From NCBI GenBank assembly GCA_016124975.1, contig WGMP01000004.1, positions 62,001-126,000 on the forward strand: 64,000 bases of DNA, in the 5' to 3' direction. Shown here piece after piece: positions 1 through 64,000 of the stretch; the first letter of the stretch is position 1; the number at the start of each line of letters is the position of its first letter. Source of the DNA: Phycisphaera sp. GTDB lineage: Bacteria; Planctomycetota; Phycisphaerae; Phycisphaerales; SM1A02. The translations under genes were made by a program, and so were the position numbers. A model generated the notes under the pieces. The model had not been told where the DNA came from and made no database searches. It saw nothing but the letters and a program-made list of their open reading frames with translations.

Positions 1-106
1 AAATCTCCCGACCCGTCGTCTGGACGCGAGACTTGCCGAGCTCCAACGGAACAGCGCCGGGGGGCGCGACCCCCGGCGCCTCCAACGCGAAGTCATGCGA
101 GCCTCG

Positions 107-4279
<4,173 letters not shown>

Positions 4280-4379
4280 GTGGATCTCTGCTCCGAGGGG
4301 AGCGGCGACGCCGACGGCAGGGGCCGCCAGCGCGATTGCTGGATGGTTGAGTGGAGAAACGGAAGAATCGACGCGGCGC

Positions 4380-4733
4380 TCACGCTAGGGGCGGAGGCAG
4401 CGCGGTCGTCTTCAGTCGCGCGGCGCGGGCGGCCGAGGCCGTGCGGCGCAGCGAGTGCTCGGCGCGGACGCCCGAGCGGTCGCTCGCGACGGTGGCGGCG
4501 CGGGCCGCGTGTGCGTCGAAGGCGTTTGCATGAAGCGCCCGTGCATCGGTGCGGGCCGCGGTGCCCGCGTCGTCCCGCTCGATCACGAAGCGGAGGGCCG
4601 ACTGGAACTCGGCGCGCCGCGTGCGCGGGTCTGCGCCGTCTGCCGCGAACCCGCCCGCCAGCGCGGCGAGCACCGCGACGAGGATCGCCGCCGTGAGTCG
4701 CAGGTGGGGATTGGGTCGGCCGAGGGACGGCAT
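4380..4733 (-). CDS. Small membrane-anchored or exported protein, unknown function
   Basis: This 117-residue protein belongs to no family I recognise. It starts MPSLGRPN, followed by one hydrophobic segment (LTAAILVAVLAALAGGFAA, about residues 14-32) that is either an uncleaved anchor or a signal peptide. The rest is charged and rich in Ala and Arg. I chose the ATG at 4733 because TACCTT lies 9 nt upstream, the leaderless arrangement seen at many genes in this window. Upstream in-frame starts (4778, 4856) have neither this box nor a ribosome site and would run into the divergent ABC gene. It lies just upstream of secA on the same strand. Composition bias makes it only a moderate call. Confidence 0.5.
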   Translation of the reverse strand: MPSLGRPNPHLRLTAAILVAVLAALAGGFAADGADPRTRRAEFQSALRFVIERDDAGTAARTDARALHANAFDAHAARAATVASDRSGVRAEHSLRRTASAARAARLKTTALPPPLA

Positions 4734-4742
4734 GAGTTGGGA

Positions 4743-4748
4743 AAGGTA
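4743..4748 (-). promoter_or_regulatory. -10 box TACCTT, leaderless type
   Basis: TACCTT ends 9 nt before the ATG at 4733. No Shine-Dalgarno lies between them, so transcription would begin at or next to the start codon. Confidence 0.5.
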
Positions 4749-4820
4749 GCACAGGGACGCGGCAGAGGTCGACTTCATCGCGCTTTCGGAGAGGAGTCGG
4801 TCGGATCGGGCCGCTGGCGG

Positions 4821-4826
4821 TAGTCT
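4821..4826 (+). promoter_or_regulatory. -10 box TAGTCT, leaderless type
   Basis: TAGTCT ends 8 nt before the GTG at 4835. It diverges from the TACCTT box at 4743-4748, so the two genes have back-to-back promoters. Confidence 0.5.
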
Positions 4827-4834
4827 TTCAGCCC

Positions 4835-6472
4835 GTGCAGGACGAGAAACCCGCAACTTCTGCGACCACGCCGAGCGATTTCGTGCCGGCGGGCGGTGGC
4901 GATAGCCGCGGGCGGGGCGCAGAGCTCGAGGCGCGGCGCGTCTCCGTGGAGTATCCGGGCGTGCGGGCTCTCGACGCCGTCTCGATCGTCTTTCGCGGGG
5001 GCGAGATCCACGCGGTGGTCGGCGAGAACGGCGCTGGCAAGAGCACGCTGATGAAGGTGCTCTCGGGTTCGGTCGCTCCGACCGAGGGCGAGGTGCGCCT
5101 CGACGGCCGCGAGGCGCGGCTCGATCGCCCCGCGGCGGCGCTCGCGCGCGGCATCGCCATGGTGCACCAGGAGCTCAGCCTCGTGCCCACGCTCGATGTC
5201 GCCGAGAATGTGACGCTCGGTCGCGAGCCGTGCCGTGCGCTCGGGCTTTGCGTCGATCGCGCCGCGCAGCGCGCCCGCGCGCGCGAGTCGCTCGCCTTCC
5301 TTGGCGCCGACATCGACCTTGCGCGCGAGGCGGGCACGCTCTCGATCGCGGAAGCGCAGTTCGTCGAGATCGCGAAGTGCCTCGCGAGCGATGCGCGAGT
5401 CCTCATCTTCGACGAGCCGACCGCTGTCCTCGGAGAGCGCGAGGCGTCGCGGCTCCTCGAGCGCATGCGGGCGCTGCGCGACGAAGGCCGCGCGGTGGTG
5501 TTCATCTCGCACCATCTCGACGAGGTCGTCGCGGTGGCCGACCGCGTGAGCGTGCTGCGCGACGGCGCGCTGGTCGCCACCCTCGTGCGCGCGGACGGCT
5601 TGCTGCGCGACGCGGCGGGCGCGCCCGTCGACGAAGACGCGCTCGCGGCGGCGATGGTGGGGCGCACGCTCGGATCGATCTACCCCGCGAAGGGCTCTGC
5701 GCAGGATTCCGCGCCCATCCTGGAATTGCGCGGCTTCGGCGCCGTCGGGCGCACGAGCGGGATCGACCTCGTGGTGCGCCCTGGCGAGATCGTCGGCCTC
5801 GCGGGGCTCGTCGGCGCGGGGCGAACGGAGACCGCCGAGGCGATCGTCGGGCTGCGGCCGTCGGAAGGCGTGCTCCTCGTCGACGGCGCGGCGCGGGCGT
5901 TCACAGGCGCAAAGGACGCGCTCGCCGCGGGCATCGCCTATGTCAGCGAGGACCGCAAGGGACGCGGGCTCCATGTCTCGCTCTCCTCGATCGCGAACAT
6001 GACACTGCCGACGCTCGACCGACACGCCCGCGCGGGCGGGGCGTGGGTCGACGATGCGGAAGAGCGCTCGGTCGCGCGCCGCTGGATCGAGTCCTTCGCC
6101 ATCCGCTGCGCCCGCCCCGCGGCGTCGATCTCGTCGCTTTCAGGCGGAAACCAGCAGAAGTTCGCGCTGGCGCGGTGGCTCGAGGCCGCGCCGCGGGTCC
6201 TCATCATCGACGAGCCGACGCGCGGCGTCGATGTCGGCGCGAAGGCCGAGATCTACCGCATCATCGCGGACCTCGCGGCCAAGGGGCTGGCGTGCGTCGT
6301 CATCAGCTCCGAGCTTCCCGAGCTCGTGGGCCTCGCCCATCGCGCGGTCGTGCTCCACCAGGGGCGCGTGGCGGGCGAGGTCGACCGCGCGGGGCTCGCG
6401 GCCGACGACCGCGAGGAGCGCATCGTGCGGCTCGCGTCTGGGCTTTCTGCGGAGAGGGTGCATGAAGGATGA
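4835..6472 (+). CDS. Sugar ABC transporter ATPase, RbsA/MglA/XylG family
   Basis: This is the duplicated ATPase of a CUT2-type monosaccharide importer, 545 aa. The first cassette has Walker A GENGAGKST, the LSIAEAQ signature and Walker B VLIFDEPT. The second has the degenerate Walker A usual for the family (GLVGAGRTE), the SEDRKGRGL motif, the signature LSGGNQQK and IIDEPT. The GTG at 4835 is supported by TAGTCT 8 nt upstream. The permease and binding-protein genes follow in order on the same strand. No sugar kinase, isomerase or repressor lies nearby, so the substrate (ribose, xylose, galactose, inositol or other) cannot be read from this window. Confidence 0.93.
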   Translation: MQDEKPATSATTPSDFVPAGGGDSRGRGAELEARRVSVEYPGVRALDAVSIVFRGGEIHAVVGENGAGKSTLMKVLSGSVAPTEGEVRLDGREARLDRPAAALARGIAMVHQELSLVPTLDVAENVTLGREPCRALGLCVDRAAQRARARESLAFLGADIDLAREAGTLSIAEAQFVEIAKCLASDARVLIFDEPTAVLGEREASRLLERMRALRDEGRAVVFISHHLDEVVAVADRVSVLRDGALVATLVRADGLLRDAAGAPVDEDALAAAMVGRTLGSIYPAKGSAQDSAPILELRGFGAVGRTSGIDLVVRPGEIVGLAGLVGAGRTETAEAIVGLRPSEGVLLVDGAARAFTGAKDALAAGIAYVSEDRKGRGLHVSLSSIANMTLPTLDRHARAGGAWVDDAEERSVARRWIESFAIRCARPAASISSLSGGNQQKFALARWLEAAPRVLIIDEPTRGVDVGAKAEIYRIIADLAAKGLACVVISSELPELVGLAHRAVVLHQGRVAGEVDRAGLAADDREERIVRLASGLSAERVHEG

Positions 6473-6502
6473 CGGAAGAAATCGAATGAAGGAGTGCGTG
6501 GC

Positions 6503-7585
6503 GTGACGAATACAGGCTCTTGCGACGGATTCTCGATGCAGCGCTTCCTCGAGCGGTGGGGCGTCGTGGTCGCATTCGCGCTCCTCTTCGGCGTCAGCGT
6601 CTGGCAGCAGGGGTTCGACTTCCTGAACGCTGACAACATCCGGTCGCTCCTCAACTCGAACGCGGCCGTGGGAATCCTCGCGGTCGGCATGACGCTCGTG
6701 ATCATCTCGGCGGGCATCGACCTCTCGGTGGGAAGCATGGTGGTCCTCAGCGCGGCCATCGGCCTGACCGCCGTGAACTGGGCGATTGGTCGGGAATGGA
6801 GCGAGGGAACAGCGGTGTGGATCGGCGTCGGCACGACGCTTCTCGTGGGCCTCGCCGCGGGCTCGGTGAACGGGCTTCTCGTCGTCGTCGGCCGCATCGC
6901 GCCCTTCATCGCCACGCTCGGAGGGCTCGCGGCCTACCGCTCGATGGCGCTTGCGATCGCGGAGGCGGGCGAGATCCGCTCGCAGAGCCCGACCCTCTTC
7001 CGCATGCTCGGGCGCGACGGCATCCCGCTCGCCTACGAAGTGCCCGCGGCGATCGGCCCAGACGGCGTGGCGGTCGGCGAGGCGACCTACCGCGGCATTC
7101 TCAACGCAGCAGACCGCCCGCTGACTCTTCCGTACAGCGTGATCCTCTTCTTCCTCGTCGCCATCGTCGCCCAGTGGTTCCTCTCGCGGAGCCGCTTCGG
7201 CCGCCACCTCGTCGCGGTCGGCGCCAACGAGACGGCGGCGACCTACGCGGGCATCTCCGTCGCGTGGGTGCGCTTCCGCGTCTACGCGATCATGGGGCTC
7301 CTCGCGGGTGTGGCGGGGCTTCTCCAGGCGTCGCGCATGAACTCTGTGTCGACCTCGGGCCTCGGCGTGGCCGCCGAGCTCGACGCGATCGCGGCGGTCG
7401 TGATCGGCGGCACGAGCCTGCGCGGCGGCTTCGGGCGCGTGTGGGGCACCGTGATCGGCGTCCTCATCCTCGGGATGATTACCAACATGCTCACGATCTC
7501 GGGAGTCAGCCCCTACTGGCAGGGTGCCGTCAAGGGCGGCGTGATCGTGCTCGCGGTGCTCGTCCAGCGCGGAGCGCGCGCGTAG
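6503..7585 (+). CDS. Sugar ABC transporter permease, RbsC/XylH family
   Basis: This is the membrane component of the same importer, about 360 aa and almost entirely hydrophobic, with 8-10 predicted membrane segments. The conserved GIDLSVGSMV stretch after the second segment and the C-terminal GGTSLRGGFG motif are typical of the RbsC/AraH/XylH family. I prefer the GTG at 6503: AAGGAG (6489-6494) sits 8 nt before it. GTG at 6494 and ATG at 6536 are alternatives. The ATPase gene ends 30 bp upstream, so they are almost certainly co-transcribed. Confidence 0.92.
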   Translation: MTNTGSCDGFSMQRFLERWGVVVAFALLFGVSVWQQGFDFLNADNIRSLLNSNAAVGILAVGMTLVIISAGIDLSVGSMVVLSAAIGLTAVNWAIGREWSEGTAVWIGVGTTLLVGLAAGSVNGLLVVVGRIAPFIATLGGLAAYRSMALAIAEAGEIRSQSPTLFRMLGRDGIPLAYEVPAAIGPDGVAVGEATYRGILNAADRPLTLPYSVILFFLVAIVAQWFLSRSRFGRHLVAVGANETAATYAGISVAWVRFRVYAIMGLLAGVAGLLQASRMNSVSTSGLGVAAELDAIAAVVIGGTSLRGGFGRVWGTVIGVLILGMITNMLTISGVSPYWQGAVKGGVIVLAVLVQRGARA

Positions 7586-7605
7586 CGGCGCGGCGGCGCG
7601 GGCGG

Positions 7606-7611
7606 TATCTT
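7606..7611 (+). promoter_or_regulatory. -10 box TATCTT, leaderless type
   Basis: TATCTT ends 7 nt before the ATG of the sugar-binding protein at 7619. This suggests that the binding protein has its own promoter inside the transporter operon, as expected if it is needed in excess. Confidence 0.5.
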
Positions 7612-7618
7612 CCGCGCC

Positions 7619-8632
7619 ATGAAGCTCGTCACAGTCGCCTCCATCGGTCTTCTCGCAGCCGTCGCCTCGTTCGGCCTCGCAGCCAATGCGCCCGCCGTTC
7701 CGGAGGCCGCCAAGCCCCAGCCCGCACCCGCGCCTGCGAAGGCGCCTGTCAAGATCGGCGTGTCGATTCCCGCCGCATCGCACGGGTGGACCGCCGGCGT
7801 CGTGTGGTGGGCGAAGGAGTGCGCCAAGCTCCACCCCGAGATCGAGTGGACCATCGCGACGGCCGAGACCCCCGAGAAGCAGATCGCCGACATCGAGGCG
7901 CTCATGGCCAAGAAGGTCGACGGCCTCGTCATCCTCGCAACCGAAAGCGCGCCGATCACACCCGTTGCAGAGGAGGCGCAGGGCCGCGGCATCCTCATCG
8001 TGAACGTCGACCGCGGCTTCCTCAAGCCCGTCGCCGACATCTTCATCGAGGGCGACAACAAGGCGTTCGGCAGGAAGAGCGCCGAGTTCATGGTCGAGAA
8101 GCTCGGCGGCAAGGGGAAGGCCAAGGGCGACATCATCGTGCTCGAGGGCATTCCCTGCACGGTGAACACCGACCGCGTGAACGCGGCGATGGAGGTCTTC
8201 AAGACGGAGCCGGGCATCAAGATCGTCGGCCAGGCCGCGGGCAACTGGAACCGCCAGAAGGCGCTCGAGGTCACCGAGACGCTGCTCACGAAGAACCCGC
8301 GCGTCACCGCGATCTGGGCCTCGGACGACGACATGGCGCTCGGTGCAGAGCAGGCGCTCGCCGAAAAGGGAATCGAAGGCGTGTGGATCCTCGGCGGCGC
8401 TGGCATGAAGGACATCGTGAAGCGCGTGATGAACAAGGACCCGATGTACCCGGGCAACATCACCTACCCGCCGTCGATGATCGCGACGGGCATGGAGATG
8501 GCCGCCACGGTGCTCGTCGGCGGCAAGAAGGAGGAGAAGCTCAAGTACATGCCGCAGCACCTGATGATCGACGTCGACCTCATCACGCCGGAGAACGCGA
8601 AGCGGTACTACTTCCCGGATTCGGTGTATTGA
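7619..8632 (+). CDS. Periplasmic sugar-binding protein, RbsB family
   Basis: This is the solute-binding component of the importer, 337 aa. The N-terminus is a Sec signal peptide (MKLVTVASIGLLAAVASFGLA, cleavage likely after AANA), followed by a Pro/Ala-rich linker to about residue 40. The mature part reads as a periplasmic-binding-protein-1 fold: KIGVSIPAASHGWTAG, the ALMAKKVDGLVI segment, IVNVDRGF, and a second lobe with WASDDDMALGAEQAL. It is third in the ATPase-permease-binding-protein order. The ligand cannot be deduced by eye. Confidence 0.92.
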   Translation: MKLVTVASIGLLAAVASFGLAANAPAVPEAAKPQPAPAPAKAPVKIGVSIPAASHGWTAGVVWWAKECAKLHPEIEWTIATAETPEKQIADIEALMAKKVDGLVILATESAPITPVAEEAQGRGILIVNVDRGFLKPVADIFIEGDNKAFGRKSAEFMVEKLGGKGKAKGDIIVLEGIPCTVNTDRVNAAMEVFKTEPGIKIVGQAAGNWNRQKALEVTETLLTKNPRVTAIWASDDDMALGAEQALAEKGIEGVWILGGAGMKDIVKRVMNKDPMYPGNITYPPSMIATGMEMAATVLVGGKKEEKLKYMPQHLMIDVDLITPENAKRYYFPDSVY

Positions 8633-9009
8633 CGTGACGCGTTTCTGCAGTTCAGGTAGGTGACCCGCGGCGGCGGCTTGGGACGCCGATCGAACGTGGG
8701 AAGATCCTCTCTCCCGAAGCCTCCTCTCCCAGCCCCTCCGATTCAAGCCGCTCGACGGCGAAGACGGATGGGAAGGAGCAATGTCGCGAACCCCTCGCGG
8801 CAGGAGATCTGAGCGGTCGCGCCTGCGGGCGCTCCCTCTGGTGCTCGGGCGGGGCGAGCCCGCGGGAATTCAAACAAAAGCGCAAGTCTCGTGATTGACC
8901 ACAAGGCTGACTTCCGCTCTCATAGCGGAGGTCCGCCGCGCCCTCGCCGCGGCGGATCGATGGCGCGCCACTGTGGCGCTGTGGGGCTTGCGGCTGCGGA
9001 GATCTCGCT
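8633..9009. other. Intergenic region, 377 bp, no gene recognised
   Basis: No frame here has convincing coding character. The region holds pyrimidine-rich blocks (about 8703-8740) and a GC-rich hairpin-forming stretch near 8930-8955. The GGAG at about 8998-9001 is the likely ribosome site of the next gene. No clear promoter was seen. Confidence 0.4.
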
Positions 9010-10095
9010 ATGAACAGCTGGCTCGTTCGGATGGTCGGATGCGTGGCGGTGGCGTCGCTGATGGTCGCGGCACCCGCGCGCGGGCAGGGGGCGTGCGACG
9101 CCGACGTCGACGGAAACGGCTCGGTCGGCGCGTCGGATCTTGCTTCGGTGCTGAGTGCATGGGGCCCGTGCGCAGGCTGTGCGGCCGATGTCAACGGCAG
9201 CGGCGCGGTCGACGGCGCCGACATCGCGGTGCTGCTGTCCGTGTGGGGCGAGAGCTGCAATCCGCTCCCGTGGGCGACCGTGCTCGAGCAGTCGCCCGAC
9301 CCCGCGATCGTGACGAGCGGTTCGCTGCGGAAGGCGATCATCGCCACGGGCCTTCCGTGGCGCGTGCGCGACAACCTGACGCAGATCGAGATGGTGCTGA
9401 TCCCGCCGGGCTCGTTCAACATGGGGTGCTCGGCGTCGAACGTGCACAGCTGCAGCCCCGCCGAGAACCCCGTCCACGCAGTGACGCTGACGGACGCGTT
9501 CTACATGGGCCGCTACGAGGTGACGCAGGCGCAGTGGACGGCGCGGATGGGGTCGAACCCGTCGTACTTCCAGTCGGCGAGCGCGGAGGTGCCTGCCGCG
9601 CAGGTGCCGAACCGCCCGGTCGATACGGTGTCGTGGACCACGATCCAGGGCTTCCTCTCTGTGACGGGCATGCGGCTTCCGACCGAGGCGGAGTGGGAGT
9701 ACGCGTACCGGGCGGGCACGACGACGGCGTTCCACGGCTGGCCCGCGCAGACGGCGGGGACGAACGACGACACGCTGGTCGGGAACATCGCGTGGTTCCA
9801 AGAGACCTCGAACGGCCATACCCGCCCCGTGGGCGGCAAGGCGCCGAACGGCTTCGGACTGCACGACATGGCGGGCAACGTGTGGGAGTGGGTGAGCGAC
9901 TGGTACTCAAGCACCTACTACGCGTCGAGCCCGTCGACGAACCCACCTGGGCCCGCGACTGGGTCGAATCGCGTGCTGCGCGGCGGCAAGTGGGGCATGG
10001 AGTCGCGCCAACTGCGTTCCTCCCACCGCCTCCACGCCGCGCCCGGCAGCGCGGGCATCGCCTACTTCGGGTTCCGCGTCGCGAGGGCCCCCTAA
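9010..10095 (+). CDS. Secreted dockerin + sulfatase-modifying-factor (FGE-type) domain protein
   Basis: This 361-residue exported protein has a signal peptide (residues 1-26, ending ARGQ), then two dockerin-type loops (DVDGNGSVGASDLASVLSAWG and a second DVNGSGAVDGADIAVLLSVWG), then an FGE-sulfatase domain (about residues 120-361). The landmarks are FNMGCSAS, YEVTQAQW, RLPTEAEWEYAYRAG, DMAGNVWEWVSDWY and RVLRGGKW. Where active formylglycine-generating enzymes carry the catalytic Cys (..CRSAxR), this protein has QLRSSHR. It is therefore probably not a sulfatase activator; the fold is often reused for ligand binding. GGAG lies about 8 nt before the ATG. Confidence 0.85.
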   Translation: MNSWLVRMVGCVAVASLMVAAPARGQGACDADVDGNGSVGASDLASVLSAWGPCAGCAADVNGSGAVDGADIAVLLSVWGESCNPLPWATVLEQSPDPAIVTSGSLRKAIIATGLPWRVRDNLTQIEMVLIPPGSFNMGCSASNVHSCSPAENPVHAVTLTDAFYMGRYEVTQAQWTARMGSNPSYFQSASAEVPAAQVPNRPVDTVSWTTIQGFLSVTGMRLPTEAEWEYAYRAGTTTAFHGWPAQTAGTNDDTLVGNIAWFQETSNGHTRPVGGKAPNGFGLHDMAGNVWEWVSDWYSSTYYASSPSTNPPGPATGSNRVLRGGKWGMESRQLRSSHRLHAAPGSAGIAYFGFRVARAP

Positions 10096-10096
10096 G

Positions 10097-10147
10097 TTCC
10101 CTTTCCTCTCTTTCCTCTTTCCTTTCCCCTTCTCTTCTTTCCTCTTC
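10097..10147 (+). repeat. Uninterrupted 51-nt pyrimidine tract
   Basis: Immediately after the TAA stop of the preceding gene, 51 bases in a row are C or T, in loose TTTCC/CTCTT units. A hairpin with an 8-bp perfect stem (10229-10247, GAA loop) follows 80 bp later. Together they may end transcription or form a triplex-prone tract. Confidence 0.6.
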
Positions 10148-10342
10148 GGATCCACGCCACGCGACGCCCAGCACGGATGGCAAGAAGCAAGGTCCCGAAT
10201 CCCTCGCAGCACATCGTGGCCTTTCCCGCCGGCGCCGAAGGCGCCGGAAAGAGTTCCCGTATTGAAGAGCCCGCCGCCGTGAGGCTCGATGGCGAGGAAC
10301 GACGCGTGGACATCCCGAAGGCCCGTAGTTTCACCCTGCAGG

Positions 10343-10371
10343 TTGAGGGTTCGCGGTTGCGGCCGTAATGT
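10343..10371 (+). promoter_or_regulatory. Sigma-70-type promoter TTGAGG-N17-TAATGT
   Basis: TTGAGG (10343-10348) and TAATGT (10366-10371) are separated by exactly 17 bp. Transcription would start near 10378. The ATG at 10368 would then be outside the transcript, so the ATG at 10389 is the likely start of the next gene. Confidence 0.55.
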
Positions 10372-10388
10372 CTCGTGCTCGGACTTCG

Positions 10389-10988
10389 ATGACTGACTCG
10401 CTCGCGCAAACGCACTCCGACCTTTGGAACGAACTCGGCCGTGGCGTCGTCGATCGGCGCCACGGCTTTCATGTTCCGACGCTTTCGACCATCGGGCTCG
10501 ACGGTGCGCCGTGCGCGCGGTCGGTGGTGCTGCGGCGCATCGACGCCGAGCGCGGCGAGATCCAGTGCCACACCGATGTGCGCAGCGGGAAGGCGGCTGA
10601 GATCGCGCGCGACGCGCGCGTTGCGTGGCACTTCTACGACGAGTCGCGCAAGTTGCAGCTGCGTGTTTCGGCGACGGCAGAGGTGCTCGTGCACGGAGCG
10701 GTCGCTGACGACGCGTGGGCGCGAAGCGCCGTCACCAGCCGCCGCTGCTACCTCGCGCCGCGGGCGCCGGGCGCGGTGTGCGATGCGCCGTCGCCGAACT
10801 TGCCCGAAGGAGTGCGCGATCGGCGGCCGACTGAGGAGGAAACGCTCCCTGGCCGCGCGAACTTCGCGGTGGTGCTCACGCGGGCGACCGCGATCGACTG
10901 GCTCTTCCTCGCAAGCGAAGGGCACCAGCGCGCGCGGTTCACGCGCGACGAGGCGGGCGAGTGGCAGGGGTGCTGGCTCGAGCCGTGA
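10389..10988 (+). CDS. Pyridoxamine 5'-phosphate oxidase-family flavin-binding protein
   Basis: This 199-residue protein has the split-barrel FMN-binding fold of the PNPOx superfamily, closest to the Alr4036-like group (Pyridox_oxase_2). The diagnostic stretches are HVPTLSTIGLDGAPCARSVVLRRID, the CHTDVRSGKAAEI segment, and VAWHFYDESRKLQLRVSATAEV. The C-terminal part ends in a LARFT/WLEP-like segment as in the family. Members use FMN, but their substrates are mostly unknown; vitamin B6 oxidation cannot be assumed. It stands alone behind a good promoter and converges on the membrane protein gene to its right. An ATG at 10368 would add seven residues but lies within the -10 box. Confidence 0.8.
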   Translation: MTDSLAQTHSDLWNELGRGVVDRRHGFHVPTLSTIGLDGAPCARSVVLRRIDAERGEIQCHTDVRSGKAAEIARDARVAWHFYDESRKLQLRVSATAEVLVHGAVADDAWARSAVTSRRCYLAPRAPGAVCDAPSPNLPEGVRDRRPTEEETLPGRANFAVVLTRATAIDWLFLASEGHQRARFTRDEAGEWQGCWLEP

Positions 10989-11004
10989 TCGACCTTCGGC
11001 TCGC

Positions 11005-11415
11005 TCAACGCTTCCACGCCGCGCGCAGCGTGAGCGCGAACGGAATCCACCAGAGGAGGTCGTTCGTGGGGATCGTCACGCCGAAGGCCCACGGGATCTC
11101 GCCGCGCGAGGCGGTCCAGATGAAGCCGATCGGGCCAAAGATCTTGCCGAGAAGCCCGACGAAGACGATCGGCCAGTGGCGCACGGGGTCGCGGCTTGCG
11201 ACGAAGTAGCCGATGCCGTAGACGCCGATCACCATGCCGAGGCACTGCCAGATGCCGCGGCCTGGCGCGGTCAGCGGGTCCATTCCGACGAGCGTGAAGA
11301 GGTGGTCTGGCGCGAGCACGACCCATGCGCCCCAGAGGATGTTGTAGATGGCCGCGGCGAGAAGCCAGGTGCGCATCCAGGGGCGGAAGTGGGGAGCCGA
11401 AAGCGAGTCAAGCAT
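11005..11415 (-). CDS. Four-helix small membrane protein, unknown function
   Basis: This 136-residue protein has four predicted membrane segments (WLLAAAIYNILWGAWVVLA, IWQCLGMVIGVYGIGYFVAS, WPIVFVGLLGKIFGPIGFIW, and the C-terminal LLWWIPFALTLRAAW). There is no signal peptide and no catalytic motif. Similar small planctomycete proteins are common but uncharacterised. The start at 11415 (MLDSLSAP) is chosen because frames further upstream overlap the end of the neighbouring gene with low-complexity Arg/Ser sequence. MRTWLL at 11376 is an alternative. It converges with the flavin-binding protein gene with only 16 bp between stops. Confidence 0.7.
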   Translation of the reverse strand: MLDSLSAPHFRPWMRTWLLAAAIYNILWGAWVVLAPDHLFTLVGMDPLTAPGRGIWQCLGMVIGVYGIGYFVASRDPVRHWPIVFVGLLGKIFGPIGFIWTASRGEIPWAFGVTIPTNDLLWWIPFALTLRAAWKR

Positions 11416-11458
11416 TGGGGCGGCGTTCGGCGACCGCACCGAGGCGGATTCGTCGCGG

Positions 11459-12640
11459 TCAGTTCCACGCGGCGAGGAGCCGCGCGAGGTCCGATGCACC
11501 GACGACGCCATCGCCGTCGAGATCGGCGGTGCCGCCCTTCGAGCCCCACGCGGAGAGCAGCATGGCGAGGTCCGCGGGGCCGACCGAACCGTCGCCGTTC
11601 AGGTCCTCGCTTCGCACGGGCACGAGTCGGAGCAGCTTCGTCACCGAGTCGCCGAGCGGTCGGCCGCTGGCGAGCATCGCGCGGCTGTCGTTGATCGAGC
11701 CGACTCCGAGGATCGTCCACACGCCGTCGTCTGGGTCGATGAGCGACGCAGGATCGGCGTTCGATTCGCCGACGAACGAGACCCAGCTCGAGATGTTCGC
11801 GACATACGCCGTGACATCGCCGCTGCCGTTGATCGAGTTCGCGGCCGTGGTCGTGGCGCAGCCGCCGACGAACTCCCAGCCGGTTCCGGGGCGGTATCGC
11901 AATGGGAAGGTGCTGCATCCCGAGAAGCCGAGGATGTAGCCGCAGAAGTTGCCGTTGTCGGTGAGGTCGACGCCGACGAAGCCTTGCCAGTTTCCAGGTG
12001 GCAGCGGGATCGTGGTGATCGACATGTCGTCGAGGTCGAGGAGCTGGTTGTAGGCGAGCACCACGCGCCCTTCGTTGACATCGGCGGGCAGCGAGATCTG
12101 CGGAAGGAGCTGCGCGGGGCCATCGGCGAAGCGCACCGCGCGCGGATAGGACCCGAGCCCGAGCCCGCCCGAGCCGCCGACGATGTCGCCGTGGCTGTTG
12201 ACGGCGGTCGCGGTGCTGTGGGTGTCGCCTGGGTAGGGCGTGAGCAGCGTGAACTCGTAGCCCGTCTTCGTGGGGTGCCACGCGGCCGCGCGCGAGCCGA
12301 TCGATGCGATCGTGCCCGTGCTCACGGCGCCCACGATGATGCCGTTCGGGCTGATGGCGTAGGCGTCCGAGCTCTGCCATTCGACGGGCGTCGGGAGGAG
12401 CGTGGGCGGCTCGCCGCGCCGCGCCACGAAGGCCTTGCCGACCTGCTGCGCGTTCAGCTGCCGGCCGACCACGGTGCCCGCGGCGTTCATGTCGAAGCCC
12501 TGCAGCCCTGCGCCGATGACCTCGACGCGGTAGGTCGGGGGCACCGCCGAGGCGCTTGCCGAAACATGCGCCGCGAGGACTGTGGCTGCGGCGAGACGGA
12601 TCAGGCGATGCAGCGGTCGTTGCAGTTGCGGTCGTTCCAT
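11459..12640 (-). CDS. Secreted HAF-repeat protein with C-terminal dockerin
   Basis: This exported protein (393 aa) has a signal peptide (LIRLAAATVLAAHVSASASA), then a repeat region in which short units recur about every 45-60 residues: FDMNAAGTVVG, AISPNGIIVG, AVNSHGDIVG, DLTDNGNFCG, SINGSGDV. These match the extracellular HAF-type beta repeat. The C-terminus has two dockerin calcium loops (DLNGDGSVGPADLAMLLSAWG and DLDGDGVVGASDLARLLAAWN). The ATG at 12640 is fixed by GGAGG six bases upstream. Dockerin pairs of this sort are widespread in Phycisphaerae without cellulosomes, and their partners are unknown. Confidence 0.85.
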   Translation of the reverse strand: MERPQLQRPLHRLIRLAAATVLAAHVSASASAVPPTYRVEVIGAGLQGFDMNAAGTVVGRQLNAQQVGKAFVARRGEPPTLLPTPVEWQSSDAYAISPNGIIVGAVSTGTIASIGSRAAAWHPTKTGYEFTLLTPYPGDTHSTATAVNSHGDIVGGSGGLGLGSYPRAVRFADGPAQLLPQISLPADVNEGRVVLAYNQLLDLDDMSITTIPLPPGNWQGFVGVDLTDNGNFCGYILGFSGCSTFPLRYRPGTGWEFVGGCATTTAANSINGSGDVTAYVANISSWVSFVGESNADPASLIDPDDGVWTILGVGSINDSRAMLASGRPLGDSVTKLLRLVPVRSEDLNGDGSVGPADLAMLLSAWGSKGGTADLDGDGVVGASDLARLLAAWN

Positions 12641-12870
12641 CGGAGGCCTCCAATCATGGCGCGGGATTCGACAAAGTCCACGGTGTGCTCGGCGGGACTC
12701 CTCGAATGCGCCAGAAGAGACGATGACGCGTCCGAAGATACCCCTGTCCCCTCGTAGATGGTGAGATTTCCCGGCCTTGGTGCGTTCCACCTGCATTCCT
12801 GCGACGATGCTGCGAGGTCCGCATGCGGGCCCACCCGCCGCGCGACCTTCGTCGTCACGAGATACCACGC

Positions 12871-13749
12871 ATGTTCCCCCGAAATCCCAGACTTCTTGGC
12901 CGTGTTCATCTGGTCGCCGCCCTTGTCGCGCTGGCGGCTGTTTCAGGGTGCCGATCGCCCGACGGCCGTGACGGGGGTCCGTCACCGGTCGAACCGCCCC
13001 CGATCGCCGTCGACTTCGACGCCGCGATCGTCAACCGCGAGTGGGTGTGCGTCGAGATCGACGGCGCTGCAGTCGCCGATGGCGTGATGCGTCCGACGCT
13101 TCGCTTCGGACGCGATGGCCGCGTCTCGGGGAAGAGTCCCGTGAATCAGTATGGCGCGGCGTATCGCCTTGACGGAGCCGACGGGATCGAGCTCGGCCCC
13201 GTCATGTCCACGCTGATGGCGGGTCGAGACGAAGACATGAAGGTCGAGTCTTCGTTCATGCGCGCGCTGCAGGCCGCGTCGAACATCGGATATCGAGATG
13301 GAAAGCTCGGTCTCTCCGCGAAGTCGGGGGTGCGCGTGCTGCTCTTCGAGCCGATGCCGCTTCGTTGCGGCGATGGCGACGGAGGACCGCTGCCGATCGT
13401 CATGCCAGCGCCGCTCGCGGAGTTCGCGGGAAGCGAGTGGATCTGCGTCGCGATCGAAGGCGAGGCCGTTCCATCGGATGGCGGCGTCGTGATGACCGTC
13501 GCCGCAGAGGGCGCGCTGCAGGGCCGCGGCGGCGTCAATCGCTTCGCGGCTGCAGCGAAGCGCGCCGAGGATGGATTCCGCATCGGGCCGATCGTTGCGA
13601 CGGAGATGGCGGGCTCGCCCGAGGCGGGCGCGCGGGAACGGCGTTTCTTCGCGGCGCTCGAGCGCGCGCGACAGGCTGCGCGCGACGGCGCCGATCTCTC
13701 GCTGCGTGACGGTACGGGGCGCGAAATCCTTCGTTTCCGTCCGCGATGA
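12871..13749 (+). CDS. Lipoprotein with two tandem META-like domains
   Basis: This 292-residue lipoprotein has a signal sequence ending in a lipobox (ALAAVSGC, Cys about residue 26). Two related halves follow, beginning NREWVCVEIDGAAV and GSEWICVAIEGEAV. Each continues with a glycine-rich G-x-N-x-[YF] segment (SPVNQYGAAY; GGVNRFAAAA) and a late GPxxSTxMA/GPIVATEMA motif. This is the pattern of META/HslJ domains, small beta proteins linked to stress or antibiotic resistance. I infer an internal duplication. It precedes katG by 84 bp, but katG has its own promoter. Confidence 0.72.
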   Translation: MFPRNPRLLGRVHLVAALVALAAVSGCRSPDGRDGGPSPVEPPPIAVDFDAAIVNREWVCVEIDGAAVADGVMRPTLRFGRDGRVSGKSPVNQYGAAYRLDGADGIELGPVMSTLMAGRDEDMKVESSFMRALQAASNIGYRDGKLGLSAKSGVRVLLFEPMPLRCGDGDGGPLPIVMPAPLAEFAGSEWICVAIEGEAVPSDGGVVMTVAAEGALQGRGGVNRFAAAAKRAEDGFRIGPIVATEMAGSPEAGARERRFFAALERARQAARDGADLSLRDGTGREILRFRPR

Positions 13750-16026
<2,277 letters not shown>

Positions 16027-16065
16027 GGCGAAGGTTGCTCCTCCGACGCTCTGTCTCAATGACGA

Positions 16066-16097
16066 ACGCGCGCCCCGGTGTCTGCCGGGGCGCGCGT
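16066..16097 (+). terminator. Rho-independent terminator after katG
   Basis: A perfect 13-bp GC-rich stem (16066-16078 with 16085-16097) closes a 6-nt loop and is followed by CTTTCT. It lies between the convergent katG and the minus-strand gene at 16126 and can serve both. Confidence 0.8.
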
Positions 16098-16125
16098 CTT
16101 TCTGCGGTGGATTCGGGCGTTGCGC

Positions 16126-16629
16126 TCAGCTCGCGGCCTTGAGATGCTGCGTGAGCGCCTCGCGCGCGGGAGCCTGCCAGGCGTCGATTCCCGTGCCCGC
16201 GATGATCGCGATCATGCAGCGCACGCTCTCGGGGGCAACTCCCTCGAGGCCGTTCGCCAGCACTGCTGCGAACTGCGCCTGCGTCGGCGGGTTGTCGACC
16301 GCAGACGACTCCGCGACCTCGAGGTCCTTGTGCGCGACTCCAAGCTTCGCGTAGAGCGCGGTGAGGTCGGCGGCGCGCGCGGTCATGTAGGTGAGGCCGA
16401 AGAAGGGCGCCGCCCTCCGCGGATCGAGCGCGATCGCGCGCCGCGTGCCGAAGATGTCCGACATGCGCCACTGCGACTTCACGGTCTGCGCGCGCGACTT
16501 GATGAGCTCCGCGACGATCCGCGCGAAGGCCTCGCACTCGTCGGGCGAGGTCCGCAGCTGCTTCACGCACTGCAGCGTGAGCTCGTCGCGGAACGAAGGG
16601 GAAAGGTCGGGCCAAACGGTTTCGAGCAC
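16126..16629 (-). CDS. Cytoplasmic helical protein, unknown function
   Basis: This 167-residue soluble protein has no signal peptide and no family I recognise. It reads as mostly alpha-helical (DECEAFARIVAELIKSRAQTV; DLTALYAKLGVAHKDLEVAES; AREALTQHLKAAS). The start is GTG at 16629, with CGGAG seven bases upstream. The gene is monocistronic between katG and the esterase. Codon usage resembles its neighbours, so it is probably real. Confidence 0.65.
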   Translation of the reverse strand: MLETVWPDLSPSFRDELTLQCVKQLRTSPDECEAFARIVAELIKSRAQTVKSQWRMSDIFGTRRAIALDPRRAAPFFGLTYMTARAADLTALYAKLGVAHKDLEVAESSAVDNPPTQAQFAAVLANGLEGVAPESVRCMIAIIAGTGIDAWQAPAREALTQHLKAAS

Positions 16630-16737
16630 TGGACACTCCGAACTGGTTCTCGGGAGGCGGAGACGGCGCGGCCGCGGCAGGAGCCTGTCGCGGCCGAGGC
16701 GAGGAGCATACTGCGCCCGTAGATCCGCGGGAGGCGA

Positions 16738-18600
16738 CTATCCGTCGGCCCGCGGGCTGCGGCGCTTGTCCTTGAAGAACTCCCACACGCGCTCCGCGCC
16801 GTTGAAGGAGCCGATCGGCGTGTTCTCGCCGCGCCGCGCGCGCGTCCCCGGCCAGCCGTGCCCGCCCGCGCTGTCGACCACGAACTCCGTCACGGCGCCG
16901 CCGTCCGTTGCGGCGTAGGTCGTGGTGGTGACCGTGCCCGTCGTCTGCGTGACGGGCTCGGTGCTCGACTTGTTGACCCGCTTCCAGAAGTGCACGACTT
17001 CCGTCAGCGGCTTGAACGGGCTCGCCTGCGCGGCGCGAACCACGCGCGTGCGGCTCATCCCGCCCTCGAGCGGCACCTCGTTGTCCTTCGCGCCGTTGAT
17101 GATCAGGATCGGCAGCGGAACGGAAGGAGCCTGGTCGAAGGTGAACATGCTTGCGACGACGGGCGCGACTGCGGCGAGACGCTCGGGCCGCGCGACGGCG
17201 TAGACGAAGGTCATCATGCCGCCGTTCGAGCCGCCCGTCATGAAGATGCGCGCGGGATCCGCTCCGTGGTCGCGGACGAGTGCGTCGATCAGGGCATCGA
17301 AGTAGGCGATGTCGTCGGCATCCCGCACCTGCCGTCGAAGAAGATGCCCCGTGTTCCACGCGTGACGCCCGTCTCCGAACTCTGTCCCCTCCGCATAGAC
17401 GACCATGAATCCGTTCGCGCGCGCGACGGGGTCGAAGCCGGCGCTCACGCGCATGCGCTCGGCGCTTCCGCTGCCTCCGTGAAGCACGATGACAACGGGG
17501 CGCGTCGTGCCGTCCGTCGGCGCGTTCACAAAGATCGCGTTGCGGTCGACGCCATCGACCTTCAGCTTGATGTCGCCGTTCGGGGTCCTCGAGTCGGGCG
17601 CTTGTCGGGTGACGGCCGGCGGAGGCTCGGAACCGTTCGGCGTCGCACGGTCCGGCGATCCCGCGGGCTCTCCGAGCGCCTTGCGGTAGAACGCCCAGTG
17701 CGCGTCGTCGAGCTCGATCAGCACGGCCATCGGATCATGCCCGATGCCGCGGAGAACGCGCCACTCATGCGGGATCTTCAGCGACTCGAGGTGCTCGTGG
17801 AACGCCAGATTGTTCCCGTAGGTCTCGTCGCGGTCGCCGATCACCATGCGGACAAGCGAGCCCTTCGCGATCGTCTCTGCGTTGGCCTTCGCGATCGTGC
17901 GCGGGCTCGCCTCGAGGAACCGTTCCTGCGAGCCGCCGTAGACCCGCGCGAGAAGCTCCTCCGCCTGCACCTTGCTCGCACGCGGCGTCGTCGTCAGCGT
18001 CTCCTGCATCGGACCCGCGCCCATGATCGACACCGCGCGGAACAGCTCGGGATACTTGAAGCCGAGCCGCGCCGCGCCGTATCCACCCATGCTGAAGCCA
18101 TCGAGCAGGCGTCCCTCGCGCATCGCGAGAGTTCGGTGGGTCGAGTCGATGTGCGGAACGAGATCCTTCACGATCATGCTCTCGACGGGGGCAGATCCGT
18201 CCGCCCAGTCGACGTACATTCCCATCTCGAGGCCGTTGACGAAGACGACGAGACACGGCGGCGCCTTGCCCGCCTCGATCGCAGCGTCGAAGTACCGCGC
18301 GACGGAGGCGATTCCAGACAAGCCGCCGCCCGACCCGTGCAGCCAGTAGACGACGGGGAAGCGGCTGTCCTGCTCGCGGTCGTATGCGGCGGGGGTGTAC
18401 AGGTGGTAGCTGACCGCGGTCTTGGTCGCGGCGCTCTCGAAGGTGTGGAACGAGACGCGCGGCGCCGAGACGGCGCGGGTCACCCACTGAACCTTCGGCG
18501 CGCTCGGCTCGCGCGTGGCTGGCTGGGCGGTCGCAGTGCACGGGAGAAGCAAGGCGTTCAGGAAGAGGAACGCAGCGACAAGTCGGTGCTTCGCGATCAT
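16738..18600 (-). CDS. Secreted two-domain esterase (esterase-D-like + PHB-depolymerase/LpqC-like)
   Basis: This exported protein (620 aa) holds two alpha/beta-hydrolase domains. After the signal peptide (HRLVAAFLFLNALLLPCTATAQ), the first domain (about 40-310) has WLHGSGGG, the nucleophile elbow GFSMGGYG and GIGHD, as in the esterase A/D family. The second (about 345-620) has IVLHGGSGSAERM, the elbow TGGSNGGMM and a late GGHGWPG, as in LpqC/PHB-depolymerase/feruloyl-esterase proteins. Both elbows keep the nucleophilic Ser. The fusion suggests extracellular cleavage of ester-linked polysaccharide decorations. ATG 18609 is an alternative start. Confidence 0.85.
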   Translation of the reverse strand: MIAKHRLVAAFLFLNALLLPCTATAQPATREPSAPKVQWVTRAVSAPRVSFHTFESAATKTAVSYHLYTPAAYDREQDSRFPVVYWLHGSGGGLSGIASVARYFDAAIEAGKAPPCLVVFVNGLEMGMYVDWADGSAPVESMIVKDLVPHIDSTHRTLAMREGRLLDGFSMGGYGAARLGFKYPELFRAVSIMGAGPMQETLTTTPRASKVQAEELLARVYGGSQERFLEASPRTIAKANAETIAKGSLVRMVIGDRDETYGNNLAFHEHLESLKIPHEWRVLRGIGHDPMAVLIELDDAHWAFYRKALGEPAGSPDRATPNGSEPPPAVTRQAPDSRTPNGDIKLKVDGVDRNAIFVNAPTDGTTRPVVIVLHGGSGSAERMRVSAGFDPVARANGFMVVYAEGTEFGDGRHAWNTGHLLRRQVRDADDIAYFDALIDALVRDHGADPARIFMTGGSNGGMMTFVYAVARPERLAAVAPVVASMFTFDQAPSVPLPILIINGAKDNEVPLEGGMSRTRVVRAAQASPFKPLTEVVHFWKRVNKSSTEPVTQTTGTVTTTTYAATDGGAVTEFVVDSAGGHGWPGTRARRGENTPIGSFNGAERVWEFFKDKRRSPRADG

Positions 18601-18663
18601 GGGGGGCATATCGGCGGAACGACCGGGGTATCGGTGAATTGCCGGATCGAACCTGCCATCGGG

Positions 18664-18669
18664 TACGAT
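18664..18669 (+). promoter_or_regulatory. -10 box TACGAT, leaderless type
   Basis: TACGAT ends 9 nt before the pyrE ATG at 18679. A weak TTGCCG (18639-18644) lies 19 bp upstream. No Shine-Dalgarno is present. Confidence 0.55.
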
Positions 18670-18678
18670 CCAGCCCCC

Positions 18679-19341
18679 ATGCACGACTACCAGCGGCGCT
18701 TCATCGACTTTATGGTCGAGGTCGGGGTCCTGACCTTCGGCGACTTCACGACGAAGAGCGGACGCAAGACGCCGTACTTCGTCAACACGGGCAAGTACCG
18801 CTCGGGCTCGCAGCTTGCGCAGCTCGGCCGCGCCTACGCCGACGCGATCGAGCGGTCGTTCCCCGAGGGTTTCGACTGCCTCTTCGGCCCGGCCTACAAG
18901 GGCATCCCGCTCGTCGCCGCCGTGTCGATGGCTTTCGCCGAACGCGGCCGCGAGGTCGAGTTCTGCTTCAACCGCAAGGAGGCGAAGGACCACGGCGAGG
19001 GCGGGCTTCTCGTCGGGCGCAAGCTGAAGGACGGCGACCGCGTGCTCATCGTCGAGGATGTCACGACGGCGGGCACCTCGATCCGCGAGACGGTGCCGAT
19101 CCTGCGCGCGGCGGCCGACATCCGCCTCGCGGGGCTCGTCGTCTCGGTCGACCGCCAGGAGCGCGCAAGCGACGCGTCGACGCGCACCGCGCTCGCCGAG
19201 GTCGGCGCCGAGTTCGCGATGCCGACCGCTGCGATCGTGACGATCGACGAGGTGATCGAGCATCTCGGCGCACGGCTCACCGAAGCCGACCGCGCGCGCG
19301 TCGCGGCCTACCGCGCACAGTATGGAGCGATGCTCGTCTGA
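18679..19341 (+). CDS. pyrE: Orotate phosphoribosyltransferase
   Basis: PyrE joins orotate to PRPP to make OMP in pyrimidine synthesis. At 220 aa it has the usual bacterial length. Diagnostic stretches are FTTKSGRKTPYFVNTGKY near the N-terminus, FGPAYKGIPL, the flexible-loop segment FCFNRKEAKDHGEGG, and the PRPP-binding loop VLIVEDVTTAGTSI. No other pyrimidine gene is adjacent. The start is marked by a TACGAT box 9 nt upstream and no ribosome site. Confidence 0.96.
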   Translation: MHDYQRRFIDFMVEVGVLTFGDFTTKSGRKTPYFVNTGKYRSGSQLAQLGRAYADAIERSFPEGFDCLFGPAYKGIPLVAAVSMAFAERGREVEFCFNRKEAKDHGEGGLLVGRKLKDGDRVLIVEDVTTAGTSIRETVPILRAAADIRLAGLVVSVDRQERASDASTRTALAEVGAEFAMPTAAIVTIDEVIEHLGARLTEADRARVAAYRAQYGAMLV

Positions 19342-19378
19342 TCGGCACGCGCAGCGCATCGCGCAGGATCGACTCTGC

Positions 19379-19936
19379 ATGACGACCGAGCAAGATCCAG
19401 ACTCCGTTAAGGCAACGCAGGACGACGCGTCCTCGGACGGCGCGCCCTGGATATCGCGATGCAGCAACTGCGGGACCGCCTATCCCGGGAAGAGGGCTGG
19501 CCGATGCGGGTCCTGCGGGCAGCATCTCGACCCCCGCACTGGCCTTGGCGTCGTCGAAGCGCATCGGAAGACGCCCAACCTGCTCATCAGCCTTCGCAAC
19601 GGATCCATCTGGCTCGGCCTCGTCCTTCCCGCGCTCGGGGTGCTGTACGCGGTCTGGGTCTTCGTCGATGGGTGGGCAAGCTTCGGCTGGTCCCCGCGCT
19701 CTGGAGGGAGTTCGGGCCGGATCCGACTCGTTGGAATGACCGCCACCCTTTGGGCGCTCCTCATCCTGGTTGGCGCACTCACGACCCATGCTCACTACTT
19801 CTGGAGCCGGATCAAGCCATTCGACGGGGCTGCCCGCATCGCGACCGTCTGCGGTTTCGTGGCGGGGTTCGTCTGCTTGCTTGCGTTTGTCGCGAAGTTG
19901 ATCCATCAAGTCTTCATCGAAAACAGGACGGCATGA
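19379..19936 (+). CDS. Zinc-ribbon membrane protein, unknown function
   Basis: This 185-residue protein has an N-terminal zinc ribbon (CSNCGTAYPGKRAGRCGSCG, two CxxC pairs at about residues 27-46), then three predicted membrane segments (LGLVLPALGVLYAVWVFV, LVGMTATLWALLILVGALT, IATVCGFVAGFVCLLAFVA). The architecture recalls small planctomycete zinc-ribbon membrane proteins. A similar layout appears at 33915-34556, though the sequences do not look closely related. The start at 19379 is by plausibility only; no ribosome site or TAnnnT box is present. Confidence 0.6.
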   Translation: MTTEQDPDSVKATQDDASSDGAPWISRCSNCGTAYPGKRAGRCGSCGQHLDPRTGLGVVEAHRKTPNLLISLRNGSIWLGLVLPALGVLYAVWVFVDGWASFGWSPRSGGSSGRIRLVGMTATLWALLILVGALTTHAHYFWSRIKPFDGAARIATVCGFVAGFVCLLAFVAKLIHQVFIENRTA

Positions 19937-19964
19937 GCGCGCAGGAAGCGCGCCGAGCAAAGGG

Positions 19965-19970
19965 TAGGGT
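19965..19970 (+). promoter_or_regulatory. -10 box TAGGGT, leaderless type
   Basis: TAGGGT ends 7 nt before the ATG at 19978. It favours that start over the ATG at 19933, which overlaps the previous stop. Confidence 0.45.
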
Positions 19971-19977
19971 TCTCGCC

Positions 19978-20562
19978 ATGCGCTTTCGTGCCACGCTGAT
20001 CGCGGTCGCTCTCGCCCTCAACGCATGTGCCATCTCGGGGTGCGCTTCGCTCGCGTCAAGCCGCGAGACCGCGACTTCCGGCGCGTTTCCCGCCGACTGG
20101 ACCGGCCGTTGGACGGGCACGATCGCCACGCTCGGTGACTCGAAGCTCGCCTCCGTCGCCATGACGCTCGAGATCGCGCCGATCGCGGACGGGCGCTGGT
20201 CGTGGACGATCATCTATGAAGGCGACGCGGGACGACAGGTTCGTCCGTACGAACTGATCGCGGTGGATGCACCGACGGGGCGTTTTGCGATCGACGAGAA
20301 GAACGGAATCGTGATCCCCGTGCGCGTGCTCGAAGGAACGCTCTACGCGACCTTCGAGGTGATGGGGAGCCGCATCGAACTGCGCGAGACGCTCGTCGGC
20401 GCCGGCAGGGACGCGACACTCGTCGTCGAGATGGCGACGATCGCAGTCGAGGATTCCACCGTGACGGGCGGCATCGAAGCGCAGGCGATTCCCGAAGTGC
20501 GCGCGTGGACGCCCCGCGTCGTGCAGCGCGCGCTCCTGCGACGGCAGGCCTCCGAAGAATGA
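19978..20562 (+). CDS. Lipoprotein, unknown function
   Basis: This 194-residue protein begins MRFRATLIAVALALNACAISGCASL, a lipoprotein signal with the modified Cys most likely in SGC. The mature part is predicted beta-rich: WTGRWTGTIATLG, VAMTLEIAPIADGRWSWTIIYEG, then strands to VRVLEGTLYATFEVMGSRIELRETL. This may be a small barrel that binds a lipid or other ligand. No family could be named. It ends just before a 15-bp terminator hairpin. Confidence 0.72.
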   Translation: MRFRATLIAVALALNACAISGCASLASSRETATSGAFPADWTGRWTGTIATLGDSKLASVAMTLEIAPIADGRWSWTIIYEGDAGRQVRPYELIAVDAPTGRFAIDEKNGIVIPVRVLEGTLYATFEVMGSRIELRETLVGAGRDATLVVEMATIAVEDSTVTGGIEAQAIPEVRAWTPRVVQRALLRRQASEE

Positions 20563-20565
20563 ACA

Positions 20566-20598
20566 ACCGCCCCCGCGAGCGAGGCTCGCGGGGGCGGT
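20566..20598. terminator. Bidirectional terminator hairpin
   Basis: A perfect 15-bp stem (20566-20580 with 20584-20598) with a GAG loop separates the convergent lipoprotein gene and the PEP-CTERM gene. Its core, CCCCCGCGAGCGA, recurs in the hairpin after the other PEP-CTERM gene at 36438-36465. Confidence 0.75.
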
Positions 20599-20654
20599 GA
20601 TCGGGTTTCCAGAGTCGCCGAGGGCGGCTGCGGAAGGGGTGTGTTCACGCCGAT

Positions 20655-21392
20655 TCAGCGGCGACGACGCCCGCCGAGCAGCCCGCCGACGCCGAGGAGG
20701 GCGAGGGCGCCAGGAGCGGGAATCGCGTTCACTTCCAGGTTGCGGTACTGGATGTCGTACTCGCCGGCGATGCCCTGGTTGTGACCATTGAGAATGACGT
20801 TGTCGATCCGCTCGGCACCGAGATTTCCGACGGTTGCGGAGAAGATGCTCGTCGAAGTGGCGGCATCGGTGATCTCGAAGGTCACGAGCGATGCAGTCAG
20901 ACCGATCGTCATCTTGTACCAAGCATTGGTCGCAACGGACAGGTTGGTCTGCGTCCAGCCGATGCCCGACTGCCACCAGCGGAATCCAGTGAACTCGCTG
21001 GCGCCCACGGTTCCACCGGTGCTTGTGCCCTTCGTGTACTCGATGATGGGGAAGGTGAGGTTGCCGTTGCCCATGGTGGTCCAGAAACCGGCGCGGGTTC
21101 CGTTCGACCAGCTGTCGTCGACGTACATCTCGATGGATACCGAGGATCCCGTCTCTGCTCCTGCAAATCCGGTCGAGGTCGCCATGCCCTGGTAGTTGTA
21201 GAACGAGGAAGAGAAGGATGCGTTCCGATTCGCCTGAAAGCCCGACGCGCGCAGCCCAAGAGTGATGTTGGAACCTGCGGTGGTGAAGACATCGGGCGCG
21301 TAGCGATCGGGAGTCCAGACGAACGCATTGGCCGAAGTTGCGACGGCCACGCTTGCCGCCACGGTGCACAGTCCACGAAGAGAGTTACGCAA
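20655..21392 (-). CDS. Exported PEP-CTERM-type protein
   Basis: This 245-residue secreted protein has a signal peptide (LRNSLRGLCTVAASVAVATSANA), then a beta-rich domain of about 190 residues (ITLGLRASGFQANRNASF; MYVDDSWSNGTRAGFW; ITDAATSTSIFSATV) resembling the concanavalin-like folds common in PEP-CTERM proteins. The C-terminal sorting tail is IPAPGALALLGVGGLL then GGRRRR, the Phycisphaera form of the PEP-CTERM signal. The start is probably TTG at 21392, with AAGGA seven bases upstream; no ATG is available in frame near the signal peptide. Function unknown. No exosortase gene lies in this window. Confidence 0.8.
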   Translation of the reverse strand: MRNSLRGLCTVAASVAVATSANAFVWTPDRYAPDVFTTAGSNITLGLRASGFQANRNASFSSSFYNYQGMATSTGFAGAETGSSVSIEMYVDDSWSNGTRAGFWTTMGNGNLTFPIIEYTKGTSTGGTVGASEFTGFRWWQSGIGWTQTNLSVATNAWYKMTIGLTASLVTFEITDAATSTSIFSATVGNLGAERIDNVILNGHNQGIAGEYDIQYRNLEVNAIPAPGALALLGVGGLLGGRRRR

Positions 21393-21723
21393 TTGAACAT
21401 CCTTGGGGCCACGCCCCCGAAACCACCGTGCCGCCGTCGCGTAGGTCGGACACGGTCTGCCGAAGACCGTCGGCAATCGCCCTTCGGCCGCCACCCACCG
21501 GAGTTGGCGTGCCATCCTCCCCGCGACCAGTTCGTCTGGCGAACGGTCGCGGCTGTCTCCAAACCTTGAAGCGGCTTTCGCGCTAAGGACTGGTCAGGAG
21601 GTGGCGGATTTTTCGCATAAATCAAGGCGCGACTCACAGAACTATCAAACTTCGCGCCGCAGTTCGAAGTGTCGGCCGTGCCGTGAGGCACACGTCGGCG
21701 ACACCTCCGCGGCGACCGACGTC
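21393..21723. other. Intergenic region upstream of PEP-CTERM gene, 331 bp
   Basis: This holds the upstream region of the PEP-CTERM gene. A small hairpin (TGCCGA/TCGGCA, about 21459-21474) and a comparatively AT-rich stretch (about 21608-21655, with ATTTTTCGCATAAATC) are visible. No gene was recognised and no confident promoter could be assigned. Confidence 0.4.
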
Positions 21724-23025
21724 TCAGCGGTGCGCAGGCAGATAGATGCGGAACTCGGTCCCGCGCCCGGGCGCGCTTGAGACGCGCGCGTGTCCGCCTG
21801 CGGCCTGGACGATGCGCTTCACTGTCGACAGTCCGAGCCCTGTTCCCTGGTTGTTCGCCTTGGTCGTGAAGAACGGCTCGAAGGCTTGTGCGAGGACTTC
21901 GGCGTCCATTCCGTGGCCTTCGTCGATCACGCGCAGGAGCGTCCACGCTCCATCGGGGATCTGGTCGGTGCAGGCGGGGCGCTCGGGCGCCGTGACCGTC
22001 GACACATCGATGACGATCTCGCCGCCCGACGGCATGGCGTCGCACGCGTTGACCACGAGGTTGAGCGCGACCTGCGCGAGTTCCGTCGGATCGATCCGGA
22101 CAGGCGCGATCGTGCGGCGGGCACAGTCGTCGACGATGCGGAGGCGGGCGCGGCCGCGCATCGCCTGGCGCAGAAGCGGCTCCTCGTTGCGAAGAAGCTC
22201 GGGCAGCGAGACGATCGCGGGCACGCTCGTCCGTCGCTTGCTGAACTCGAGGAGCCGCGTCGTGAGCGCGTTGGCGCGCGCGACCGCCTGGTCGATCATG
22301 GACGAGTACGAGTCGACCTCATGCGAGTGGAGGCCCGATGAACGGACCTCGTCCTGCAGCAGCTGCTTCGCTCCCGAGATCACGATGAGGAAGTTGTTGA
22401 GGTCGTGTGCGACGCTGCTCGCCATGCGGCCGAGCGCCTCGAGCTTCTGGCTCTCGCGGAGCAGGGACTCGCGGTTCTGACGGTGAATCGCCGCGCCAAG
22501 CAGGAGCGCCGCGATGCGCAGCGTGTCGACCTCGACGCGCTCCCACGAATGGACGGCCTCGCACGCATCGAAGCCCATGAAGCCCCACCACCGGCTGCCC
22601 TCGAAGATCGGCTGCACGAGGATTGACTTGATTTCCTGGACCTCGAGGATGGGCCGCTCGCTCTCGGGGAAGTCGCCGATGTCGCCGAAGACGGGTTGTC
22701 CGGCGCGCAGCAGTTCGCCCCACCGCGTGAAGCCGTTGTCAAGAGGCATTCCCTGCAGGCTCGGGTTGTCGATCTGCGGGGTCACGCCCACCGCGCACCA
22801 TTCGAAGCGCTGGCTGACGAGATCGACTCCGTCCCGTCGCTCGACCTCGAAGATGTAGGTGCGGCTGACGCGCGTGGCGGCGCCGAGCTCGCCGAGCGCC
22901 TGCGCGACGAGCAGTTCCCACGGGCGCGGCTCGCTGAGCAGCTCCGAGGCGCGCGTGACTGCTGCAAGAACAGCGTCCCGTCGGGCAAGCTTCGCTTCAG
23001 GGCTGCGGGGAAGGTGGTGTTCCAC
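21724..23025 (-). CDS. GAF-domain sensor histidine kinase (orphan)
   Basis: This soluble two-component kinase (433 aa) has an N-terminal GAF domain (about residues 35-195: WELLVAQALGELGAATRVSRTYIFEV through WWGFMGFDACEAVHSW), a short coiled linker, then a HisKA-type dimerisation domain with the phospho-acceptor H-box SSVAHDLNNFL. The ATPase domain has N-box NLVVNACDAMPSGG, G1 DEGHGMD, F-box FEPFFTTK and G2 GTGLGLSTV. No membrane segment is present, so it senses an internal signal. No response regulator is adjacent. The start is GTG at 23025, with TACGCT six bases upstream and no ribosome site. Confidence 0.92.
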   Translation of the reverse strand: MEHHLPRSPEAKLARRDAVLAAVTRASELLSEPRPWELLVAQALGELGAATRVSRTYIFEVERRDGVDLVSQRFEWCAVGVTPQIDNPSLQGMPLDNGFTRWGELLRAGQPVFGDIGDFPESERPILEVQEIKSILVQPIFEGSRWWGFMGFDACEAVHSWERVEVDTLRIAALLLGAAIHRQNRESLLRESQKLEALGRMASSVAHDLNNFLIVISGAKQLLQDEVRSSGLHSHEVDSYSSMIDQAVARANALTTRLLEFSKRRTSVPAIVSLPELLRNEEPLLRQAMRGRARLRIVDDCARRTIAPVRIDPTELAQVALNLVVNACDAMPSGGEIVIDVSTVTAPERPACTDQIPDGAWTLLRVIDEGHGMDAEVLAQAFEPFFTTKANNQGTGLGLSTVKRIVQAAGGHARVSSAPGRGTEFRIYLPAHR

Positions 23026-23031
23026 CGTGTC

Positions 23032-23037
23032 AGCGTA
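23032..23037 (-). promoter_or_regulatory. -10 box TACGCT, leaderless type
   Basis: TACGCT ends 6 nt before the GTG start at 23025 of the histidine kinase. Confidence 0.45.
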
Positions 23038-23121
23038 CCTCCGCCGATCCGAGGCCGTGGCGCGCGCCGTCTTGGAGCGGCGACGATCCCCGGCCGAAGT
23101 CGCCGCGGGGCGGACTCGGGT

Positions 23122-23742
23122 TCAAAGGCGCTTCAGCAGCGCATACTCGAATGCCTGCGCCTTGCCCCAGGGCGTGGTGTGCGTCACGAGCAACGCGCGC
23201 TCGAGCGTGAAGGCGGGCGCGAACTCGGCGGCGAGCGCCTCGGCCGTGGTGCGACGGACGGGGAGCCCGCTGCAGCGCTCGGGTCCATCAGGTGCGAATC
23301 CCGCGAGAAGGGCGAAGCCGCCCGCGACCACCGACTGCGCCGCGAGTGCCGCGTAGCGTCGTCGCTCGGCGTCCTCTGTCAGGAAATGCAGGCAGGCCCT
23401 GTCATGCCAGAGCTCGAACGCGCCGAGCGCCGACAGCTCGCGGATGTCCGCCGCGATCCACTCGATTCGCTCGGCACCCGATCCCGCCCGCGCCTTGCCG
23501 CGCTCGATCGCGGCCTCGGAGAGATCGAGCACCGCGACGCGCTGCACGCCAAGCCGAAGCAGCGCGCCCGCGAGCGCCGACTGCCCGCCACCGACATCGA
23601 TCGCCGAAGTCGGCACGCGCGGCAGTCCGCGCACCAGCTCGAGCGACCGGCACGGCACTTCCTCGAACCAGCTGAGCTCCGCGTCCTGCTTGGCACGATA
23701 GACCGTCTGCCAGTGGTCGTGCGCGGCGCGCCCGCCCGTCAT
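23122..23742 (-). CDS. SAM-dependent methyltransferase coupled to SQR
   Basis: This class I methyltransferase (206 aa) starts HDHWQTVYRAKQDAELSWFEEVPCRSLELV. The SAM-binding motif I is SAIDVGGGQSALAGALL, acidic motif II is VAVLDLSEAAIERGKARAG, and IEWIAADIREL is motif III. Its ATG overlaps the stop of the sulfide:quinone oxidoreductase (ATGA), so the two are translationally coupled. From context I infer a small sulfur or thiol compound as methyl acceptor, as in the TPMT-like branch this family resembles. The sequence alone does not prove that. Confidence 0.83.
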   Translation of the reverse strand: MTGGRAAHDHWQTVYRAKQDAELSWFEEVPCRSLELVRGLPRVPTSAIDVGGGQSALAGALLRLGVQRVAVLDLSEAAIERGKARAGSGAERIEWIAADIRELSALGAFELWHDRACLHFLTEDAERRRYAALAAQSVVAGGFALLAGFAPDGPERCSGLPVRRTTAEALAAEFAPAFTLERALLVTHTTPWGKAQAFEYALLKRL

Positions 23743-24947
23743 GCGCGCCCCTTCAGCATCCCCTTCCAGTAGAGGAGCGGAAGCACATGGCGCTTCAGCA
23801 TGTACATGCTCCATCGCTCCTTGCTCTGGTCGAACGGGAAGCTCTCGCGCGGCTTCAGGTCGTAGTCGAACTCCGCGAGGATGAGCGACCCATAGCCCGT
23901 CACGAGCGGACACGAGGTGTATCCGTCGTAGCGCGCGCTCGGCTCGCGGCCCGCGAGGACATCGAGCAGGTTGGTCGCGACGGTCGGAGCCTGCTTGCGG
24001 ATCGCGGCGCCCGTCTTGCTCGTCGGAAGGTTCGAGCAGTCGCCGAGCGCGAAGACGTCGGGGTAGCGCACATGCCTGCAGGTGTGCTTGTCGACCTCGA
24101 CCCATCCCGTCGACGCGGCGAGCGGGCTCCGCTTGATGAAGTCGGGCGCCGACATCGGCGGCGTGACATGGAGGAGATCGAACTTCTGCACGACCTCCGT
24201 GTTCGCGGCAAGGTCGTCGAACACCGCCTCGCGCGCGTCGACGCGCACCTCCTTCAGGCTGTGCCTGAAGTGCGGCGGCTCGATTCCCTTGCGGCGGATC
24301 ACCTCGAGAAGCGCCTTCGCATAGGGCTCCGCCTTGAAGATCGCCGGCTCGCCCGAGTAGAAGTGGATGCGGGCGCCGTCACGCACGCCCGCGCGGCGGA
24401 AGGCGTCGTCGGCGAGGTACATGATCTTCTGCGGCGCGCCGCCGCACTTGATCGGCGTCGCGGGGTGCGTGAACACGGCGTCGCCGCCCCTGAACGAGCG
24501 GATCGCGTCCCAAGTTGAGTTCACGGTCTCGAACGAGTAGTTCGAGCAGATGCCGTTCCGTCCGATGTTCCCCTCGAGCCCCTTCACCTTGCCCCAGTCG
24601 AGCTGCAGGCCCGCGGCGACGACGAGCGCGTCGTATCTGAGCCGCGTGCCGCCAGGCGTCACGACGGCATGCGCGTCTGGGTCGAACTCTGCGACGGCCT
24701 CGCGCACCCACTCGACTCCCGCCGGAATGAGGTCCGCCTCGCGGCGTCGCGCCTTCTCGCGGGGGAGGACCCCGGCGCCGACGAGCGTCCAGAGGGGCTG
24801 GTAGTCGTGCGTCTCGCTTGGGTCGACGACGAGGATGCGAAGGCCGCCGCCGTGCCTCGCGAGCCGGGCCGCCACGGAGATTCCCGCGGAGCCGCCTCCG
24901 ACAACGACAACGGTGCGGCGGGAGGACGCTGGGTCGGTGTGCTGCAT
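23739..24947 (-). CDS. sqr: Sulfide:quinone oxidoreductase, type II (SQRDL-like)
   Basis: This membrane-associated flavoprotein oxidises sulfide to persulfide or polysulfide and passes electrons to quinone. The 402-residue sequence has the FAD-binding VVVVGGGSAGISVAARL at the N-terminus. Both redox cysteines in the contexts I recall for mitochondrial SQOR are present: C168 in TPIKCGGAPQKIMYL and C346 in YTSCPLVTGYG. The second FAD motif is FALGDCSNLPTSKTGAA, and a conserved tail FPFDQSKERWSMYMLKR follows. ATG 24947 has GGAG five bases upstream, better than the ATG at 25004. It is divergent from the persulfide dioxygenase operon and overlaps the methyltransferase downstream. Confidence 0.94.
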   Translation of the reverse strand: MQHTDPASSRRTVVVVGGGSAGISVAARLARHGGGLRILVVDPSETHDYQPLWTLVGAGVLPREKARRREADLIPAGVEWVREAVAEFDPDAHAVVTPGGTRLRYDALVVAAGLQLDWGKVKGLEGNIGRNGICSNYSFETVNSTWDAIRSFRGGDAVFTHPATPIKCGGAPQKIMYLADDAFRRAGVRDGARIHFYSGEPAIFKAEPYAKALLEVIRRKGIEPPHFRHSLKEVRVDAREAVFDDLAANTEVVQKFDLLHVTPPMSAPDFIKRSPLAASTGWVEVDKHTCRHVRYPDVFALGDCSNLPTSKTGAAIRKQAPTVATNLLDVLAGREPSARYDGYTSCPLVTGYGSLILAEFDYDLKPRESFPFDQSKERWSMYMLKRHVLPLLYWKGMLKGRA

Positions 24948-25045
24948 GGGGCTCCTCTGGCTGGGAGCGGCCTTGGAGACGACGATGGGGGAGTTGGTTC
25001 CCATTCGAGGCCCCGCGACGCGCGAATTCTGGAAGAATGTATCCG

Positions 25046-25080
25046 CGATTGGGAACCTTGGGCTCGAGCCACGGCTCCAA
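25046..25080 (+). promoter_or_regulatory. Putative ECF sigma promoter, copy 1 (persulfide dioxygenase operon)
   Basis: CGATTGGGAACC (25046-25057), 13 bp, then ACGGCTCCAA (25071-25080). The same two boxes at the same spacing lie upstream of the cytochrome bd-like operon at 31260-31294. A GGAAC-type -35 with a second box 16 bp later is typical of ECF promoters. It ends 80 bp before the ATG at 25161. Confidence 0.6.
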
Positions 25081-25160
25081 CTTCCTGCGCCATCGCTGCT
25101 CCGCAGGCGGCGCCGCGTCTTGATTTCCGATTTCTCGACCTTTCAGAAGGGAGCCCACCC

Positions 25161-26594
25161 ATGTTCCTCCGCACGATCTACGACGAGAAGCTCGCAGAGG
25201 CCGCCTATCTGGTTGGCTGCCAGCGCACAGGCGAGGCGATCGTCATCGACCCCGAGCGCGATGTCGACCGCTACGAGAAGCTCGCCGCGGCGAACGGCCT
25301 CAAGATCGTCGCGGTCGCGGAGACGCACATCCACGCGGACTTCGTCTCGGGTGGACGCGAGCTCGCCGAGAAGGGCGCCATGGTCTATGTCTCGGACGAG
25401 GGCGATGCGGACTGGAAGTACCAGTGGCTCGACAAGAAGTCGGGCGGCGGAAGCTATAGGCATCGGCTCCTGAAGGACGGCGACATCTTCATGGTCGGCA
25501 ACATCGAGTTCAAGGCGATCCACACGCCGGGCCATACGCCCGAGCATCTCTGCTTCATGGTGACCGACCGCGGCGGCGGCGCAGACAAGCCGATGGGCGT
25601 CTTCACGGGTGACTTCGTCTTCGTCGGCGACCTTGGCCGACCCGATCTCCTCGAGTCGGCCGCGGGATTCCAGGGGAAGGCCGATCCGTCGGCGCACAGG
25701 CTCTACGCGACGGTGCGCAAGTTCCTCGAGTGGCCCGACTACCTGCAGCTGTGGCCCGCGCATGGCGCGGGAAGCGCCTGCGGCAAGGCGCTCGGCGCCG
25801 TGCCCTCGACCACCGTCGGCTACGAGAAGATGTTCAACGCGTCGGTCCTCGCGGCGAAGACCGAGCAGGGCTTCGTCGACTTCATCCTCGACGCGCAGCC
25901 CGAGCCGCCGCTCTACTTCGCGCGGATGAAGCGCGACAACAAGATCGGCCCGAAGGTCCTCGGCGGAGTGCCGCAGCCGAAGCGGCTCTCGGTCGAGGAG
26001 CTCAAGAAGGTCGACGGCACGAAGGCCGCGATCGTCGACACGCGTCCGTGGGCGGCCTTCAAGGCAGGGCATGTTCCGGGGGCGCTCCATCTTCCGCTGA
26101 ACAACAGCTTCAACACCGACGGCGGATCGCTGATCGGCGAGCACGAGCCCATCGTGATCATCGCGGAGGCGTCGCGCGTCGACGAGGCCGTGCGCGACCT
26201 GATCCGCGTCGGACTCGACCATTTCGCGGGGTGGTTCGACCCCGCCGATATCGGCGCCTACCAGAGCGCGGGGGGAACGCTCGTCGGCGCCGTCGAGAAG
26301 AGCGTCGCCGAGGCGCGCACCATGATCGACGCGGCGAAGCCATTCATACTCGACGTGCGGCGCGCGTCGGAGTTCAAGGAAGGCCACATCGAGGGCGCCA
26401 CGAACATCGCGCACACGCGGCTTCTCTCGAGGCTCGCCGAGGTGCCGAAGGACCGCCACATCCTCGTGAATTGCCGCAGCGGCGCGCGCTCGGCGCGTGC
26501 GTGTTCGCTCCTTCTCAAGCATGGTTACCATTGCACGAACCTCGCGGGCGGCATGCTCGCGTGGCAGCAGGAGCGTGAACTCGTCCAGCGCTGA
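25161..26594 (+). CDS. Persulfide dioxygenase-rhodanese fusion (CstB-like)
   Basis: This 477-residue protein joins a metallo-beta-lactamase-fold persulfide dioxygenase (about 1-250) to two rhodanese domains. The iron ligands are visible: ETHIHADF (H56, H58, D60), HTPGHTPEH (H121, H125) and FTGDFVF (D151). The first rhodanese (about 285-370) has lost its cysteine. The second (about 385-475) keeps the active loop NCRSGARS, Cys about 437. Such fusions oxidise glutathione or low-molecular-weight persulfide to sulfite and transfer sulfane sulfur to make thiosulfate. AGAAGGGAG precedes the ATG. It is divergent from sqr and first in an operon with a TauE/SafE exporter and a membrane rhodanese. Confidence 0.93.
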   Translation: MFLRTIYDEKLAEAAYLVGCQRTGEAIVIDPERDVDRYEKLAAANGLKIVAVAETHIHADFVSGGRELAEKGAMVYVSDEGDADWKYQWLDKKSGGGSYRHRLLKDGDIFMVGNIEFKAIHTPGHTPEHLCFMVTDRGGGADKPMGVFTGDFVFVGDLGRPDLLESAAGFQGKADPSAHRLYATVRKFLEWPDYLQLWPAHGAGSACGKALGAVPSTTVGYEKMFNASVLAAKTEQGFVDFILDAQPEPPLYFARMKRDNKIGPKVLGGVPQPKRLSVEELKKVDGTKAAIVDTRPWAAFKAGHVPGALHLPLNNSFNTDGGSLIGEHEPIVIIAEASRVDEAVRDLIRVGLDHFAGWFDPADIGAYQSAGGTLVGAVEKSVAEARTMIDAAKPFILDVRRASEFKEGHIEGATNIAHTRLLSRLAEVPKDRHILVNCRSGARSARACSLLLKHGYHCTNLAGGMLAWQQERELVQR

Positions 26595-26624
26595 GCTGCT
26601 CCGAGTCTCCGCGAAGGAGCGGTT

Positions 26625-27599
26625 GTGATCTGGGCATGGCTTGGCGCTCTTGCGGTCGGTCTCTCGCTCGGGCTTCTTGGCTCAGGCGGAGCGATCCTGA
26701 CGACTCCGATCCTCGTCTATCTCGTCGGCCACGACGAGAAGGCCGCGATCGCGGAGTCGCTTGCGATCGTTGGGGCGATCGCGCTTGCGGGCGTCCTGCG
26801 GGCGTGGCCGCAGGGACGCGTCGACTTCCGCAGCGCGCTTCTTCTCGCGCTCCCTGGAATCGTCGGGACCTCGCTCGGCGCGCAGCTCTCTGTCTTTCTC
26901 TCGGGCGCGGTGCAGCTCGCGATGCTCGCCGTGCTCATGCTCACGGCGGCGACCCTGATGTTCCGACGCGGACGCGGGGAGCCGGCCGCGGGCGTGGAGA
27001 CTTCTGTGCGCGCGGGGCAGCCTGGGCAGGACGCCTCTGCGCTCGCATACGGCGGCCTGTCTTCCCAATGGAAGATCGTCCTTCAGGGCACGGGCCTCGG
27101 GCTTGCGACGGGACTGGTCGGGGTCGGCGGCGGGTTTCTGATCGTCCCCGTCCTCGTTCTCCTGCGCAGGCTTCCCATGCCGACGGCGATCGGCACGAGC
27201 CTCGCCATCATCGCGGTGAACAGCGCCGTCGGATTCGGGCAGTATCTCTGGCTCATTCGTGGCGCTGAGGCACCGTCGGGGACAGCGCTCAAGGTCGACT
27301 GGTTCGTGATCGGCACCTTCGTCGTGCTTGGAGTCGGCGGCAGCCTGGTCGGGAACCATCTCTCGGGTCGGCTCTACCACGGCACGCTGAAGCGCATCTT
27401 TGCTGTGTTTCTCGTGCTGATGGCGGGGTTTATCCTGGTACGGCAGGCGCCGAGGGTCTTCCCCGGCGTATTCGGGCCTTCGACGGCAAACTCAGGGGAC
27501 TCGACCGCAGCCTCGACGGGATTTGGAACCGCCGAGGGCACCCAAGCCTCTCAATCGTCGCCGCGTTCGGCTCCCGCCGCCTCAGAGGGCGGCCGCTGA
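26625..27599 (+). CDS. TauE/SafE-family membrane exporter
   Basis: This 324-residue integral membrane protein has seven or eight predicted segments. The N-terminal GLLGSGGAILTTPILVYLVG and the later repeat GLVGVGGGFLIVPVLVLLRRLPM are the duplicated TauE/SafE motif. Family members export sulfite, sulfoacetate or other small sulfur anions. Beside a persulfide dioxygenase, export of the sulfite product is the natural inference. The GTG at 26625 has AAGGAG five bases upstream, and the preceding gene ends 30 bp before. The last 50 residues form a Ser/Ala/Thr-rich cytoplasmic or periplasmic tail. Confidence 0.92.
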   Translation: MIWAWLGALAVGLSLGLLGSGGAILTTPILVYLVGHDEKAAIAESLAIVGAIALAGVLRAWPQGRVDFRSALLLALPGIVGTSLGAQLSVFLSGAVQLAMLAVLMLTAATLMFRRGRGEPAAGVETSVRAGQPGQDASALAYGGLSSQWKIVLQGTGLGLATGLVGVGGGFLIVPVLVLLRRLPMPTAIGTSLAIIAVNSAVGFGQYLWLIRGAEAPSGTALKVDWFVIGTFVVLGVGGSLVGNHLSGRLYHGTLKRIFAVFLVLMAGFILVRQAPRVFPGVFGPSTANSGDSTAASTGFGTAEGTQASQSSPRSAPAASEGGR

Positions 27600-27626
27600 A
27601 CGCACCATGTCCGAAAGGAACCCACC

Positions 27627-28235
27627 ATGCAGAACGCAGCCATCGCGGAATCCACCACGCCGAGCACATTCGCGGAGATCGCGCCGCGCGACCTCAAGGG
27701 ACGCCTCGCGAGCGGAGAACTGCTTCTCGTCGATGTGCGCGAGGCGGACGAGCACGCCCGCGAGCGCATCGCGGGGGCTCGCCTCCTGCCGCTCTCGCGC
27801 TTCAACCCGGACACGGCGGCGTCGTGGCTCGCGGCGGGTCAAGGCGTTGCGTTCCACTGCCGTGGCGGCCGTCGCTCGCTCGACGCGTGCCGCATGGCGG
27901 CGACGCTCTCGGCACGCGGAGTCGCCGTCCACAACATGACGGGCGGCATCGACGCCTGGAAGAAGGACGGCCTTCCCACCGAGGTCGACACGAAGGTGTC
28001 GGGCATCAGCATCATGCGGCAGGTGCAGCTCGTGGTCGGTGTCCTTGGGCTCGCGGGCAGCGCGCTCGCGTGGTTCGTCGATCCGCGCTTCGTCGCGATT
28101 CCTGCGTTCCTCGGCGCCGGGCTCACCTTCGCCGGCGCGACGGGCACCTGCGCGCTCGCGTCGATGCTCGGCTGGATGCCGTGGAACCGCACCGCGGGCG
28201 GAGCCAAGTCCTGCTCGACGGGAACCTGCGGCTGA
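27627..28235 (+). CDS. Membrane-anchored rhodanese (YgaP-like)
   Basis: This 202-residue protein begins with one rhodanese domain (about 15-120) carrying the active loop FHCRGGRRSLDA, whose Cys would hold persulfide sulfur. Two membrane segments follow (VQLVVGVLGLAGSALAWFV and VAIPAFLGAGLTFAGATGTCALASML), matching the rhodanese-DUF2892 layout of YgaP. The C-terminus ends in a cysteine-containing CSTGTCG. AAAGGAA precedes the ATG. It fits a role in sulfane-sulfur relay at the membrane within the sulfide operon. Confidence 0.9.
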   Translation: MQNAAIAESTTPSTFAEIAPRDLKGRLASGELLLVDVREADEHARERIAGARLLPLSRFNPDTAASWLAAGQGVAFHCRGGRRSLDACRMAATLSARGVAVHNMTGGIDAWKKDGLPTEVDTKVSGISIMRQVQLVVGVLGLAGSALAWFVDPRFVAIPAFLGAGLTFAGATGTCALASMLGWMPWNRTAGGAKSCSTGTCG

Positions 28236-28271
28236 TCGAGATCTCGCAACGCTCTCCCACGGAGATACACC

Positions 28272-28646
28272 ATGCACAAGGACGCAGCGACTTTCTACGA
28301 CGAATGGCCGAGCCGCATGAACGCGATGAAGGCCGCACCCGGCGGCGCCGACATCGGCCGCGCGTTCGGCCCGTTCTTCCAAGGGCTCATGAAGGACACC
28401 ACCGCCGAGGGCGGACTCTCGGCCAAACAGAAGGAACTCATCGCACTTGCAATCGGCGTGGCGAGCCGGTGCGAATCCTGCATCTACGCGCATGTCGAGA
28501 AGTGCCTGAAGGCGGGCGCTTCGCCGCGCGAGGTGATGGATGCAGCCGGTGTCGCGGTGATGATGGGCGGTGGCCCCGTCTACACCTATGCGACGGTCGT
28601 GTCGGAGGCGCTCGCGCAATGTGAGAAGATGGCGCAGGTTCACTGA
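28272..28646 (+). CDS. AhpD-like carboxymuconolactone decarboxylase-family protein
   Basis: This 124-residue all-helical protein contains the AhpD-type thiol motif CESCIYAHVEK (CxxC followed by His), the catalytic pair of peroxidase-linked members of the CMD family. In AhpD the two cysteines and the His reduce partner peroxiredoxins. Here the partner could be a persulfidated or peroxide-stressed thiol protein, since it is 36 bp downstream of the membrane rhodanese and probably in that operon. The start ATG at 28272 has a GGAG about 8 nt upstream. Confidence 0.88.
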   Translation: MHKDAATFYDEWPSRMNAMKAAPGGADIGRAFGPFFQGLMKDTTAEGGLSAKQKELIALAIGVASRCESCIYAHVEKCLKAGASPREVMDAAGVAVMMGGGPVYTYATVVSEALAQCEKMAQVH

Positions 28647-28679
28647 GCCACTGCGGTGTTCCCTCGAGGGTTGATGGCC

Positions 28680-30245
28680 ATGAACTTGAATCATGTGGTT
28701 TTCGCGACTTTTTCAGTCGGTTCGATGATGTTCCTCGGCTGCACCCCGCACGCCGAGAGCGAGCAGCGCGCGGTGACCGCGAACACGATCGACGAGGAGC
28801 CACCCGGCGGTTCGCGCGCGCGTGATCGCAGCGTCTGGGTTCAGCTTCTCTCCGACCACACGAAGATCAGGCGCACCGTCATCCATCGCGAGGACGGCGA
28901 TCTCGGCATCGTCGAGGCCGTCACCGAGAGCGACGACCCCGCGGTCGCCGCGCGGATCATCGACCATGCGCAGGCCATGCAGACGCGGATGAAGTCGGGC
29001 GCGCGCGTGCGCGCATGGGACCCCGTGTTTCGCGAGCTCTTCGATCGGCACGACCTCGTCGCCATCGAGGTCACGCCGACCGAGAAGGGGGTTCGCATCG
29101 TGGAGTCAAGCCGCGACCCCGAGGCGATCGCGCTGCTGCGCGCCCACGCCATCGGCGTCAGCGAGTTCGTGCGCCACGGCCATGAGGCGGGCGGGCGCGA
29201 GACGGCGCGGTTCGCTGTCGGTTCGCCGCTTCCACCGCCTGAGGTCGCGATCGGAGGCGTTCCGCATCGGTTCCTGCTCGCGCAGCCAAGCCAAGCGCAG
29301 TTGGGCGGCCTGAAGGCCGAGGGCGTTGGTCGCGTGGTCAACTTCCGACGGGCCGACGAGCCAGGCGTCTTCGACGAGGCGTCCGCCACGGCGGCGATCG
29401 GGCTCGAGTACGCGGGCATGCCCTACAAGGACGCCGCCGAGCTCACCGACGCGCTCCTTCTCGAGGCGCGCGAGGAGTTCCGCGCCGCCGCGCAGGACGG
29501 GAGCGTGCTCGCGCTCCATTGCCGCACGGGAAACCGCGTCGGCCCGGGATGGGCGATGCACCGCGCGCTCGACAAGGGCGATTCGATCGAGGACGCCATC
29601 GTTGCAGCAAAGGCCGTCGGGCTCGTCGATCCGCTCTACGAGAGCATCACGCGCGACGCGATTCGCCGCGCGAAGGCCGCCGATGGCGCGGAGCCGTTGT
29701 GGACGGAGATCGACGCACCGCGTACCGCCGCCGAGGCCGAGCAGAAGTCGCGCGCGGAGGATGCGCGCGCAGAGATGTTCAGCCGTCTCGTCGCGGCGCT
29801 TGGCGAGGCGATGTCCGCGCCGGCCGCCGATGGCACTCCGGCGGGTCCCGTCGCGGCGATTTCCGTCTGCAAGACCGAGGCGCCGCGCATCGCACAGGCT
29901 GTCGCGCGCGAGAAGGGCGTCATGATCGGCCGCACCAGCGACCGGCTGCGCAACACGGCGAACGCGGCGCCGGCGTGGGCGGTTGAGCTGCTGTCCCCGC
30001 GCCCCGAGAGCGCTCGGCTCGCTGCAAACACAGATGGCTCGCTCGGCGTCACGATGCCGATCACGATCTCGGCGCAGTGCATCGCCTGCCATGGCGCGCG
30101 CGATCGACTCGCGCCAGGCGTCGCGGAGGCGCTCGCGAAGGTCTATCCGAAGGATCAGGCCACGGGCTACGACGACGGCGACCTGCGCGGATGGTTCTGG
30201 GTGGAGGTGCCGCCGCCGACGGTCGGCGTGGCGGGCGCGCGATAG
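28680..30245 (+). CDS. Lipoprotein fusing a DUF442-like phosphatase fold to a DUF3365-type c-heme domain
   Basis: This 521-residue exported protein has four parts. A lipoprotein signal (MNLNHVVFATFSVGSMMFLGC) comes first. A helical domain (about 40-160) has HTKIRRTVIHREDG and HAIGVSEFVRHGHEAG. A DUF442/rhodanese-phosphatase-like domain (about 180-330) has the loop LHCRTGNRVGPGW (CX4R). The C-terminal domain (about 360-515) resembles DUF3365/Tll0287-like sensors and carries a c-type heme site CIACH. The combination suggests a periplasmic redox or sulfur sensor or enzyme. It follows the AhpD-like gene by 33 bp. ATG 28680 has GAGGG nine bases upstream; ATG 28674 is an alternative. Confidence 0.75.
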   Translation: MNLNHVVFATFSVGSMMFLGCTPHAESEQRAVTANTIDEEPPGGSRARDRSVWVQLLSDHTKIRRTVIHREDGDLGIVEAVTESDDPAVAARIIDHAQAMQTRMKSGARVRAWDPVFRELFDRHDLVAIEVTPTEKGVRIVESSRDPEAIALLRAHAIGVSEFVRHGHEAGGRETARFAVGSPLPPPEVAIGGVPHRFLLAQPSQAQLGGLKAEGVGRVVNFRRADEPGVFDEASATAAIGLEYAGMPYKDAAELTDALLLEAREEFRAAAQDGSVLALHCRTGNRVGPGWAMHRALDKGDSIEDAIVAAKAVGLVDPLYESITRDAIRRAKAADGAEPLWTEIDAPRTAAEAEQKSRAEDARAEMFSRLVAALGEAMSAPAADGTPAGPVAAISVCKTEAPRIAQAVAREKGVMIGRTSDRLRNTANAAPAWAVELLSPRPESARLAANTDGSLGVTMPITISAQCIACHGARDRLAPGVAEALAKVYPKDQATGYDDGDLRGWFWVEVPPPTVGVAGAR

Positions 30246-30271
30246 GCCCTGTTCCGCGAACGCCGCGTCAA

Positions 30272-31192
30272 TCACGCGCGCGCCGTCTGGCGACGCACGG
30301 GCTTTCGTCCTCTGCGCGGCTTCAACTCGGTCGCGCGCTCGGCGTCCTCCCGCGCAGCGAGCGCCGCGAGGATCTTCCGCCGAAGTGGGCTCGGCATCGA
30401 GCCGTCGCCGAGCTGCGCGCACGCATCCTGCACGAGGTCGAGCTCGCGGAAGACGGCGCGGCAGCGCGCGCAGACCTCTGCCTGCGGCACCGCGAATCCG
30501 TGCGCGACGCCGCCGCGGTCCATCGCCTCGAGCTTCGCCTTGAGGAGATCGAGGCAGACCTGCTTCTCGAAGATCGGCATCGGCGCCTTGACGAGCGGGC
30601 TGCGCGCCGTCATCGCCTTGCGCAGCGCGAGCCGCGCGCGATGGAGGCGCGTCTTCACGGTGTTCTCCGCAAGGCCGAGCGCGGTCGCGGTGTCCTCGAC
30701 CGAAAGCTCGAGCACCTCCTTGAGCACGATGGGCATCCGCAGGTGCTCGGGAAGCCGCGCGATCTCCGCTTGGACGCGCGCGACCGCCTCGTTCCGCTGC
30801 GACCGATGCGCCGTGTCGTCGGGCGCGACGGCGACCTCCATGACCTTCGTCTCCGACCATGGCATCAGCTGCGAGAGCGCGGGCATGCGGCGGTCGATGC
30901 CGCCCTTGCGCCGCGTGCGCGACTTGCAGGCCCGCACCGCGATCGCGTAGAGCCAGGTCGCGGGGTCGGCGTCGCCGCGGAAGAGATGCCACTTGCGATA
31001 GGCCTGGAGGAAGACCTCCTGGACGGCATCGTCGGCGTCCGCGAGGTTCCCGCACATCCGCCGTGCGAGGGCGTGGATGCGGCCTCCCGCGCGCTCAACG
31101 AGCGCTGGAATCGCCTCGGAAGCCGGTGTGGCCGCCGTGAGCGCCGAGTCGTCCGCTGCACGGGAGACCCTCTGGTTCGGTGCGTCGAACAT
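30272..31192 (-). CDS. ECF sigma factor with C-terminal Cys/His domain
   Basis: This 306-residue group 4 sigma factor has region 2 at about 37-96 (DADDAVQEVFLQAYRKWHLF) and region 4 at about 145-195 (LPEHLRMPIVLKEV then VEDTATALGLAENTVKTRLHRARLALRK). It has an extra domain (about 200-306) with C213, H231, C241-x2-C244 and C258. That pattern recalls zinc-binding anti-sigma domains. No separate anti-sigma gene adjoins, so the extension may provide control, possibly by thiol or persulfide chemistry. It is divergent from the CydA-like gene, whose upstream region has an ECF-like element. The start has TACGAT nine bases upstream. Confidence 0.9.
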   Translation of the reverse strand: MFDAPNQRVSRAADDSALTAATPASEAIPALVERAGGRIHALARRMCGNLADADDAVQEVFLQAYRKWHLFRGDADPATWLYAIAVRACKSRTRRKGGIDRRMPALSQLMPWSETKVMEVAVAPDDTAHRSQRNEAVARVQAEIARLPEHLRMPIVLKEVLELSVEDTATALGLAENTVKTRLHRARLALRKAMTARSPLVKAPMPIFEKQVCLDLLKAKLEAMDRGGVAHGFAVPQAEVCARCRAVFRELDLVQDACAQLGDGSMPSPLRRKILAALAAREDAERATELKPRRGRKPVRRQTARA

Positions 31193-31201
31193 GGAGTGAA
31201 G

Positions 31202-31207
31202 ATCGTA
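31202..31207 (-). promoter_or_regulatory. -10 box TACGAT, leaderless type
   Basis: TACGAT ends 9 nt before the ATG at 31192 of the ECF sigma gene. The gene would therefore have a housekeeping-type promoter rather than only autoregulation. Confidence 0.5.
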
Positions 31208-31259
31208 CCACCCATCCCATCGTGCAGCGTCGCTGCGCCTTAGGCCCTTGTATTCTCAA

Positions 31260-31294
31260 CGATTGGGAACCATTGCTGCCGAGAACGGCTCCAA
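31260..31294 (+). promoter_or_regulatory. Putative ECF sigma promoter, copy 2 (cytochrome bd-like operon)
   Basis: CGATTGGGAACC (31260-31271), 13 bp, ACGGCTCCAA (31285-31294): 22 of 22 box positions match copy 1 at 25046-25080, while the spacer is unrelated (3 of 13). It ends 50 bp before the ATG at 31345. A separate TATTCT (31251-31256) just upstream could be an overlapping housekeeping -10. Confidence 0.6.
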
Positions 31295-31344
31295 GTCTCC
31301 CCTGCGGTGCCTTCAGGCCGCGCGCACCTCCCGAGCATCCATCC

Positions 31345-32775
31345 ATGGTCGAGCCCAGCGTCTTCTATCCCGTCAACGACTTCGGCCCCGCCATGAAGGG
31401 GCTCGTGATCGGCGGGCTTGGCATCTTCCATGTCTTCCTCGCCCAGTTCGCGATCGGCGGGGGCATGCTCATGGCCTACTACCAGTGGCTTGCCATGCGC
31501 GGCAAGCTCCCCGAGGCGCGGCAGGTTCTCGACTCCTACTTCCGCTATCTCGTGCTCGTGTCGTTCGTCATCGGCGCCCTCACAGGCGTCGGAATGTGGT
31601 TCACGAGCATCCAGATCTCACCCGCCACGATCGGAAAGATGGTCGACACGTTCCACTGGGTCTGGGCGACCGAGTGGATCTTCTTCTGGGTCGAGGTCGT
31701 CGCGGGATACGCGTTCTATCGGTACGGGAAGATCCTCTCCGACCGCGCGAGGCTGACGCTGCTTCTCATCTACAGCGTGGCGGGTTTCGGCTCGCTGTTC
31801 TGGATCAACGGCATCCTCTCGTGGCAACTTACACCCGGTGAGTGGGTCGAGACCGGCAACATCTGGGCGGGCTTCTTCAACGCGACCTTCTGGCCGAGCC
31901 TCTTCTATCGCACAGCCGCAGCGATGGTGATCGCGGGGCTCGTGGCGGCGGTGGTCGTCAACACCATGTCCGACGTCACGCGCGAGCAGCGGACTGCGCT
32001 GATCAACGCGACTGCGAGGTTCATGCTCGGCGTCGTCGCCATGCCTGTGCTCGGCATCTGGTTTCTCCTCGCCATGCCCGCGGACTCGCGCGAGTGGGTG
32101 CTCGGTGGCAGCATCGCCATGACGCTCTTCCTGAACGCCGCGGTCGGGGCGAGCGTCCTGATCGGCGGATACGCGGTCGTCGGGCTCTGGCGGCAGAAGC
32201 TCTACATCAACGGCGCGACCGCCACGCTCCTTCTCGCGCTCGCGTTCGGGGCGACGGCAGGGGGCGAGTTCGTCCGCGAGGGCGTGCGCAAGCCGTACAC
32301 GATTCGCGATGTCCTGTTCAGCAACGCCGTGACCCCCGGGCAGGTCGCACATCTTCGCGAGGTCGGATGCACGACCGATGATCCGTTCCCGCTCCGCGAC
32401 GCCGATCGATATGCGAACGACCAGCTTCGGACGGGTGCGCTCGTCTTCCGAAGCCAATGCGCGGTGTGCCACACGGTGAGCGGCGTGAACGGCCTGACCC
32501 ACCTCATGGGCGCATGGTCGGTCGACCAACAGCGCATGAACGTCGCGAAGCTGCAGCTCACGAAGGGATTCATGCCGCCGTTCGCGGGAACCCCCGCGGA
32601 ACTCGAGGCGCTTGTGCAGTTCGTCCGTTGGGAAGCGGCGGACCATCCAACCGCGTGGGCGGAGAGCGGGGACGCCGCGACCTTCGCGGAGATCAAGGAG
32701 TGGCTCGACGAGGCGGGCACGGAGCCCGCGCCGATCGCGCGCCGCGACCGAAGTTCGAACGGAGGCGCGGAGTGA
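31345..32775 (+). CDS. Cytochrome bd-type oxidase CydA-like subunit fused to cytochrome c
   Basis: This 476-residue membrane protein has the CydA layout: a conserved N-terminal His in GIFHVFLAQFAIGGGM (H29), Glu residues in a later helix (WATEWIFFWVE, E110 and E117), and FVREGVRKPYTIRDVL, which aligns with the GRQPW region of quinol-oxidising CydA but has VRKPY instead. After the last membrane segment comes a cytochrome c domain (about 360-440) with C372-AV-C375-H376 and a GFMPPF Met ligand. A c-heme and altered quinol motif suggest electrons may come from a cytochrome rather than quinol. The next gene overlaps by 4 bp. Confidence 0.85.
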   Translation: MVEPSVFYPVNDFGPAMKGLVIGGLGIFHVFLAQFAIGGGMLMAYYQWLAMRGKLPEARQVLDSYFRYLVLVSFVIGALTGVGMWFTSIQISPATIGKMVDTFHWVWATEWIFFWVEVVAGYAFYRYGKILSDRARLTLLLIYSVAGFGSLFWINGILSWQLTPGEWVETGNIWAGFFNATFWPSLFYRTAAAMVIAGLVAAVVVNTMSDVTREQRTALINATARFMLGVVAMPVLGIWFLLAMPADSREWVLGGSIAMTLFLNAAVGASVLIGGYAVVGLWRQKLYINGATATLLLALAFGATAGGEFVREGVRKPYTIRDVLFSNAVTPGQVAHLREVGCTTDDPFPLRDADRYANDQLRTGALVFRSQCAVCHTVSGVNGLTHLMGAWSVDQQRMNVAKLQLTKGFMPPFAGTPAELEALVQFVRWEAADHPTAWAESGDAATFAEIKEWLDEAGTEPAPIARRDRSSNGGAE

Positions 32776-33866
32776 CGGTGTTTCCCTTCGAGCTTCCTCT
32801 TCCGACGATGTGGTATGTCGTCCTCCTGCTTGTGACGATGCTCCTGCATGTCGCGTTCATGGCCTATGTCCTGGCCGGCTCGATGATGCTCGGGATCGCG
32901 GGCTTCCGCGGCATGCTGGGACGCGTCCCGAGGGACTCGGCGTGGCAGGCCGTGACGAGGGTCCTGAAGGACTGGATGCCCTTCGCGCTCTCCGCGGCGA
33001 TCACAGCAGGCATCGCTCCGCTCCTCTTCGTGCAGATCCTCTACCAGCAGGAGTTCTACACGGCGAATCTTCTCTCGTTCCATCGCTGGATGGCGATCGT
33101 GCCCGTCCTGATCGTCGCCTTCTACCTGCTCTATCTCCTGAAGGCACATCGGATCGAGGGAAGGCTCGCGCTGCAGGGCGCCGTCGCCATGGTCGTGATG
33201 GCATGCGTGCTCTTCGTCGGTTGGTCGTGGATCGAGAACCATCTGCTGTCGCTCGATCGCGACGCGTGGCCCGAGCAGTACCGCACGGGAGCGATGGTCT
33301 ATGCGTCGCCCGCCATCGCGCCGAGGCTTGGATTCTGGATCGTGTCGGGCTTTGCGACTGCGAGCGCGCTCCTTGCTTGGCAGCTGTCGCTCGCGGCATC
33401 GGGAGTGGCAGCAGAAGTCGCTGCGCGCGCGATCCGCATGCTCGCGATCGTGGGGGTCGTCGCGACGCCTGCCGCTGGACTCATCGCGCTTCCCGCGCTC
33501 GGCTTCTGGTCGGCGGACGAGGGGCTCCGCAGCGGAACGGCGCATCTGATGGTCGCGGCCGGAGCGGGTGCCGTGGTGGCCGCCGCGGGCTTCGCGCTCG
33601 TGCTGCGCCGGTCGTCGGCGCCCCGCGCGGGACTTGTCGTGGCGAGTGCGGGGCTCACGCTGATGTGGCTCGGGCTTCTCGCCGCGCGGGAGTTCCTTCG
33701 CCTTGAGTCGATTGGTCTCGAGTCGTTGTCGGCACGGCACGAGCGCGTCGGAACGCTCTCAGGCCTGATCGTCTTTCTCGTCTTCGCCGTGATCGGCCTC
33801 GCGTCGATCGCATGGATCGTGCGAACGGTGCATCGCGCGCAGCACGGACTCGGCGACCCGAAGTGA
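32772..33866 (+). CDS. Second subunit of the bd-type oxidase, CydA-prime-like membrane protein
   Basis: This 364-residue protein has about nine membrane segments. It starts at the GTG overlapping the CydA-like stop (GTGA), with GGAGG six bases upstream, so the pair is translationally coupled. Its first helix, VTMLLHVAFMAYVLAGSMMLGIAG, resembles the heme-ligating first helix of its partner (FHVFLAQFAIGGGM) and keeps the His. It may therefore be a CydA paralogue, as in CydAA'-type oxidases, rather than a classical CydB. A QQEFYTANLLSFHRWM segment follows helix 3. No CydX or CydCD genes are present. Confidence 0.72.
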   Translation: MTVFPFELPLPTMWYVVLLLVTMLLHVAFMAYVLAGSMMLGIAGFRGMLGRVPRDSAWQAVTRVLKDWMPFALSAAITAGIAPLLFVQILYQQEFYTANLLSFHRWMAIVPVLIVAFYLLYLLKAHRIEGRLALQGAVAMVVMACVLFVGWSWIENHLLSLDRDAWPEQYRTGAMVYASPAIAPRLGFWIVSGFATASALLAWQLSLAASGVAAEVAARAIRMLAIVGVVATPAAGLIALPALGFWSADEGLRSGTAHLMVAAGAGAVVAAAGFALVLRRSSAPRAGLVVASAGLTLMWLGLLAAREFLRLESIGLESLSARHERVGTLSGLIVFLVFAVIGLASIAWIVRTVHRAQHGLGDPK

Positions 33867-33914
33867 ACGGAACGGGTCCGGGCGGACTCTGGCAGTGCTC
33901 CGTCACGATCGAGA

Positions 33915-34556
33915 CTACGGTTGAGTGCGCCGCACGAGAAGCCTGCGCTCGAACTCCGCCTTGATCGCGCGTTGGCTTGCGAGTTCTCCTCTCAGGACCA
34001 AGAGGGGGCTGAAGCCGCGCGATTGAATGGGGTGTTTCGGGGCCGAGACCCAGATCCGCGTTCGGCTCTTGGCACGGTCGATCTCCGCGTGGAATCCGCT
34101 GACCTCCGTGATCGGGATCGAGATCTCCAGGGCTCCGTCACGAACGACAAGGGAGTCGGCACGCAGTTCGAGGGCGACCCGTTCAGGCGAGAGGTGCGCG
34201 GCGCGGGCACGCTTGCGCCGGATGAACCCGACCATGAAGAGCACCAGCGCCAGACCCACGAAGAAGAGCGCGATCGCAATGGCCCAGTCCTGCCACGCTC
34301 CTCCCCATCGGGCACCGAAGAGCCCTGGGAGAAAGAGAAGGCTGGAGAGGATGTACGACCCGATGTTGAAGAAGCGCTCGCTGGCGCGGGTCTCGGGCGC
34401 AACACCTGGTGTCCCGCTCGCGATCACGGACCCGTGGAATCCTCGTGCGCCGCACTCGGGACAATCGCGCTCGAGCGGAAGGCCGAGCCGTTGGTACCCG
34501 CAGCCGGGGCACGGGAGGTCCCCATGGGTCAGGAGAATCGGGTCGCAATCGTGCAA
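33915..34556 (-). CDS. Zinc-ribbon protein with two membrane helices, unknown function
   Basis: This 213-residue protein has an N-terminal zinc ribbon (CPGCGYQRLGL...CPECGARGF), a hydrophobic pair (IGSYILSSLLFLPGLFG and WAIAIALFFVGLALVLFMVGFI) and a basic C-terminal domain of about 90 residues that looks like a small beta/PH-like fold (LELRADSLVVRDGALEISIPITEV). The start is probably TTG at 34556: TAGACT ends six bases before it and no other start has a signal. It converges with the oxidase operon. Confidence 0.65.
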   Translation of the reverse strand: MHDCDPILLTHGDLPCPGCGYQRLGLPLERDCPECGARGFHGSVIASGTPGVAPETRASERFFNIGSYILSSLLFLPGLFGARWGGAWQDWAIAIALFFVGLALVLFMVGFIRRKRARAAHLSPERVALELRADSLVVRDGALEISIPITEVSGFHAEIDRAKSRTRIWVSAPKHPIQSRGFSPLLVLRGELASQRAIKAEFERRLLVRRTQP

Positions 34557-34562
34557 GAATTC

Positions 34563-34568
34563 AGTCTA
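34563..34568 (-). promoter_or_regulatory. -10 box TAGACT, leaderless type
   Basis: TAGACT ends 6 nt before the TTG start at 34556 of the zinc-ribbon membrane protein, which supports this rare start codon. Confidence 0.45.
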
Positions 34569-34636
34569 CCCAGCGGGATCGCCTCTAGAATGCGAGCCTA
34601 TCCGACCAGCGGCGCCCTACAGCGACGACTCCCCAT

Positions 34637-35665
34637 TTGAATACGACCAGACTACCCCTCGAGGCACCTGCGGCGACACGGCCGACGCAGGTGTTTTTCC
34701 GCTACTGCGTGCCGATCGTCGCCGTGCACATTCTGGCGCTCGCGGTGTTCGTGCCCGCGTTCTTCTCGTGGACCGCGGTCGTGCTTTGCCTCGTCGGCGT
34801 ACACGTGTTCGGTCAGACGATCACGATGGGCTACCACCGGCTCCTCACCCACAGGAGTTTCAAGACGCCGCGCTGGTTTGAGCGCGTGCTCGTCGTCGGT
34901 GCGCTGTGCTGCCTTGAGGACTCGCCCGCGCGATGGGTCGCGACGCATCGGATGCACCACGCGCACAGCGATGAGCAGGAAGACCCGCACTCGCCGCTCG
35001 TGACCTTCCTGTGGGGACATGTCTGGTGGCTCTTCGTGAGGAACCACTCGCTGCATCACCCCGCGAACTACGAGCGCTATGCGCGCGACCTGCTCGTGGA
35101 CCCCTTCTACATGTGGATCGAGAAGCACCCGACGAGCCCCCTCTGGGTGTATGCCGCGCAGATCGTGCTGTACGCAGTCGCGTCGTTCGCCGCAGCGCTC
35201 CTCTGGACCGACGCCGCGGGCGCCGCGAACTTCGCGGCGGGCGTCGTGGTGTGGGGCGTGCTGCTGCGCACCGTGCTCGTCTGGCACATCACCTGGAGCG
35301 TGAACAGCCTGACCCACATCTTTGGCTACCGAAACCACGACACCGACGAGAACAGCCGCAACAACTGGCTCGTCGCGCTGTTCGCGTGCGGCGAAGGCTG
35401 GCACAACAACCATCACTCCGATCCCGCCTGTTGCACCGTGCGGCACCGATGGTGGGAGATCGACATCACCTATCTCGAGGTGCGCGCGCTCGCCCTCGTC
35501 GGGCTCGCGTGGGACATCGTGCCCCCGCGTGCCGAGCGCGCGGCGCGCGCGATGGCCGGGCGCTCCGAGAATGTCGCCCTCAAGGCGAGTGCCTCCCCCA
35601 GGGCTGATGTCGCCCTCGGGGCGACCGGGCCAGAGGTCGTCGCAGACACCCAGCTCCCGTCCTGA
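34637..35665 (+). CDS. Acyl-CoA/acyl-lipid delta-9-type fatty acid desaturase
   Basis: This membrane di-iron desaturase (342 aa) shows the three histidine boxes in order: HRLLTH (HX4H), HRMHHAH (HX2HH) and EGWHNNHH (HX2HH). Four membrane segments are arranged as in stearoyl-CoA desaturases (for example VPIVAVHILALAVFVPAFFS and IVLYAVASFAAALLW). It would introduce a double bond into saturated acyl chains, needing oxygen and an electron donor. The start is uncertain: the only upstream in-frame option is TTG at 34637, with no ribosome site. TAGAAT at 34586-34591 could be its -10 box. The last 45 residues are a low-complexity tail. Confidence 0.9.
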   Translation: MNTTRLPLEAPAATRPTQVFFRYCVPIVAVHILALAVFVPAFFSWTAVVLCLVGVHVFGQTITMGYHRLLTHRSFKTPRWFERVLVVGALCCLEDSPARWVATHRMHHAHSDEQEDPHSPLVTFLWGHVWWLFVRNHSLHHPANYERYARDLLVDPFYMWIEKHPTSPLWVYAAQIVLYAVASFAAALLWTDAAGAANFAAGVVVWGVLLRTVLVWHITWSVNSLTHIFGYRNHDTDENSRNNWLVALFACGEGWHNNHHSDPACCTVRHRWWEIDITYLEVRALALVGLAWDIVPPRAERAARAMAGRSENVALKASASPRADVALGATGPEVVADTQLPS

Positions 35666-35671
35666 TCGAAC

Positions 35672-36235
35672 CTACGGAATGCCGTCAAGCCATGCGGCGA
35701 GATCGGCGGCCGAGCGCTGACCGCGCAGCTCGGCCACGATTTTCCCTTCGCGCAAGGCGTAGGTCATGGGAATCGCACGCGTGCCGAGATGTGCGTCTGC
35801 GAGTTGCGGTGCTCGGTCGACCTCGAGATGGGTCGGCAGGAACCGGGCGTCGGTGAGCTTCGCGATCACGGCCGCGTCGTTGAGCGCGTTGCGCTTGTAC
35901 TGCTGGCACGGCGCGCAGCGATCTGCGGTGACGAACGCGATCACAGTGCGGCTTGATCCCGCCTGTGCAATCGCGGCGTCGAGCGGCGGCGCGTCGGCGA
36001 TGAGTGGGGGAAGCGGGACCGTCTCGCGCGCGACGATGAATCCCGTCTTCGGGTCGTACTCGTGCTTCACCGTCAGCCGGTCCATCCACGCTTGGATGCG
36101 GGGCGGCGGCGCGGACTCGGCCGTCGCTGGAGTCGGCTCGGGACCTTTGCTCGCGCTTGGTTGGGGAGAAGAGCACGCAGCGGTCATGAGCGCTGCGAGC
36201 GAAAGAGACGAGAGCAAGGCGAGGCGGGTTGGCAT
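35672..36235 (-). CDS. Thioredoxin-fold lipoprotein
   Basis: This 187-residue exported protein has a lipobox (LAALMTAAC, Cys about residue 21), a Pro/Ala/Ser linker and a thioredoxin-like domain with the active-site motif DRCAPCQQYK (CAPC) and a cis-Pro region RAIPMTYALREGK. The redox pair is intact, so it should act as a periplasmic disulfide reductase or oxidase. The stop lies only 6 bp from the convergent desaturase stop. Two 19-bp tandem repeats lie upstream at 36273-36310. Confidence 0.83.
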   Translation of the reverse strand: MPTRLALLSSLSLAALMTAACSSPQPSASKGPEPTPATAESAPPPRIQAWMDRLTVKHEYDPKTGFIVARETVPLPPLIADAPPLDAAIAQAGSSRTVIAFVTADRCAPCQQYKRNALNDAAVIAKLTDARFLPTHLEVDRAPQLADAHLGTRAIPMTYALREGKIVAELRGQRSAADLAAWLDGIP

Positions 36236-36272
36236 GTCGGCGTTCTCTCTGCGCTTGTTCGAGGCCCGTTGT

Positions 36273-36310
36273 CTTGAGGCATCGGAACTGCCTTGAGGCA
36301 TCGGAACTTC
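36273..36310 (+). repeat. Tandem pair of 19-bp direct repeats
   Basis: CTTGAGGCATCGGAACTGC (36273-36291) is followed at once by the same sequence with one change (36292-36310). The pair lies 38-75 bp upstream of the minus-strand thioredoxin-like lipoprotein, in the promoter position. It could be a repeated operator, or a recent slippage duplication. Confidence 0.8.
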
Positions 36311-36437
36311 CGGTTCCTACAAGATGCGCCGAGCGTAGGCAAGAACCCGTGCCAACGCGTGGCTTCTCGGTTCCGCTGGGCGCGTTCTGCGGGCGCAGCG
36401 CGAGTCACGCGCGGCAGGGGGGCGCAGGAATGAAGAA

Positions 36438-36465
36438 ACCCCCGCGAGCGAAGGCCCGCGGGGGT
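36438..36465 (-). terminator. Terminator of the second PEP-CTERM gene
   Basis: A 9-bp perfect stem (ACCCCCGCG at 36438-36446 with CGCGGGGGT at 36457-36465) plus an inner 2-bp stem is followed on the minus strand by TTTCTTCA. It lies 48 bp beyond the stop at 36514 and shares its core with the hairpin at 20566-20598. Confidence 0.72.
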
Positions 36466-36513
36466 GGTGTGGTTGCAGAAGCAGTCGTCCTGCGGGTCAG
36501 GCAGGATGACGGT

Positions 36514-37248
36514 TCATCGCCGACGGCGCGAGCCGACGACGCCCGCGGCAGCGAGCAGCGCGAGGGCACCGGGCGCGGGGATCACGCCGAACTCGTCCAT
36601 CGCGCCCGAGATCGAGCTGTTCACGACATCCGCAGAGGTCTTCAGACCAAGCAGCACGCGGTTCACGCTGCCGTAGCTCGAGTCCCACGACTGCGCGCCG
36701 TTCATCAGCTGGCTGAAGCTGACGAAGTAGCGGCCGTTCACGAGCGAGCCGACATCCGAGATGATGGCGTCGTAGTTGGTGCCAGCGCCCGCTCCGATAT
36801 TCACGCGGATCAGCCACTTGCCGCTCGTCGGGTCGTCGACGAGTCCGTCGAAGTAGAAGACATCGCCCATGCCGCTGAGGTCGAAGTTGCCGACATAGCG
36901 GTACGACACGGACGGGTTGGGGCTCGTTCCGATCGTGCCCGCGTTCGGAGCGGTGTTGACGCCCATCGTGAGCGTGCCGCCCGCCTGCGTGGCGGTCGCG
37001 AAGATGTGGTTCTGGGCGGGCTGGCCCGAGATCGCAGGCGCGGCGCCCGCGATCTGCTTGGTCCCCGTCGCACCCCAGTTACCCCAATCAGGCGCGGGGC
37101 TCAGCGGAAAGTCGCCGCCTTGGGCCGCGCTCACGGTGAGCGTGGCAGCGCTGTCGATGTTGAACGAGTCGAGCACGAAGATCGACGCCTGCGTCGATCC
37201 CGCGATGAAAGCCGCAGCGCACACCATGCCAAATGAAGAGAAACGCAT
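36514..37248 (-). CDS. Exported PEP-CTERM-type protein
   Basis: This 244-residue protein has a signal peptide (FSSFGMVCAAAFIAGSTQA), a beta-rich central domain (VLDSFNIDSAATLTVSA; VGNFDLSGMGDVFYFDGLVD; LIRVNIGAGAGTNYD) and the sorting tail IPAPGALALLAAAGVV then GSRRRR. The first motif, FVLDSFN, with the later aromatic and Gly pattern, recurs in many Phycisphaera exported proteins of unknown role. ATG 37248 has AGGAG eight bases upstream. It is a paralogue in design, not in close sequence, of the protein at 20655-21392. Confidence 0.82.
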   Translation of the reverse strand: MRFSSFGMVCAAAFIAGSTQASIFVLDSFNIDSAATLTVSAAQGGDFPLSPAPDWGNWGATGTKQIAGAAPAISGQPAQNHIFATATQAGGTLTMGVNTAPNAGTIGTSPNPSVSYRYVGNFDLSGMGDVFYFDGLVDDPTSGKWLIRVNIGAGAGTNYDAIISDVGSLVNGRYFVSFSQLMNGAQSWDSSYGSVNRVLLGLKTSADVVNSSISGAMDEFGVIPAPGALALLAAAGVVGSRRRR

Positions 37249-37813
37249 TGCCAAACTCCTAGGCCGAAGCCCCCGAATCGCCCGCGCTACCGCACGGGCT
37301 TTGCCATCACCGAGTGTGTCGGTGCTTGACTGACTTCTCGACGATCCATCGGGACCGACGAGGCCGCCGTCGACGCTTCCGATCGACGCGGACACCCTGC
37401 CTCCTCGCAACAGAGGCGCAATTCCGCGTGCGGGCGAGTCATCCACCTTGCCCGATTGCGCGATGTCCCCGACTTCGGGAGGGGGCGGGGGAGGCGAGGC
37501 GCCGCATTCGAGTGGGGAACGCGGAAGGGCGCCCGCGCGGGGTCGCCGCGGGAACCCGCGCGCATGAGCCGCCGCAAGCCATGTTCCCGCCGAGACTTCG
37601 ATCTCGACGGCTGGTTGAACGGCCTGCACGGGGTGCCTCTTTCTCTCGCGCGCGGGTGCACGAGTCCGGCTCCTCCCAGAATCCGCGTTCGGTACGCTCC
37701 ATCCGCGTGTGCATGGCGTTCGCGGCGCGCGAGGCGACCGAGCGTTCGCCTGCGCGGTGTGCGTCGAGGTCGATCGGGCCCAGTCGAGGAAATCGATTCA
37801 GAGGAGGTCCACG
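37249..37813. other. Intergenic region, 565 bp, between divergent genes
   Basis: No gene was recognised. On the minus strand an 8-bp hairpin with GGTA loop (about 37282-37301) and a GGC-TTCG-GCC hairpin (about 37261-37272) lie in the leader of the PEP-CTERM gene. A G-rich run (37477-37494, GGG-A-GGGGG-C-GGGGG-A-GG) could form a quadruplex. TACGCT at 37693-37698 may be a -10 for the plus-strand gene at 37814. Confidence 0.4.
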
Positions 37814-38269
37814 ATGACCGTCGCAGTCGGAAGTCGGCAGATCCTGGTTCACGGCATTCTGCTCGTGATGGTCGGATTGGCGTTGGGGTTCGTCGTTCCC
37901 GCAGCACCGTATCCGCGACTCGCTCTTGGGGCGCACATCCAGTTTGTCCTCAACGGCATGCTGTTCATCGCGCTTGCGACCGTACTGTTGACGATTTCGC
38001 ATCAGGCCGGTCCGAAGTCGATCCGCGTGATGGTGGTGTCGGCTTGGCTGACCTGGGGCATGGCCATCTCCGAACTCGCGAACGCCTGGTGGGGCACGAA
38101 GGACACCTTGCCGATCGCAGCGAGCCAAGCGGGGGCGTCTGGCGGCGCTCCATGGCAGGGGACGGTTGTCGCGCTCGCACACCTCGCTGCGGGAGCCGCG
38201 CTCGTGGTTGCATGGGGGTTGCTCGTGGTCGGTATCGTTCGCGGGAAGCAGCAGCCGCGCGCGGCGTGA
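37814..38269 (+). CDS. Four-helix membrane protein resembling styrene oxide isomerase-type proteins
   Basis: This 151-residue protein has four predicted membrane segments. The pattern HGILLVMVGLALGFVVP followed by ALGAHIQFVLNGMLFIAL matches, from memory, the HGILM and RAHSGPALNGMMVIA segments of StyC-like membrane isomerases, with the same helix count. Most relatives in environmental genomes are uncharacterised, and no styrene genes are nearby, so I would not assign that reaction. ATG 37814 has GGAGG six bases upstream. Confidence 0.65.
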   Translation: MTVAVGSRQILVHGILLVMVGLALGFVVPAAPYPRLALGAHIQFVLNGMLFIALATVLLTISHQAGPKSIRVMVVSAWLTWGMAISELANAWWGTKDTLPIAASQAGASGGAPWQGTVVALAHLAAGAALVVAWGLLVVGIVRGKQQPRAA

Positions 38270-38344
38270 TGACAACTGCAATCGGGCGACTGGCGCGCGG
38301 ATACGCAACGGGCGTCTGCGTGCCGTTTCGGAGCAGCTGCCGCA

Positions 38345-38742
38345 TGACGCGAGAACAGGGCGAGGTCCGCGCCTTTCACGCCGCCGTCGCCATCGAGATC
38401 CGCGGCGCCTGGCAGGCCCCAGTTCGTCAGCGGGATGGAGAGATCCGCCGTGTCCACGAAGCCGTCGCCGCTGATCTCGGTCGGGCACGATGCCTTGACG
38501 ACGATCTCCACCTCGCCGCTGTCGGCGCTGCCACAAGAGTTCGAGAAGGTCAAGGCATGGGCCTCTGCATCGGATGGTCGCGCGTTCGTGATGACGAGCG
38601 TGGCTGTCAGGCCGTACCTCGACAGCGTGCCGCTCGCACCACTGACCGTGCCGCCACCGCGCGAAGCGCCGCCCGTACCGTTCGCGATCGGTGCGCCATC
38701 GCGTCGCCATTCCGTGTGGGATGGACGCCACCGGCTTGCTGC
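38345..38742 (-). pseudogene. Relic of an Ig-like/dockerin secreted protein (C-terminal part)
   Basis: On the minus strand, reading from 38742, the translation gives EWRRDGAPIANGTGG, TLVITNARPSDAEAHAL and FSNSCGSADSGEVEIVV, the core strands of a planctomycete Ig-like domain. It continues into CPTEISGDGFVDTADLS and AADLDGDGGVKGADLALF, a dockerin pair, then loses similarity at about 38345. A stop (38743-38745, TAG) interrupts the frame upstream. No start, signal peptide or ribosome site exists, and the first calcium loop has lost its leading Asp. The fragment lies between, and antisense to, two plus-strand genes. Confidence 0.7.
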
Positions 38743-38743
38743 C

Positions 38744-38749
38744 TACACT
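38744..38749 (+). promoter_or_regulatory. -10 box TACACT, leaderless type
   Basis: TACACT ends 7 nt before the ATG at 38757. It overlaps the decayed 5' end of the antisense relic, so this promoter arose in or replaced old coding sequence. Confidence 0.45.
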
Positions 38750-38756
38750 GAGCGCC

Positions 38757-39209
38757 ATGTGCCTGCGATTGTTCATTCTCAGGGACAAGCCGCTGCCTGA
38801 CAGCGTCCGAATGCGGGGATGCAGCGTGGATCCGGTCCCGCCGGCTCCGGCGTGGAGGGCGTTCTCGTCGACCTCAATCCATGCAGCCGAGTTCTCCATT
38901 GGCGGATGTGGCTGTGCGCTCATCCCGAGCGTTGCGCATCGGCGGCCCGCCGGCCGCGGGGCAGAGTCGTCGCCGTGTCGACTCTTGGGCGAGGTGCTGG
39001 GTCGGGCGCTCGCAGATGGTCGCCGCCTTCAGTTGTTGGCTGCGTGGGCGGAGCGTGAGTCGGACGCACCGACTGCGCTTGGCGACATCACGGTCGATTG
39101 GATCGCAGAGGGCCGGCTTCCGTTGTCCGACTGCGTGTCGGGCCCGCCGCTCACCGCTCGCGTCGTGGGTGCTGCCCGAACTTCCAGGGAGCCTCGAGCG
39201 GGTCGCTGA
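38757..39209 (+). CDS. Hypothetical protein, unknown function
   Basis: This 150-residue protein begins MCLRLFILRDKPLPDS and contains cysteine-rich and Arg-rich stretches (GGCGCALIPSVAHRR) and an Arg/Leu helix (GRRLQLLAAWAERES). No signal peptide or known domain was seen. The reading frame is supported mainly by the start arrangement (TACACT seven bases before the ATG) and by N-terminal resemblance to small cytoplasmic hypotheticals starting MCL. The gene ends 41 bp before the next start on the same strand. Confidence 0.5.
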   Translation: MCLRLFILRDKPLPDSVRMRGCSVDPVPPAPAWRAFSSTSIHAAEFSIGGCGCALIPSVAHRRPAGRGAESSPCRLLGEVLGRALADGRRLQLLAAWAERESDAPTALGDITVDWIAEGRLPLSDCVSGPPLTARVVGAARTSREPRAGR

Positions 39210-39250
39210 GCGCGAGACTCGCCGCCAGTCACCGAGAGCGAGGACAATCG

Positions 39251-40006
39251 ATGGGTGCATGGGGTGTCGCAATCTTCTCAGACGACCTTGCCGCCGACAT
39301 CCGCATCGAGTTTCGCGAGCTGATCGGCGATGGGCTGACGGCGTCCGAGGCGACCGCCCGACTTCAGGCCGAATACGCATCTTCGCTCGATGATCCCGAC
39401 CAAATGCCTGTCTTCTGGCTGGCGTTGGCGTTGACCCAATGGAAGCTCGGCCGGGTGGAGGAGAGCGTGCGTCGGCAGGCGGTGCGGATCATCGACGATG
39501 GGATCGATCTCGCACGATGGGGCGATGCAAAGTCCCGCGCAAGGCGCGCGGTGGTGCTCGCGAAGGCGCGCGCGGAACTGATGTCGGCCCCTCCGCCGGC
39601 GAAGAGGGTTCCACGAACCGTCCGCGAGGCGAACGCGTGGGAGGTCGGCGAGACAATCGGGTTTCAGCTGCTGTCGGGCCGCTGGACGCTGCTGCGGGTG
39701 ATCGGCCACCACACGGATCGAGGCGGTCGCTTCGCGATCTGCGAGCTGCTCGACTGGGTAGGAGAGAAACTTCCATCCGGCGAACGCCCGCTCCGCGACC
39801 GGCTCGCGAAGCTTCGGACCGTACGGTCCAAGTCCTCTGGAGGCGTCTCGCAGTTCCTCTTCCAAGAGCCCAAGGCGGCGAAGGAGAAGGCGCGGATCGT
39901 GCGTCTCGGCGTCTCGACGCCGCCGCAACAGAAACCATCAGGCTTCACGGTGTTGGCATGGTCGATCGTCGATCGGTCGTTCGAGGAGATCTTCGGCCTG
40001 CGTTGA
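39251..40006 (+). CDS. DUF4259-like N-terminal protein, unknown function
   Basis: This 251-residue soluble protein starts MGAWGVAIFSDDLAADIRIEFRELIGDG, the conserved opening of a family annotated as DUF4259 or simply hypothetical in many soil bacteria. It is followed by a helical segment (FWLALALTQWKLGRVEESVRRQA). The C-terminal half (about 130-251) is basic, with a beta-like stretch WEVGETIGFQLLSGRWTLLRVIGHH. The role is unknown; I saw no enzymatic motif. ATG 39251 has GAGGA seven bases upstream. Confidence 0.72.
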   Translation: MGAWGVAIFSDDLAADIRIEFRELIGDGLTASEATARLQAEYASSLDDPDQMPVFWLALALTQWKLGRVEESVRRQAVRIIDDGIDLARWGDAKSRARRAVVLAKARAELMSAPPPAKRVPRTVREANAWEVGETIGFQLLSGRWTLLRVIGHHTDRGGRFAICELLDWVGEKLPSGERPLRDRLAKLRTVRSKSSGGVSQFLFQEPKAAKEKARIVRLGVSTPPQQKPSGFTVLAWSIVDRSFEEIFGLR

Positions 40007-40038
40007 TCACGCGTCTTGGCTCGGGCCGCTGTTGGAAG

Positions 40039-40112
40039 TAGGGCGGGCTGGATTCGAACCAGCGTCTTATCGATTATGAGTCGACGGCTCTAGACCGCTG
40101 AGCTACCGCCCC
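40039..40112 (-). tRNA. tRNA with CAU anticodon (elongator Met or lysidine Ile)
   Basis: The 74-nt cloverleaf folds fully: acceptor GGGGCGG/CCGCCCT, D-arm GCTC..GAGC, anticodon stem GTCGA/TCGAT with loop CTCATAA (anticodon CAT), variable loop AAGAC, and T-arm GCTGG-TTCGAAT-CCAGC. CCA is not encoded. The G-C rich initiator signature (three G-C pairs in the anticodon stem, mismatched 1-72) is absent, so it is not the initiator. Sequence alone does not separate Met from Ile2. Confidence 0.93.
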
Positions 40113-40181
40113 GGAGACGAAGAGTGTACTTCGCGCGTCGGGTCATGAAGCGCAAAGAAATGGGCCGCCGGATCTCCTCGT

Positions 40182-41252
40182 TCATCGCGCGCGCGGCAGC
40201 GCGATCGCATACCACGAACCCTTGCCCTTTCCGTGGGGCTCGAGGACTCCGCGCTCGACGAGCCGTGCGAAGTGCGCCTTCAGCGTGGAGCGCTTGGCTC
40301 CCGTGATGCGCAGCGCCTCGGCCATGGTGACGCGGCCATGCTCGCGCGCGTGGCGTTCGATCGCGGCCGAGAGCGGGGGAAGGCTGCCTGCCGCGAGGTC
40401 TTCCTGTGCCATCCTGCGGGCGAGCTGCGAGGCCTGTTCGGCCATGGCTCCCAGGAAGTACTCGAGCCATGGCTGCCAGTCCTGCTCGGATGTGCGCAGG
40501 GAAGCCTGCGTTCGGCGAAGCGCAACGTAGTAGTCTGACTTGGTGCGCTCGATGACCGCCTCGAGCGAGCTGTATGGCACGAAGGTGTACCCCGCGCGAA
40601 TCAGGAGCAGCGTGGTGAGGACCCGTGAAAGCCGACCGTTGCCGTCCTGGAACGGGTGGATCGCGAGGAACGCCGCGATGAAAACGCCGATCGTCACGAG
40701 CGGGTGCGCGTCAGGGTCCTCGAGCGATCGGTTGGTCCACGCCATCAGGTCGGACATCAGCCGCGGAGTTTCGAACGGCGTCGCCGTCTCGAACACCACG
40801 CCGAGCTGCTTGCCGTCCGAATCGAATGCGACGACATCGTTGGGCGCGGTCTTGTAGCGGCCGCGGTGGCGTTCGTCCTTGCGGCTGTATCGAAGGAGGT
40901 CGCGGTGCAGCTGAAAGATGTGGTTCTCGCTCAGCGAGATCGACTCGTGCGAGGTGATCACAAGGTCGATGACCTGCGCGTAGCCCGCGACCTCCTGCTC
41001 GTCGCGCGTGGCGAGCGGCCGCACTTCGATCCCGCGCAGCAGCGCCTCGACCTCCGCGTCGCTGAGCGCGCTCCCCTCGATGCGCGTCGATGAGCCGACG
41101 CTCTCGATGGTGGCGACGCGGCGCAGGCGGCTCAGTCGGTCTGGCGGCGTGCCCGTGGTGGCCTTCCATGAGCCGCGGAACTCCTCGATGCGTGCAAGAA
41201 GGCGGAGCATCCGCGGGTTGAATTGGGGTGAGTTGGACGGCAGGATGTCCAT
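40182..41252 (-). CDS. Fic-domain protein with N-terminal inhibitory motif and C-terminal winged helix
   Basis: This 356-residue protein has the Fic core HPFQDGNGRLSR (catalytic H199), which usually transfers AMP from ATP to a Ser, Thr or Tyr of a target. The self-inhibitory motif S-x3-E-G is present at S55-G60 (STRIEG), so activity is probably restrained until relieved. The last about 70 residues (SAAIERHAREHGRVTMAEALRITGAKRSTLKAHFARLVERG) form a winged helix that would bind DNA. This is the common Fic-wHTH layout and suggests autoregulation. The upstream DNA (41253-41340) is strikingly AT-rich with a dyad. Confidence 0.9.
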   Translation of the reverse strand: MDILPSNSPQFNPRMLRLLARIEEFRGSWKATTGTPPDRLSRLRRVATIESVGSSTRIEGSALSDAEVEALLRGIEVRPLATRDEQEVAGYAQVIDLVITSHESISLSENHIFQLHRDLLRYSRKDERHRGRYKTAPNDVVAFDSDGKQLGVVFETATPFETPRLMSDLMAWTNRSLEDPDAHPLVTIGVFIAAFLAIHPFQDGNGRLSRVLTTLLLIRAGYTFVPYSSLEAVIERTKSDYYVALRRTQASLRTSEQDWQPWLEYFLGAMAEQASQLARRMAQEDLAAGSLPPLSAAIERHAREHGRVTMAEALRITGAKRSTLKAHFARLVERGVLEPHGKGKGSWYAIALPRAR

Positions 41253-41340
41253 GTGAGCATCTAGAAATAGCCATAAAAAGACTGAAAGGCCATTTCGACA
41301 TCCAAAAATGTCCAAAAGTTGCGAATCTTGGTTCAGGAGG
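41253..41340 (-). promoter_or_regulatory. AT-rich upstream region of the Fic gene with dyad and 10-bp-phased repeats
   Basis: This stretch is much poorer in GC than everything around it. It contains the dyad GACAT-N6-ATGTC (41297-41312) and two TCCAAAA boxes one helical turn apart (41301-41307 and 41311-41317). Given the winged helix at the C-terminus of the Fic protein, an autoregulatory operator is plausible. Confidence 0.45.
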
Positions 41341-41347
41341 GCGGCTG

Positions 41348-42625
41348 TCAACCTTCGCGGTGGAGGCGGCTTTCGCCCGCCGCGCTTCCTGCGAGGAAGC
41401 CTGTCGCCCAAGCCCATTGGAAGTTGAAGCCGCCGATGCGGCCGTCGACGTCGAGGATTTCGCCTGCGAGGTGGAGACCCGGGCACACGCGCGATTCCAT
41501 CGTGTCGAGCTTCACCTCGGAGAGCGGCACGCCGCCCATCGTGACTTCGGCGTAGGTGAACCCGCGGTCGCCTTCGACATGGAGTGGCAGCGCGCACGCG
41601 GCGCGGGCGAGCGCCTTGCGCTGGTCGCGCGTGAGCTGGCGGAGGCTTGCGGCGGGGTCGACTGCCGCGACTTCGCAGAGCGTGCGTGCAAGGCGCTCGG
41701 GCACATGCTCGCGCAGGAAACTCACGGCGTTCGCGGCCTTGCTTGCGAGAAGCTTCGCGTCGAGCGTGTCCTCGCGCTCTTCCGTGATGAAGTTCGCGAA
41801 GAGACCCGCGTGCGCGTCGTCACAGAGCGCGTCGCGCCAGTAGCGGCTGATGTCGAGCGCGCAGGGGCCCGAGAGGCCGAAGTGGGTGCAGAGAAGCGAG
41901 TTCGTGAACTCCTTCAGGGTCTTGCCCGTGGCGCTTCGCAGCGTGAGCGTCGCGGGGAGCGTGAGCCCCGAGAGCGCGCGCAGCGGATGCGTGCCTGGCA
42001 GGATGAGCGGCACAAGCGCTGGGAACACGCGGTCGGTGACGGTGTGGCCGAGCGCGCGCGCGAAGTCGTAGCCCGCGCCGTCGGAACCTGACTTCGGCAG
42101 CGCCTTGCCGCCGGTCGAGAGGACGACGCGCGGCGCGTGGATTGCGCCCCAGTCGCCGCGGACGACGAATCCGCCGCCTTGTGCATCACCGGGCGCGCGC
42201 TCGAGTCGCGTGACGCGTCGCGGAAAACGCAGGTCGACGCCCGCGTCGCGCGCTGCCTTCAGCAGCGCGTTCAGGATCGTGTGCGCATCGTCGGTGGTCG
42301 GAAACAGCTTGCCCGTCTCCTCGCGCTTCAACTCGACGCCGTAGGCCTCGAAGAAGCGCACGGTGTCCTCGACCGTGAACTTGCGGAGCACGGTGCGAAT
42401 CGCGCCCGGGGAACTGCCCGCGTAGGCCTTCTCGTCGACCGCGTGGTGCGTGACATTGCAGCGACCGCCACCGGCGACGAGGATCTTGGCGCCGATCACC
42501 CGTGCGCCGTCGAGCGCGACGACGCGCACGCCCGCGCGGGCGGCATGGATCGCCGCGAACAACCCCGCCGCGCCCGCGCCGACGACGACGAGGTCCGCTT
42601 CCTCTCGGTGGGAGGGATCCGTCAC
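41348..42625 (-). CDS. HI0933/YhiN-family FAD-dependent oxidoreductase
   Basis: This 425-residue flavoprotein has an N-terminal Rossmann motif DLVVVGAGAAGLFAAIHAARAG, the GAKILVAGGGRCNVTH signature that identifies the YhiN/HI0933 family, a central VVLSTGGKALPKSGSDGAGYDFARALGH, and a C-terminal HLAGEILDVDGRIGGFNFQWAWATGFLAG FAD segment. The substrate of this family is not known. It overlaps the stop of the upstream carboxypeptidase gene by 4 bp (ATGA), so it is the third gene of an operon starting at 46130. Confidence 0.92.
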   Translation of the reverse strand: MTDPSHREEADLVVVGAGAAGLFAAIHAARAGVRVVALDGARVIGAKILVAGGGRCNVTHHAVDEKAYAGSSPGAIRTVLRKFTVEDTVRFFEAYGVELKREETGKLFPTTDDAHTILNALLKAARDAGVDLRFPRRVTRLERAPGDAQGGGFVVRGDWGAIHAPRVVLSTGGKALPKSGSDGAGYDFARALGHTVTDRVFPALVPLILPGTHPLRALSGLTLPATLTLRSATGKTLKEFTNSLLCTHFGLSGPCALDISRYWRDALCDDAHAGLFANFITEEREDTLDAKLLASKAANAVSFLREHVPERLARTLCEVAAVDPAASLRQLTRDQRKALARAACALPLHVEGDRGFTYAEVTMGGVPLSEVKLDTMESRVCPGLHLAGEILDVDGRIGGFNFQWAWATGFLAGSAAGESRLHREG

Positions 42626-44409
42626 GGCTCGTTCGCTTCAAGCCTGACGGTGGTGGCGATGTCGCGCGCCTTCTCGGCTGCGAAAGCGACGCCGATCTCG
42701 GCGCCAGCGTCGCCTTCAACGAAGAAGCGCACATAGGTCGACCCGCGTGACGGCACGCCGCGCTCGAGCCGCACGGTCGTGGGGCGCCCGGCCTGCTGCG
42801 GGCGGTAGCGCGTGTCGAAGCGGCGGTCTGCGAGGCCTGCCGCCGTGATCTTCGCGCCAGCGGGCGGCGTGAGCGTCACACGGTCGGGGATTCCAGCACG
42901 CGTGTCGGCCGCGCGCGCGGTTCGCGTTGGAATCAGCGCGTCGTTCTTGAGTTCGACCGTGACCTCGAAGAGCCGTGGTCCCACCGCGCGCACGCGGCTT
43001 GGGCCGAACGACACCCGAGGCATCTCCTGTGCGTGGAAGATGGTGAACGCAGCGTTGCGATGGCACTCTTCCTCGAGCATCCACGACGGCGGGATGCGCG
43101 ACGACCACTTGGTCGGGCCACCGACGAGCACGGTGCCGAGGGTCGGGTGCTCGACTTCGGTGAGCGGCGTGCGCGTCTCCCCGAAGAGGAGCTGGTCGCG
43201 CCAGATGCGGCGCTGCTCTTCGTTCGGCGCGCTTCCATTCTGCATGATGCGGCGATCGGTCCACAGTTCATTGGTGAAGCTGACGATCCCGTATCCCTCG
43301 GAAAGCCAGTTCACGAAGCCGCCGCGGACGGGGTAGAGGTCGGAGTGGATGACGAGCGAGCGGTAGCCCGGAAGCATTTCGACGCCGCGGTTTGCGATCG
43401 CGTCGTAGACGCCGCGGTCGCCTGCGTAGGCGCGCTCGTTGGCGGGGGCGCCAGGACCGCGCAGGATCATGCCGCCCGTGTTGTGGTAGGCCTGGCCGGC
43501 GGCGATGTTCGGTCGCGACAGGATGAAGCGCGCGACGGCCTCGGTCTCGGGATAGGAGAGCGGCCAGTCGCCCGCGCCGCCTTCGACATGCCTCGGCTGC
43601 CAGTCGCTCGGCCAGTTGCGGTTCATGTCGTACCCGCCTGGGCCGTCCTCGTTGATCTCGCCGTCGCCGTCGTTGTCGACGCCTTCCTGGCCGACCATCG
43701 ACCAGTCGCCGCGGCGGATCGTGCCGTCGGCGCGGGGTGCCGGCTCGACGCGCTCCATCTCGTTCGGGTCGAGCTCGCTGCGGCGGTGCGTGCCGTTCGG
43801 GTCGCGGCGCCACATCATGCCGATCGAGCCGTCGCCGTCGAGGTCCTCGGGGCCGTCCTCGTCGGCCACGCCGTCGAGGTCGTTGTCGGTCGGCTTCATG
43901 CCCGTGCGCGAGGTGTGCGGGTTGTTGATGGCTGAAAACCAGTTCGCGTGGCCATCGGGATTGACGCAGGGAATGAAGTAGAACGCGGTGCGATCGACAA
44001 GTTCGGTGATCGGCGCGAGGCGTCCGTGGTTCTCGACGAGGTACCACACGGTGTAGAGCACGGTCTCTGCCGCCTGGATCTCGTTGCCGTGGATCGTGCC
44101 GTCGATGTACATCGCGGGCTTCTCGGTGTCTGGGCCCGTCGCCGCGTTGTTGAGCACGAGAACGAAGATCGGACGCCCGAACGTCGACTGACCGATCTCG
44201 ATGTAGGTGAGCAACGACGGATGCGCCGCCGCGAGCGCCTTCGACTCGGCCATGAGCGTGTCGAAGTCGCGGAAGTGGTCGAATCGCAGCGCGGACTTTG
44301 ACGGCGTGCGGTCTTGGGCGTGCGCGGGTTCGCAAACGCCCGCGAGGGAGGACGCTGCCAGCGCGATGCACGCGGCCGCAGAGGCTCGTCGGCGGGAGAA
44401 GATCTTCAC
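42622..44409 (-). CDS. Secreted M14-family zinc carboxypeptidase
   Basis: This 595-residue exported peptidase has a signal peptide (AAACIALAASSLAGVCEPAHA) and an M14 domain. The zinc motif is GTIHGNE (H107, E110), the NPDG loop follows, substrate binding is DMNRNWPSDW, and the third zinc ligand lies in QAYHNTGG. The catalytic Glu sits in SFTNELW. An insertion between the zinc motif and DMNRNW contains repeated Asp-rich calcium-type loops (DNDLDGVADEDGPEDLDGDG; VDNDGDGEINEDGPG). The C-terminal 160 residues are a beta domain. The GTG at 44409 overlaps the upstream paralogue's stop and has GGAG seven bases upstream. Confidence 0.92.
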   Translation of the reverse strand: MKIFSRRRASAAACIALAASSLAGVCEPAHAQDRTPSKSALRFDHFRDFDTLMAESKALAAAHPSLLTYIEIGQSTFGRPIFVLVLNNAATGPDTEKPAMYIDGTIHGNEIQAAETVLYTVWYLVENHGRLAPITELVDRTAFYFIPCVNPDGHANWFSAINNPHTSRTGMKPTDNDLDGVADEDGPEDLDGDGSIGMMWRRDPNGTHRRSELDPNEMERVEPAPRADGTIRRGDWSMVGQEGVDNDGDGEINEDGPGGYDMNRNWPSDWQPRHVEGGAGDWPLSYPETEAVARFILSRPNIAAGQAYHNTGGMILRGPGAPANERAYAGDRGVYDAIANRGVEMLPGYRSLVIHSDLYPVRGGFVNWLSEGYGIVSFTNELWTDRRIMQNGSAPNEEQRRIWRDQLLFGETRTPLTEVEHPTLGTVLVGGPTKWSSRIPPSWMLEEECHRNAAFTIFHAQEMPRVSFGPSRVRAVGPRLFEVTVELKNDALIPTRTARAADTRAGIPDRVTLTPPAGAKITAAGLADRRFDTRYRPQQAGRPTTVRLERGVPSRGSTYVRFFVEGDAGAEIGVAFAAEKARDIATTVRLEANEP

Positions 44410-46130
44410 TGTGCGGCTCCTTCACTGGCGCGGGCTGCGCCGGGCGTCTTCGCGGTTCGCAGGATCGGGTCGAGGAACGGGCCTGTCACGGACACATCGA
44501 CCGACGCGCCCGCGTCGAGACGGATCGTCCACGCAAACTCCTCGGAGGCGCCCGCGGCGAGGCGTTCGATCTTCTCGACGGGGCGACCGCTGAAGACGGC
44601 ATCTGGCGGGAGCGACAGCCGCACCACGACCGGCGGAACGCTGCCCGTGATGCGGCCCATCTCGGTCGTTGTCGCGAGGTTGCCCGCGTTCGTGACGCGG
44701 ACCTCGACGCGCGCGAGGCCATCTGCGAGCGGCGTGACGACCGCCTCGCTCACCTCGATCTTCGGGCGCCTCGCGGCGAGCGCCGCGACGAACGCGGCGG
44801 ACTTCTTTGCAAGCTCCGCGCCATCGGCGGGCGTGGGCGACTCGCGGAAGAAGGGCGCGAACCCACCGATCTCGACGGCGCCGAGCTCGGGATGGTCGAA
44901 CGCCTTCCACGGAACGAATCCCGCGCCGTCGCGCATGCGGTCTGAGACGGCAAGCCACGCGGCCTGCTCCGCGTCCCCCGTCTCGGCGGGCGCGGGCGTG
45001 CCCTCGGGAAGCGCAGGCGGCTCGGGTCGCGCCCAGCCGTTCGCAGCGACGGCCGCAATGCCGCGGTGGTTCGCAAGCCACAGGACGAGCGAGCCAGCGA
45101 GATCCGCGTTTGCGGAGCGCTCGATCTTGGTCGCGTCCTTCCACATCTTCGCGAAGTCGCGGTAAATCCCGTGGTCGTCGCGGTGATAGACCATCGGCGT
45201 CCGGCCCGTCGCGTCCATGTCCTTCGTGTCGGGGAAGTTGACGAGCGTGTCGTGCCGCCCGAAGACGACCGCGGTGACGATCTCGGGATGGTCGCGCACG
45301 AACTTCGCGATGGCGAGCGTCTCGGGCTCGCTCAGCTGGTACGGCCCCGCATCTGGCGAAAACTCGGGCCAGCGGTGCGTGAAGTTCCGGTCGAGATCGA
45401 CGCCGCCCGCGGCGTCCTCGCCATGCACGCCGTCGCCGTCGCGATCGGCGCCCTCGACGAAGACCTCGTGCGTGGCGACCTCGCCCTTGTCACGGTTTGC
45501 GGGCCGAACGATGCGTGGGTCGGCTGCGTCGACGACATGCGTCGCAACGCGGCCGGGGGGCGCGATGCGACGCATCATGGTGACGAGCGCGTCGCCGTTG
45601 ATGTCGCGCGGCGCGTCTTCGTCGGCGACGCCGTCACGGTCGTCGTCGACCACACGCGCGTTCGTCCGACGCGGGTGCTTGGCGGCGAGCGCAGCGGCGC
45701 GCGTGTCGGGGTTTGCGATGGGGATGGCGAGGATGTGGACTTCATCGAGGATCGCGGGGTTCTCGCGCGCGATGCCGAGAAGCGACTCAAGCACGCAATC
45801 GGTCGAGGCCAGCTGCTCGCCGTCCATGCCGCCGACGAGGAGGATCGCGGGACGCTTCACCGAACGGTCCGCGTGGCCGAGGCGGACGAGGTGGATCGGG
45901 CGGCCTTCGCGCGAGACGCCGATGGTCTCGCGTGCGACGCGTGGACCAAAGAAGCCCACCAGGCCGTCGATCCTCCTTCCGACCTCGGCGAGGTCGAGCG
46001 GCGCGGCGGCGGGCGGGACGGCGTCAGCCTGCGCGTGTGCGAGTCCCGCTGGCGAGCATGCTGCGAGAACACCCGCGCCGAGCCATGCGAGGCGGCGCGG
46101 TGTCGACGGCTTCCACTGGTGTCGGGGCAT
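44406..46130 (-). CDS. Secreted M14-like protein lacking catalytic residues (pseudopeptidase)
   Basis: This 574-residue paralogue of the next gene has a signal peptide and the same domain order, including Asp-rich loops (DDDRDGVADEDAPRDING; ADRDGDGVHGEDAAGG) and GVDLDRNFTHRW. The zinc motif HGNE is replaced by D103-G-E-Q106 (GGMDGEQ). The segment matching the catalytic SFTNELW reads AVAANGW, so the catalytic Glu is gone too. It should not cleave peptides. I infer a regulatory, substrate-binding or dimer-partner role for the active enzyme, to which it is coupled (4-bp overlap). The start has TATCCT seven bases upstream. Confidence 0.88.
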   Translation of the reverse strand: MPRHQWKPSTPRRLAWLGAGVLAACSPAGLAHAQADAVPPAAAPLDLAEVGRRIDGLVGFFGPRVARETIGVSREGRPIHLVRLGHADRSVKRPAILLVGGMDGEQLASTDCVLESLLGIARENPAILDEVHILAIPIANPDTRAAALAAKHPRRTNARVVDDDRDGVADEDAPRDINGDALVTMMRRIAPPGRVATHVVDAADPRIVRPANRDKGEVATHEVFVEGADRDGDGVHGEDAAGGVDLDRNFTHRWPEFSPDAGPYQLSEPETLAIAKFVRDHPEIVTAVVFGRHDTLVNFPDTKDMDATGRTPMVYHRDDHGIYRDFAKMWKDATKIERSANADLAGSLVLWLANHRGIAAVAANGWARPEPPALPEGTPAPAETGDAEQAAWLAVSDRMRDGAGFVPWKAFDHPELGAVEIGGFAPFFRESPTPADGAELAKKSAAFVAALAARRPKIEVSEAVVTPLADGLARVEVRVTNAGNLATTTEMGRITGSVPPVVVRLSLPPDAVFSGRPVEKIERLAAGASEEFAWTIRLDAGASVDVSVTGPFLDPILRTAKTPGAARASEGAAQ

Positions 46131-46137
46131 GTCGCGG

Positions 46138-46143
46138 AGGATA
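46138..46143 (-). promoter_or_regulatory. -10 box TATCCT, leaderless type
   Basis: TATCCT ends 7 nt before the ATG at 46130. It would drive the three-gene operon M14-like, M14 carboxypeptidase and YhiN-type flavoprotein. Confidence 0.5.
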
Positions 46144-46175
46144 TCCGAGCGCGGATTTCCTGCGGGCGCGGGGAA

Positions 46176-47084
46176 TCAGATGTCGCGGTCGATGCGGGCG
46201 TCGGTCATGAGATAGAGCCCGACGAGCCAGTTCTCGACGAGGTAGGGCTCGACCTGCATGGTTCCTTCGATCGCGCCGAAGTTGATCGAGTGGCGCTTCC
46301 ACCCCGAGATGCTCTTGGCCAGCTTCACCTCGACCGCGTCGTAGGGCGTCGGAGGAATGCCGATGCAGCAGCCGTCCCATTGGTTCAGCATCAGGAGGCA
46401 CTCGCCCGCGCTCTGCGCGACCAGCGGGAAGGCGATGTAGCCCGCGATGCGCACGCGCTTCCCCGAGAGGAACGCGATGCGCGCGGGGATCTTGTTCTCG
46501 GAGAGGCGGGGGATGTAGCTCTCCTGCGCGCTTGAGAGGAACTCCCACGAGACCTCGTAGGGCGACTCTGCGGTTCCCGCGCCACGGATCGTCCACGCGT
46601 CGTCGACCGAGATCGATCCGTCGGGCAGGCGGATGAAGGTGCTCGGCAGGATCTCCGCGTCGGGAATCGAGGGAATCTCGGGGGTGAAGCTTGAGCCGCT
46701 TGCGACGACGCTTGGGTCGGGCGGCGGGGGCTCGGCGGAGGGCTCGTCCTTCGCGGCGGGTGGTGCCGCGGCGGTGGCGGGTGCAGCCTCGGGACTCGAG
46801 CCCGTTGCACCAGCGGTGGATGGCTCAGGCGCGCGCGCAGGCGTTGAAGGAGATGGCGAAGGAGAGGGCGAAGGCGCAGTCGCGGGCGCGGACGGAGCCA
46901 CGGACGCGGTCGCCGGTTCCACGCGCTCTGCGGGGGCGGGCGCGGACGGCTCCTCGACCATGCGGTCCTCCTCGCGAGGCGCATCGACTGCGATGCGCGC
47001 CGCCTCGGGGGGAGACGGCGGCTGCAGCAGGACGATCAGTCCCGCGAGGAGAAGGAGCGCAACGATGGACCAGAGGATCTTCAT
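46176..47084 (-). CDS. Membrane-anchored DUF3299-type protein with Pro/Ala linker
   Basis: This 302-residue protein has one N-terminal anchor (ILWSIVALLLLAGLIVLL), a long Pro/Ala/Ser-rich linker (about 30-130) and a C-terminal domain with GKRVRIAGYIAFPLV, ECLLMLNQWDGCCIG and PPTPYDAVEVKLA. The G-K-V-I-G-aliphatic-P pattern, the CC pair and the PP segment fit DUF3299. It follows the FtsX-like permease with a 19-bp gap. In the Zrg-type zinc uptake systems I recall, a DUF3299 protein accompanies the same ATPase-permease pair. TATGCT lies 12 nt before the ATG. Confidence 0.75.
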   Translation of the reverse strand: MKILWSIVALLLLAGLIVLLQPPSPPEAARIAVDAPREEDRMVEEPSAPAPAERVEPATASVAPSAPATAPSPSPSPSPSTPARAPEPSTAGATGSSPEAAPATAAAPPAAKDEPSAEPPPPDPSVVASGSSFTPEIPSIPDAEILPSTFIRLPDGSISVDDAWTIRGAGTAESPYEVSWEFLSSAQESYIPRLSENKIPARIAFLSGKRVRIAGYIAFPLVAQSAGECLLMLNQWDGCCIGIPPTPYDAVEVKLAKSISGWKRHSINFGAIEGTMQVEPYLVENWLVGLYLMTDARIDRDI

Positions 47085-47103
47085 GGACAGAGGGGAAGCA
47101 TAC

Positions 47104-48393
47104 TCAGCCGAGCGGGCGCAGGCCGCTCGACACGCTGGTGCGATACGCGAGGATCGAGGGGACGAGGCCCGCAAGGCCCGCGAGCGCCGTCGTGCTCATG
47201 GCGACGATGATCGCAGCTCGGGGGTCGAGCGCGGGCGCGATGACGATGCCGTGCGCCGCGAGCATCCATTGCGTCGCCGCGAAGAGGACGAGGACGCACA
47301 ACGCGACGCCCGCCCCTGCGCCGGCGAGTCCGATCAGGGTGCTCTCGGTGAGGACGAGCCAGAAGATGCGCGCGCGGCTCGCGCCGAGGACTCGGAGGAT
47401 CGCGACCTGCCTGCGGCGCTCCGCCATCGAGTTGATCATCGAGAGGAGGATCGCCGCCGCGGCGGTGACGAGCGTCGCCGCGGCCATGGCCACGAAGAGG
47501 ACATCGAGGCTCGACACGATGTCGAAGAGCCTCCGCACCTCGTTCGCGGGCATCGCCACCGTGATCGATCCGTCGCGGCGGAGGCGTTCGTACTGCGAGA
47601 CGAGCGCGGGCGGCGCGGAGTTCGGGTCGCGCGAAGGAAGCCTGAGCAGGACGCCCGTGACCACCCGGTCGGAGTCGGCGAGGTCGGCTTCCGTGACCGT
47701 GCGGTGCGCCCCTTCGCGCTCGAAGCGGTCATGGGCGTGGAGGATCCAGGTCGACTCGAGGTTTGAGAAGAGCGCGCGGTCGTGCGGGGAGCCTGTCGGC
47801 TTGAGGATGCCGACGACCTCGTAGGCGTACTCCTCGTGGACATGCGCGTGGTCGTGCGCGTGGTCGCCGCCTTCGCGCGAGAGATGCGAGCCGTGCGTGA
47901 GGACGATGCGGGCGCCGAGCCGCAGGCCTGATTCGCGCGCAACCGAGCTTCCGACGACGATCTCGAAGTTCTTCTCGAACGGGCGGCCCTCCGCGAGGAC
48001 CCATGGCTCGCCCGCGACCGGCTCGAACACGCGGAAGAACTCGGGGACGGTGGCGACGACGGGGAACGAGCGGTAGCTGTCGCCGATCGCGGTCGGGACG
48101 AACATCGCCCATGGGAAGCTCTCGCGCAGCTCCGCAAGCTTCGCCGCATCGATCGGCGCGCGCGGCGCGTTCGCGTAGAAGAGTCCGTTGAGGACCGAGA
48201 CGAGCGGGCTTCCGTCGCGAGAGACGAGCAGATGGGCGTTGCCCGTGCCGCGCTCGAAGGCGCGCTCGCCCGCGCTGCGGAGCGAGAGGATCGCGAGGAG
48301 CAGGCCTGCGCTCAGCGCCACGAGCGTGACGACGGTGGCCGTCGAGAAGAGGCGGGTGCGCAGGCTGCGGAGGACGATCGAGAGGTCGCTCAT
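47104..48393 (-). CDS. FtsX/MacB-type ABC permease with His-rich loop
   Basis: This 429-residue permease has one N-terminal membrane helix (ATVVTLVALSAGLLLAIL), a large periplasmic domain, and three C-terminal helices in the FtsX arrangement (VLFVAMAAATLVTAAAAILLSMI, a loop RRRQVAILRVLGASRARIFWLVLTE, then two more). In the periplasmic part a His cluster, GGDHAHDHAHVHEEY, suggests metal binding. Its ATG overlaps the ATPase stop (ATGA), with GGAGG upstream. The DUF3299 protein follows. A zinc-linked role is inferred from context and the His cluster; a lipoprotein-release role like LolCE is the alternative. Confidence 0.85.
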   Translation of the reverse strand: MSDLSIVLRSLRTRLFSTATVVTLVALSAGLLLAILSLRSAGERAFERGTGNAHLLVSRDGSPLVSVLNGLFYANAPRAPIDAAKLAELRESFPWAMFVPTAIGDSYRSFPVVATVPEFFRVFEPVAGEPWVLAEGRPFEKNFEIVVGSSVARESGLRLGARIVLTHGSHLSREGGDHAHDHAHVHEEYAYEVVGILKPTGSPHDRALFSNLESTWILHAHDRFEREGAHRTVTEADLADSDRVVTGVLLRLPSRDPNSAPPALVSQYERLRRDGSITVAMPANEVRRLFDIVSSLDVLFVAMAAATLVTAAAAILLSMINSMAERRRQVAILRVLGASRARIFWLVLTESTLIGLAGAGAGVALCVLVLFAATQWMLAAHGIVIAPALDPRAAIIVAMSTTALAGLAGLVPSILAYRTSVSSGLRPLG

Positions 48394-49094
48394 GCCGCCA
48401 CCTCCGCGTGGGCGCTTGCCGCGGCGCCGAGGCGCTCGACGCGCGGGAAGTGCGGCTCGACCGCAGGGTCGTGCGAGACGACGAGCAGCGCTGCGCCTTG
48501 CTCGCGGCATGCGTCGCGGAGGACGCGGAGCGCGTTGACGGCGTTCTCAGGGTCGAGCGAGGCGGTCGGCTCGTCGGCGAGGACAAGCGTCGGCCTGCAG
48601 GCGAGCGCGCGCGCGATCGCGACGCGCTGCTGCTGTCCGACGGAGAGCTCCTCCACGCGGGCGTCGAGGTCCTCGAGCCCGAGCGAGCGGAGCAGGTTGT
48701 CCGCGCGCGCGGCGCGCTCCGCGGCGGGCGAGTCGGCCATGAGGAGCGCGGCGAGGACATTCTCGCGGGCGGTGAAGCCAGTCAGGAGGTGGAAGGTCTG
48801 GAAGACCATCCCGATCTCGCGGCCGCGGAAACGGTCGCGCGCGGCGCCGCGCAGGGCGTTGATCTCGGTGCCGCCGACAAGGACGGACCCGGACGAGGGG
48901 TCGAGGAGTCCCGCGATCAGCTGAAGCAGCGTGCTCTTGCCGCATCCAGAGCGGCCGACGAGCAGCATCTCCTCGCCTGCGGCGAGCGTGAGCGAGGGGA
49001 GCACGAGCTCGAACGGCTTGCGGCCGCGCTCGCCCGCTCGGGCAAAGCGGATCCCGCGGACCTCGAGCGCTGGGGGCTTGGGTTCAGTTCGCAT
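48390..49094 (-). CDS. ABC transporter ATPase, LolD/MacB type
   Basis: This 234-residue nucleotide-binding subunit has Walker A VGRSGCGKST, the Q-loop MVFQTFHLL, the signature LSVGQQQRVAIARAL, Walker B LVLADEPT and the H-loop VVSHD. It pairs with the FtsX-type permease downstream (4-bp overlap). ATG 49094 is supported by TACAGT eight bases upstream; an ATG-like start further up lacks this. The LSVGQQQ form of the signature is common in LolD-like proteins. Confidence 0.92.
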   Translation of the reverse strand: MRTEPKPPALEVRGIRFARAGERGRKPFELVLPSLTLAAGEEMLLVGRSGCGKSTLLQLIAGLLDPSSGSVLVGGTEINALRGAARDRFRGREIGMVFQTFHLLTGFTARENVLAALLMADSPAAERAARADNLLRSLGLEDLDARVEELSVGQQQRVAIARALACRPTLVLADEPTASLDPENAVNALRVLRDACREQGAALLVVSHDPAVEPHFPRVERLGAAASAHAEVAA

Positions 49095-49102
49095 GGCGTG
49101 CG

Positions 49103-49108
49103 ACTGTA
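49103..49108 (-). promoter_or_regulatory. -10 box TACAGT, leaderless type
   Basis: TACAGT ends 8 nt before the ATG at 49094 and would drive the ATPase, permease and DUF3299 genes. I saw no convincing Zur-type palindrome beside it. Confidence 0.5.
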
Positions 49109-49290
49109 GCCCATCGCTCTCGTTTGATCGAACGCCGTCCCTCAAATGTCGTGCATGAGATGACCTTCATCCGATGCCCCGCGGGGAGTGTCCCGAGCGG
49201 AGCGCCAGCGCCTTCAGGTCGGCGCCGCGAGGGATGGCCGCCGCGCGGATGCGGCGCAATCGCCCGCGCCATCGCGGGGCGCGGGCTCGG

Positions 49291-49296
49291 TAGGAT
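49291..49296 (+). promoter_or_regulatory. -10 box TAGGAT, leaderless type
   Basis: TAGGAT ends 7 nt before the ATG at 49304. It overlaps the alternative ATG at 49295, so 49304 is preferred. Confidence 0.45.
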
Positions 49297-49303
49297 GGCC
49301 CGA

Positions 49304-49894
49304 ATGCTCCCGCGTTCCCTCGCTTCCGCAATCCAGGTCTCTGCCGTGCTGTCTGCGCTCGCCCTCCTCGGCGCGTGCTCGGGCGGTTCGCTTGTTTCGT
49401 CCACGATCGCGCCCGCGTCGCATGGTGCGGATGCATGGCGTGGCGAGCCGAGCCGATGGTTCCTGGAGTCTCCGTGGATCGAGGTGCGCGAGGAGAAGAG
49501 CGGAGCGCGTCGCGCGCTGGTGCCGACCGGCGGTTCCGCGGGTGCGCAGGACGCAGGATGGCGGCGCACGCCTGGTGTCGACGGAGCGATGTCGCGCGAA
49601 GTCTCGGATGCGCCGAGCGGCGCGCGGGTGGTCGAGCACGCGACGGCCGTGCGCGCGGAGAGCGGCACGCTGGTCCTCGAGCGCACGGTCGAGGTCATCG
49701 CGCTTCCCGCGGGGTTCGAGCTGACGATGCATCTGCCGCTTTCCAAGCGCGGCCCGTCCTCGCGAGACGCTGCGGATCGACGCCGCGTCGACTGGACCGT
49801 GCACGGTGCACCGCTCGGTGCGCTGTGGGGCGAGGAGTCGCATTTCGTCGTGCTCGGACGCGACGAGGCGACGCGCATCACGCTCCGGCCGTGA
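49304..49894 (+). CDS. Lipoprotein, unknown function
   Basis: This 196-residue protein has an N-terminal lipoprotein signal (MLPRSLASAIQVSAVLSALALLGAC). The rest is a predicted beta-rich domain (WFLESPWIEVREEKSGARRALV; VEHATAVRAESGTLVLERTVEVIALPAGFELTMHLPL). No family was recognised. The gene is divergent from the zinc-type ABC operon. Support comes from the intact lipobox, the leaderless-type start, and a terminator hairpin at 49938-49967 just after the stop. Confidence 0.65.
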   Translation: MLPRSLASAIQVSAVLSALALLGACSGGSLVSSTIAPASHGADAWRGEPSRWFLESPWIEVREEKSGARRALVPTGGSAGAQDAGWRRTPGVDGAMSREVSDAPSGARVVEHATAVRAESGTLVLERTVEVIALPAGFELTMHLPLSKRGPSSRDAADRRRVDWTVHGAPLGALWGEESHFVVLGRDEATRITLRP

Positions 49895-49937
49895 GCGTGC
49901 GCCTTGCGGTCGTCGGGATCCTGAGGTCTGGAAGACG

Positions 49938-49967
49938 CGACAGCCGGGCCGTCGGGCCCGGCTGTCG
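49938..49967. terminator. Hairpin between convergent genes
   Basis: A perfect 13-bp stem (CGACAGCCGGGCC at 49938-49950 with its complement at 49955-49967) encloses a GTCG loop. The T-run is poor on both sides, so termination may rely on the hairpin alone. Confidence 0.6.
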
Positions 49968-50126
49968 TGCGAGTCAGCGAGCCAGCGCGGCGCGTCCGCC
50001 GCGCGTGGATCGATCGGGGCGCGCGGTCACGCGTCCCCGCCCCAAAGCTCTCTTCCCACGCTTCTCTTCCCGAGATTCCTCGGGCACGCGGGCGGTGCGC
50101 GCTCCTTCGCCCGTCGATGGACCAGA

Positions 50127-50468
50127 TCACTCCCAGCCGTTTGCGCCGAAGTCGGGCCGCTCATCTTCGCGCGGCTCCTCGGCCGGCGGCTCGGGCGGGC
50201 GGTTCCGCTGGCGGTTCGACTGCTCGATGATGCGGCGAAGGTAGGCGTTCTCGCGACGGGTCGCCTCGAGATCGAACACAAGGTACTTGACGCTCAGGCG
50301 GAGATAGTCGAGCGCTTCCTGCAGCTCGCCCATCGAATGCTGCACGCGCGCGCGGCGCGCCTCGACATCTTCGGCGGCAACCGCTGCATCGGGCGCCTGG
50401 GCGGCGGGAAGGTCGCGGATGCGCTCAAGGATGTGATTCATCTTCTCCTGAAAGCTGGTCTCGTCCAT
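50127..50468 (-). CDS. Small coiled-coil protein, unknown function
   Basis: This 113-residue protein has two heptad-rich stretches (SFQEKMNHILERIRDL and VQHSMGELQEALDYLRLSVKYLVFDLEATRRENAYLRRIIE), an acidic Pro-rich tail, and no catalytic motif or signal. The ATG at 50468 is well supported by GAGGAG about 8 nt upstream. Its layout suggests a scaffold or regulatory partner. It is transcribed in the same direction as the DUF3553 gene upstream, with a 216-bp gap. Confidence 0.72.
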   Translation of the reverse strand: MDETSFQEKMNHILERIRDLPAAQAPDAAVAAEDVEARRARVQHSMGELQEALDYLRLSVKYLVFDLEATRRENAYLRRIIEQSNRQRNRPPEPPAEEPREDERPDFGANGWE

Positions 50469-50684
50469 TGTTCTCTCCTCGTATTCGGTTGTGCGGTCCT
50501 GAGAGGTGGTGTGTGCCGCGGCTTCGCGGAACCGACACCACATCGCAACGACCGTGCCAACTTCGGAGGAAAAGATCGATTGGAGCGCACCCGTGGCGCG
50601 CTTCTGATTTTCTCGGGCTTGCCCGCGCATCCGTCGCAGACCTCGTTCGGTCTGTGCGGCCTGCTGCGCGCGCGCCACAGGTGT

Positions 50685-51299
50685 TCAGCGCACCTTGTCG
50701 AACTTCTGCAACACCGTGAGCGCCGAGCGCGGGGCGTCGGCGAGAAGCGTGTCGACCGGTTCGCGGCGGCGGCGGAACTCGTTCACGAGCCTCGTGAGCG
50801 CGAGGTCGCGCTCGAGCGCCCAGTTCTTGTAGAAAGCCTCGAGCTCGATGCGCGTGAAGCGCGAGAGCGGATCGTCGAGCCCGCTCTGCGCCACGGCCCA
50901 GTCGATCAGCTTGGCGCCTGCGTCGAAGCGGTAGAGCGACAGGATGTTCTTCAGCCGCCGCTCGGGCAGGAGGAAGGGATCCGTGGCGTCGGGCGGGAGC
51001 TCCGACATCGCCTGCTCGGGCTTCTTCTGGGCGATCGCGCCGAGCCAGCCGCCTTCCGATGCGATCTCGCGCGCGGCGAAGGTGTGCTCGGCGGCGCCCG
51101 TTCCCTCGACCACCTCGAGGTCGGCGGCGCTTGCGAGGAGCGTCTTCAGCCCCGCGTTCGCGAAGCGGATCCAGAGCCGCTGGTCGCGGGCGCCCGCGCG
51201 GGTGAGCGTCTCGATTCGCACAACGCTCCCCGCGCCCCATTCGGGGCGCTGGCGGTGGCGGACTTGCATTCCTTGCGTGAACATCGTGGGAGTGAGCAT
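50685..51299 (-). CDS. DUF3553-type N-terminal domain protein, unknown function
   Basis: This 204-residue soluble protein has an N-terminal beta domain (about 8-55: GMQVRHRQRPEWGAGSVVRI...RLWIRFANAGLKTLL), matching the short RHPxxPEWGxGxV pattern of DUF3553, often found on UvrD-type helicases and in DNA-related proteins. The remainder is helical and charged (FTRIELEAFYKNWALERDLALTRLVNEFRRRREP). I infer a possible nucleic-acid or transcription link. The ATG at 51299 has no strong upstream signal. It stands alone before a 0.9-kb gene-poor gap. Confidence 0.72.
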   Translation of the reverse strand: MLTPTMFTQGMQVRHRQRPEWGAGSVVRIETLTRAGARDQRLWIRFANAGLKTLLASAADLEVVEGTGAAEHTFAAREIASEGGWLGAIAQKKPEQAMSELPPDATDPFLLPERRLKNILSLYRFDAGAKLIDWAVAQSGLDDPLSRFTRIELEAFYKNWALERDLALTRLVNEFRRRREPVDTLLADAPRSALTVLQKFDKVR

Positions 51300-52210
51300 G
51301 GCGTTCTGACTGGGGTGGCGCGCGTTCGCGCGGGGCGCGAGTCGTGGCGTCGGACTGAGAGCGAGGCTGAGAGAGCCGGGATGGCGGTGGATGCCGCGGG
51401 GAGCGTTCCTGGGATTGCGTGCGACTCGAGCACTTGAGTCCGCGGCAGTTCTTATGACTTCGTCAGGTTCGGGCGGGGAACTCGGTTCTCGAGTGCTGCC
51501 TTGGAGCTCTGGGGGCGAGTGTGATGCTCGGCGCGGTTTCTTGATGCTCGAAGCAAACTCAGGGCCCGAGTCTTGAGAAGAGCTCCGCAGGGAGCTGCTC
51601 ATGTCGGAAGGGCGGAAGAACGGATCGTCGCTGGAAGAGCTCGGACTCTCCGCTGAGCACTGGCGGCGTCAGCCGTCATGCACAGCAGCGACATTCATGA
51701 ACGGGATTCGCCAAGCGGCGTTTCCTCGGAAATCACTGGCAGATCGAGCGCAGACTGAATGACCACGGTCTAACCGATGAAGGCCGCGCCATCGGAACAG
51801 CTTCGCTGCGGCGAGAGACGGCCGTTTGACCGCGTCGGCGGAAACCTCAGCGGTGCATCAGGACTGCCTCAGCAGCATCTCGACAGTTGTGCAAACCGCC
51901 GATTCGCCCGCGGACCCAACGGCCGACTGAACGATCGACTCAATCATCGTCGAAACCGTCGGATCCTTCAGCGACTGTGCGTCGGGGCACGCGACGGAGG
52001 CGGCCGACCGACGCCTGTCCATCGGCGAAAACACCGAGTTCCTGCAACGAAACCACCCGTTCTTCCTCGTGCGGTCTCTCTGCGGGACTATGGGAGTGTA
52101 GCACAGACGCACGCCTTGCAAGTCCATCGCGCCGATTCCGCGTCAGAATTCACCCGCCGAAGCGGCGTGCAGGCACGGTTTCCGAGGTTGCCTTCCCATA
52201 CCCTTGCCGC
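51300..52210. other. Gene-poor region, 911 bp
   Basis: No convincing gene was found on either strand, although the region is long for this gene-dense stretch. GC is a little lower than in the flanks, and several Ser/Thr/Gln-rich short frames are present. A minus-strand frame (51858-52127, ending MIESIVQSAVGSAG...LLRQS) has weak coding appearance but no start signal. It could hold decayed sequence, an RNA, or nothing. Confidence 0.35.
52199..52204 (+). promoter_or_regulatory. -10 box TACCCT, leaderless type
   Basis: TACCCT ends 6 nt before the ATG at 52211 of the phosphodiesterase gene. Confidence 0.5.
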
Positions 52211-53041
52211 ATGCAGCGCCCATCGGACACGGTTCGTATCGCGTTTCTCGGGGACATCAACGGGGCTCCCGGGCGCATGGCGCTCGACCAGCAGTTGCCC
52301 GTTCTTCGGGAGCGTTTCCGCCCCGACCGCATCGTGGCGAACGCCGAGAATGCGCGCAACGGCTCGGGCCTGACGCCCGAGCTCTACGACCAGTTCAGAC
52401 GGCTCGGCATCGACGCGTGCACCCTCGGCGACCACGCCTTCCGCGAGGCGAAGATCATCCCGCTGCTCGACGATCCGTCGAAGGCCGTGTCGCGACCCGC
52501 GAACCTCTCGGCGCGCACTCCTGGAAAGCGTCTGATCCGCATTCCCGCCGACGAGCGGTGCGCGCGCGATCTCTTCGTCATCACGCTCCTCGGACGAATC
52601 AACATCGGCTCTGTGCAGGCGAACGACCCGTTCGAGTGCGCCGACGAGATGCTGGCCGCGATGCCCGAGCGCAATCCGCTCGTGCTCGTCGAGGCGCACA
52701 TGGAGGCGACGAGCGAGAAGGCTGCGATCGCGCGGCACCTCGATGGGCGCGTGGCGGCCGTTCTCGGCACGCACACCCATGTGCCGACCGCCGACGAGCG
52801 CATCTTGCGCGGCGGCACGGCGTTCCAGACGGACGTGGGCATGACCGGTCCGCACGACTCGGTGATCGGGCGCAATCCCGCGGCGGTGCTCAAGCACTTC
52901 ACGACGGGCGTGCATGTTCCCTTCGACATGGGCACTGGCGGAGAGGCCGTGCAGGGCGCGCTCGTCGAGGTCGACCTCGCGACGGGACGCGCGCGATCGA
53001 TCGAACGCATCAATCTCCCCGCGCGCGTGCCGCAGCGGTGA
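52211..53041 (+). CDS. YmdB-family metallophosphoesterase
   Basis: This 276-residue enzyme belongs to the TIGR00282/YmdB family, phosphodiesterases with 2',3'-cyclic nucleotide activity. Metal-ligand motifs are present: GDINGAPGR (D15), ANAEN (E46, N47), EAHMEATSEK (His) and GTHTHVPTAD (two His), then TDVGMTGPHDS. One ligand differs: where relatives have GNH, this protein reads TLGDHAF, with D74 in place of Asn, which could change metal preference. It stands alone; no rny or RNA-decay gene adjoins. It has a leaderless-type start. Confidence 0.9.
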   Translation: MQRPSDTVRIAFLGDINGAPGRMALDQQLPVLRERFRPDRIVANAENARNGSGLTPELYDQFRRLGIDACTLGDHAFREAKIIPLLDDPSKAVSRPANLSARTPGKRLIRIPADERCARDLFVITLLGRINIGSVQANDPFECADEMLAAMPERNPLVLVEAHMEATSEKAAIARHLDGRVAAVLGTHTHVPTADERILRGGTAFQTDVGMTGPHDSVIGRNPAAVLKHFTTGVHVPFDMGTGGEAVQGALVEVDLATGRARSIERINLPARVPQR

Positions 53042-53065
53042 GTCGCGCGCCGCGCGGGGCGGCGG

Positions 53066-56000
53066 TCAAGCGGGCGTCGCGCCCGAGGATGCGTCGCCGT
53101 ATCCGCCGCCACCTGGCGTGAAGACCGTGAAGGTGTCGCCCGCATCGAGCTCGAGCGCAAGGACGCCTGCGTCGAACTCACGGAGTTCGCCCGAGACGAG
53201 CGCCTTCGCGCAACCGACGAGGCCATCGCCGCCGCCGAGGACGCCGCGCGGGGCGTGCCTGCGCCGCGACGCGAAGTGCGAGAGCGACACGGGCGCGAGG
53301 AACTCGTATCCACGCACGAGCCCGTCGCCGCCGCGCCACGCGCCCACGCCGCCCGAGCCACGCCGAACCTCGAAGGAACGCACGACAACGGGCGCGCGTC
53401 GCTCGAGCACCTCGATGTCGGTGAGGCGCGTGTTCGACATGTGCGTGTGGACCGCGCTCGCGCCGTCGCGGCCATGCCCCGCGCCCGCGCCGCCGCCGAG
53501 CGTCTCGTAGACACCGAAGGTCGCATCGCCGAAGAGGACGTTGTTCATCGTGCTCTGGCTCTCGGCCGCGAGCTCGAGCGCGTCGACGAGGACCGCGACC
53601 ACGCTCTGGCTCGTCTCCACATTGCCCGCGACGACGGGCGGGCAGCGCGCGGGATCGGCGTCGAAGGGGGGGTTGAGCATGCCGCTCGGCACGATGAGGT
53701 CGATCGCGCGGAGAAGGCCCTCGTTCATCGGCACGGGCTCGTCGACGAGAAGCCGCAGCGCGTAGAGCGTGGCTGCGGTCGTCACGGCGAGCGGTGCGTT
53801 GAAGTTCCGCGGGTGCGTGGGCGCAGAACCCGAGAAGTCGATGCGCAGGCGGTCGCCTTCGCGGTCGATGGCGACGCGCACGATGCTCCCGTCGTCGAGC
53901 TCGCGCTCGGCATGGCGCCGCGCGGGGCGCATGGCGCGCACCGCGCTTCGCAGCGCGCGCTCGGCGCGGTCGAGCTCTCCAGCGGCGCGCGTCGCGAAGG
54001 CGCCAGGGCCGGTCGTTCGCGCCGTCTCGTGCTCGACGCCGAGCTCCTGCACGAGCCGCGCCACCGCCGAGACGCCGTGGCGCGCGGCGGCAACCTGGGC
54101 GGCGAGGTCGGCGAGGTTCTCGTCTGGATTGCGCGACGGATGCGGCCCGCGCGCGAACCGCTCCCTGCATGCCGCCGCATCGAGGACGCCGCCGCGGACC
54201 GCGAGGAACGGCGCGAGCACAACGCCTTCCTCCGCGAGACTCCGCGCGTCGGGCGGGAACGAGCCCGGTCGCGTGCCTCCGATCTCGGCGTGGTGGGCGC
54301 GCACCGCGACGAACGCGACGCGCGCGCCGTCGACGTGGACGGGCGCGACCACTGTGACATCGGGAAGATGCGATCCGCCGAAGGCGGGATGGTTCGTGAC
54401 GGCGACATCGCCTTCGCGAAGCGTGAGCGCGCCGAGGACGCCGCGTACGCACGCGCCGAGCGCGCCGAGATGGACGGGCAGATGCGGCGCGTTCTGGATA
54501 AGCGTGCCCGTTGCGTCAAGCACGGCGCACGAGAAGTCGAGCCTCTCGCGGATGTTCGGGCTGAGCGCCGTCCGCTCGAGCACCTCTCCCATCGAGAGCG
54601 CGATCGCCTCGAGGCGCGCCGCGAAGAGCTCCTGCTCGGCGACGGTGCAGCGCGCGGGCGGCGCATCGACGCGCTGCGCGACGAGGTCGCCGTGGTCGTC
54701 GACGATGGCGCGCCAGCCGATGTCGAGGACCGCCGTGTCGCCCGTGTCGACGACGATCGCGGGGCCCTCGATCGCGTCGCCTGCGCGAAGCGTGGCGCGC
54801 TCGAGGATGCGCGCATCGACGAAGCGTCCGTGCGAGGCCATGCGCCGTGTCGGGGGCGCTGCGTGGCCGCTTCGACCTGATGCCGCCTGCGACGGTCGCG
54901 GCTCGGCCTCTTCAGGACAAATGCGCGGAACCTCCGCGCGCACGCGCACGGACTCGACCTCGAGCGGGCGCGGCGGGGGCGGTGCGCCGAAGAGCTCCAT
55001 GAAGCGCCGCGCGAACGCCGCGCGCATCTCGCCTGCCGAAGCCGCGTCGACCTCGATCGTCGACTCTTGGCCGAGCAGACGAAGCGAGACGCGCGCGGTG
55101 ACGACCGCCGCCGCGCGCGCGCCCTCGCCGAGCGCCACGCGGGCCTCGCGCTCGGCGCCTTCGATTGCGCGTCGCACCTCGTGCGCATCGTCGGTGAGGA
55201 CCGCGAGGACGGGAACTACCGCGTCGTGCGCGGCCGCCGCATCGAGGACGCCGCGCGCGCAGAGGTAACCCGCGTCCTTCGGGAAGACGATGCGCGCGAT
55301 CCCGAGCCTCTCCGCGATGCCGCACGCGTGTTGTCCGCCTGCGCCGCCGAAGGCGATGAGCGCGTGGTCTGCGGGGTCGGCCGCATCACGCACGACGAGG
55401 CGCTCGATCGCGAGCGCCATGCGCGTGTTCGCGATCTCGAGGAACGCAAGAAGCGTGTCGTCGGGCGTTTCGGTTGCATCGTCGCCGCGCGCGGCGGCGA
55501 GTGCCTGCGATGCGGCGGCGCGGTCGAGCGCGACGCCAGAGACGGCGTCGGGAACGCGGCCGAGGAGAAGGTTGACATCGGTCAAGGTCAGCGGGCCACC
55601 GCGACCCATGCACGCGGAGCCTGGGTTCGCGCCCGCGCTCTCGGGGCCGACGACGCGCTCGCCCGCGCCCACGCCCGAGCGAATGCGCGCGATCGAGCCT
55701 CCGCCCGCCGCGACGGTCTCGATGGCCACGCTCGGCGCGGCCACGGTCGCGCGTCCGACGCGCGCCTCCTGTCGCAGGCCGACGGCGCCGTCGACCACGC
55801 GCGCGACATCGGTGCTGGTGCCGCCCATGTCGAGGCCGACGGCGCGTGCGATTCCGTGGCGGCGCGCGATGGCGGCAACGGCCGCGGCGCCGCCCGCTGG
55901 GCCAGAGAGAAGTGTGTCGCGCGCGAGGAACCGTTCCGCGCCGTGCAGCGTCGCGGCGCTCGTGAAGACACCGACGGAGCGAGGTGCGACGCCCGTCGAA

Positions 56001-56971
56001 GCCGCCGCGACGAAGCGCCCGAGGATCGGCGCGATCGAGGCGTGCACGATGGCCGTCTCCGTGCGCGTGAGGAGGCGGGGCGCGCGCGAGATCTCGCTCG
56101 CGGCCAGTGCATCGAAGCCAGCGGCGGAGAGCTCTGCGGCGAGTTCTTGCTCGCGCCTGCTTCCAAGCGCGTGCGCCAGACTGACGACGATGCGCTCGGC
56201 ACCCTGCGCGCGAAGCCGCTCTGCGGCCGCGAGCACGGCCGCACGCGTCGCGCGGAGCGGCCGCGGATGCGCACGGTCGCCGTGGCGCTTCGCGAGGCTC
56301 GGGCTGTAGGCGTAGTCGCGCTCCGCAATCGCGGCCACGAGGCGCGTGAGTGGCTCGCGCCGAGATGGAACCCGCGCGAAGAGCTCGTCGCGCGTCTGGT
56401 CGTGGATCGCGAGAAGTCCGTCGAGCCCATCGGACACGATGAGGCCGACGGGGGCCGTGCGCCGCTCGAGGAGCGCGTTGGTGCCGCGCGTCGTCGAGAG
56501 CCGCAGCTCGACGGGCGGCAGCCGCACACTCCACGCGGTCCCTGTCAGGAGCCTCAGCCCGAGTTGCGGTGCATCGCGCAGGGCGCGTGCGTCGGCGTCC
56601 CACGCGAGGCGCACCGTTTCGCCCGTGCGCGGCGTCCGACGGTCTCCGATCGGCGCGAGCACCAGCCGCGTGCCCGACTGCCGCTCGACGCGCGCCGCGG
56701 CCGCGCCCTCGATGAGGAGAAGCGCGCCATCGAGCAGCCCGTCCGCGGGAACGCATCCTGCGATCGGATCGAGTTCGACCGCGTCGTCCGCCATGGCCTT
56801 GGCGACGCGGATCGCAAGCGAACCATCCGACGGGAGCTTCAGCCGGCGCACGGTTCCGTCGGGCGCGACCGCCATGAAGTCCGTGAAGGTGCCGCCCGTG
56901 TCGAGCGCCACGCGCCAGGGCGCGGGTGCATCGGGCTTCTCGTTGCGAATGGGTGCCTCGCGCTCTGTCAC
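53066..56971 (-). CDS. 5-oxoprolinase/hydantoinase-type fusion (HyuA-HyuB)
   Basis: This 1301-residue cytoplasmic enzyme fuses a hydantoinase A half (about 1-700: [51 protein letters not shown]) to a hydantoinase B half (about 740-1290: [53 protein letters not shown]; C-terminal GGGGYGD). The length and order match ATP-dependent 5-oxoprolinases, which open pyroglutamate to glutamate, and long N-methylhydantoinases. Single-chain form and length favour 5-oxoprolinase, but substrate residues cannot be checked by eye. The start is GTG at 56971, divergent from the TlpA-like gene. Confidence 0.88.
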   Translation of the reverse strand: [1301 protein letters not shown]

Positions 56972-56978
56972 GGTCGGC

Positions 56979-56984
56979 TATTCT
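56979..56984 (+). promoter_or_regulatory. -10 box TATTCT, leaderless type
   Basis: TATTCT ends 7 nt before the ATG at 56992 and lies 8 bp from the divergent oxoprolinase start. Confidence 0.5.
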
Positions 56985-56991
56985 GCCCCAG

Positions 56992-57606
56992 ATGTCCGCG
57001 ACGCGTCGACCCGAGCATGCAGGTGATGTCTCCGCGATGTCGGCGGGACGACGCGCGTTCGCCGTCGCCCTGGCGTCGTTCGCCTGCGCCTGTGGACCGA
57101 CCGGGGGAGGCGCTCCGCCCGCGGACCCTCCGGCGGAGGCGGTCTCCGCAGCCGTTTCGGCCGAGTCGTCGGCTTCCGCCGAGGCGACCGCGCTCGGTCC
57201 CGTGCACGAACTGACCGTCACCGATCTCGATGGCCGCACGGTGAGCCTCGCGCAGTTCGCGGGGCGCCCGATGATCGTCGAGATCTGGGCGACCTGGTGC
57301 GGCCCGTGCAGGCGGAACCGCCAGCTGATCAACGACCTCAAGAAGGAGTTCCCCGAGCGGCTCGTCGTGATCGGGGTCAGCGTCGACAGCAAGGCGTCGC
57401 TTGTGACGAACTTCCTGCGATCGAATCCAGCGAACGAGCACGAGTTCATGGCGACGCCCGAGTTCATGCAGCTCGTCGCCACGCGCTCGACCTCGAACGC
57501 CATCCCGAAGACGATGTATGTGAACGGGCGCGGGCAGATCGTGGATGTCTCGGAGGGCGTCCAGGGCGCGAAGTGGGTTCGCGCCATGGCGAAGAACCTC
57601 AAGTGA
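56992..57606 (+). CDS. TlpA-like thioredoxin-fold lipoprotein
   Basis: This 204-residue exported protein has a signal region ending in FACACG (lipobox-like), an Ala/Ser/Pro-rich linker, and a TlpA/ResA-type domain with HELTVTDLDGRTVSLAQFAGRPMIVEIWATWCGPCRRN. The active CGPC is intact, and AIPKTMYVNGRGQIV carries the cis-Pro. It would reduce disulfides in the periplasm, for example in cytochrome c maturation. The gene overlaps waaA by 4 bp (GTGA). ATG 57037 would shorten the N-terminus, but TATTCT favours 56992. Confidence 0.87.
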   Translation: MSATRRPEHAGDVSAMSAGRRAFAVALASFACACGPTGGGAPPADPPAEAVSAAVSAESSASAEATALGPVHELTVTDLDGRTVSLAQFAGRPMIVEIWATWCGPCRRNRQLINDLKKEFPERLVVIGVSVDSKASLVTNFLRSNPANEHEFMATPEFMQLVATRSTSNAIPKTMYVNGRGQIVDVSEGVQGAKWVRAMAKNLK

Positions 57607-58934
57607 GCGCGCGCCCGAGGACCACGACATCGCCATCGCCATCGCGCGCGCCGCGTCGGTCGGCCGCGACGATCGCGACCGACATCGGGTACCTCGTCGG
57701 TGCGCTGCTCGCGTCGCCGCTGTGGCTGACGCGCATGATCCTCACGGGGAAGATCCGGACCGACTGGCGCGCGCGCTTCGGCTTCGGTGATCCGCTCGCG
57801 AGGTCGCAGCGGCCGCGCGTCCTCATCCATGCGGTGTCGGTGGGAGAGGTGAACGCGATCCGCGGGCTCGTCGAGCGCCTCGCGGCCGATCTGTCCGCGC
57901 CCGAGATCGTGGTGAGCGCAACGACCGATACGGGGTTCGCGCGCGCAAAGGCGCTCTTCGGGGAGCATCACGCGGTGGTGCGCACGCCGCTTGATTTCTC
58001 GGGCGCGGTCACGCGGTGGCTCGATCGCGTCGAGCCCGATCTCCTCGTTCTCGTCGAGCTCGAGCTTTGGCCGAACATGACGCGTCTTGCGTCGGCGCGC
58101 GAGATCCCCGTTGTCGTCGTCAACGGGCGGCTCAGCGACCGAAGCATCGTGCGCTACCGTCGCGTGAAGCCGCTCGTGCACGGTATGTTCGCGCGCGCCA
58201 CTGCCGTGCTTGCGCAGAACGGCGCCTACGCGTCGCGCTTCGCGGAGCTCGGCGCGCGCGAGGTGCTCGTCTCGGGGAACATGAAGTGGGACTCGATCGC
58301 GATCCGCGACGAGGTTCCAGGCGCCGAGCGGCTGCGCGAGGAGTTCGGCATTCCCGCAGGCGCGCCGCTCGTGGTCGCGGGGAGCACCGAGCCGGGCGAG
58401 GAGATCCTGCTGCGCGACGCGCTCCCCGACGGCGTCCGTCTCGTGATCGCGCCGCGCAAGCCGGAGTGGTGGGATGGCGTCGCCGCGAATCTCCCGGGGT
58501 GCGTGCGGCGCTCGCGCAAGGACGCGGCGGAGAGGCGCGATGCAGGCGACACGCGCTTCCATCTCCTCGACACGATCGGCGAGCTCGGGATGGCGTACTC
58601 CTTCGCCGACGTCGTCGTGATGGGCCGGTCGTTCGGGCGGCTCTACGGAAGCGACCCGATCGAGCCCGCGAGCCTCGGAAAGCCCGTCGTGATCGGCCCG
58701 CGCGTCCACGACTTCCGCGATGTCGTGGCGGCGTTCAAGGCGCGCGACGCCATCGTCCAGTGCGAGGCGGGCGAACTGAAGGCCGTGCTCGCGCGGCTGT
58801 TCCTGCAACCCGAGGAGCGCGCCGCGATCGCCGCGCGCGCGCGCGACGCGATCCGCGCGGAGCAGGGCGGCAGCGCGCGGACGGCGGAGGTTCTTCTCTC
58901 GATGCTGCCCGCGTCCCGTGCCTCTGGCGCGTGA
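57603..58934 (+). CDS. waaA: Kdo transferase (3-deoxy-D-manno-octulosonic-acid transferase)
   Basis: This 443-residue GT30 enzyme adds Kdo to lipid A precursors at the inner membrane. After one membrane helix (IGYLVGALLASPLWLTRMIL), it has IHAVSVGEVNAIRGLVERL with the family's catalytic Glu region, VELELWPNM, NGRLSDRS, SGNMKWD, and the C-terminal nucleotide-sugar motif MGRSFG...GSDPIEPASLGKPVVIGP. Its presence implies a Kdo-containing lipopolysaccharide in this planctomycete. The GTG at 57603 overlaps the previous stop. polX follows after 12 bp. Confidence 0.93.
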   Translation: MSARPRTTTSPSPSRAPRRSAATIATDIGYLVGALLASPLWLTRMILTGKIRTDWRARFGFGDPLARSQRPRVLIHAVSVGEVNAIRGLVERLAADLSAPEIVVSATTDTGFARAKALFGEHHAVVRTPLDFSGAVTRWLDRVEPDLLVLVELELWPNMTRLASAREIPVVVVNGRLSDRSIVRYRRVKPLVHGMFARATAVLAQNGAYASRFAELGAREVLVSGNMKWDSIAIRDEVPGAERLREEFGIPAGAPLVVAGSTEPGEEILLRDALPDGVRLVIAPRKPEWWDGVAANLPGCVRRSRKDAAERRDAGDTRFHLLDTIGELGMAYSFADVVVMGRSFGRLYGSDPIEPASLGKPVVIGPRVHDFRDVVAAFKARDAIVQCEAGELKAVLARLFLQPEERAAIAARARDAIRAEQGGSARTAEVLLSMLPASRASGA

Positions 58935-58940
58935 TACCCT
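58935..58940 (+). promoter_or_regulatory. -10 box TACCCT, leaderless type
   Basis: TACCCT ends 6 nt before the polX ATG at 58947. It overlaps the waaA stop codon, so polX may have its own start site. Confidence 0.5.
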
Positions 58941-58946
58941 GCTCCC

Positions 58947-60752
58947 ATGGCAACCAACGCAGAGGTGGCGGCGGCGTTCGAGGAGCTTGCTGTCCTTTCC
59001 GAGATCCTCGGTGCGAATGTCTTCAAGGTGAACGCGTTCCGCAAGGCGGCGCGCGCGGTCGAGGCGCTTTCGGGCGAGGCGACCGCGATGTCGGTCGCGG
59101 AACTCAAGGAGATCGATGGCCTCGGCGCGTCGACCGCTGCGAAGGTGCACGAGTTCGCGGAGAAGAGGTCGATGGCCGAGCTCGAGGAGCTGCGCGCGCA
59201 GGTGCCCGCTGGGCTCAAGGAGGTGCTCGCGATCCAGGGAATCGGCCCGAAGACTGCGCGGGCGCTCTGGCTCGACGCGGGCGTCGTCGATCTCGCGAGC
59301 CTCAAGAAGGCGATCGAGGCGGGCGCCGTCGAGAAGCTTCCGCGGATGGGCGCGAAGACCATCGCGAACATGAAGGAGGCGATCGCGTTCGCGGAGAGTT
59401 CGCGCGGACGCGTGCGCATCGCCGAGGCGCTGCCGCTCGCGGAGCGGCTGGTGGCGGAGCTCGCGCGGCTTCCGTTCGTCGAGCGCGTCGCCTATGCGGG
59501 AAGCCTCCGCCGCGGCAAGGAGACGATCGGCGACATCGACATCCTTGCGTCGTCGACGGATCCTGCGACGCTTATGGAGGCGTTCCGCACGCGCGACGAG
59601 GTGGCCAAGGTGCTCGCGAGCGGAGAGACGAAGACGAGCGTGATGACGACGACGGGCGTGCAGGTCGATCTGCGCGTGGTGCCGCTCGGTCGCTTCGGCG
59701 CGGCGCTCCAGTACTTCACTGGAAGCAAGGAGCACAACGTCGCGCTGCGCGAGCGGGCGGTCGCGCGTGGATTCAGGCTGAACGAGTACGGCCTCTTCAG
59801 GATCGGCGGCAAGGTCGGCAAGGAGGGGCCCGTCGCCGACGACGCGGAGCCCGCGGCCGCGCGTGAGGAGAAGGACATCTACTCGACGCTCGGACTCGAC
59901 TGGATGGAGCCGACCTTGCGCGAGGACCGCGGCGAGATCGCCGCGTTCGAGCACGGCGCGAAGCATGTGGCGGTCGTCACGCTCGGCGACATCAAGGCCG
60001 AGCTCCATTCGCACACGACCGCCTCGGACGGGGCGATGTCGATCGACGAGCTCGTCGAGGCAGCGCTCGCGCGCGGGTTCCACACCATCGCGATCACCGA
60101 CCATTCGAAGAGCCAGTTCCAGGCGAACGGGCTCGACGAGAAGCGCCTGCGCGCGCACATCAAGGCGATCCACGAGGCGCGCGCGCGCCATCCGAAGATC
60201 AGGATCTGGGCGGGCAGCGAGGTCGACATCCTGGCCGACGGTTCGCTCGACTATTCCGACGAAGTGCTCGCCGAGCTCGACTGGGTGGTTGCGAGCCCGC
60301 ACAACGCGCTCAAGCAGGAGCCGCGCGCCGCGACCGAGCGCCTCCTCAAGGCGATCGCGCATCCGCTCGTCCATGTGATCGGGCATCCGACGGGGCGCAT
60401 CGTGAACGGCCGGCCTGGCCTCGAGCCCGCGATGAACGAGATCTTCGCCGCCGCAAGGGAGCATGGCACGGCGCTCGAGATCAACGCGCACCACATGCGG
60501 CTCGATCTCCGCGATGTCCATGTCAAGGGCGCCGTCGACGCTGGCTGCAGGCTCGCGATCGACTGCGATGTCCACGGCCGCGAGGACTTCGACGAACTGC
60601 GCTACGGCATCCTGACCGCGCAGCGCGGATGGCTCCCGAAGGCGCAGTGCCTCAATTGCCTCGACCGTGATGCGCTCGAGGCGTGGCGCGTGGCGCGTCG
60701 CAGCGCGAAGCCGCTTGGCGCCGCGAAGCCGCAGGCCTCGCTATCGTCCTGA
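58947..60752 (+). CDS. polX: DNA polymerase X family protein with PHP domain
   Basis: This 601-residue PolX has an N-terminal helix-hairpin-helix region (VFKVNAFRKAARAVEAL; LKEIDGLGASTAAKVHEFAEK; VLAIQGIGPKTARALW), the polymerase palm YAGSLRRGKETIGDIDILAS with the metal Asp pair, TGVQVDLRVVPLGRFGAALQYFTGSKEHN, and a C-terminal PHP nuclease domain (ELHSHTTASDGAMSIDEL; IAITDHSKS; WVVASPHNALKQ; IIGHPTGR-like IGHPTGRIV). It fills gaps in base-excision repair, with the PHP part giving 3' processing. Lengths and domains are standard for bacterial PolX. Confidence 0.95.
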   Translation: MATNAEVAAAFEELAVLSEILGANVFKVNAFRKAARAVEALSGEATAMSVAELKEIDGLGASTAAKVHEFAEKRSMAELEELRAQVPAGLKEVLAIQGIGPKTARALWLDAGVVDLASLKKAIEAGAVEKLPRMGAKTIANMKEAIAFAESSRGRVRIAEALPLAERLVAELARLPFVERVAYAGSLRRGKETIGDIDILASSTDPATLMEAFRTRDEVAKVLASGETKTSVMTTTGVQVDLRVVPLGRFGAALQYFTGSKEHNVALRERAVARGFRLNEYGLFRIGGKVGKEGPVADDAEPAAAREEKDIYSTLGLDWMEPTLREDRGEIAAFEHGAKHVAVVTLGDIKAELHSHTTASDGAMSIDELVEAALARGFHTIAITDHSKSQFQANGLDEKRLRAHIKAIHEARARHPKIRIWAGSEVDILADGSLDYSDEVLAELDWVVASPHNALKQEPRAATERLLKAIAHPLVHVIGHPTGRIVNGRPGLEPAMNEIFAAAREHGTALEINAHHMRLDLRDVHVKGAVDAGCRLAIDCDVHGREDFDELRYGILTAQRGWLPKAQCLNCLDRDALEAWRVARRSAKPLGAAKPQASLSS

Positions 60753-60756
60753 CCCC

Positions 60757-63700
60757 GTGACGGTTCTCGAGCCACTCCTTCGCCGCCTCGACGAGGTGAT
60801 GCCCGCAGACCGGCGCGAGCTTCGCGCGCGGATCGGCGGGCTCGAGAAGCGCTTCCGCGAGGCGGGCGCCCCAGACGCCCGTGCGCTGGCGGCGGTCGAG
60901 AAGGCGATCGCGCGCAGCGCTGCTGAGCTGGCGCACCGCCGCGGGATCGCGCCCGCGGTCACCTATCCCGCGGAACTGCCTGTGACGGCGTCGCTCGACG
61001 CGCTGCGCGCGGCGATCGCGGGGCATCAGGTCGTCGTGGTCGCGGGCGAGACGGGCTCGGGCAAGAGCACGCAGCTTCCCAAGCTCTGCCTCGAGCTTGG
61101 CCGCGGCGTCCTCGGGCGCATCGCCCACACGCAGCCGAGGCGCATCGCGGCGCGCTCGATCGCGCGGCGCATCGCGGAGGAGCTCGGCGTCAAGCCCGGC
61201 GGCGTGGTCGGCTGCAAGGTCCGCTTCGGAGACGAGACGGGTCGCGACACGCTGATCAAGGTCCTCACCGACGGCATGCTGCTCGCCGAGACGCGCGGCG
61301 ACCCGCGGCTCGACGCCTACGACACGGTGATCGTCGACGAGGCCCACGAACGCAGCCTGAACATCGACTTCCTGCTCGGATACCTCCGCAGGCTCCTGCC
61401 GCGCAGGCCCGATCTCAAGGTGATCCTCACGAGCGCGACGATCGATGTCGCGCGGCTTTCCGCGCACTTCGGAAACGCCCCCGTCGTCGAGATCCCCGGC
61501 CGGACCTACCCGATCGACATCCGCTTCCGACCGCCCGAGGGGCGCGACCTCGACGAGGAGGATCCGCGCATGCTCGACGCGGTCGCGCGCGCGGTCGACG
61601 AGATCGACGCGAGCTTCGCCGAGATGGGCGCGCTGAAGGGCGCATCGCCCGACATCCTCGTCTTCCTTTCGGGCGAGCGCGAGATCCGCGAGGTCGCCGA
61701 GCACCTCGCTGGCCATGTGCGCGCGAAGGAGCGCGGCGCGGTCCGCACCGAGATCCTGCCGCTCTTCGCGCGGCAGCCGCTCGAGGACCAGGAGCGGATC
61801 TTCGCTCCGGGGCCATTGCGGCGCATCGTGCTCGCGACGAACGTCGCGGAGACATCGCTCACAGTCCCGCGCATCCATGCGGTCGTCGACCCGGGGTTCG
61901 CGCGCGTCCTCCGCTACAGCGCGCGCTCGCGCGTGGCGCGTCTTCCCGTCGAGGAGATCTCGCAGGCGAGCGCGCGGCAGCGGGCCGGGCGCGCGGGGCG
62001 CCTCGGGCCAGGCGTCTGCGTGCGGCTCTACTCGGAGGAAAGCTTCGCGCGACGGCCCGAGTTCACGCAGCCCGAGATCCTGCGCACGAACCTCGCGAGC
62101 GTGATCCTGCAGATGGAGGCGCTGAACCTCGGCAAGGCCGAGGACTTCCCGTTCGTCGACCCGCCGGGCGCGCGCATGCTCGCGGACGGACGCGCCACGC
62201 TCGTCGAGCTCGGCGCATCGACGGCGGAAGGGCGGCTCACGAAGGTCGGGCGCGACATGAGCCTGCTTCCGCTCGATCCGCGGCTCTCGCGCATGCTGCT
62301 TGCGTCGATCGAGGGGCGCGCGGTCAACGAGATCCTCGTGGTCGCGGCCGCGCTCGCCGTGCAGGACCCGCGCGTCAGGCCCGAGCCGCAGCGCGACGCG
62401 GCCGATCTTGTGCACGCGCGCTTCGCCGACCCGTCGAGCGACTTCGCGTCGTATCTCCGCATCTGGCGCGCATGGCGCACGGAGACGCGCGACGAGTCGG
62501 GGAAGGAGTTCGGCTCGAGCCAGAAGCGCAAGTGGTGCGAGCGGAACATGCTTTCCTACCAGCGGATGCGCGAGTGGTCCGACGTGGCCGCGCAGCTGCG
62601 CGAGCTCTGCGCCGAGCACTTCTCCGTGAAGGCGGGCGAGCCTTCCGCCGAGATCAACGACGGCGCCTTCCACCGTGCCGTGCTCGCAGGGTTCGCCTCG
62701 CAGGTCGGTGCGCGCAACGAGAAGAAGACCGAGAAGACGGAGTACCGCGGCCCGACGGGCGCCGTGTTCGCGGTCCATCCGTCGAGCGCGCTCGCGCGGC
62801 GGACGCCGAACTGGATCGTCGCCGCCGAGCTCGTAGAGACCACGCGCCGCTATGCGCGGATCTGCGCGCGCATCCAGCCCGACTGGATCGTGCGCGTGGC
62901 GCCGCACCTCTGCAAGCGCAGCCAGTACGAGCCGCACTTCGTCGACGAAACGGGTCAGGTCGCTGCGTGGGAGCGCACGAACTTCGGCGAGCTCGTGCTG
63001 GTTCCGAAGCGGCGCGTTCCGTTTGGCCCCGTCGACCCCGTGGCGGCGCGGCATGTGTTTATCCAGGAGGGGCTCGTCGCGTATCGCGCGCGGACGCAGG
63101 GAGCGTTCCTCGCCGCGAACCGTGCGCTGCGCGAAGCGCTCGAGCGCGAGGAGGCACGCGGACGCCGCAGGGGGCTTCTTCTCGAGGAGGAGGCCGCGTT
63201 CGCCTTCTACGACCGCCGCGTGCCCGCGCATGTCCACTCGACGCCGTCGTTCGAATCGTGGCGCAGGAAGGTCGAGGCGAAGGAGCCACAGCATCTCTTC
63301 ATGCGGGAGTCCGATCTCCTGCGCGACGATGCGGAGCGCGTGCGCGACGCGGACTATCCCGAGTCGATGCGGCTCGACGCGCTGTCGGTTCCGCTCGCCT
63401 ATGCGCACGACCCCGAGGACTCGGGCGACGGGGTGACCGCGCGCATTCCCGTCGAGGCCCTCGGGCTCGTCGCCTCGGAGCCCTTCGAGTGGATGGTGCC
63501 TGGTCTCTATGCGGAGAAGGTGGAGGCGCTGATCCGCACGCTCCCGAAGCACCTGCGCGTGCGGCTTTTCCCGATCGAGGAGGTGGTGCAGGGCGCGGTC
63601 GAGGCGGTTCCGTTCGGAGTGGGGTCGCTGCGACGCGCACTGGCCCAGCACCTGCTTCCGATCGCGCAGACGGAGCTCAAGGCCGAGGACTTCCGCACTG

Positions 63701-64000
63701 AGCTGCTCGCGCCGCATCTCTCGATGCGCTTCGAGGTGCTCGATGCGGACGGGTCGGTGCTCGGTGCAGGCCGCGATCTCGGCGCGCTGCAGGCGCGATT
63801 CGGCGCGCTCTCGCGCGATCGGCTGCGCGCGTCGATCGACCGCGCCACCGATCCCGTCGCGCGGCTCGAGAAGGACGAGGTCGAGGCGATGCCCGACGAG
63901 GCGGTTCCCGCCGAGATCACCTATCTCCGCGCGGGAATCTCGATCGTCGGGCACCCCGCGTTGGTCCGCGAGGGCGAGAAGGTGGCGCTGCGCGTCCTCG
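60757..64000 (+). CDS. hrpA: ATP-dependent RNA helicase HrpA (3' end outside window)
   Basis: This partial DEAH-box helicase is open to the right edge (1081 codons seen; full HrpA is about 1300). Helicase motifs: GETGSGKST (I), TQPRRIAARS (Ia), VDEAHERSLN (II, DEAH), TSATID (III), LVFLSGERE (IV), TNVAETSLTVP (V) and QRAGRAGRLG (VI). The ratchet and OB-type regions follow, then a DUF3418-like C-terminal part. The start is GTG at 60757, 4 bp after the polX stop, without a clear ribosome site. In bacteria HrpA acts on ribosomes and mRNA. Confidence 0.95.
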   Translation, partial: MTVLEPLLRRLDEVMPADRRELRARIGGLEKRFREAGAPDARALAAVEKAIARSAAELAHRRGIAPAVTYPAELPVTASLDALRAAIAGHQVVVVAGETGSGKSTQLPKLCLELGRGVLGRIAHTQPRRIAARSIARRIAEELGVKPGGVVGCKVRFGDETGRDTLIKVLTDGMLLAETRGDPRLDAYDTVIVDEAHERSLNIDFLLGYLRRLLPRRPDLKVILTSATIDVARLSAHFGNAPVVEIPGRTYPIDIRFRPPEGRDLDEEDPRMLDAVARAVDEIDASFAEMGALKGASPDILVFLSGEREIREVAEHLAGHVRAKERGAVRTEILPLFARQPLEDQERIFAPGPLRRIVLATNVAETSLTVPRIHAVVDPGFARVLRYSARSRVARLPVEEISQASARQRAGRAGRLGPGVCVRLYSEESFARRPEFTQPEILRTNLASVILQMEALNLGKAEDFPFVDPPGARMLADGRATLVELGASTAEGRLTKVGRDMSLLPLDPRLSRMLLASIEGRAVNEILVVAAALAVQDPRVRPEPQRDAADLVHARFADPSSDFASYLRIWRAWRTETRDESGKEFGSSQKRKWCERNMLSYQRMREWSDVAAQLRELCAEHFSVKAGEPSAEINDGAFHRAVLAGFASQVGARNEKKTEKTEYRGPTGAVFAVHPSSALARRTPNWIVAAELVETTRRYARICARIQPDWIVRVAPHLCKRSQYEPHFVDETGQVAAWERTNFGELVLVPKRRVPFGPVDPVAARHVFIQEGLVAYRARTQGAFLAANRALREALEREEARGRRRGLLLEEEAAFAFYDRRVPAHVHSTPSFESWRRKVEAKEPQHLFMRESDLLRDDAERVRDADYPESMRLDALSVPLAYAHDPEDSGDGVTARIPVEALGLVASEPFEWMVPGLYAEKVEALIRTLPKHLRVRLFPIEEVVQGAVEAVPFGVGSLRRALAQHLLPIAQTELKAEDFRTELLAPHLSMRFEVLDADGSVLGAGRDLGALQARFGALSRDRLRASIDRATDPVARLEKDEVEAMPDEAVPAEITYLRAGISIVGHPALVREGEKVALRVL

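Follow-up and report, generated by a model that had tools for sequence, protein, structure and literature searches.

The copper-free oxidases of the bd type are known for oxidizing quinol. Murali, Gennis and Hemp (ISME J 2021) reportedly divided the bd superfamily into the families qOR, OR-C and OR-N, of which OR-C is said to be distinguished by a cytochrome c domain and the lack of a quinol site. The archaeal CydAA' enzyme oxidizes quinol and has no cytochrome c domain; in the same 2021 study it was reportedly described as consisting of two CydA-family paralogues that replace CydA and CydB. The OR-C family is named in PMC13189123, PMC10839748 and PMC11707229; in PMC10839748 and PMC12342949, cytochrome c is the supposed donor to the OR-N enzymes, which are taken to combine OR-N1 with OR-N2. 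Within the searchable literature, subscription papers being outside its scope, we recognized no description of the activity of an OR-C enzyme or of its second subunit.

Here we describe a gene pair that probably encodes a two-subunit terminal oxidase of the bd superfamily, fed from the cytochrome c pool and not by quinol. It lies in a stretch of 64,000 nucleotides (hereafter the window) on contig WGMP01000004.1 of a Phycisphaera sp. genome (3.6 Mb, 59 contigs) estimated as 97.6% complete. Subunit I, predicted to be a CydA-family subunit with a C-terminal c-type cytochrome (31345..32775, + strand, 476 residues, ATG start), is followed by subunit II, a predicted CydA paralogue with nine hydropathy-predicted membrane helices (32772..33866, + strand, 364 residues, GTG start), the two open reading frames overlapping by 4 bases. 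In subunit I, Pfam finds cytochrome c families and no others, and in subunit II a single sub-threshold match; the window's subunit I does not match Cyt_bd_oxida_I even at E 1, and among 33 members of its family that model matches ten at E 0.01, PF13442 being present in all 33. Relatives on plasmids are annotated as 'cytochrome c', 'c-type cytochrome' or 'hypothetical', and two named relatives of subunit I, at 79% identity, come from Phycisphaerales/Phycisphaerae MAGs. The recurrence of subunit I matches in 29 of 294 planctomycete genomes, and of the Cys, Cys and His of CxxCH in 41/41 aligned members, speaks against a chance finding.

The subunit I profile of 33 members comprises 28 rows from planctomycete genomes, the two named relatives and three plasmid sequences. 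Left out of the 31 planctomycete rows were a CydA standing beside a CydB (L030), a row holding the cytochrome c part only (L031) and one of two rows that shared a frame; a second Thermus plasmid was also left out. Eight further loci were added from a later search, the weaker rows of which were omitted, and residues were counted over 41 members, window included, mapped on E. coli CydA. The CydA sampling lacks two CydA loci that the motif filter missed (L039, L042), and the CydB sampling omits two rows (L037, L043).

By profile comparison subunit I is a CydA relative of the bd superfamily. Its 33 members align with 19 canonical CydA sequences at 99.1% in hhalign (E 7.6e-19) over 308 columns, and a search of PDB profiles retrieves bd oxidase subunit I (5doq_A, E 2.2e-14), which bears out the CydA features recognized in the earlier note. 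This homology is accompanied by retention of the oxygen-site residues His19, Glu99 and Glu445 (E. coli numbering). Thus, the equivalent of the heme d ligand His19 is His29 (31429..31431), present in all 39 members that retain this region, two of the 41 being cut off; Glu110 (31672..31674) corresponds to Glu99 in 40/41, Glu117 (31693..31695) to Glu107 of the proton path in 39/41, and E312-G-V-R315 (32278..32289) to the heme b595 ligand Glu445 and to Arg448 in 41/41 and 40/41, respectively, all on the + strand. Heme ligand roles of bd oxidase residues, including His19 and Glu445, are taken from PMC8324918. The spacing between Glu110 and Glu117 is seven in 33/33 members and one longer in E. coli; helix 3 of subunit I thereby resembles that of the Geobacillus enzyme, which lacks an inserted Leu according to PMC8951039. 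An oxygen site at the b595 and d positions thus appears to be kept, which could hold heme d or heme b only. An AlphaFold model of subunit I built from three input sequences (mean pLDDT 45) is too poor for heme geometry.

The features by which a canonical bd oxidase handles quinol are missing from subunit I. The loop between helices 6 and 7 has about 11 residues, so that a Q-loop with Lys252 and Glu257 is absent; both ligands of heme b558 are lost as well, the His186 column being mostly Phe/Tyr and the Met393 column mostly Leu/Ile, with Met in 3/41 members. Trp394 of the mycobacterial enzyme, which sits between b558 and b595 (PMC8324918), corresponds by our own mapping to E. coli Trp441, and this place is taken by Glu308 in the window's subunit I and by Glu in 40/41 members. 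The earlier note had read VRKPY as replacing the GRQPW motif of the quinol loop: the replacement itself is present at residues 314-318, but the block is part of the region around heme b595 and lies outside the Q-loop, and it keeps the Glu and Arg (E. coli E445, R448). An intact set of quinol-site residues, which would have spoken against that note, is nevertheless not present, the Q-loop and b558 ligands being missing.

The C-terminal cytochrome c that had been recognized from its CAVCH motif is confirmed. The heme c attachment site spans residues 372-376 (32458..32472, + strand), with each of the two Cys and the His of CxxCH in 41/41 members, and Met410 (32572..32574, + strand), the probable distal heme c ligand, is likewise found in 41/41; this uniformity stems in part from selection, because the queries by which members were found included cytochrome c. 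Subunit I has eight hydropathy-predicted helices, with ends placed by hand, and its successive loops contain, from the N-terminus, 1, 3, 1, 3, 0, 2, 1 and 2 Lys/Arg residues; the cytochrome c domain is therefore predicted to lie on the periplasmic side. A quinol oxidase with a new quinol site, in which cytochrome c is an added or regulatory point of electron entry, could be envisaged, since an alternative site has been proposed as possible for the Nitrospina bd-like proteins that lack the Q-loop, and such a site would change the role of those proteins (PMC3578206). However, the absence of the Q-loop together with both b558 ligands, and the occurrence of the heme c motif throughout the 41 members, make this highly improbable for the present family. 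The combination of lost quinol parts, an own cytochrome c and a CydA-related partner points instead to cytochrome c as the probable electron source, with an extra heme being possible.

Subunit II had been suggested in the earlier note to be a CydA paralogue rather than CydB, and comparison of profiles comes to the same result. With deeper sets (38 CydA, 36 CydB, 41 subunit I, 39 subunit II and 9 OR-N-like sequences), hhalign relates subunit II to subunit I at 97.3% (E 1.7e-11), to OR-N at 94.8% and to CydA at 92.2% (E 5.8e-7), against 24.3% (E 8e-4) for CydB; by this measure it is a CydA paralogue, and its likeness to CydB is weak. A smaller profile test gave the same order, with CydA at 63-94% and CydB at 11-20%. 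When 15 shuffles were made per pair, those of subunit II with subunit I, OR-N, CydA and CydB reached at most 2.9%, whereas pairings of CydA, OR-N and subunit I with one another gave shuffles of 23-40%, their real scores being 98.9-99.0%; the smaller test had a shuffle scoring 27.8% for subunit II with subunit I (real 98.4%) and one scoring 13.4% for subunit II with OR-N (real 93.7%). The paralogue case rests on the distant members of the family, because the 14 close-group sequences taken alone have undetectable likeness (1-3%) to CydA, CydB and subunit I.

Individual residues of subunit II also recall CydA. The His of helix 1 that had caught attention earlier, His26 (32847..32849, + strand), stands in the column of E. 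coli CydA His19 and is kept in all 39 aligned members. R306-E307-x-x-R310 (33687..33701, + strand) aligns with R311-E312-x-x-R315 of subunit I; R306 is found in 38/39 and R310 in 37/39 members, and residue 307, at the place of Glu445, is E in 25, H in 7, Q in 5 and D in 2 of the 39. His157 (33240..33242, + strand), in the column of E. coli CydA Asn148, occurs in 14/14 of the close group and 19/39 overall. The columns of Glu99 and Glu107 hold small or hydrophobic residues instead in 27/27 members, and His occupies the His186 column in 8/27. On a reading that we regard as speculative, candidate heme ligands would be His26 with Glu, His or Gln at position 307, and in the close group also His157.

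To place the two subunits, a tree was computed from 86 core sequences, 19 CydA among them, with two N-truncated subunit I rows left out. Each group forms one side of a branch, with SH-aLRT values of 100 for subunit II, 99 for CydA, 99 for OR-N and 90 for subunit I, so that the OR-N-like rows make up a group of their own, separate from subunit I. Subunits I and II group together at 84; holding subunit I with OR-N costs 0.4 log units (p-AU 0.475), and holding subunit II with OR-N costs 0 log units (p-AU 0.489). Because subunit I, subunit II, OR-N and CydA can thus be ordered in more than one way, we make no claim for a duplication inside the cytochrome-c-bearing family. Similar subgroups, with congruence judged by eye, appear within both subunits, as expected if the two have been inherited together. 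The earlier note had held that a clear grouping of subunit II with CydB would speak against a paralogue: no such clear grouping is seen, although 13 CydB rows forced into the tree join subunit II, with a support of 59 and a long-branch warning.

This forced placement is one of the points that would favor subunit II being a very divergent CydB, in which case the pair would be a plain CydAB extended by a cytochrome c. The profile score against CydB also exceeds its 15 shuffles, and a Foldseek search with an AlphaFold model of subunit II (three input sequences, mean pLDDT 55) ranks CydB chains in places 1-5, at E 0.32-0.89 and none at 0.001. Against this, the profiles of subunit I, CydA and OR-N are much closer to that of subunit II, the forced join is poorly supported with long branches flagged, and the invariant helix-1 His contrasts with Tyr in 12/13 and Phe in 1/13 of the forced CydB rows. 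Moreover, none of 27 members matches Pfam CydB (PF02322) at E 0.1; Pfam CydA matches one of 27 (E 0.019). We hence regard a divergent CydB as quite improbable. For the same poor model, VIA-align aligns the CydA chains 7d5i_A (Z 11.1, 132 aligned residues, 3.0 A) and 7ose_A (Z 10.1, 203 aligned, 6.0 A), CydA being the best chain for two bd entries, but unrelated rows reach Z 12.8, and these values are below a meaningful level for helical bundles. The sole PDB profile match of subunit II, lysosomal LMBD1 (E 1.8e-4), was set aside as a presumed chance likeness of membrane helices. Judged on sequence, the pair thus has the CydAA' type of architecture, with two CydA-family subunits and no CydB.

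The pairing of the two subunits is nearly constant. Subunit II accompanies subunit I in 40 of the 41 members, window included, and directly adjoins it in 39, with gaps between the profile matches of -7 to 242 bases; at one locus (L021) subunit II was not found, and in the remaining genome (G061, loci L018/L082) two genes separate the subunits. In the latter, a row on one strand reads subunit II, Rieske protein (PF00355), cytochrome b (PF00033, PF00032) and subunit I. This genome is a distant planctomycete relative, and none of the four genes is a separate cytochrome c gene. In a second distant member (G290), subunit I has directly upstream of it the end of a cytochrome b gene (PF00032), so that a bc-complex context is seen in 2/41 members, and tblastn with the cytochrome b and Rieske proteins of G061 against the other loci collected by then, many of which extend only 1.5 kb past the gene, found no further genome. 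The position of Rieske and cytochrome b genes between the subunits suggests the bc complex as electron source, and is our best evidence on the donor, pointing to a route from quinol through the bc complex to heme c; it would also make a quinol site superfluous in that relative, a further argument against a new quinol site. The window's own neighboring genes indicate no electron donor. Upstream of the pair are genes for an MBL-rhodanese, a TauE protein and a rhodanese, and a link to sulfur was considered and dropped, these neighbors not being common to at least three of the 16 close-group loci; across those loci (each up to 24 kb) no gene at all, besides subunits I and II and their shadow frames, is common to at least three at the thresholds used.

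In the window's genome no match was found to canonical cydA or cydB (0 matches to PF02322), nor to cytochrome b (PF00033), at its stated completeness. It does encode two heme-copper oxidase subunits I, of which one carries a heme c motif by fusion; an NrfD-type gene lies some 6 kb away from one of the two, which we take to suggest an alternative complex III feeding the cytochrome c pool; together, these genes and the lack of a cydA/cydB match make respiration through cytochrome c likely in this organism. Co-occurrence with two heme-copper oxidases would also suit a main role other than O2 respiration, be it reduction or scavenging of another oxidant such as NO or peroxide, or redox sensing. 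Subunit I is, furthermore, sporadic in distribution, with matches in 29 of 294 planctomycete genomes, two of which were later set aside as non-members. Named relatives lie on plasmids of Thermus thermophilus, Agrobacterium tumefaciens and Methylosinus (subunit I queries retrieved four plasmid records and the subunit II query one; phages searched with the Methylosinus subunit I gave no match), and on two plasmids they adjoin genes for an 'ATP-binding protein', probably a histidine kinase, and a response regulator. Canonical bd oxidases have also been linked to NO and O2 detoxification (PMC10839748). Nevertheless, almost every member retains the canonical oxygen-site residues and the proton path of Glu107, and the distant relative has its pair in one row with Rieske and cytochrome b genes; a non-respiratory main role accordingly appears unlikely to us, and we prefer a terminal oxidase fed by cytochrome c.

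On the observed sequence anatomy, conservation, pairing and gene context we base the following proposal for activity, electron path, heme content and topology. An external donor would reduce the C-terminal c-type cytochrome of subunit I on the periplasmic side. A cytochrome c in solution could be this donor, and for some relatives the Rieske/cytochrome b part of a bc complex may act directly. Electrons would then pass from heme c, which would stand in for the lost heme b558, to a two-heme oxygen site at the b595 and d positions of subunit I. There O2 would be reduced with cytoplasmic protons delivered along the kept Glu107/Glu99-like path, and turnover would for that reason be electrogenic without proton pumping. 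Subunit II would stand structurally where canonical enzymes have CydB. The place of the CydA hemes is filled by a quinone in E. coli CydB (PMC8951039), and because His and Glu are kept at this place in subunit II, it may hold a heme there.

Whether subunit II both binds heme at the old CydA site and represents a surviving intermediate on the way to a heme-free CydB is a more doubtful matter, and we offer this reading as speculative. The idea arises because subunit II is the most CydB-like of the four CydA-superfamily profiles tested (the others score against CydB at 2.9% for CydA, 9.8% for subunit I and 0.5% for OR-N), and the signs that it lies between CydA and CydB are weak. If the heme reading is true, the oxidase would have a heme-bearing second half. 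More generally, cytochrome c probably feeds this bd-type enzyme, and the gene row linking it with a bc complex hints at the donor; the family thus makes testable both the donor of the non-quinol bd families and the rise of the two-subunit CydA/CydB architecture from a duplication of CydA.

Among the described systems, canonical CydAB shares with the window pair the four-helix core and the oxygen-site residues of CydA, but the window pair differs in having no Q-loop, no b558 ligands, an added heme c and no CydB; subunit I, which lacks His186, Met393 and the Q-loop, thus falls outside the qOR type. Archaeal CydAA', as reportedly described, is alike in comprising two CydA-family paralogues. The OR-N CydAA' enzymes of Nitrospirota and Nitrospinota resemble the pair in their supposed use of cytochrome c and in their two paired CydA relatives, and the OR-N profile aligns with that of subunit I at 98.9%. 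The nine OR-N-like proteins, which were named by likeness and not by the published profile, differ from subunit I in having no CxxCH, in open frames of 608-1057 codons, in Tyr replacing Glu99 in 9/9 and in His at the His186 column in 6/9; bearing heme c, subunit I does not belong with these long proteins that lack it. With OR-C the window case has in common a CydA-related subunit, the absence of a quinol-binding site and a C-terminal c-type cytochrome, the last being reportedly the mark of OR-C. By these tested features the pair fits OR-C, and we consider a bd-type oxidase of this family, fed by cytochrome c, its most likely identity. The window case is further characterized by a predicted CydA paralogue as partner, with the kept His and usually R-E-x-x-R, and by a relative in which Rieske and cytochrome b genes separate the subunits. 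What is new here, relative to these systems, are the heme-ligand residues kept in subunit II, the operon with a bc complex and the weak signs of an intermediate between CydA and CydB.

In some relatives of the oxidase pair, subunit II too ends in heme c motifs, as Pfam searches showed for 5 of 27 cases (loci L026, L027, L028, L029 and L032), and subunit I of two further relatives, L019 and L020, carries two CxxCH motifs. The nine planctomycete OR-N-like proteins (L056-L064), named by likeness and lacking CxxCH, all retain the helix-1 His, and in every one of them a Tyr occupies the position aligned with Glu99 of E. coli CydA.

Upstream of the pair in the window, a sigma-70 family (ECF-like) gene (30272-31192, reverse strand) is divergently oriented with respect to the oxidase genes. 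Farther from the pair lies a gene for a 529 aa protein (28656-30245) with a C-terminal Tll0287-like domain (PF11845); the N-terminal half of this protein, judged by eye, has a phosphatase-like appearance. Still further upstream, on the forward strand, lies a cluster encoding an MBL-rhodanese, a TauE-type exporter, a YgaP-like rhodanese and an AhpD-like (CMD) protein (24669-28646), which is likely to constitute a sulfur/persulfide module. In a comparison of neighboring genes across 16 close-group loci, at the thresholds used, no gene of this cluster recurred next to the oxidase in three or more loci.

Other contexts were observed in a distant planctomycete and on two plasmids. In the planctomycete locus L082 (8146-12265), the genes for subunit II, a Rieske protein, cytochrome b and a heme c-containing subunit I form a single row, possibly representing a unit of a bc complex and a bd-type oxidase; this arrangement was counted as evidence on the electron donor. 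Downstream of the pair on the Agrobacterium tumefaciens LN-1 plasmid (L054, 5956-10500) come a short hypothetical gene (8516-8692) and genes for an ATP-binding protein and a response regulator; by BLAST clustering, these last two resemble their counterparts on the Methylosinus sp. C49 plasmid (L055, 5944-13104). There, a small c-type cytochrome gene follows the pair, succeeded by the ATP-binding protein, probably a histidine kinase, the response regulator and, some way beyond, the methanobactin gene mbnF; this context would fit a copper-free cytochrome c oxidase serving under copper shortage.
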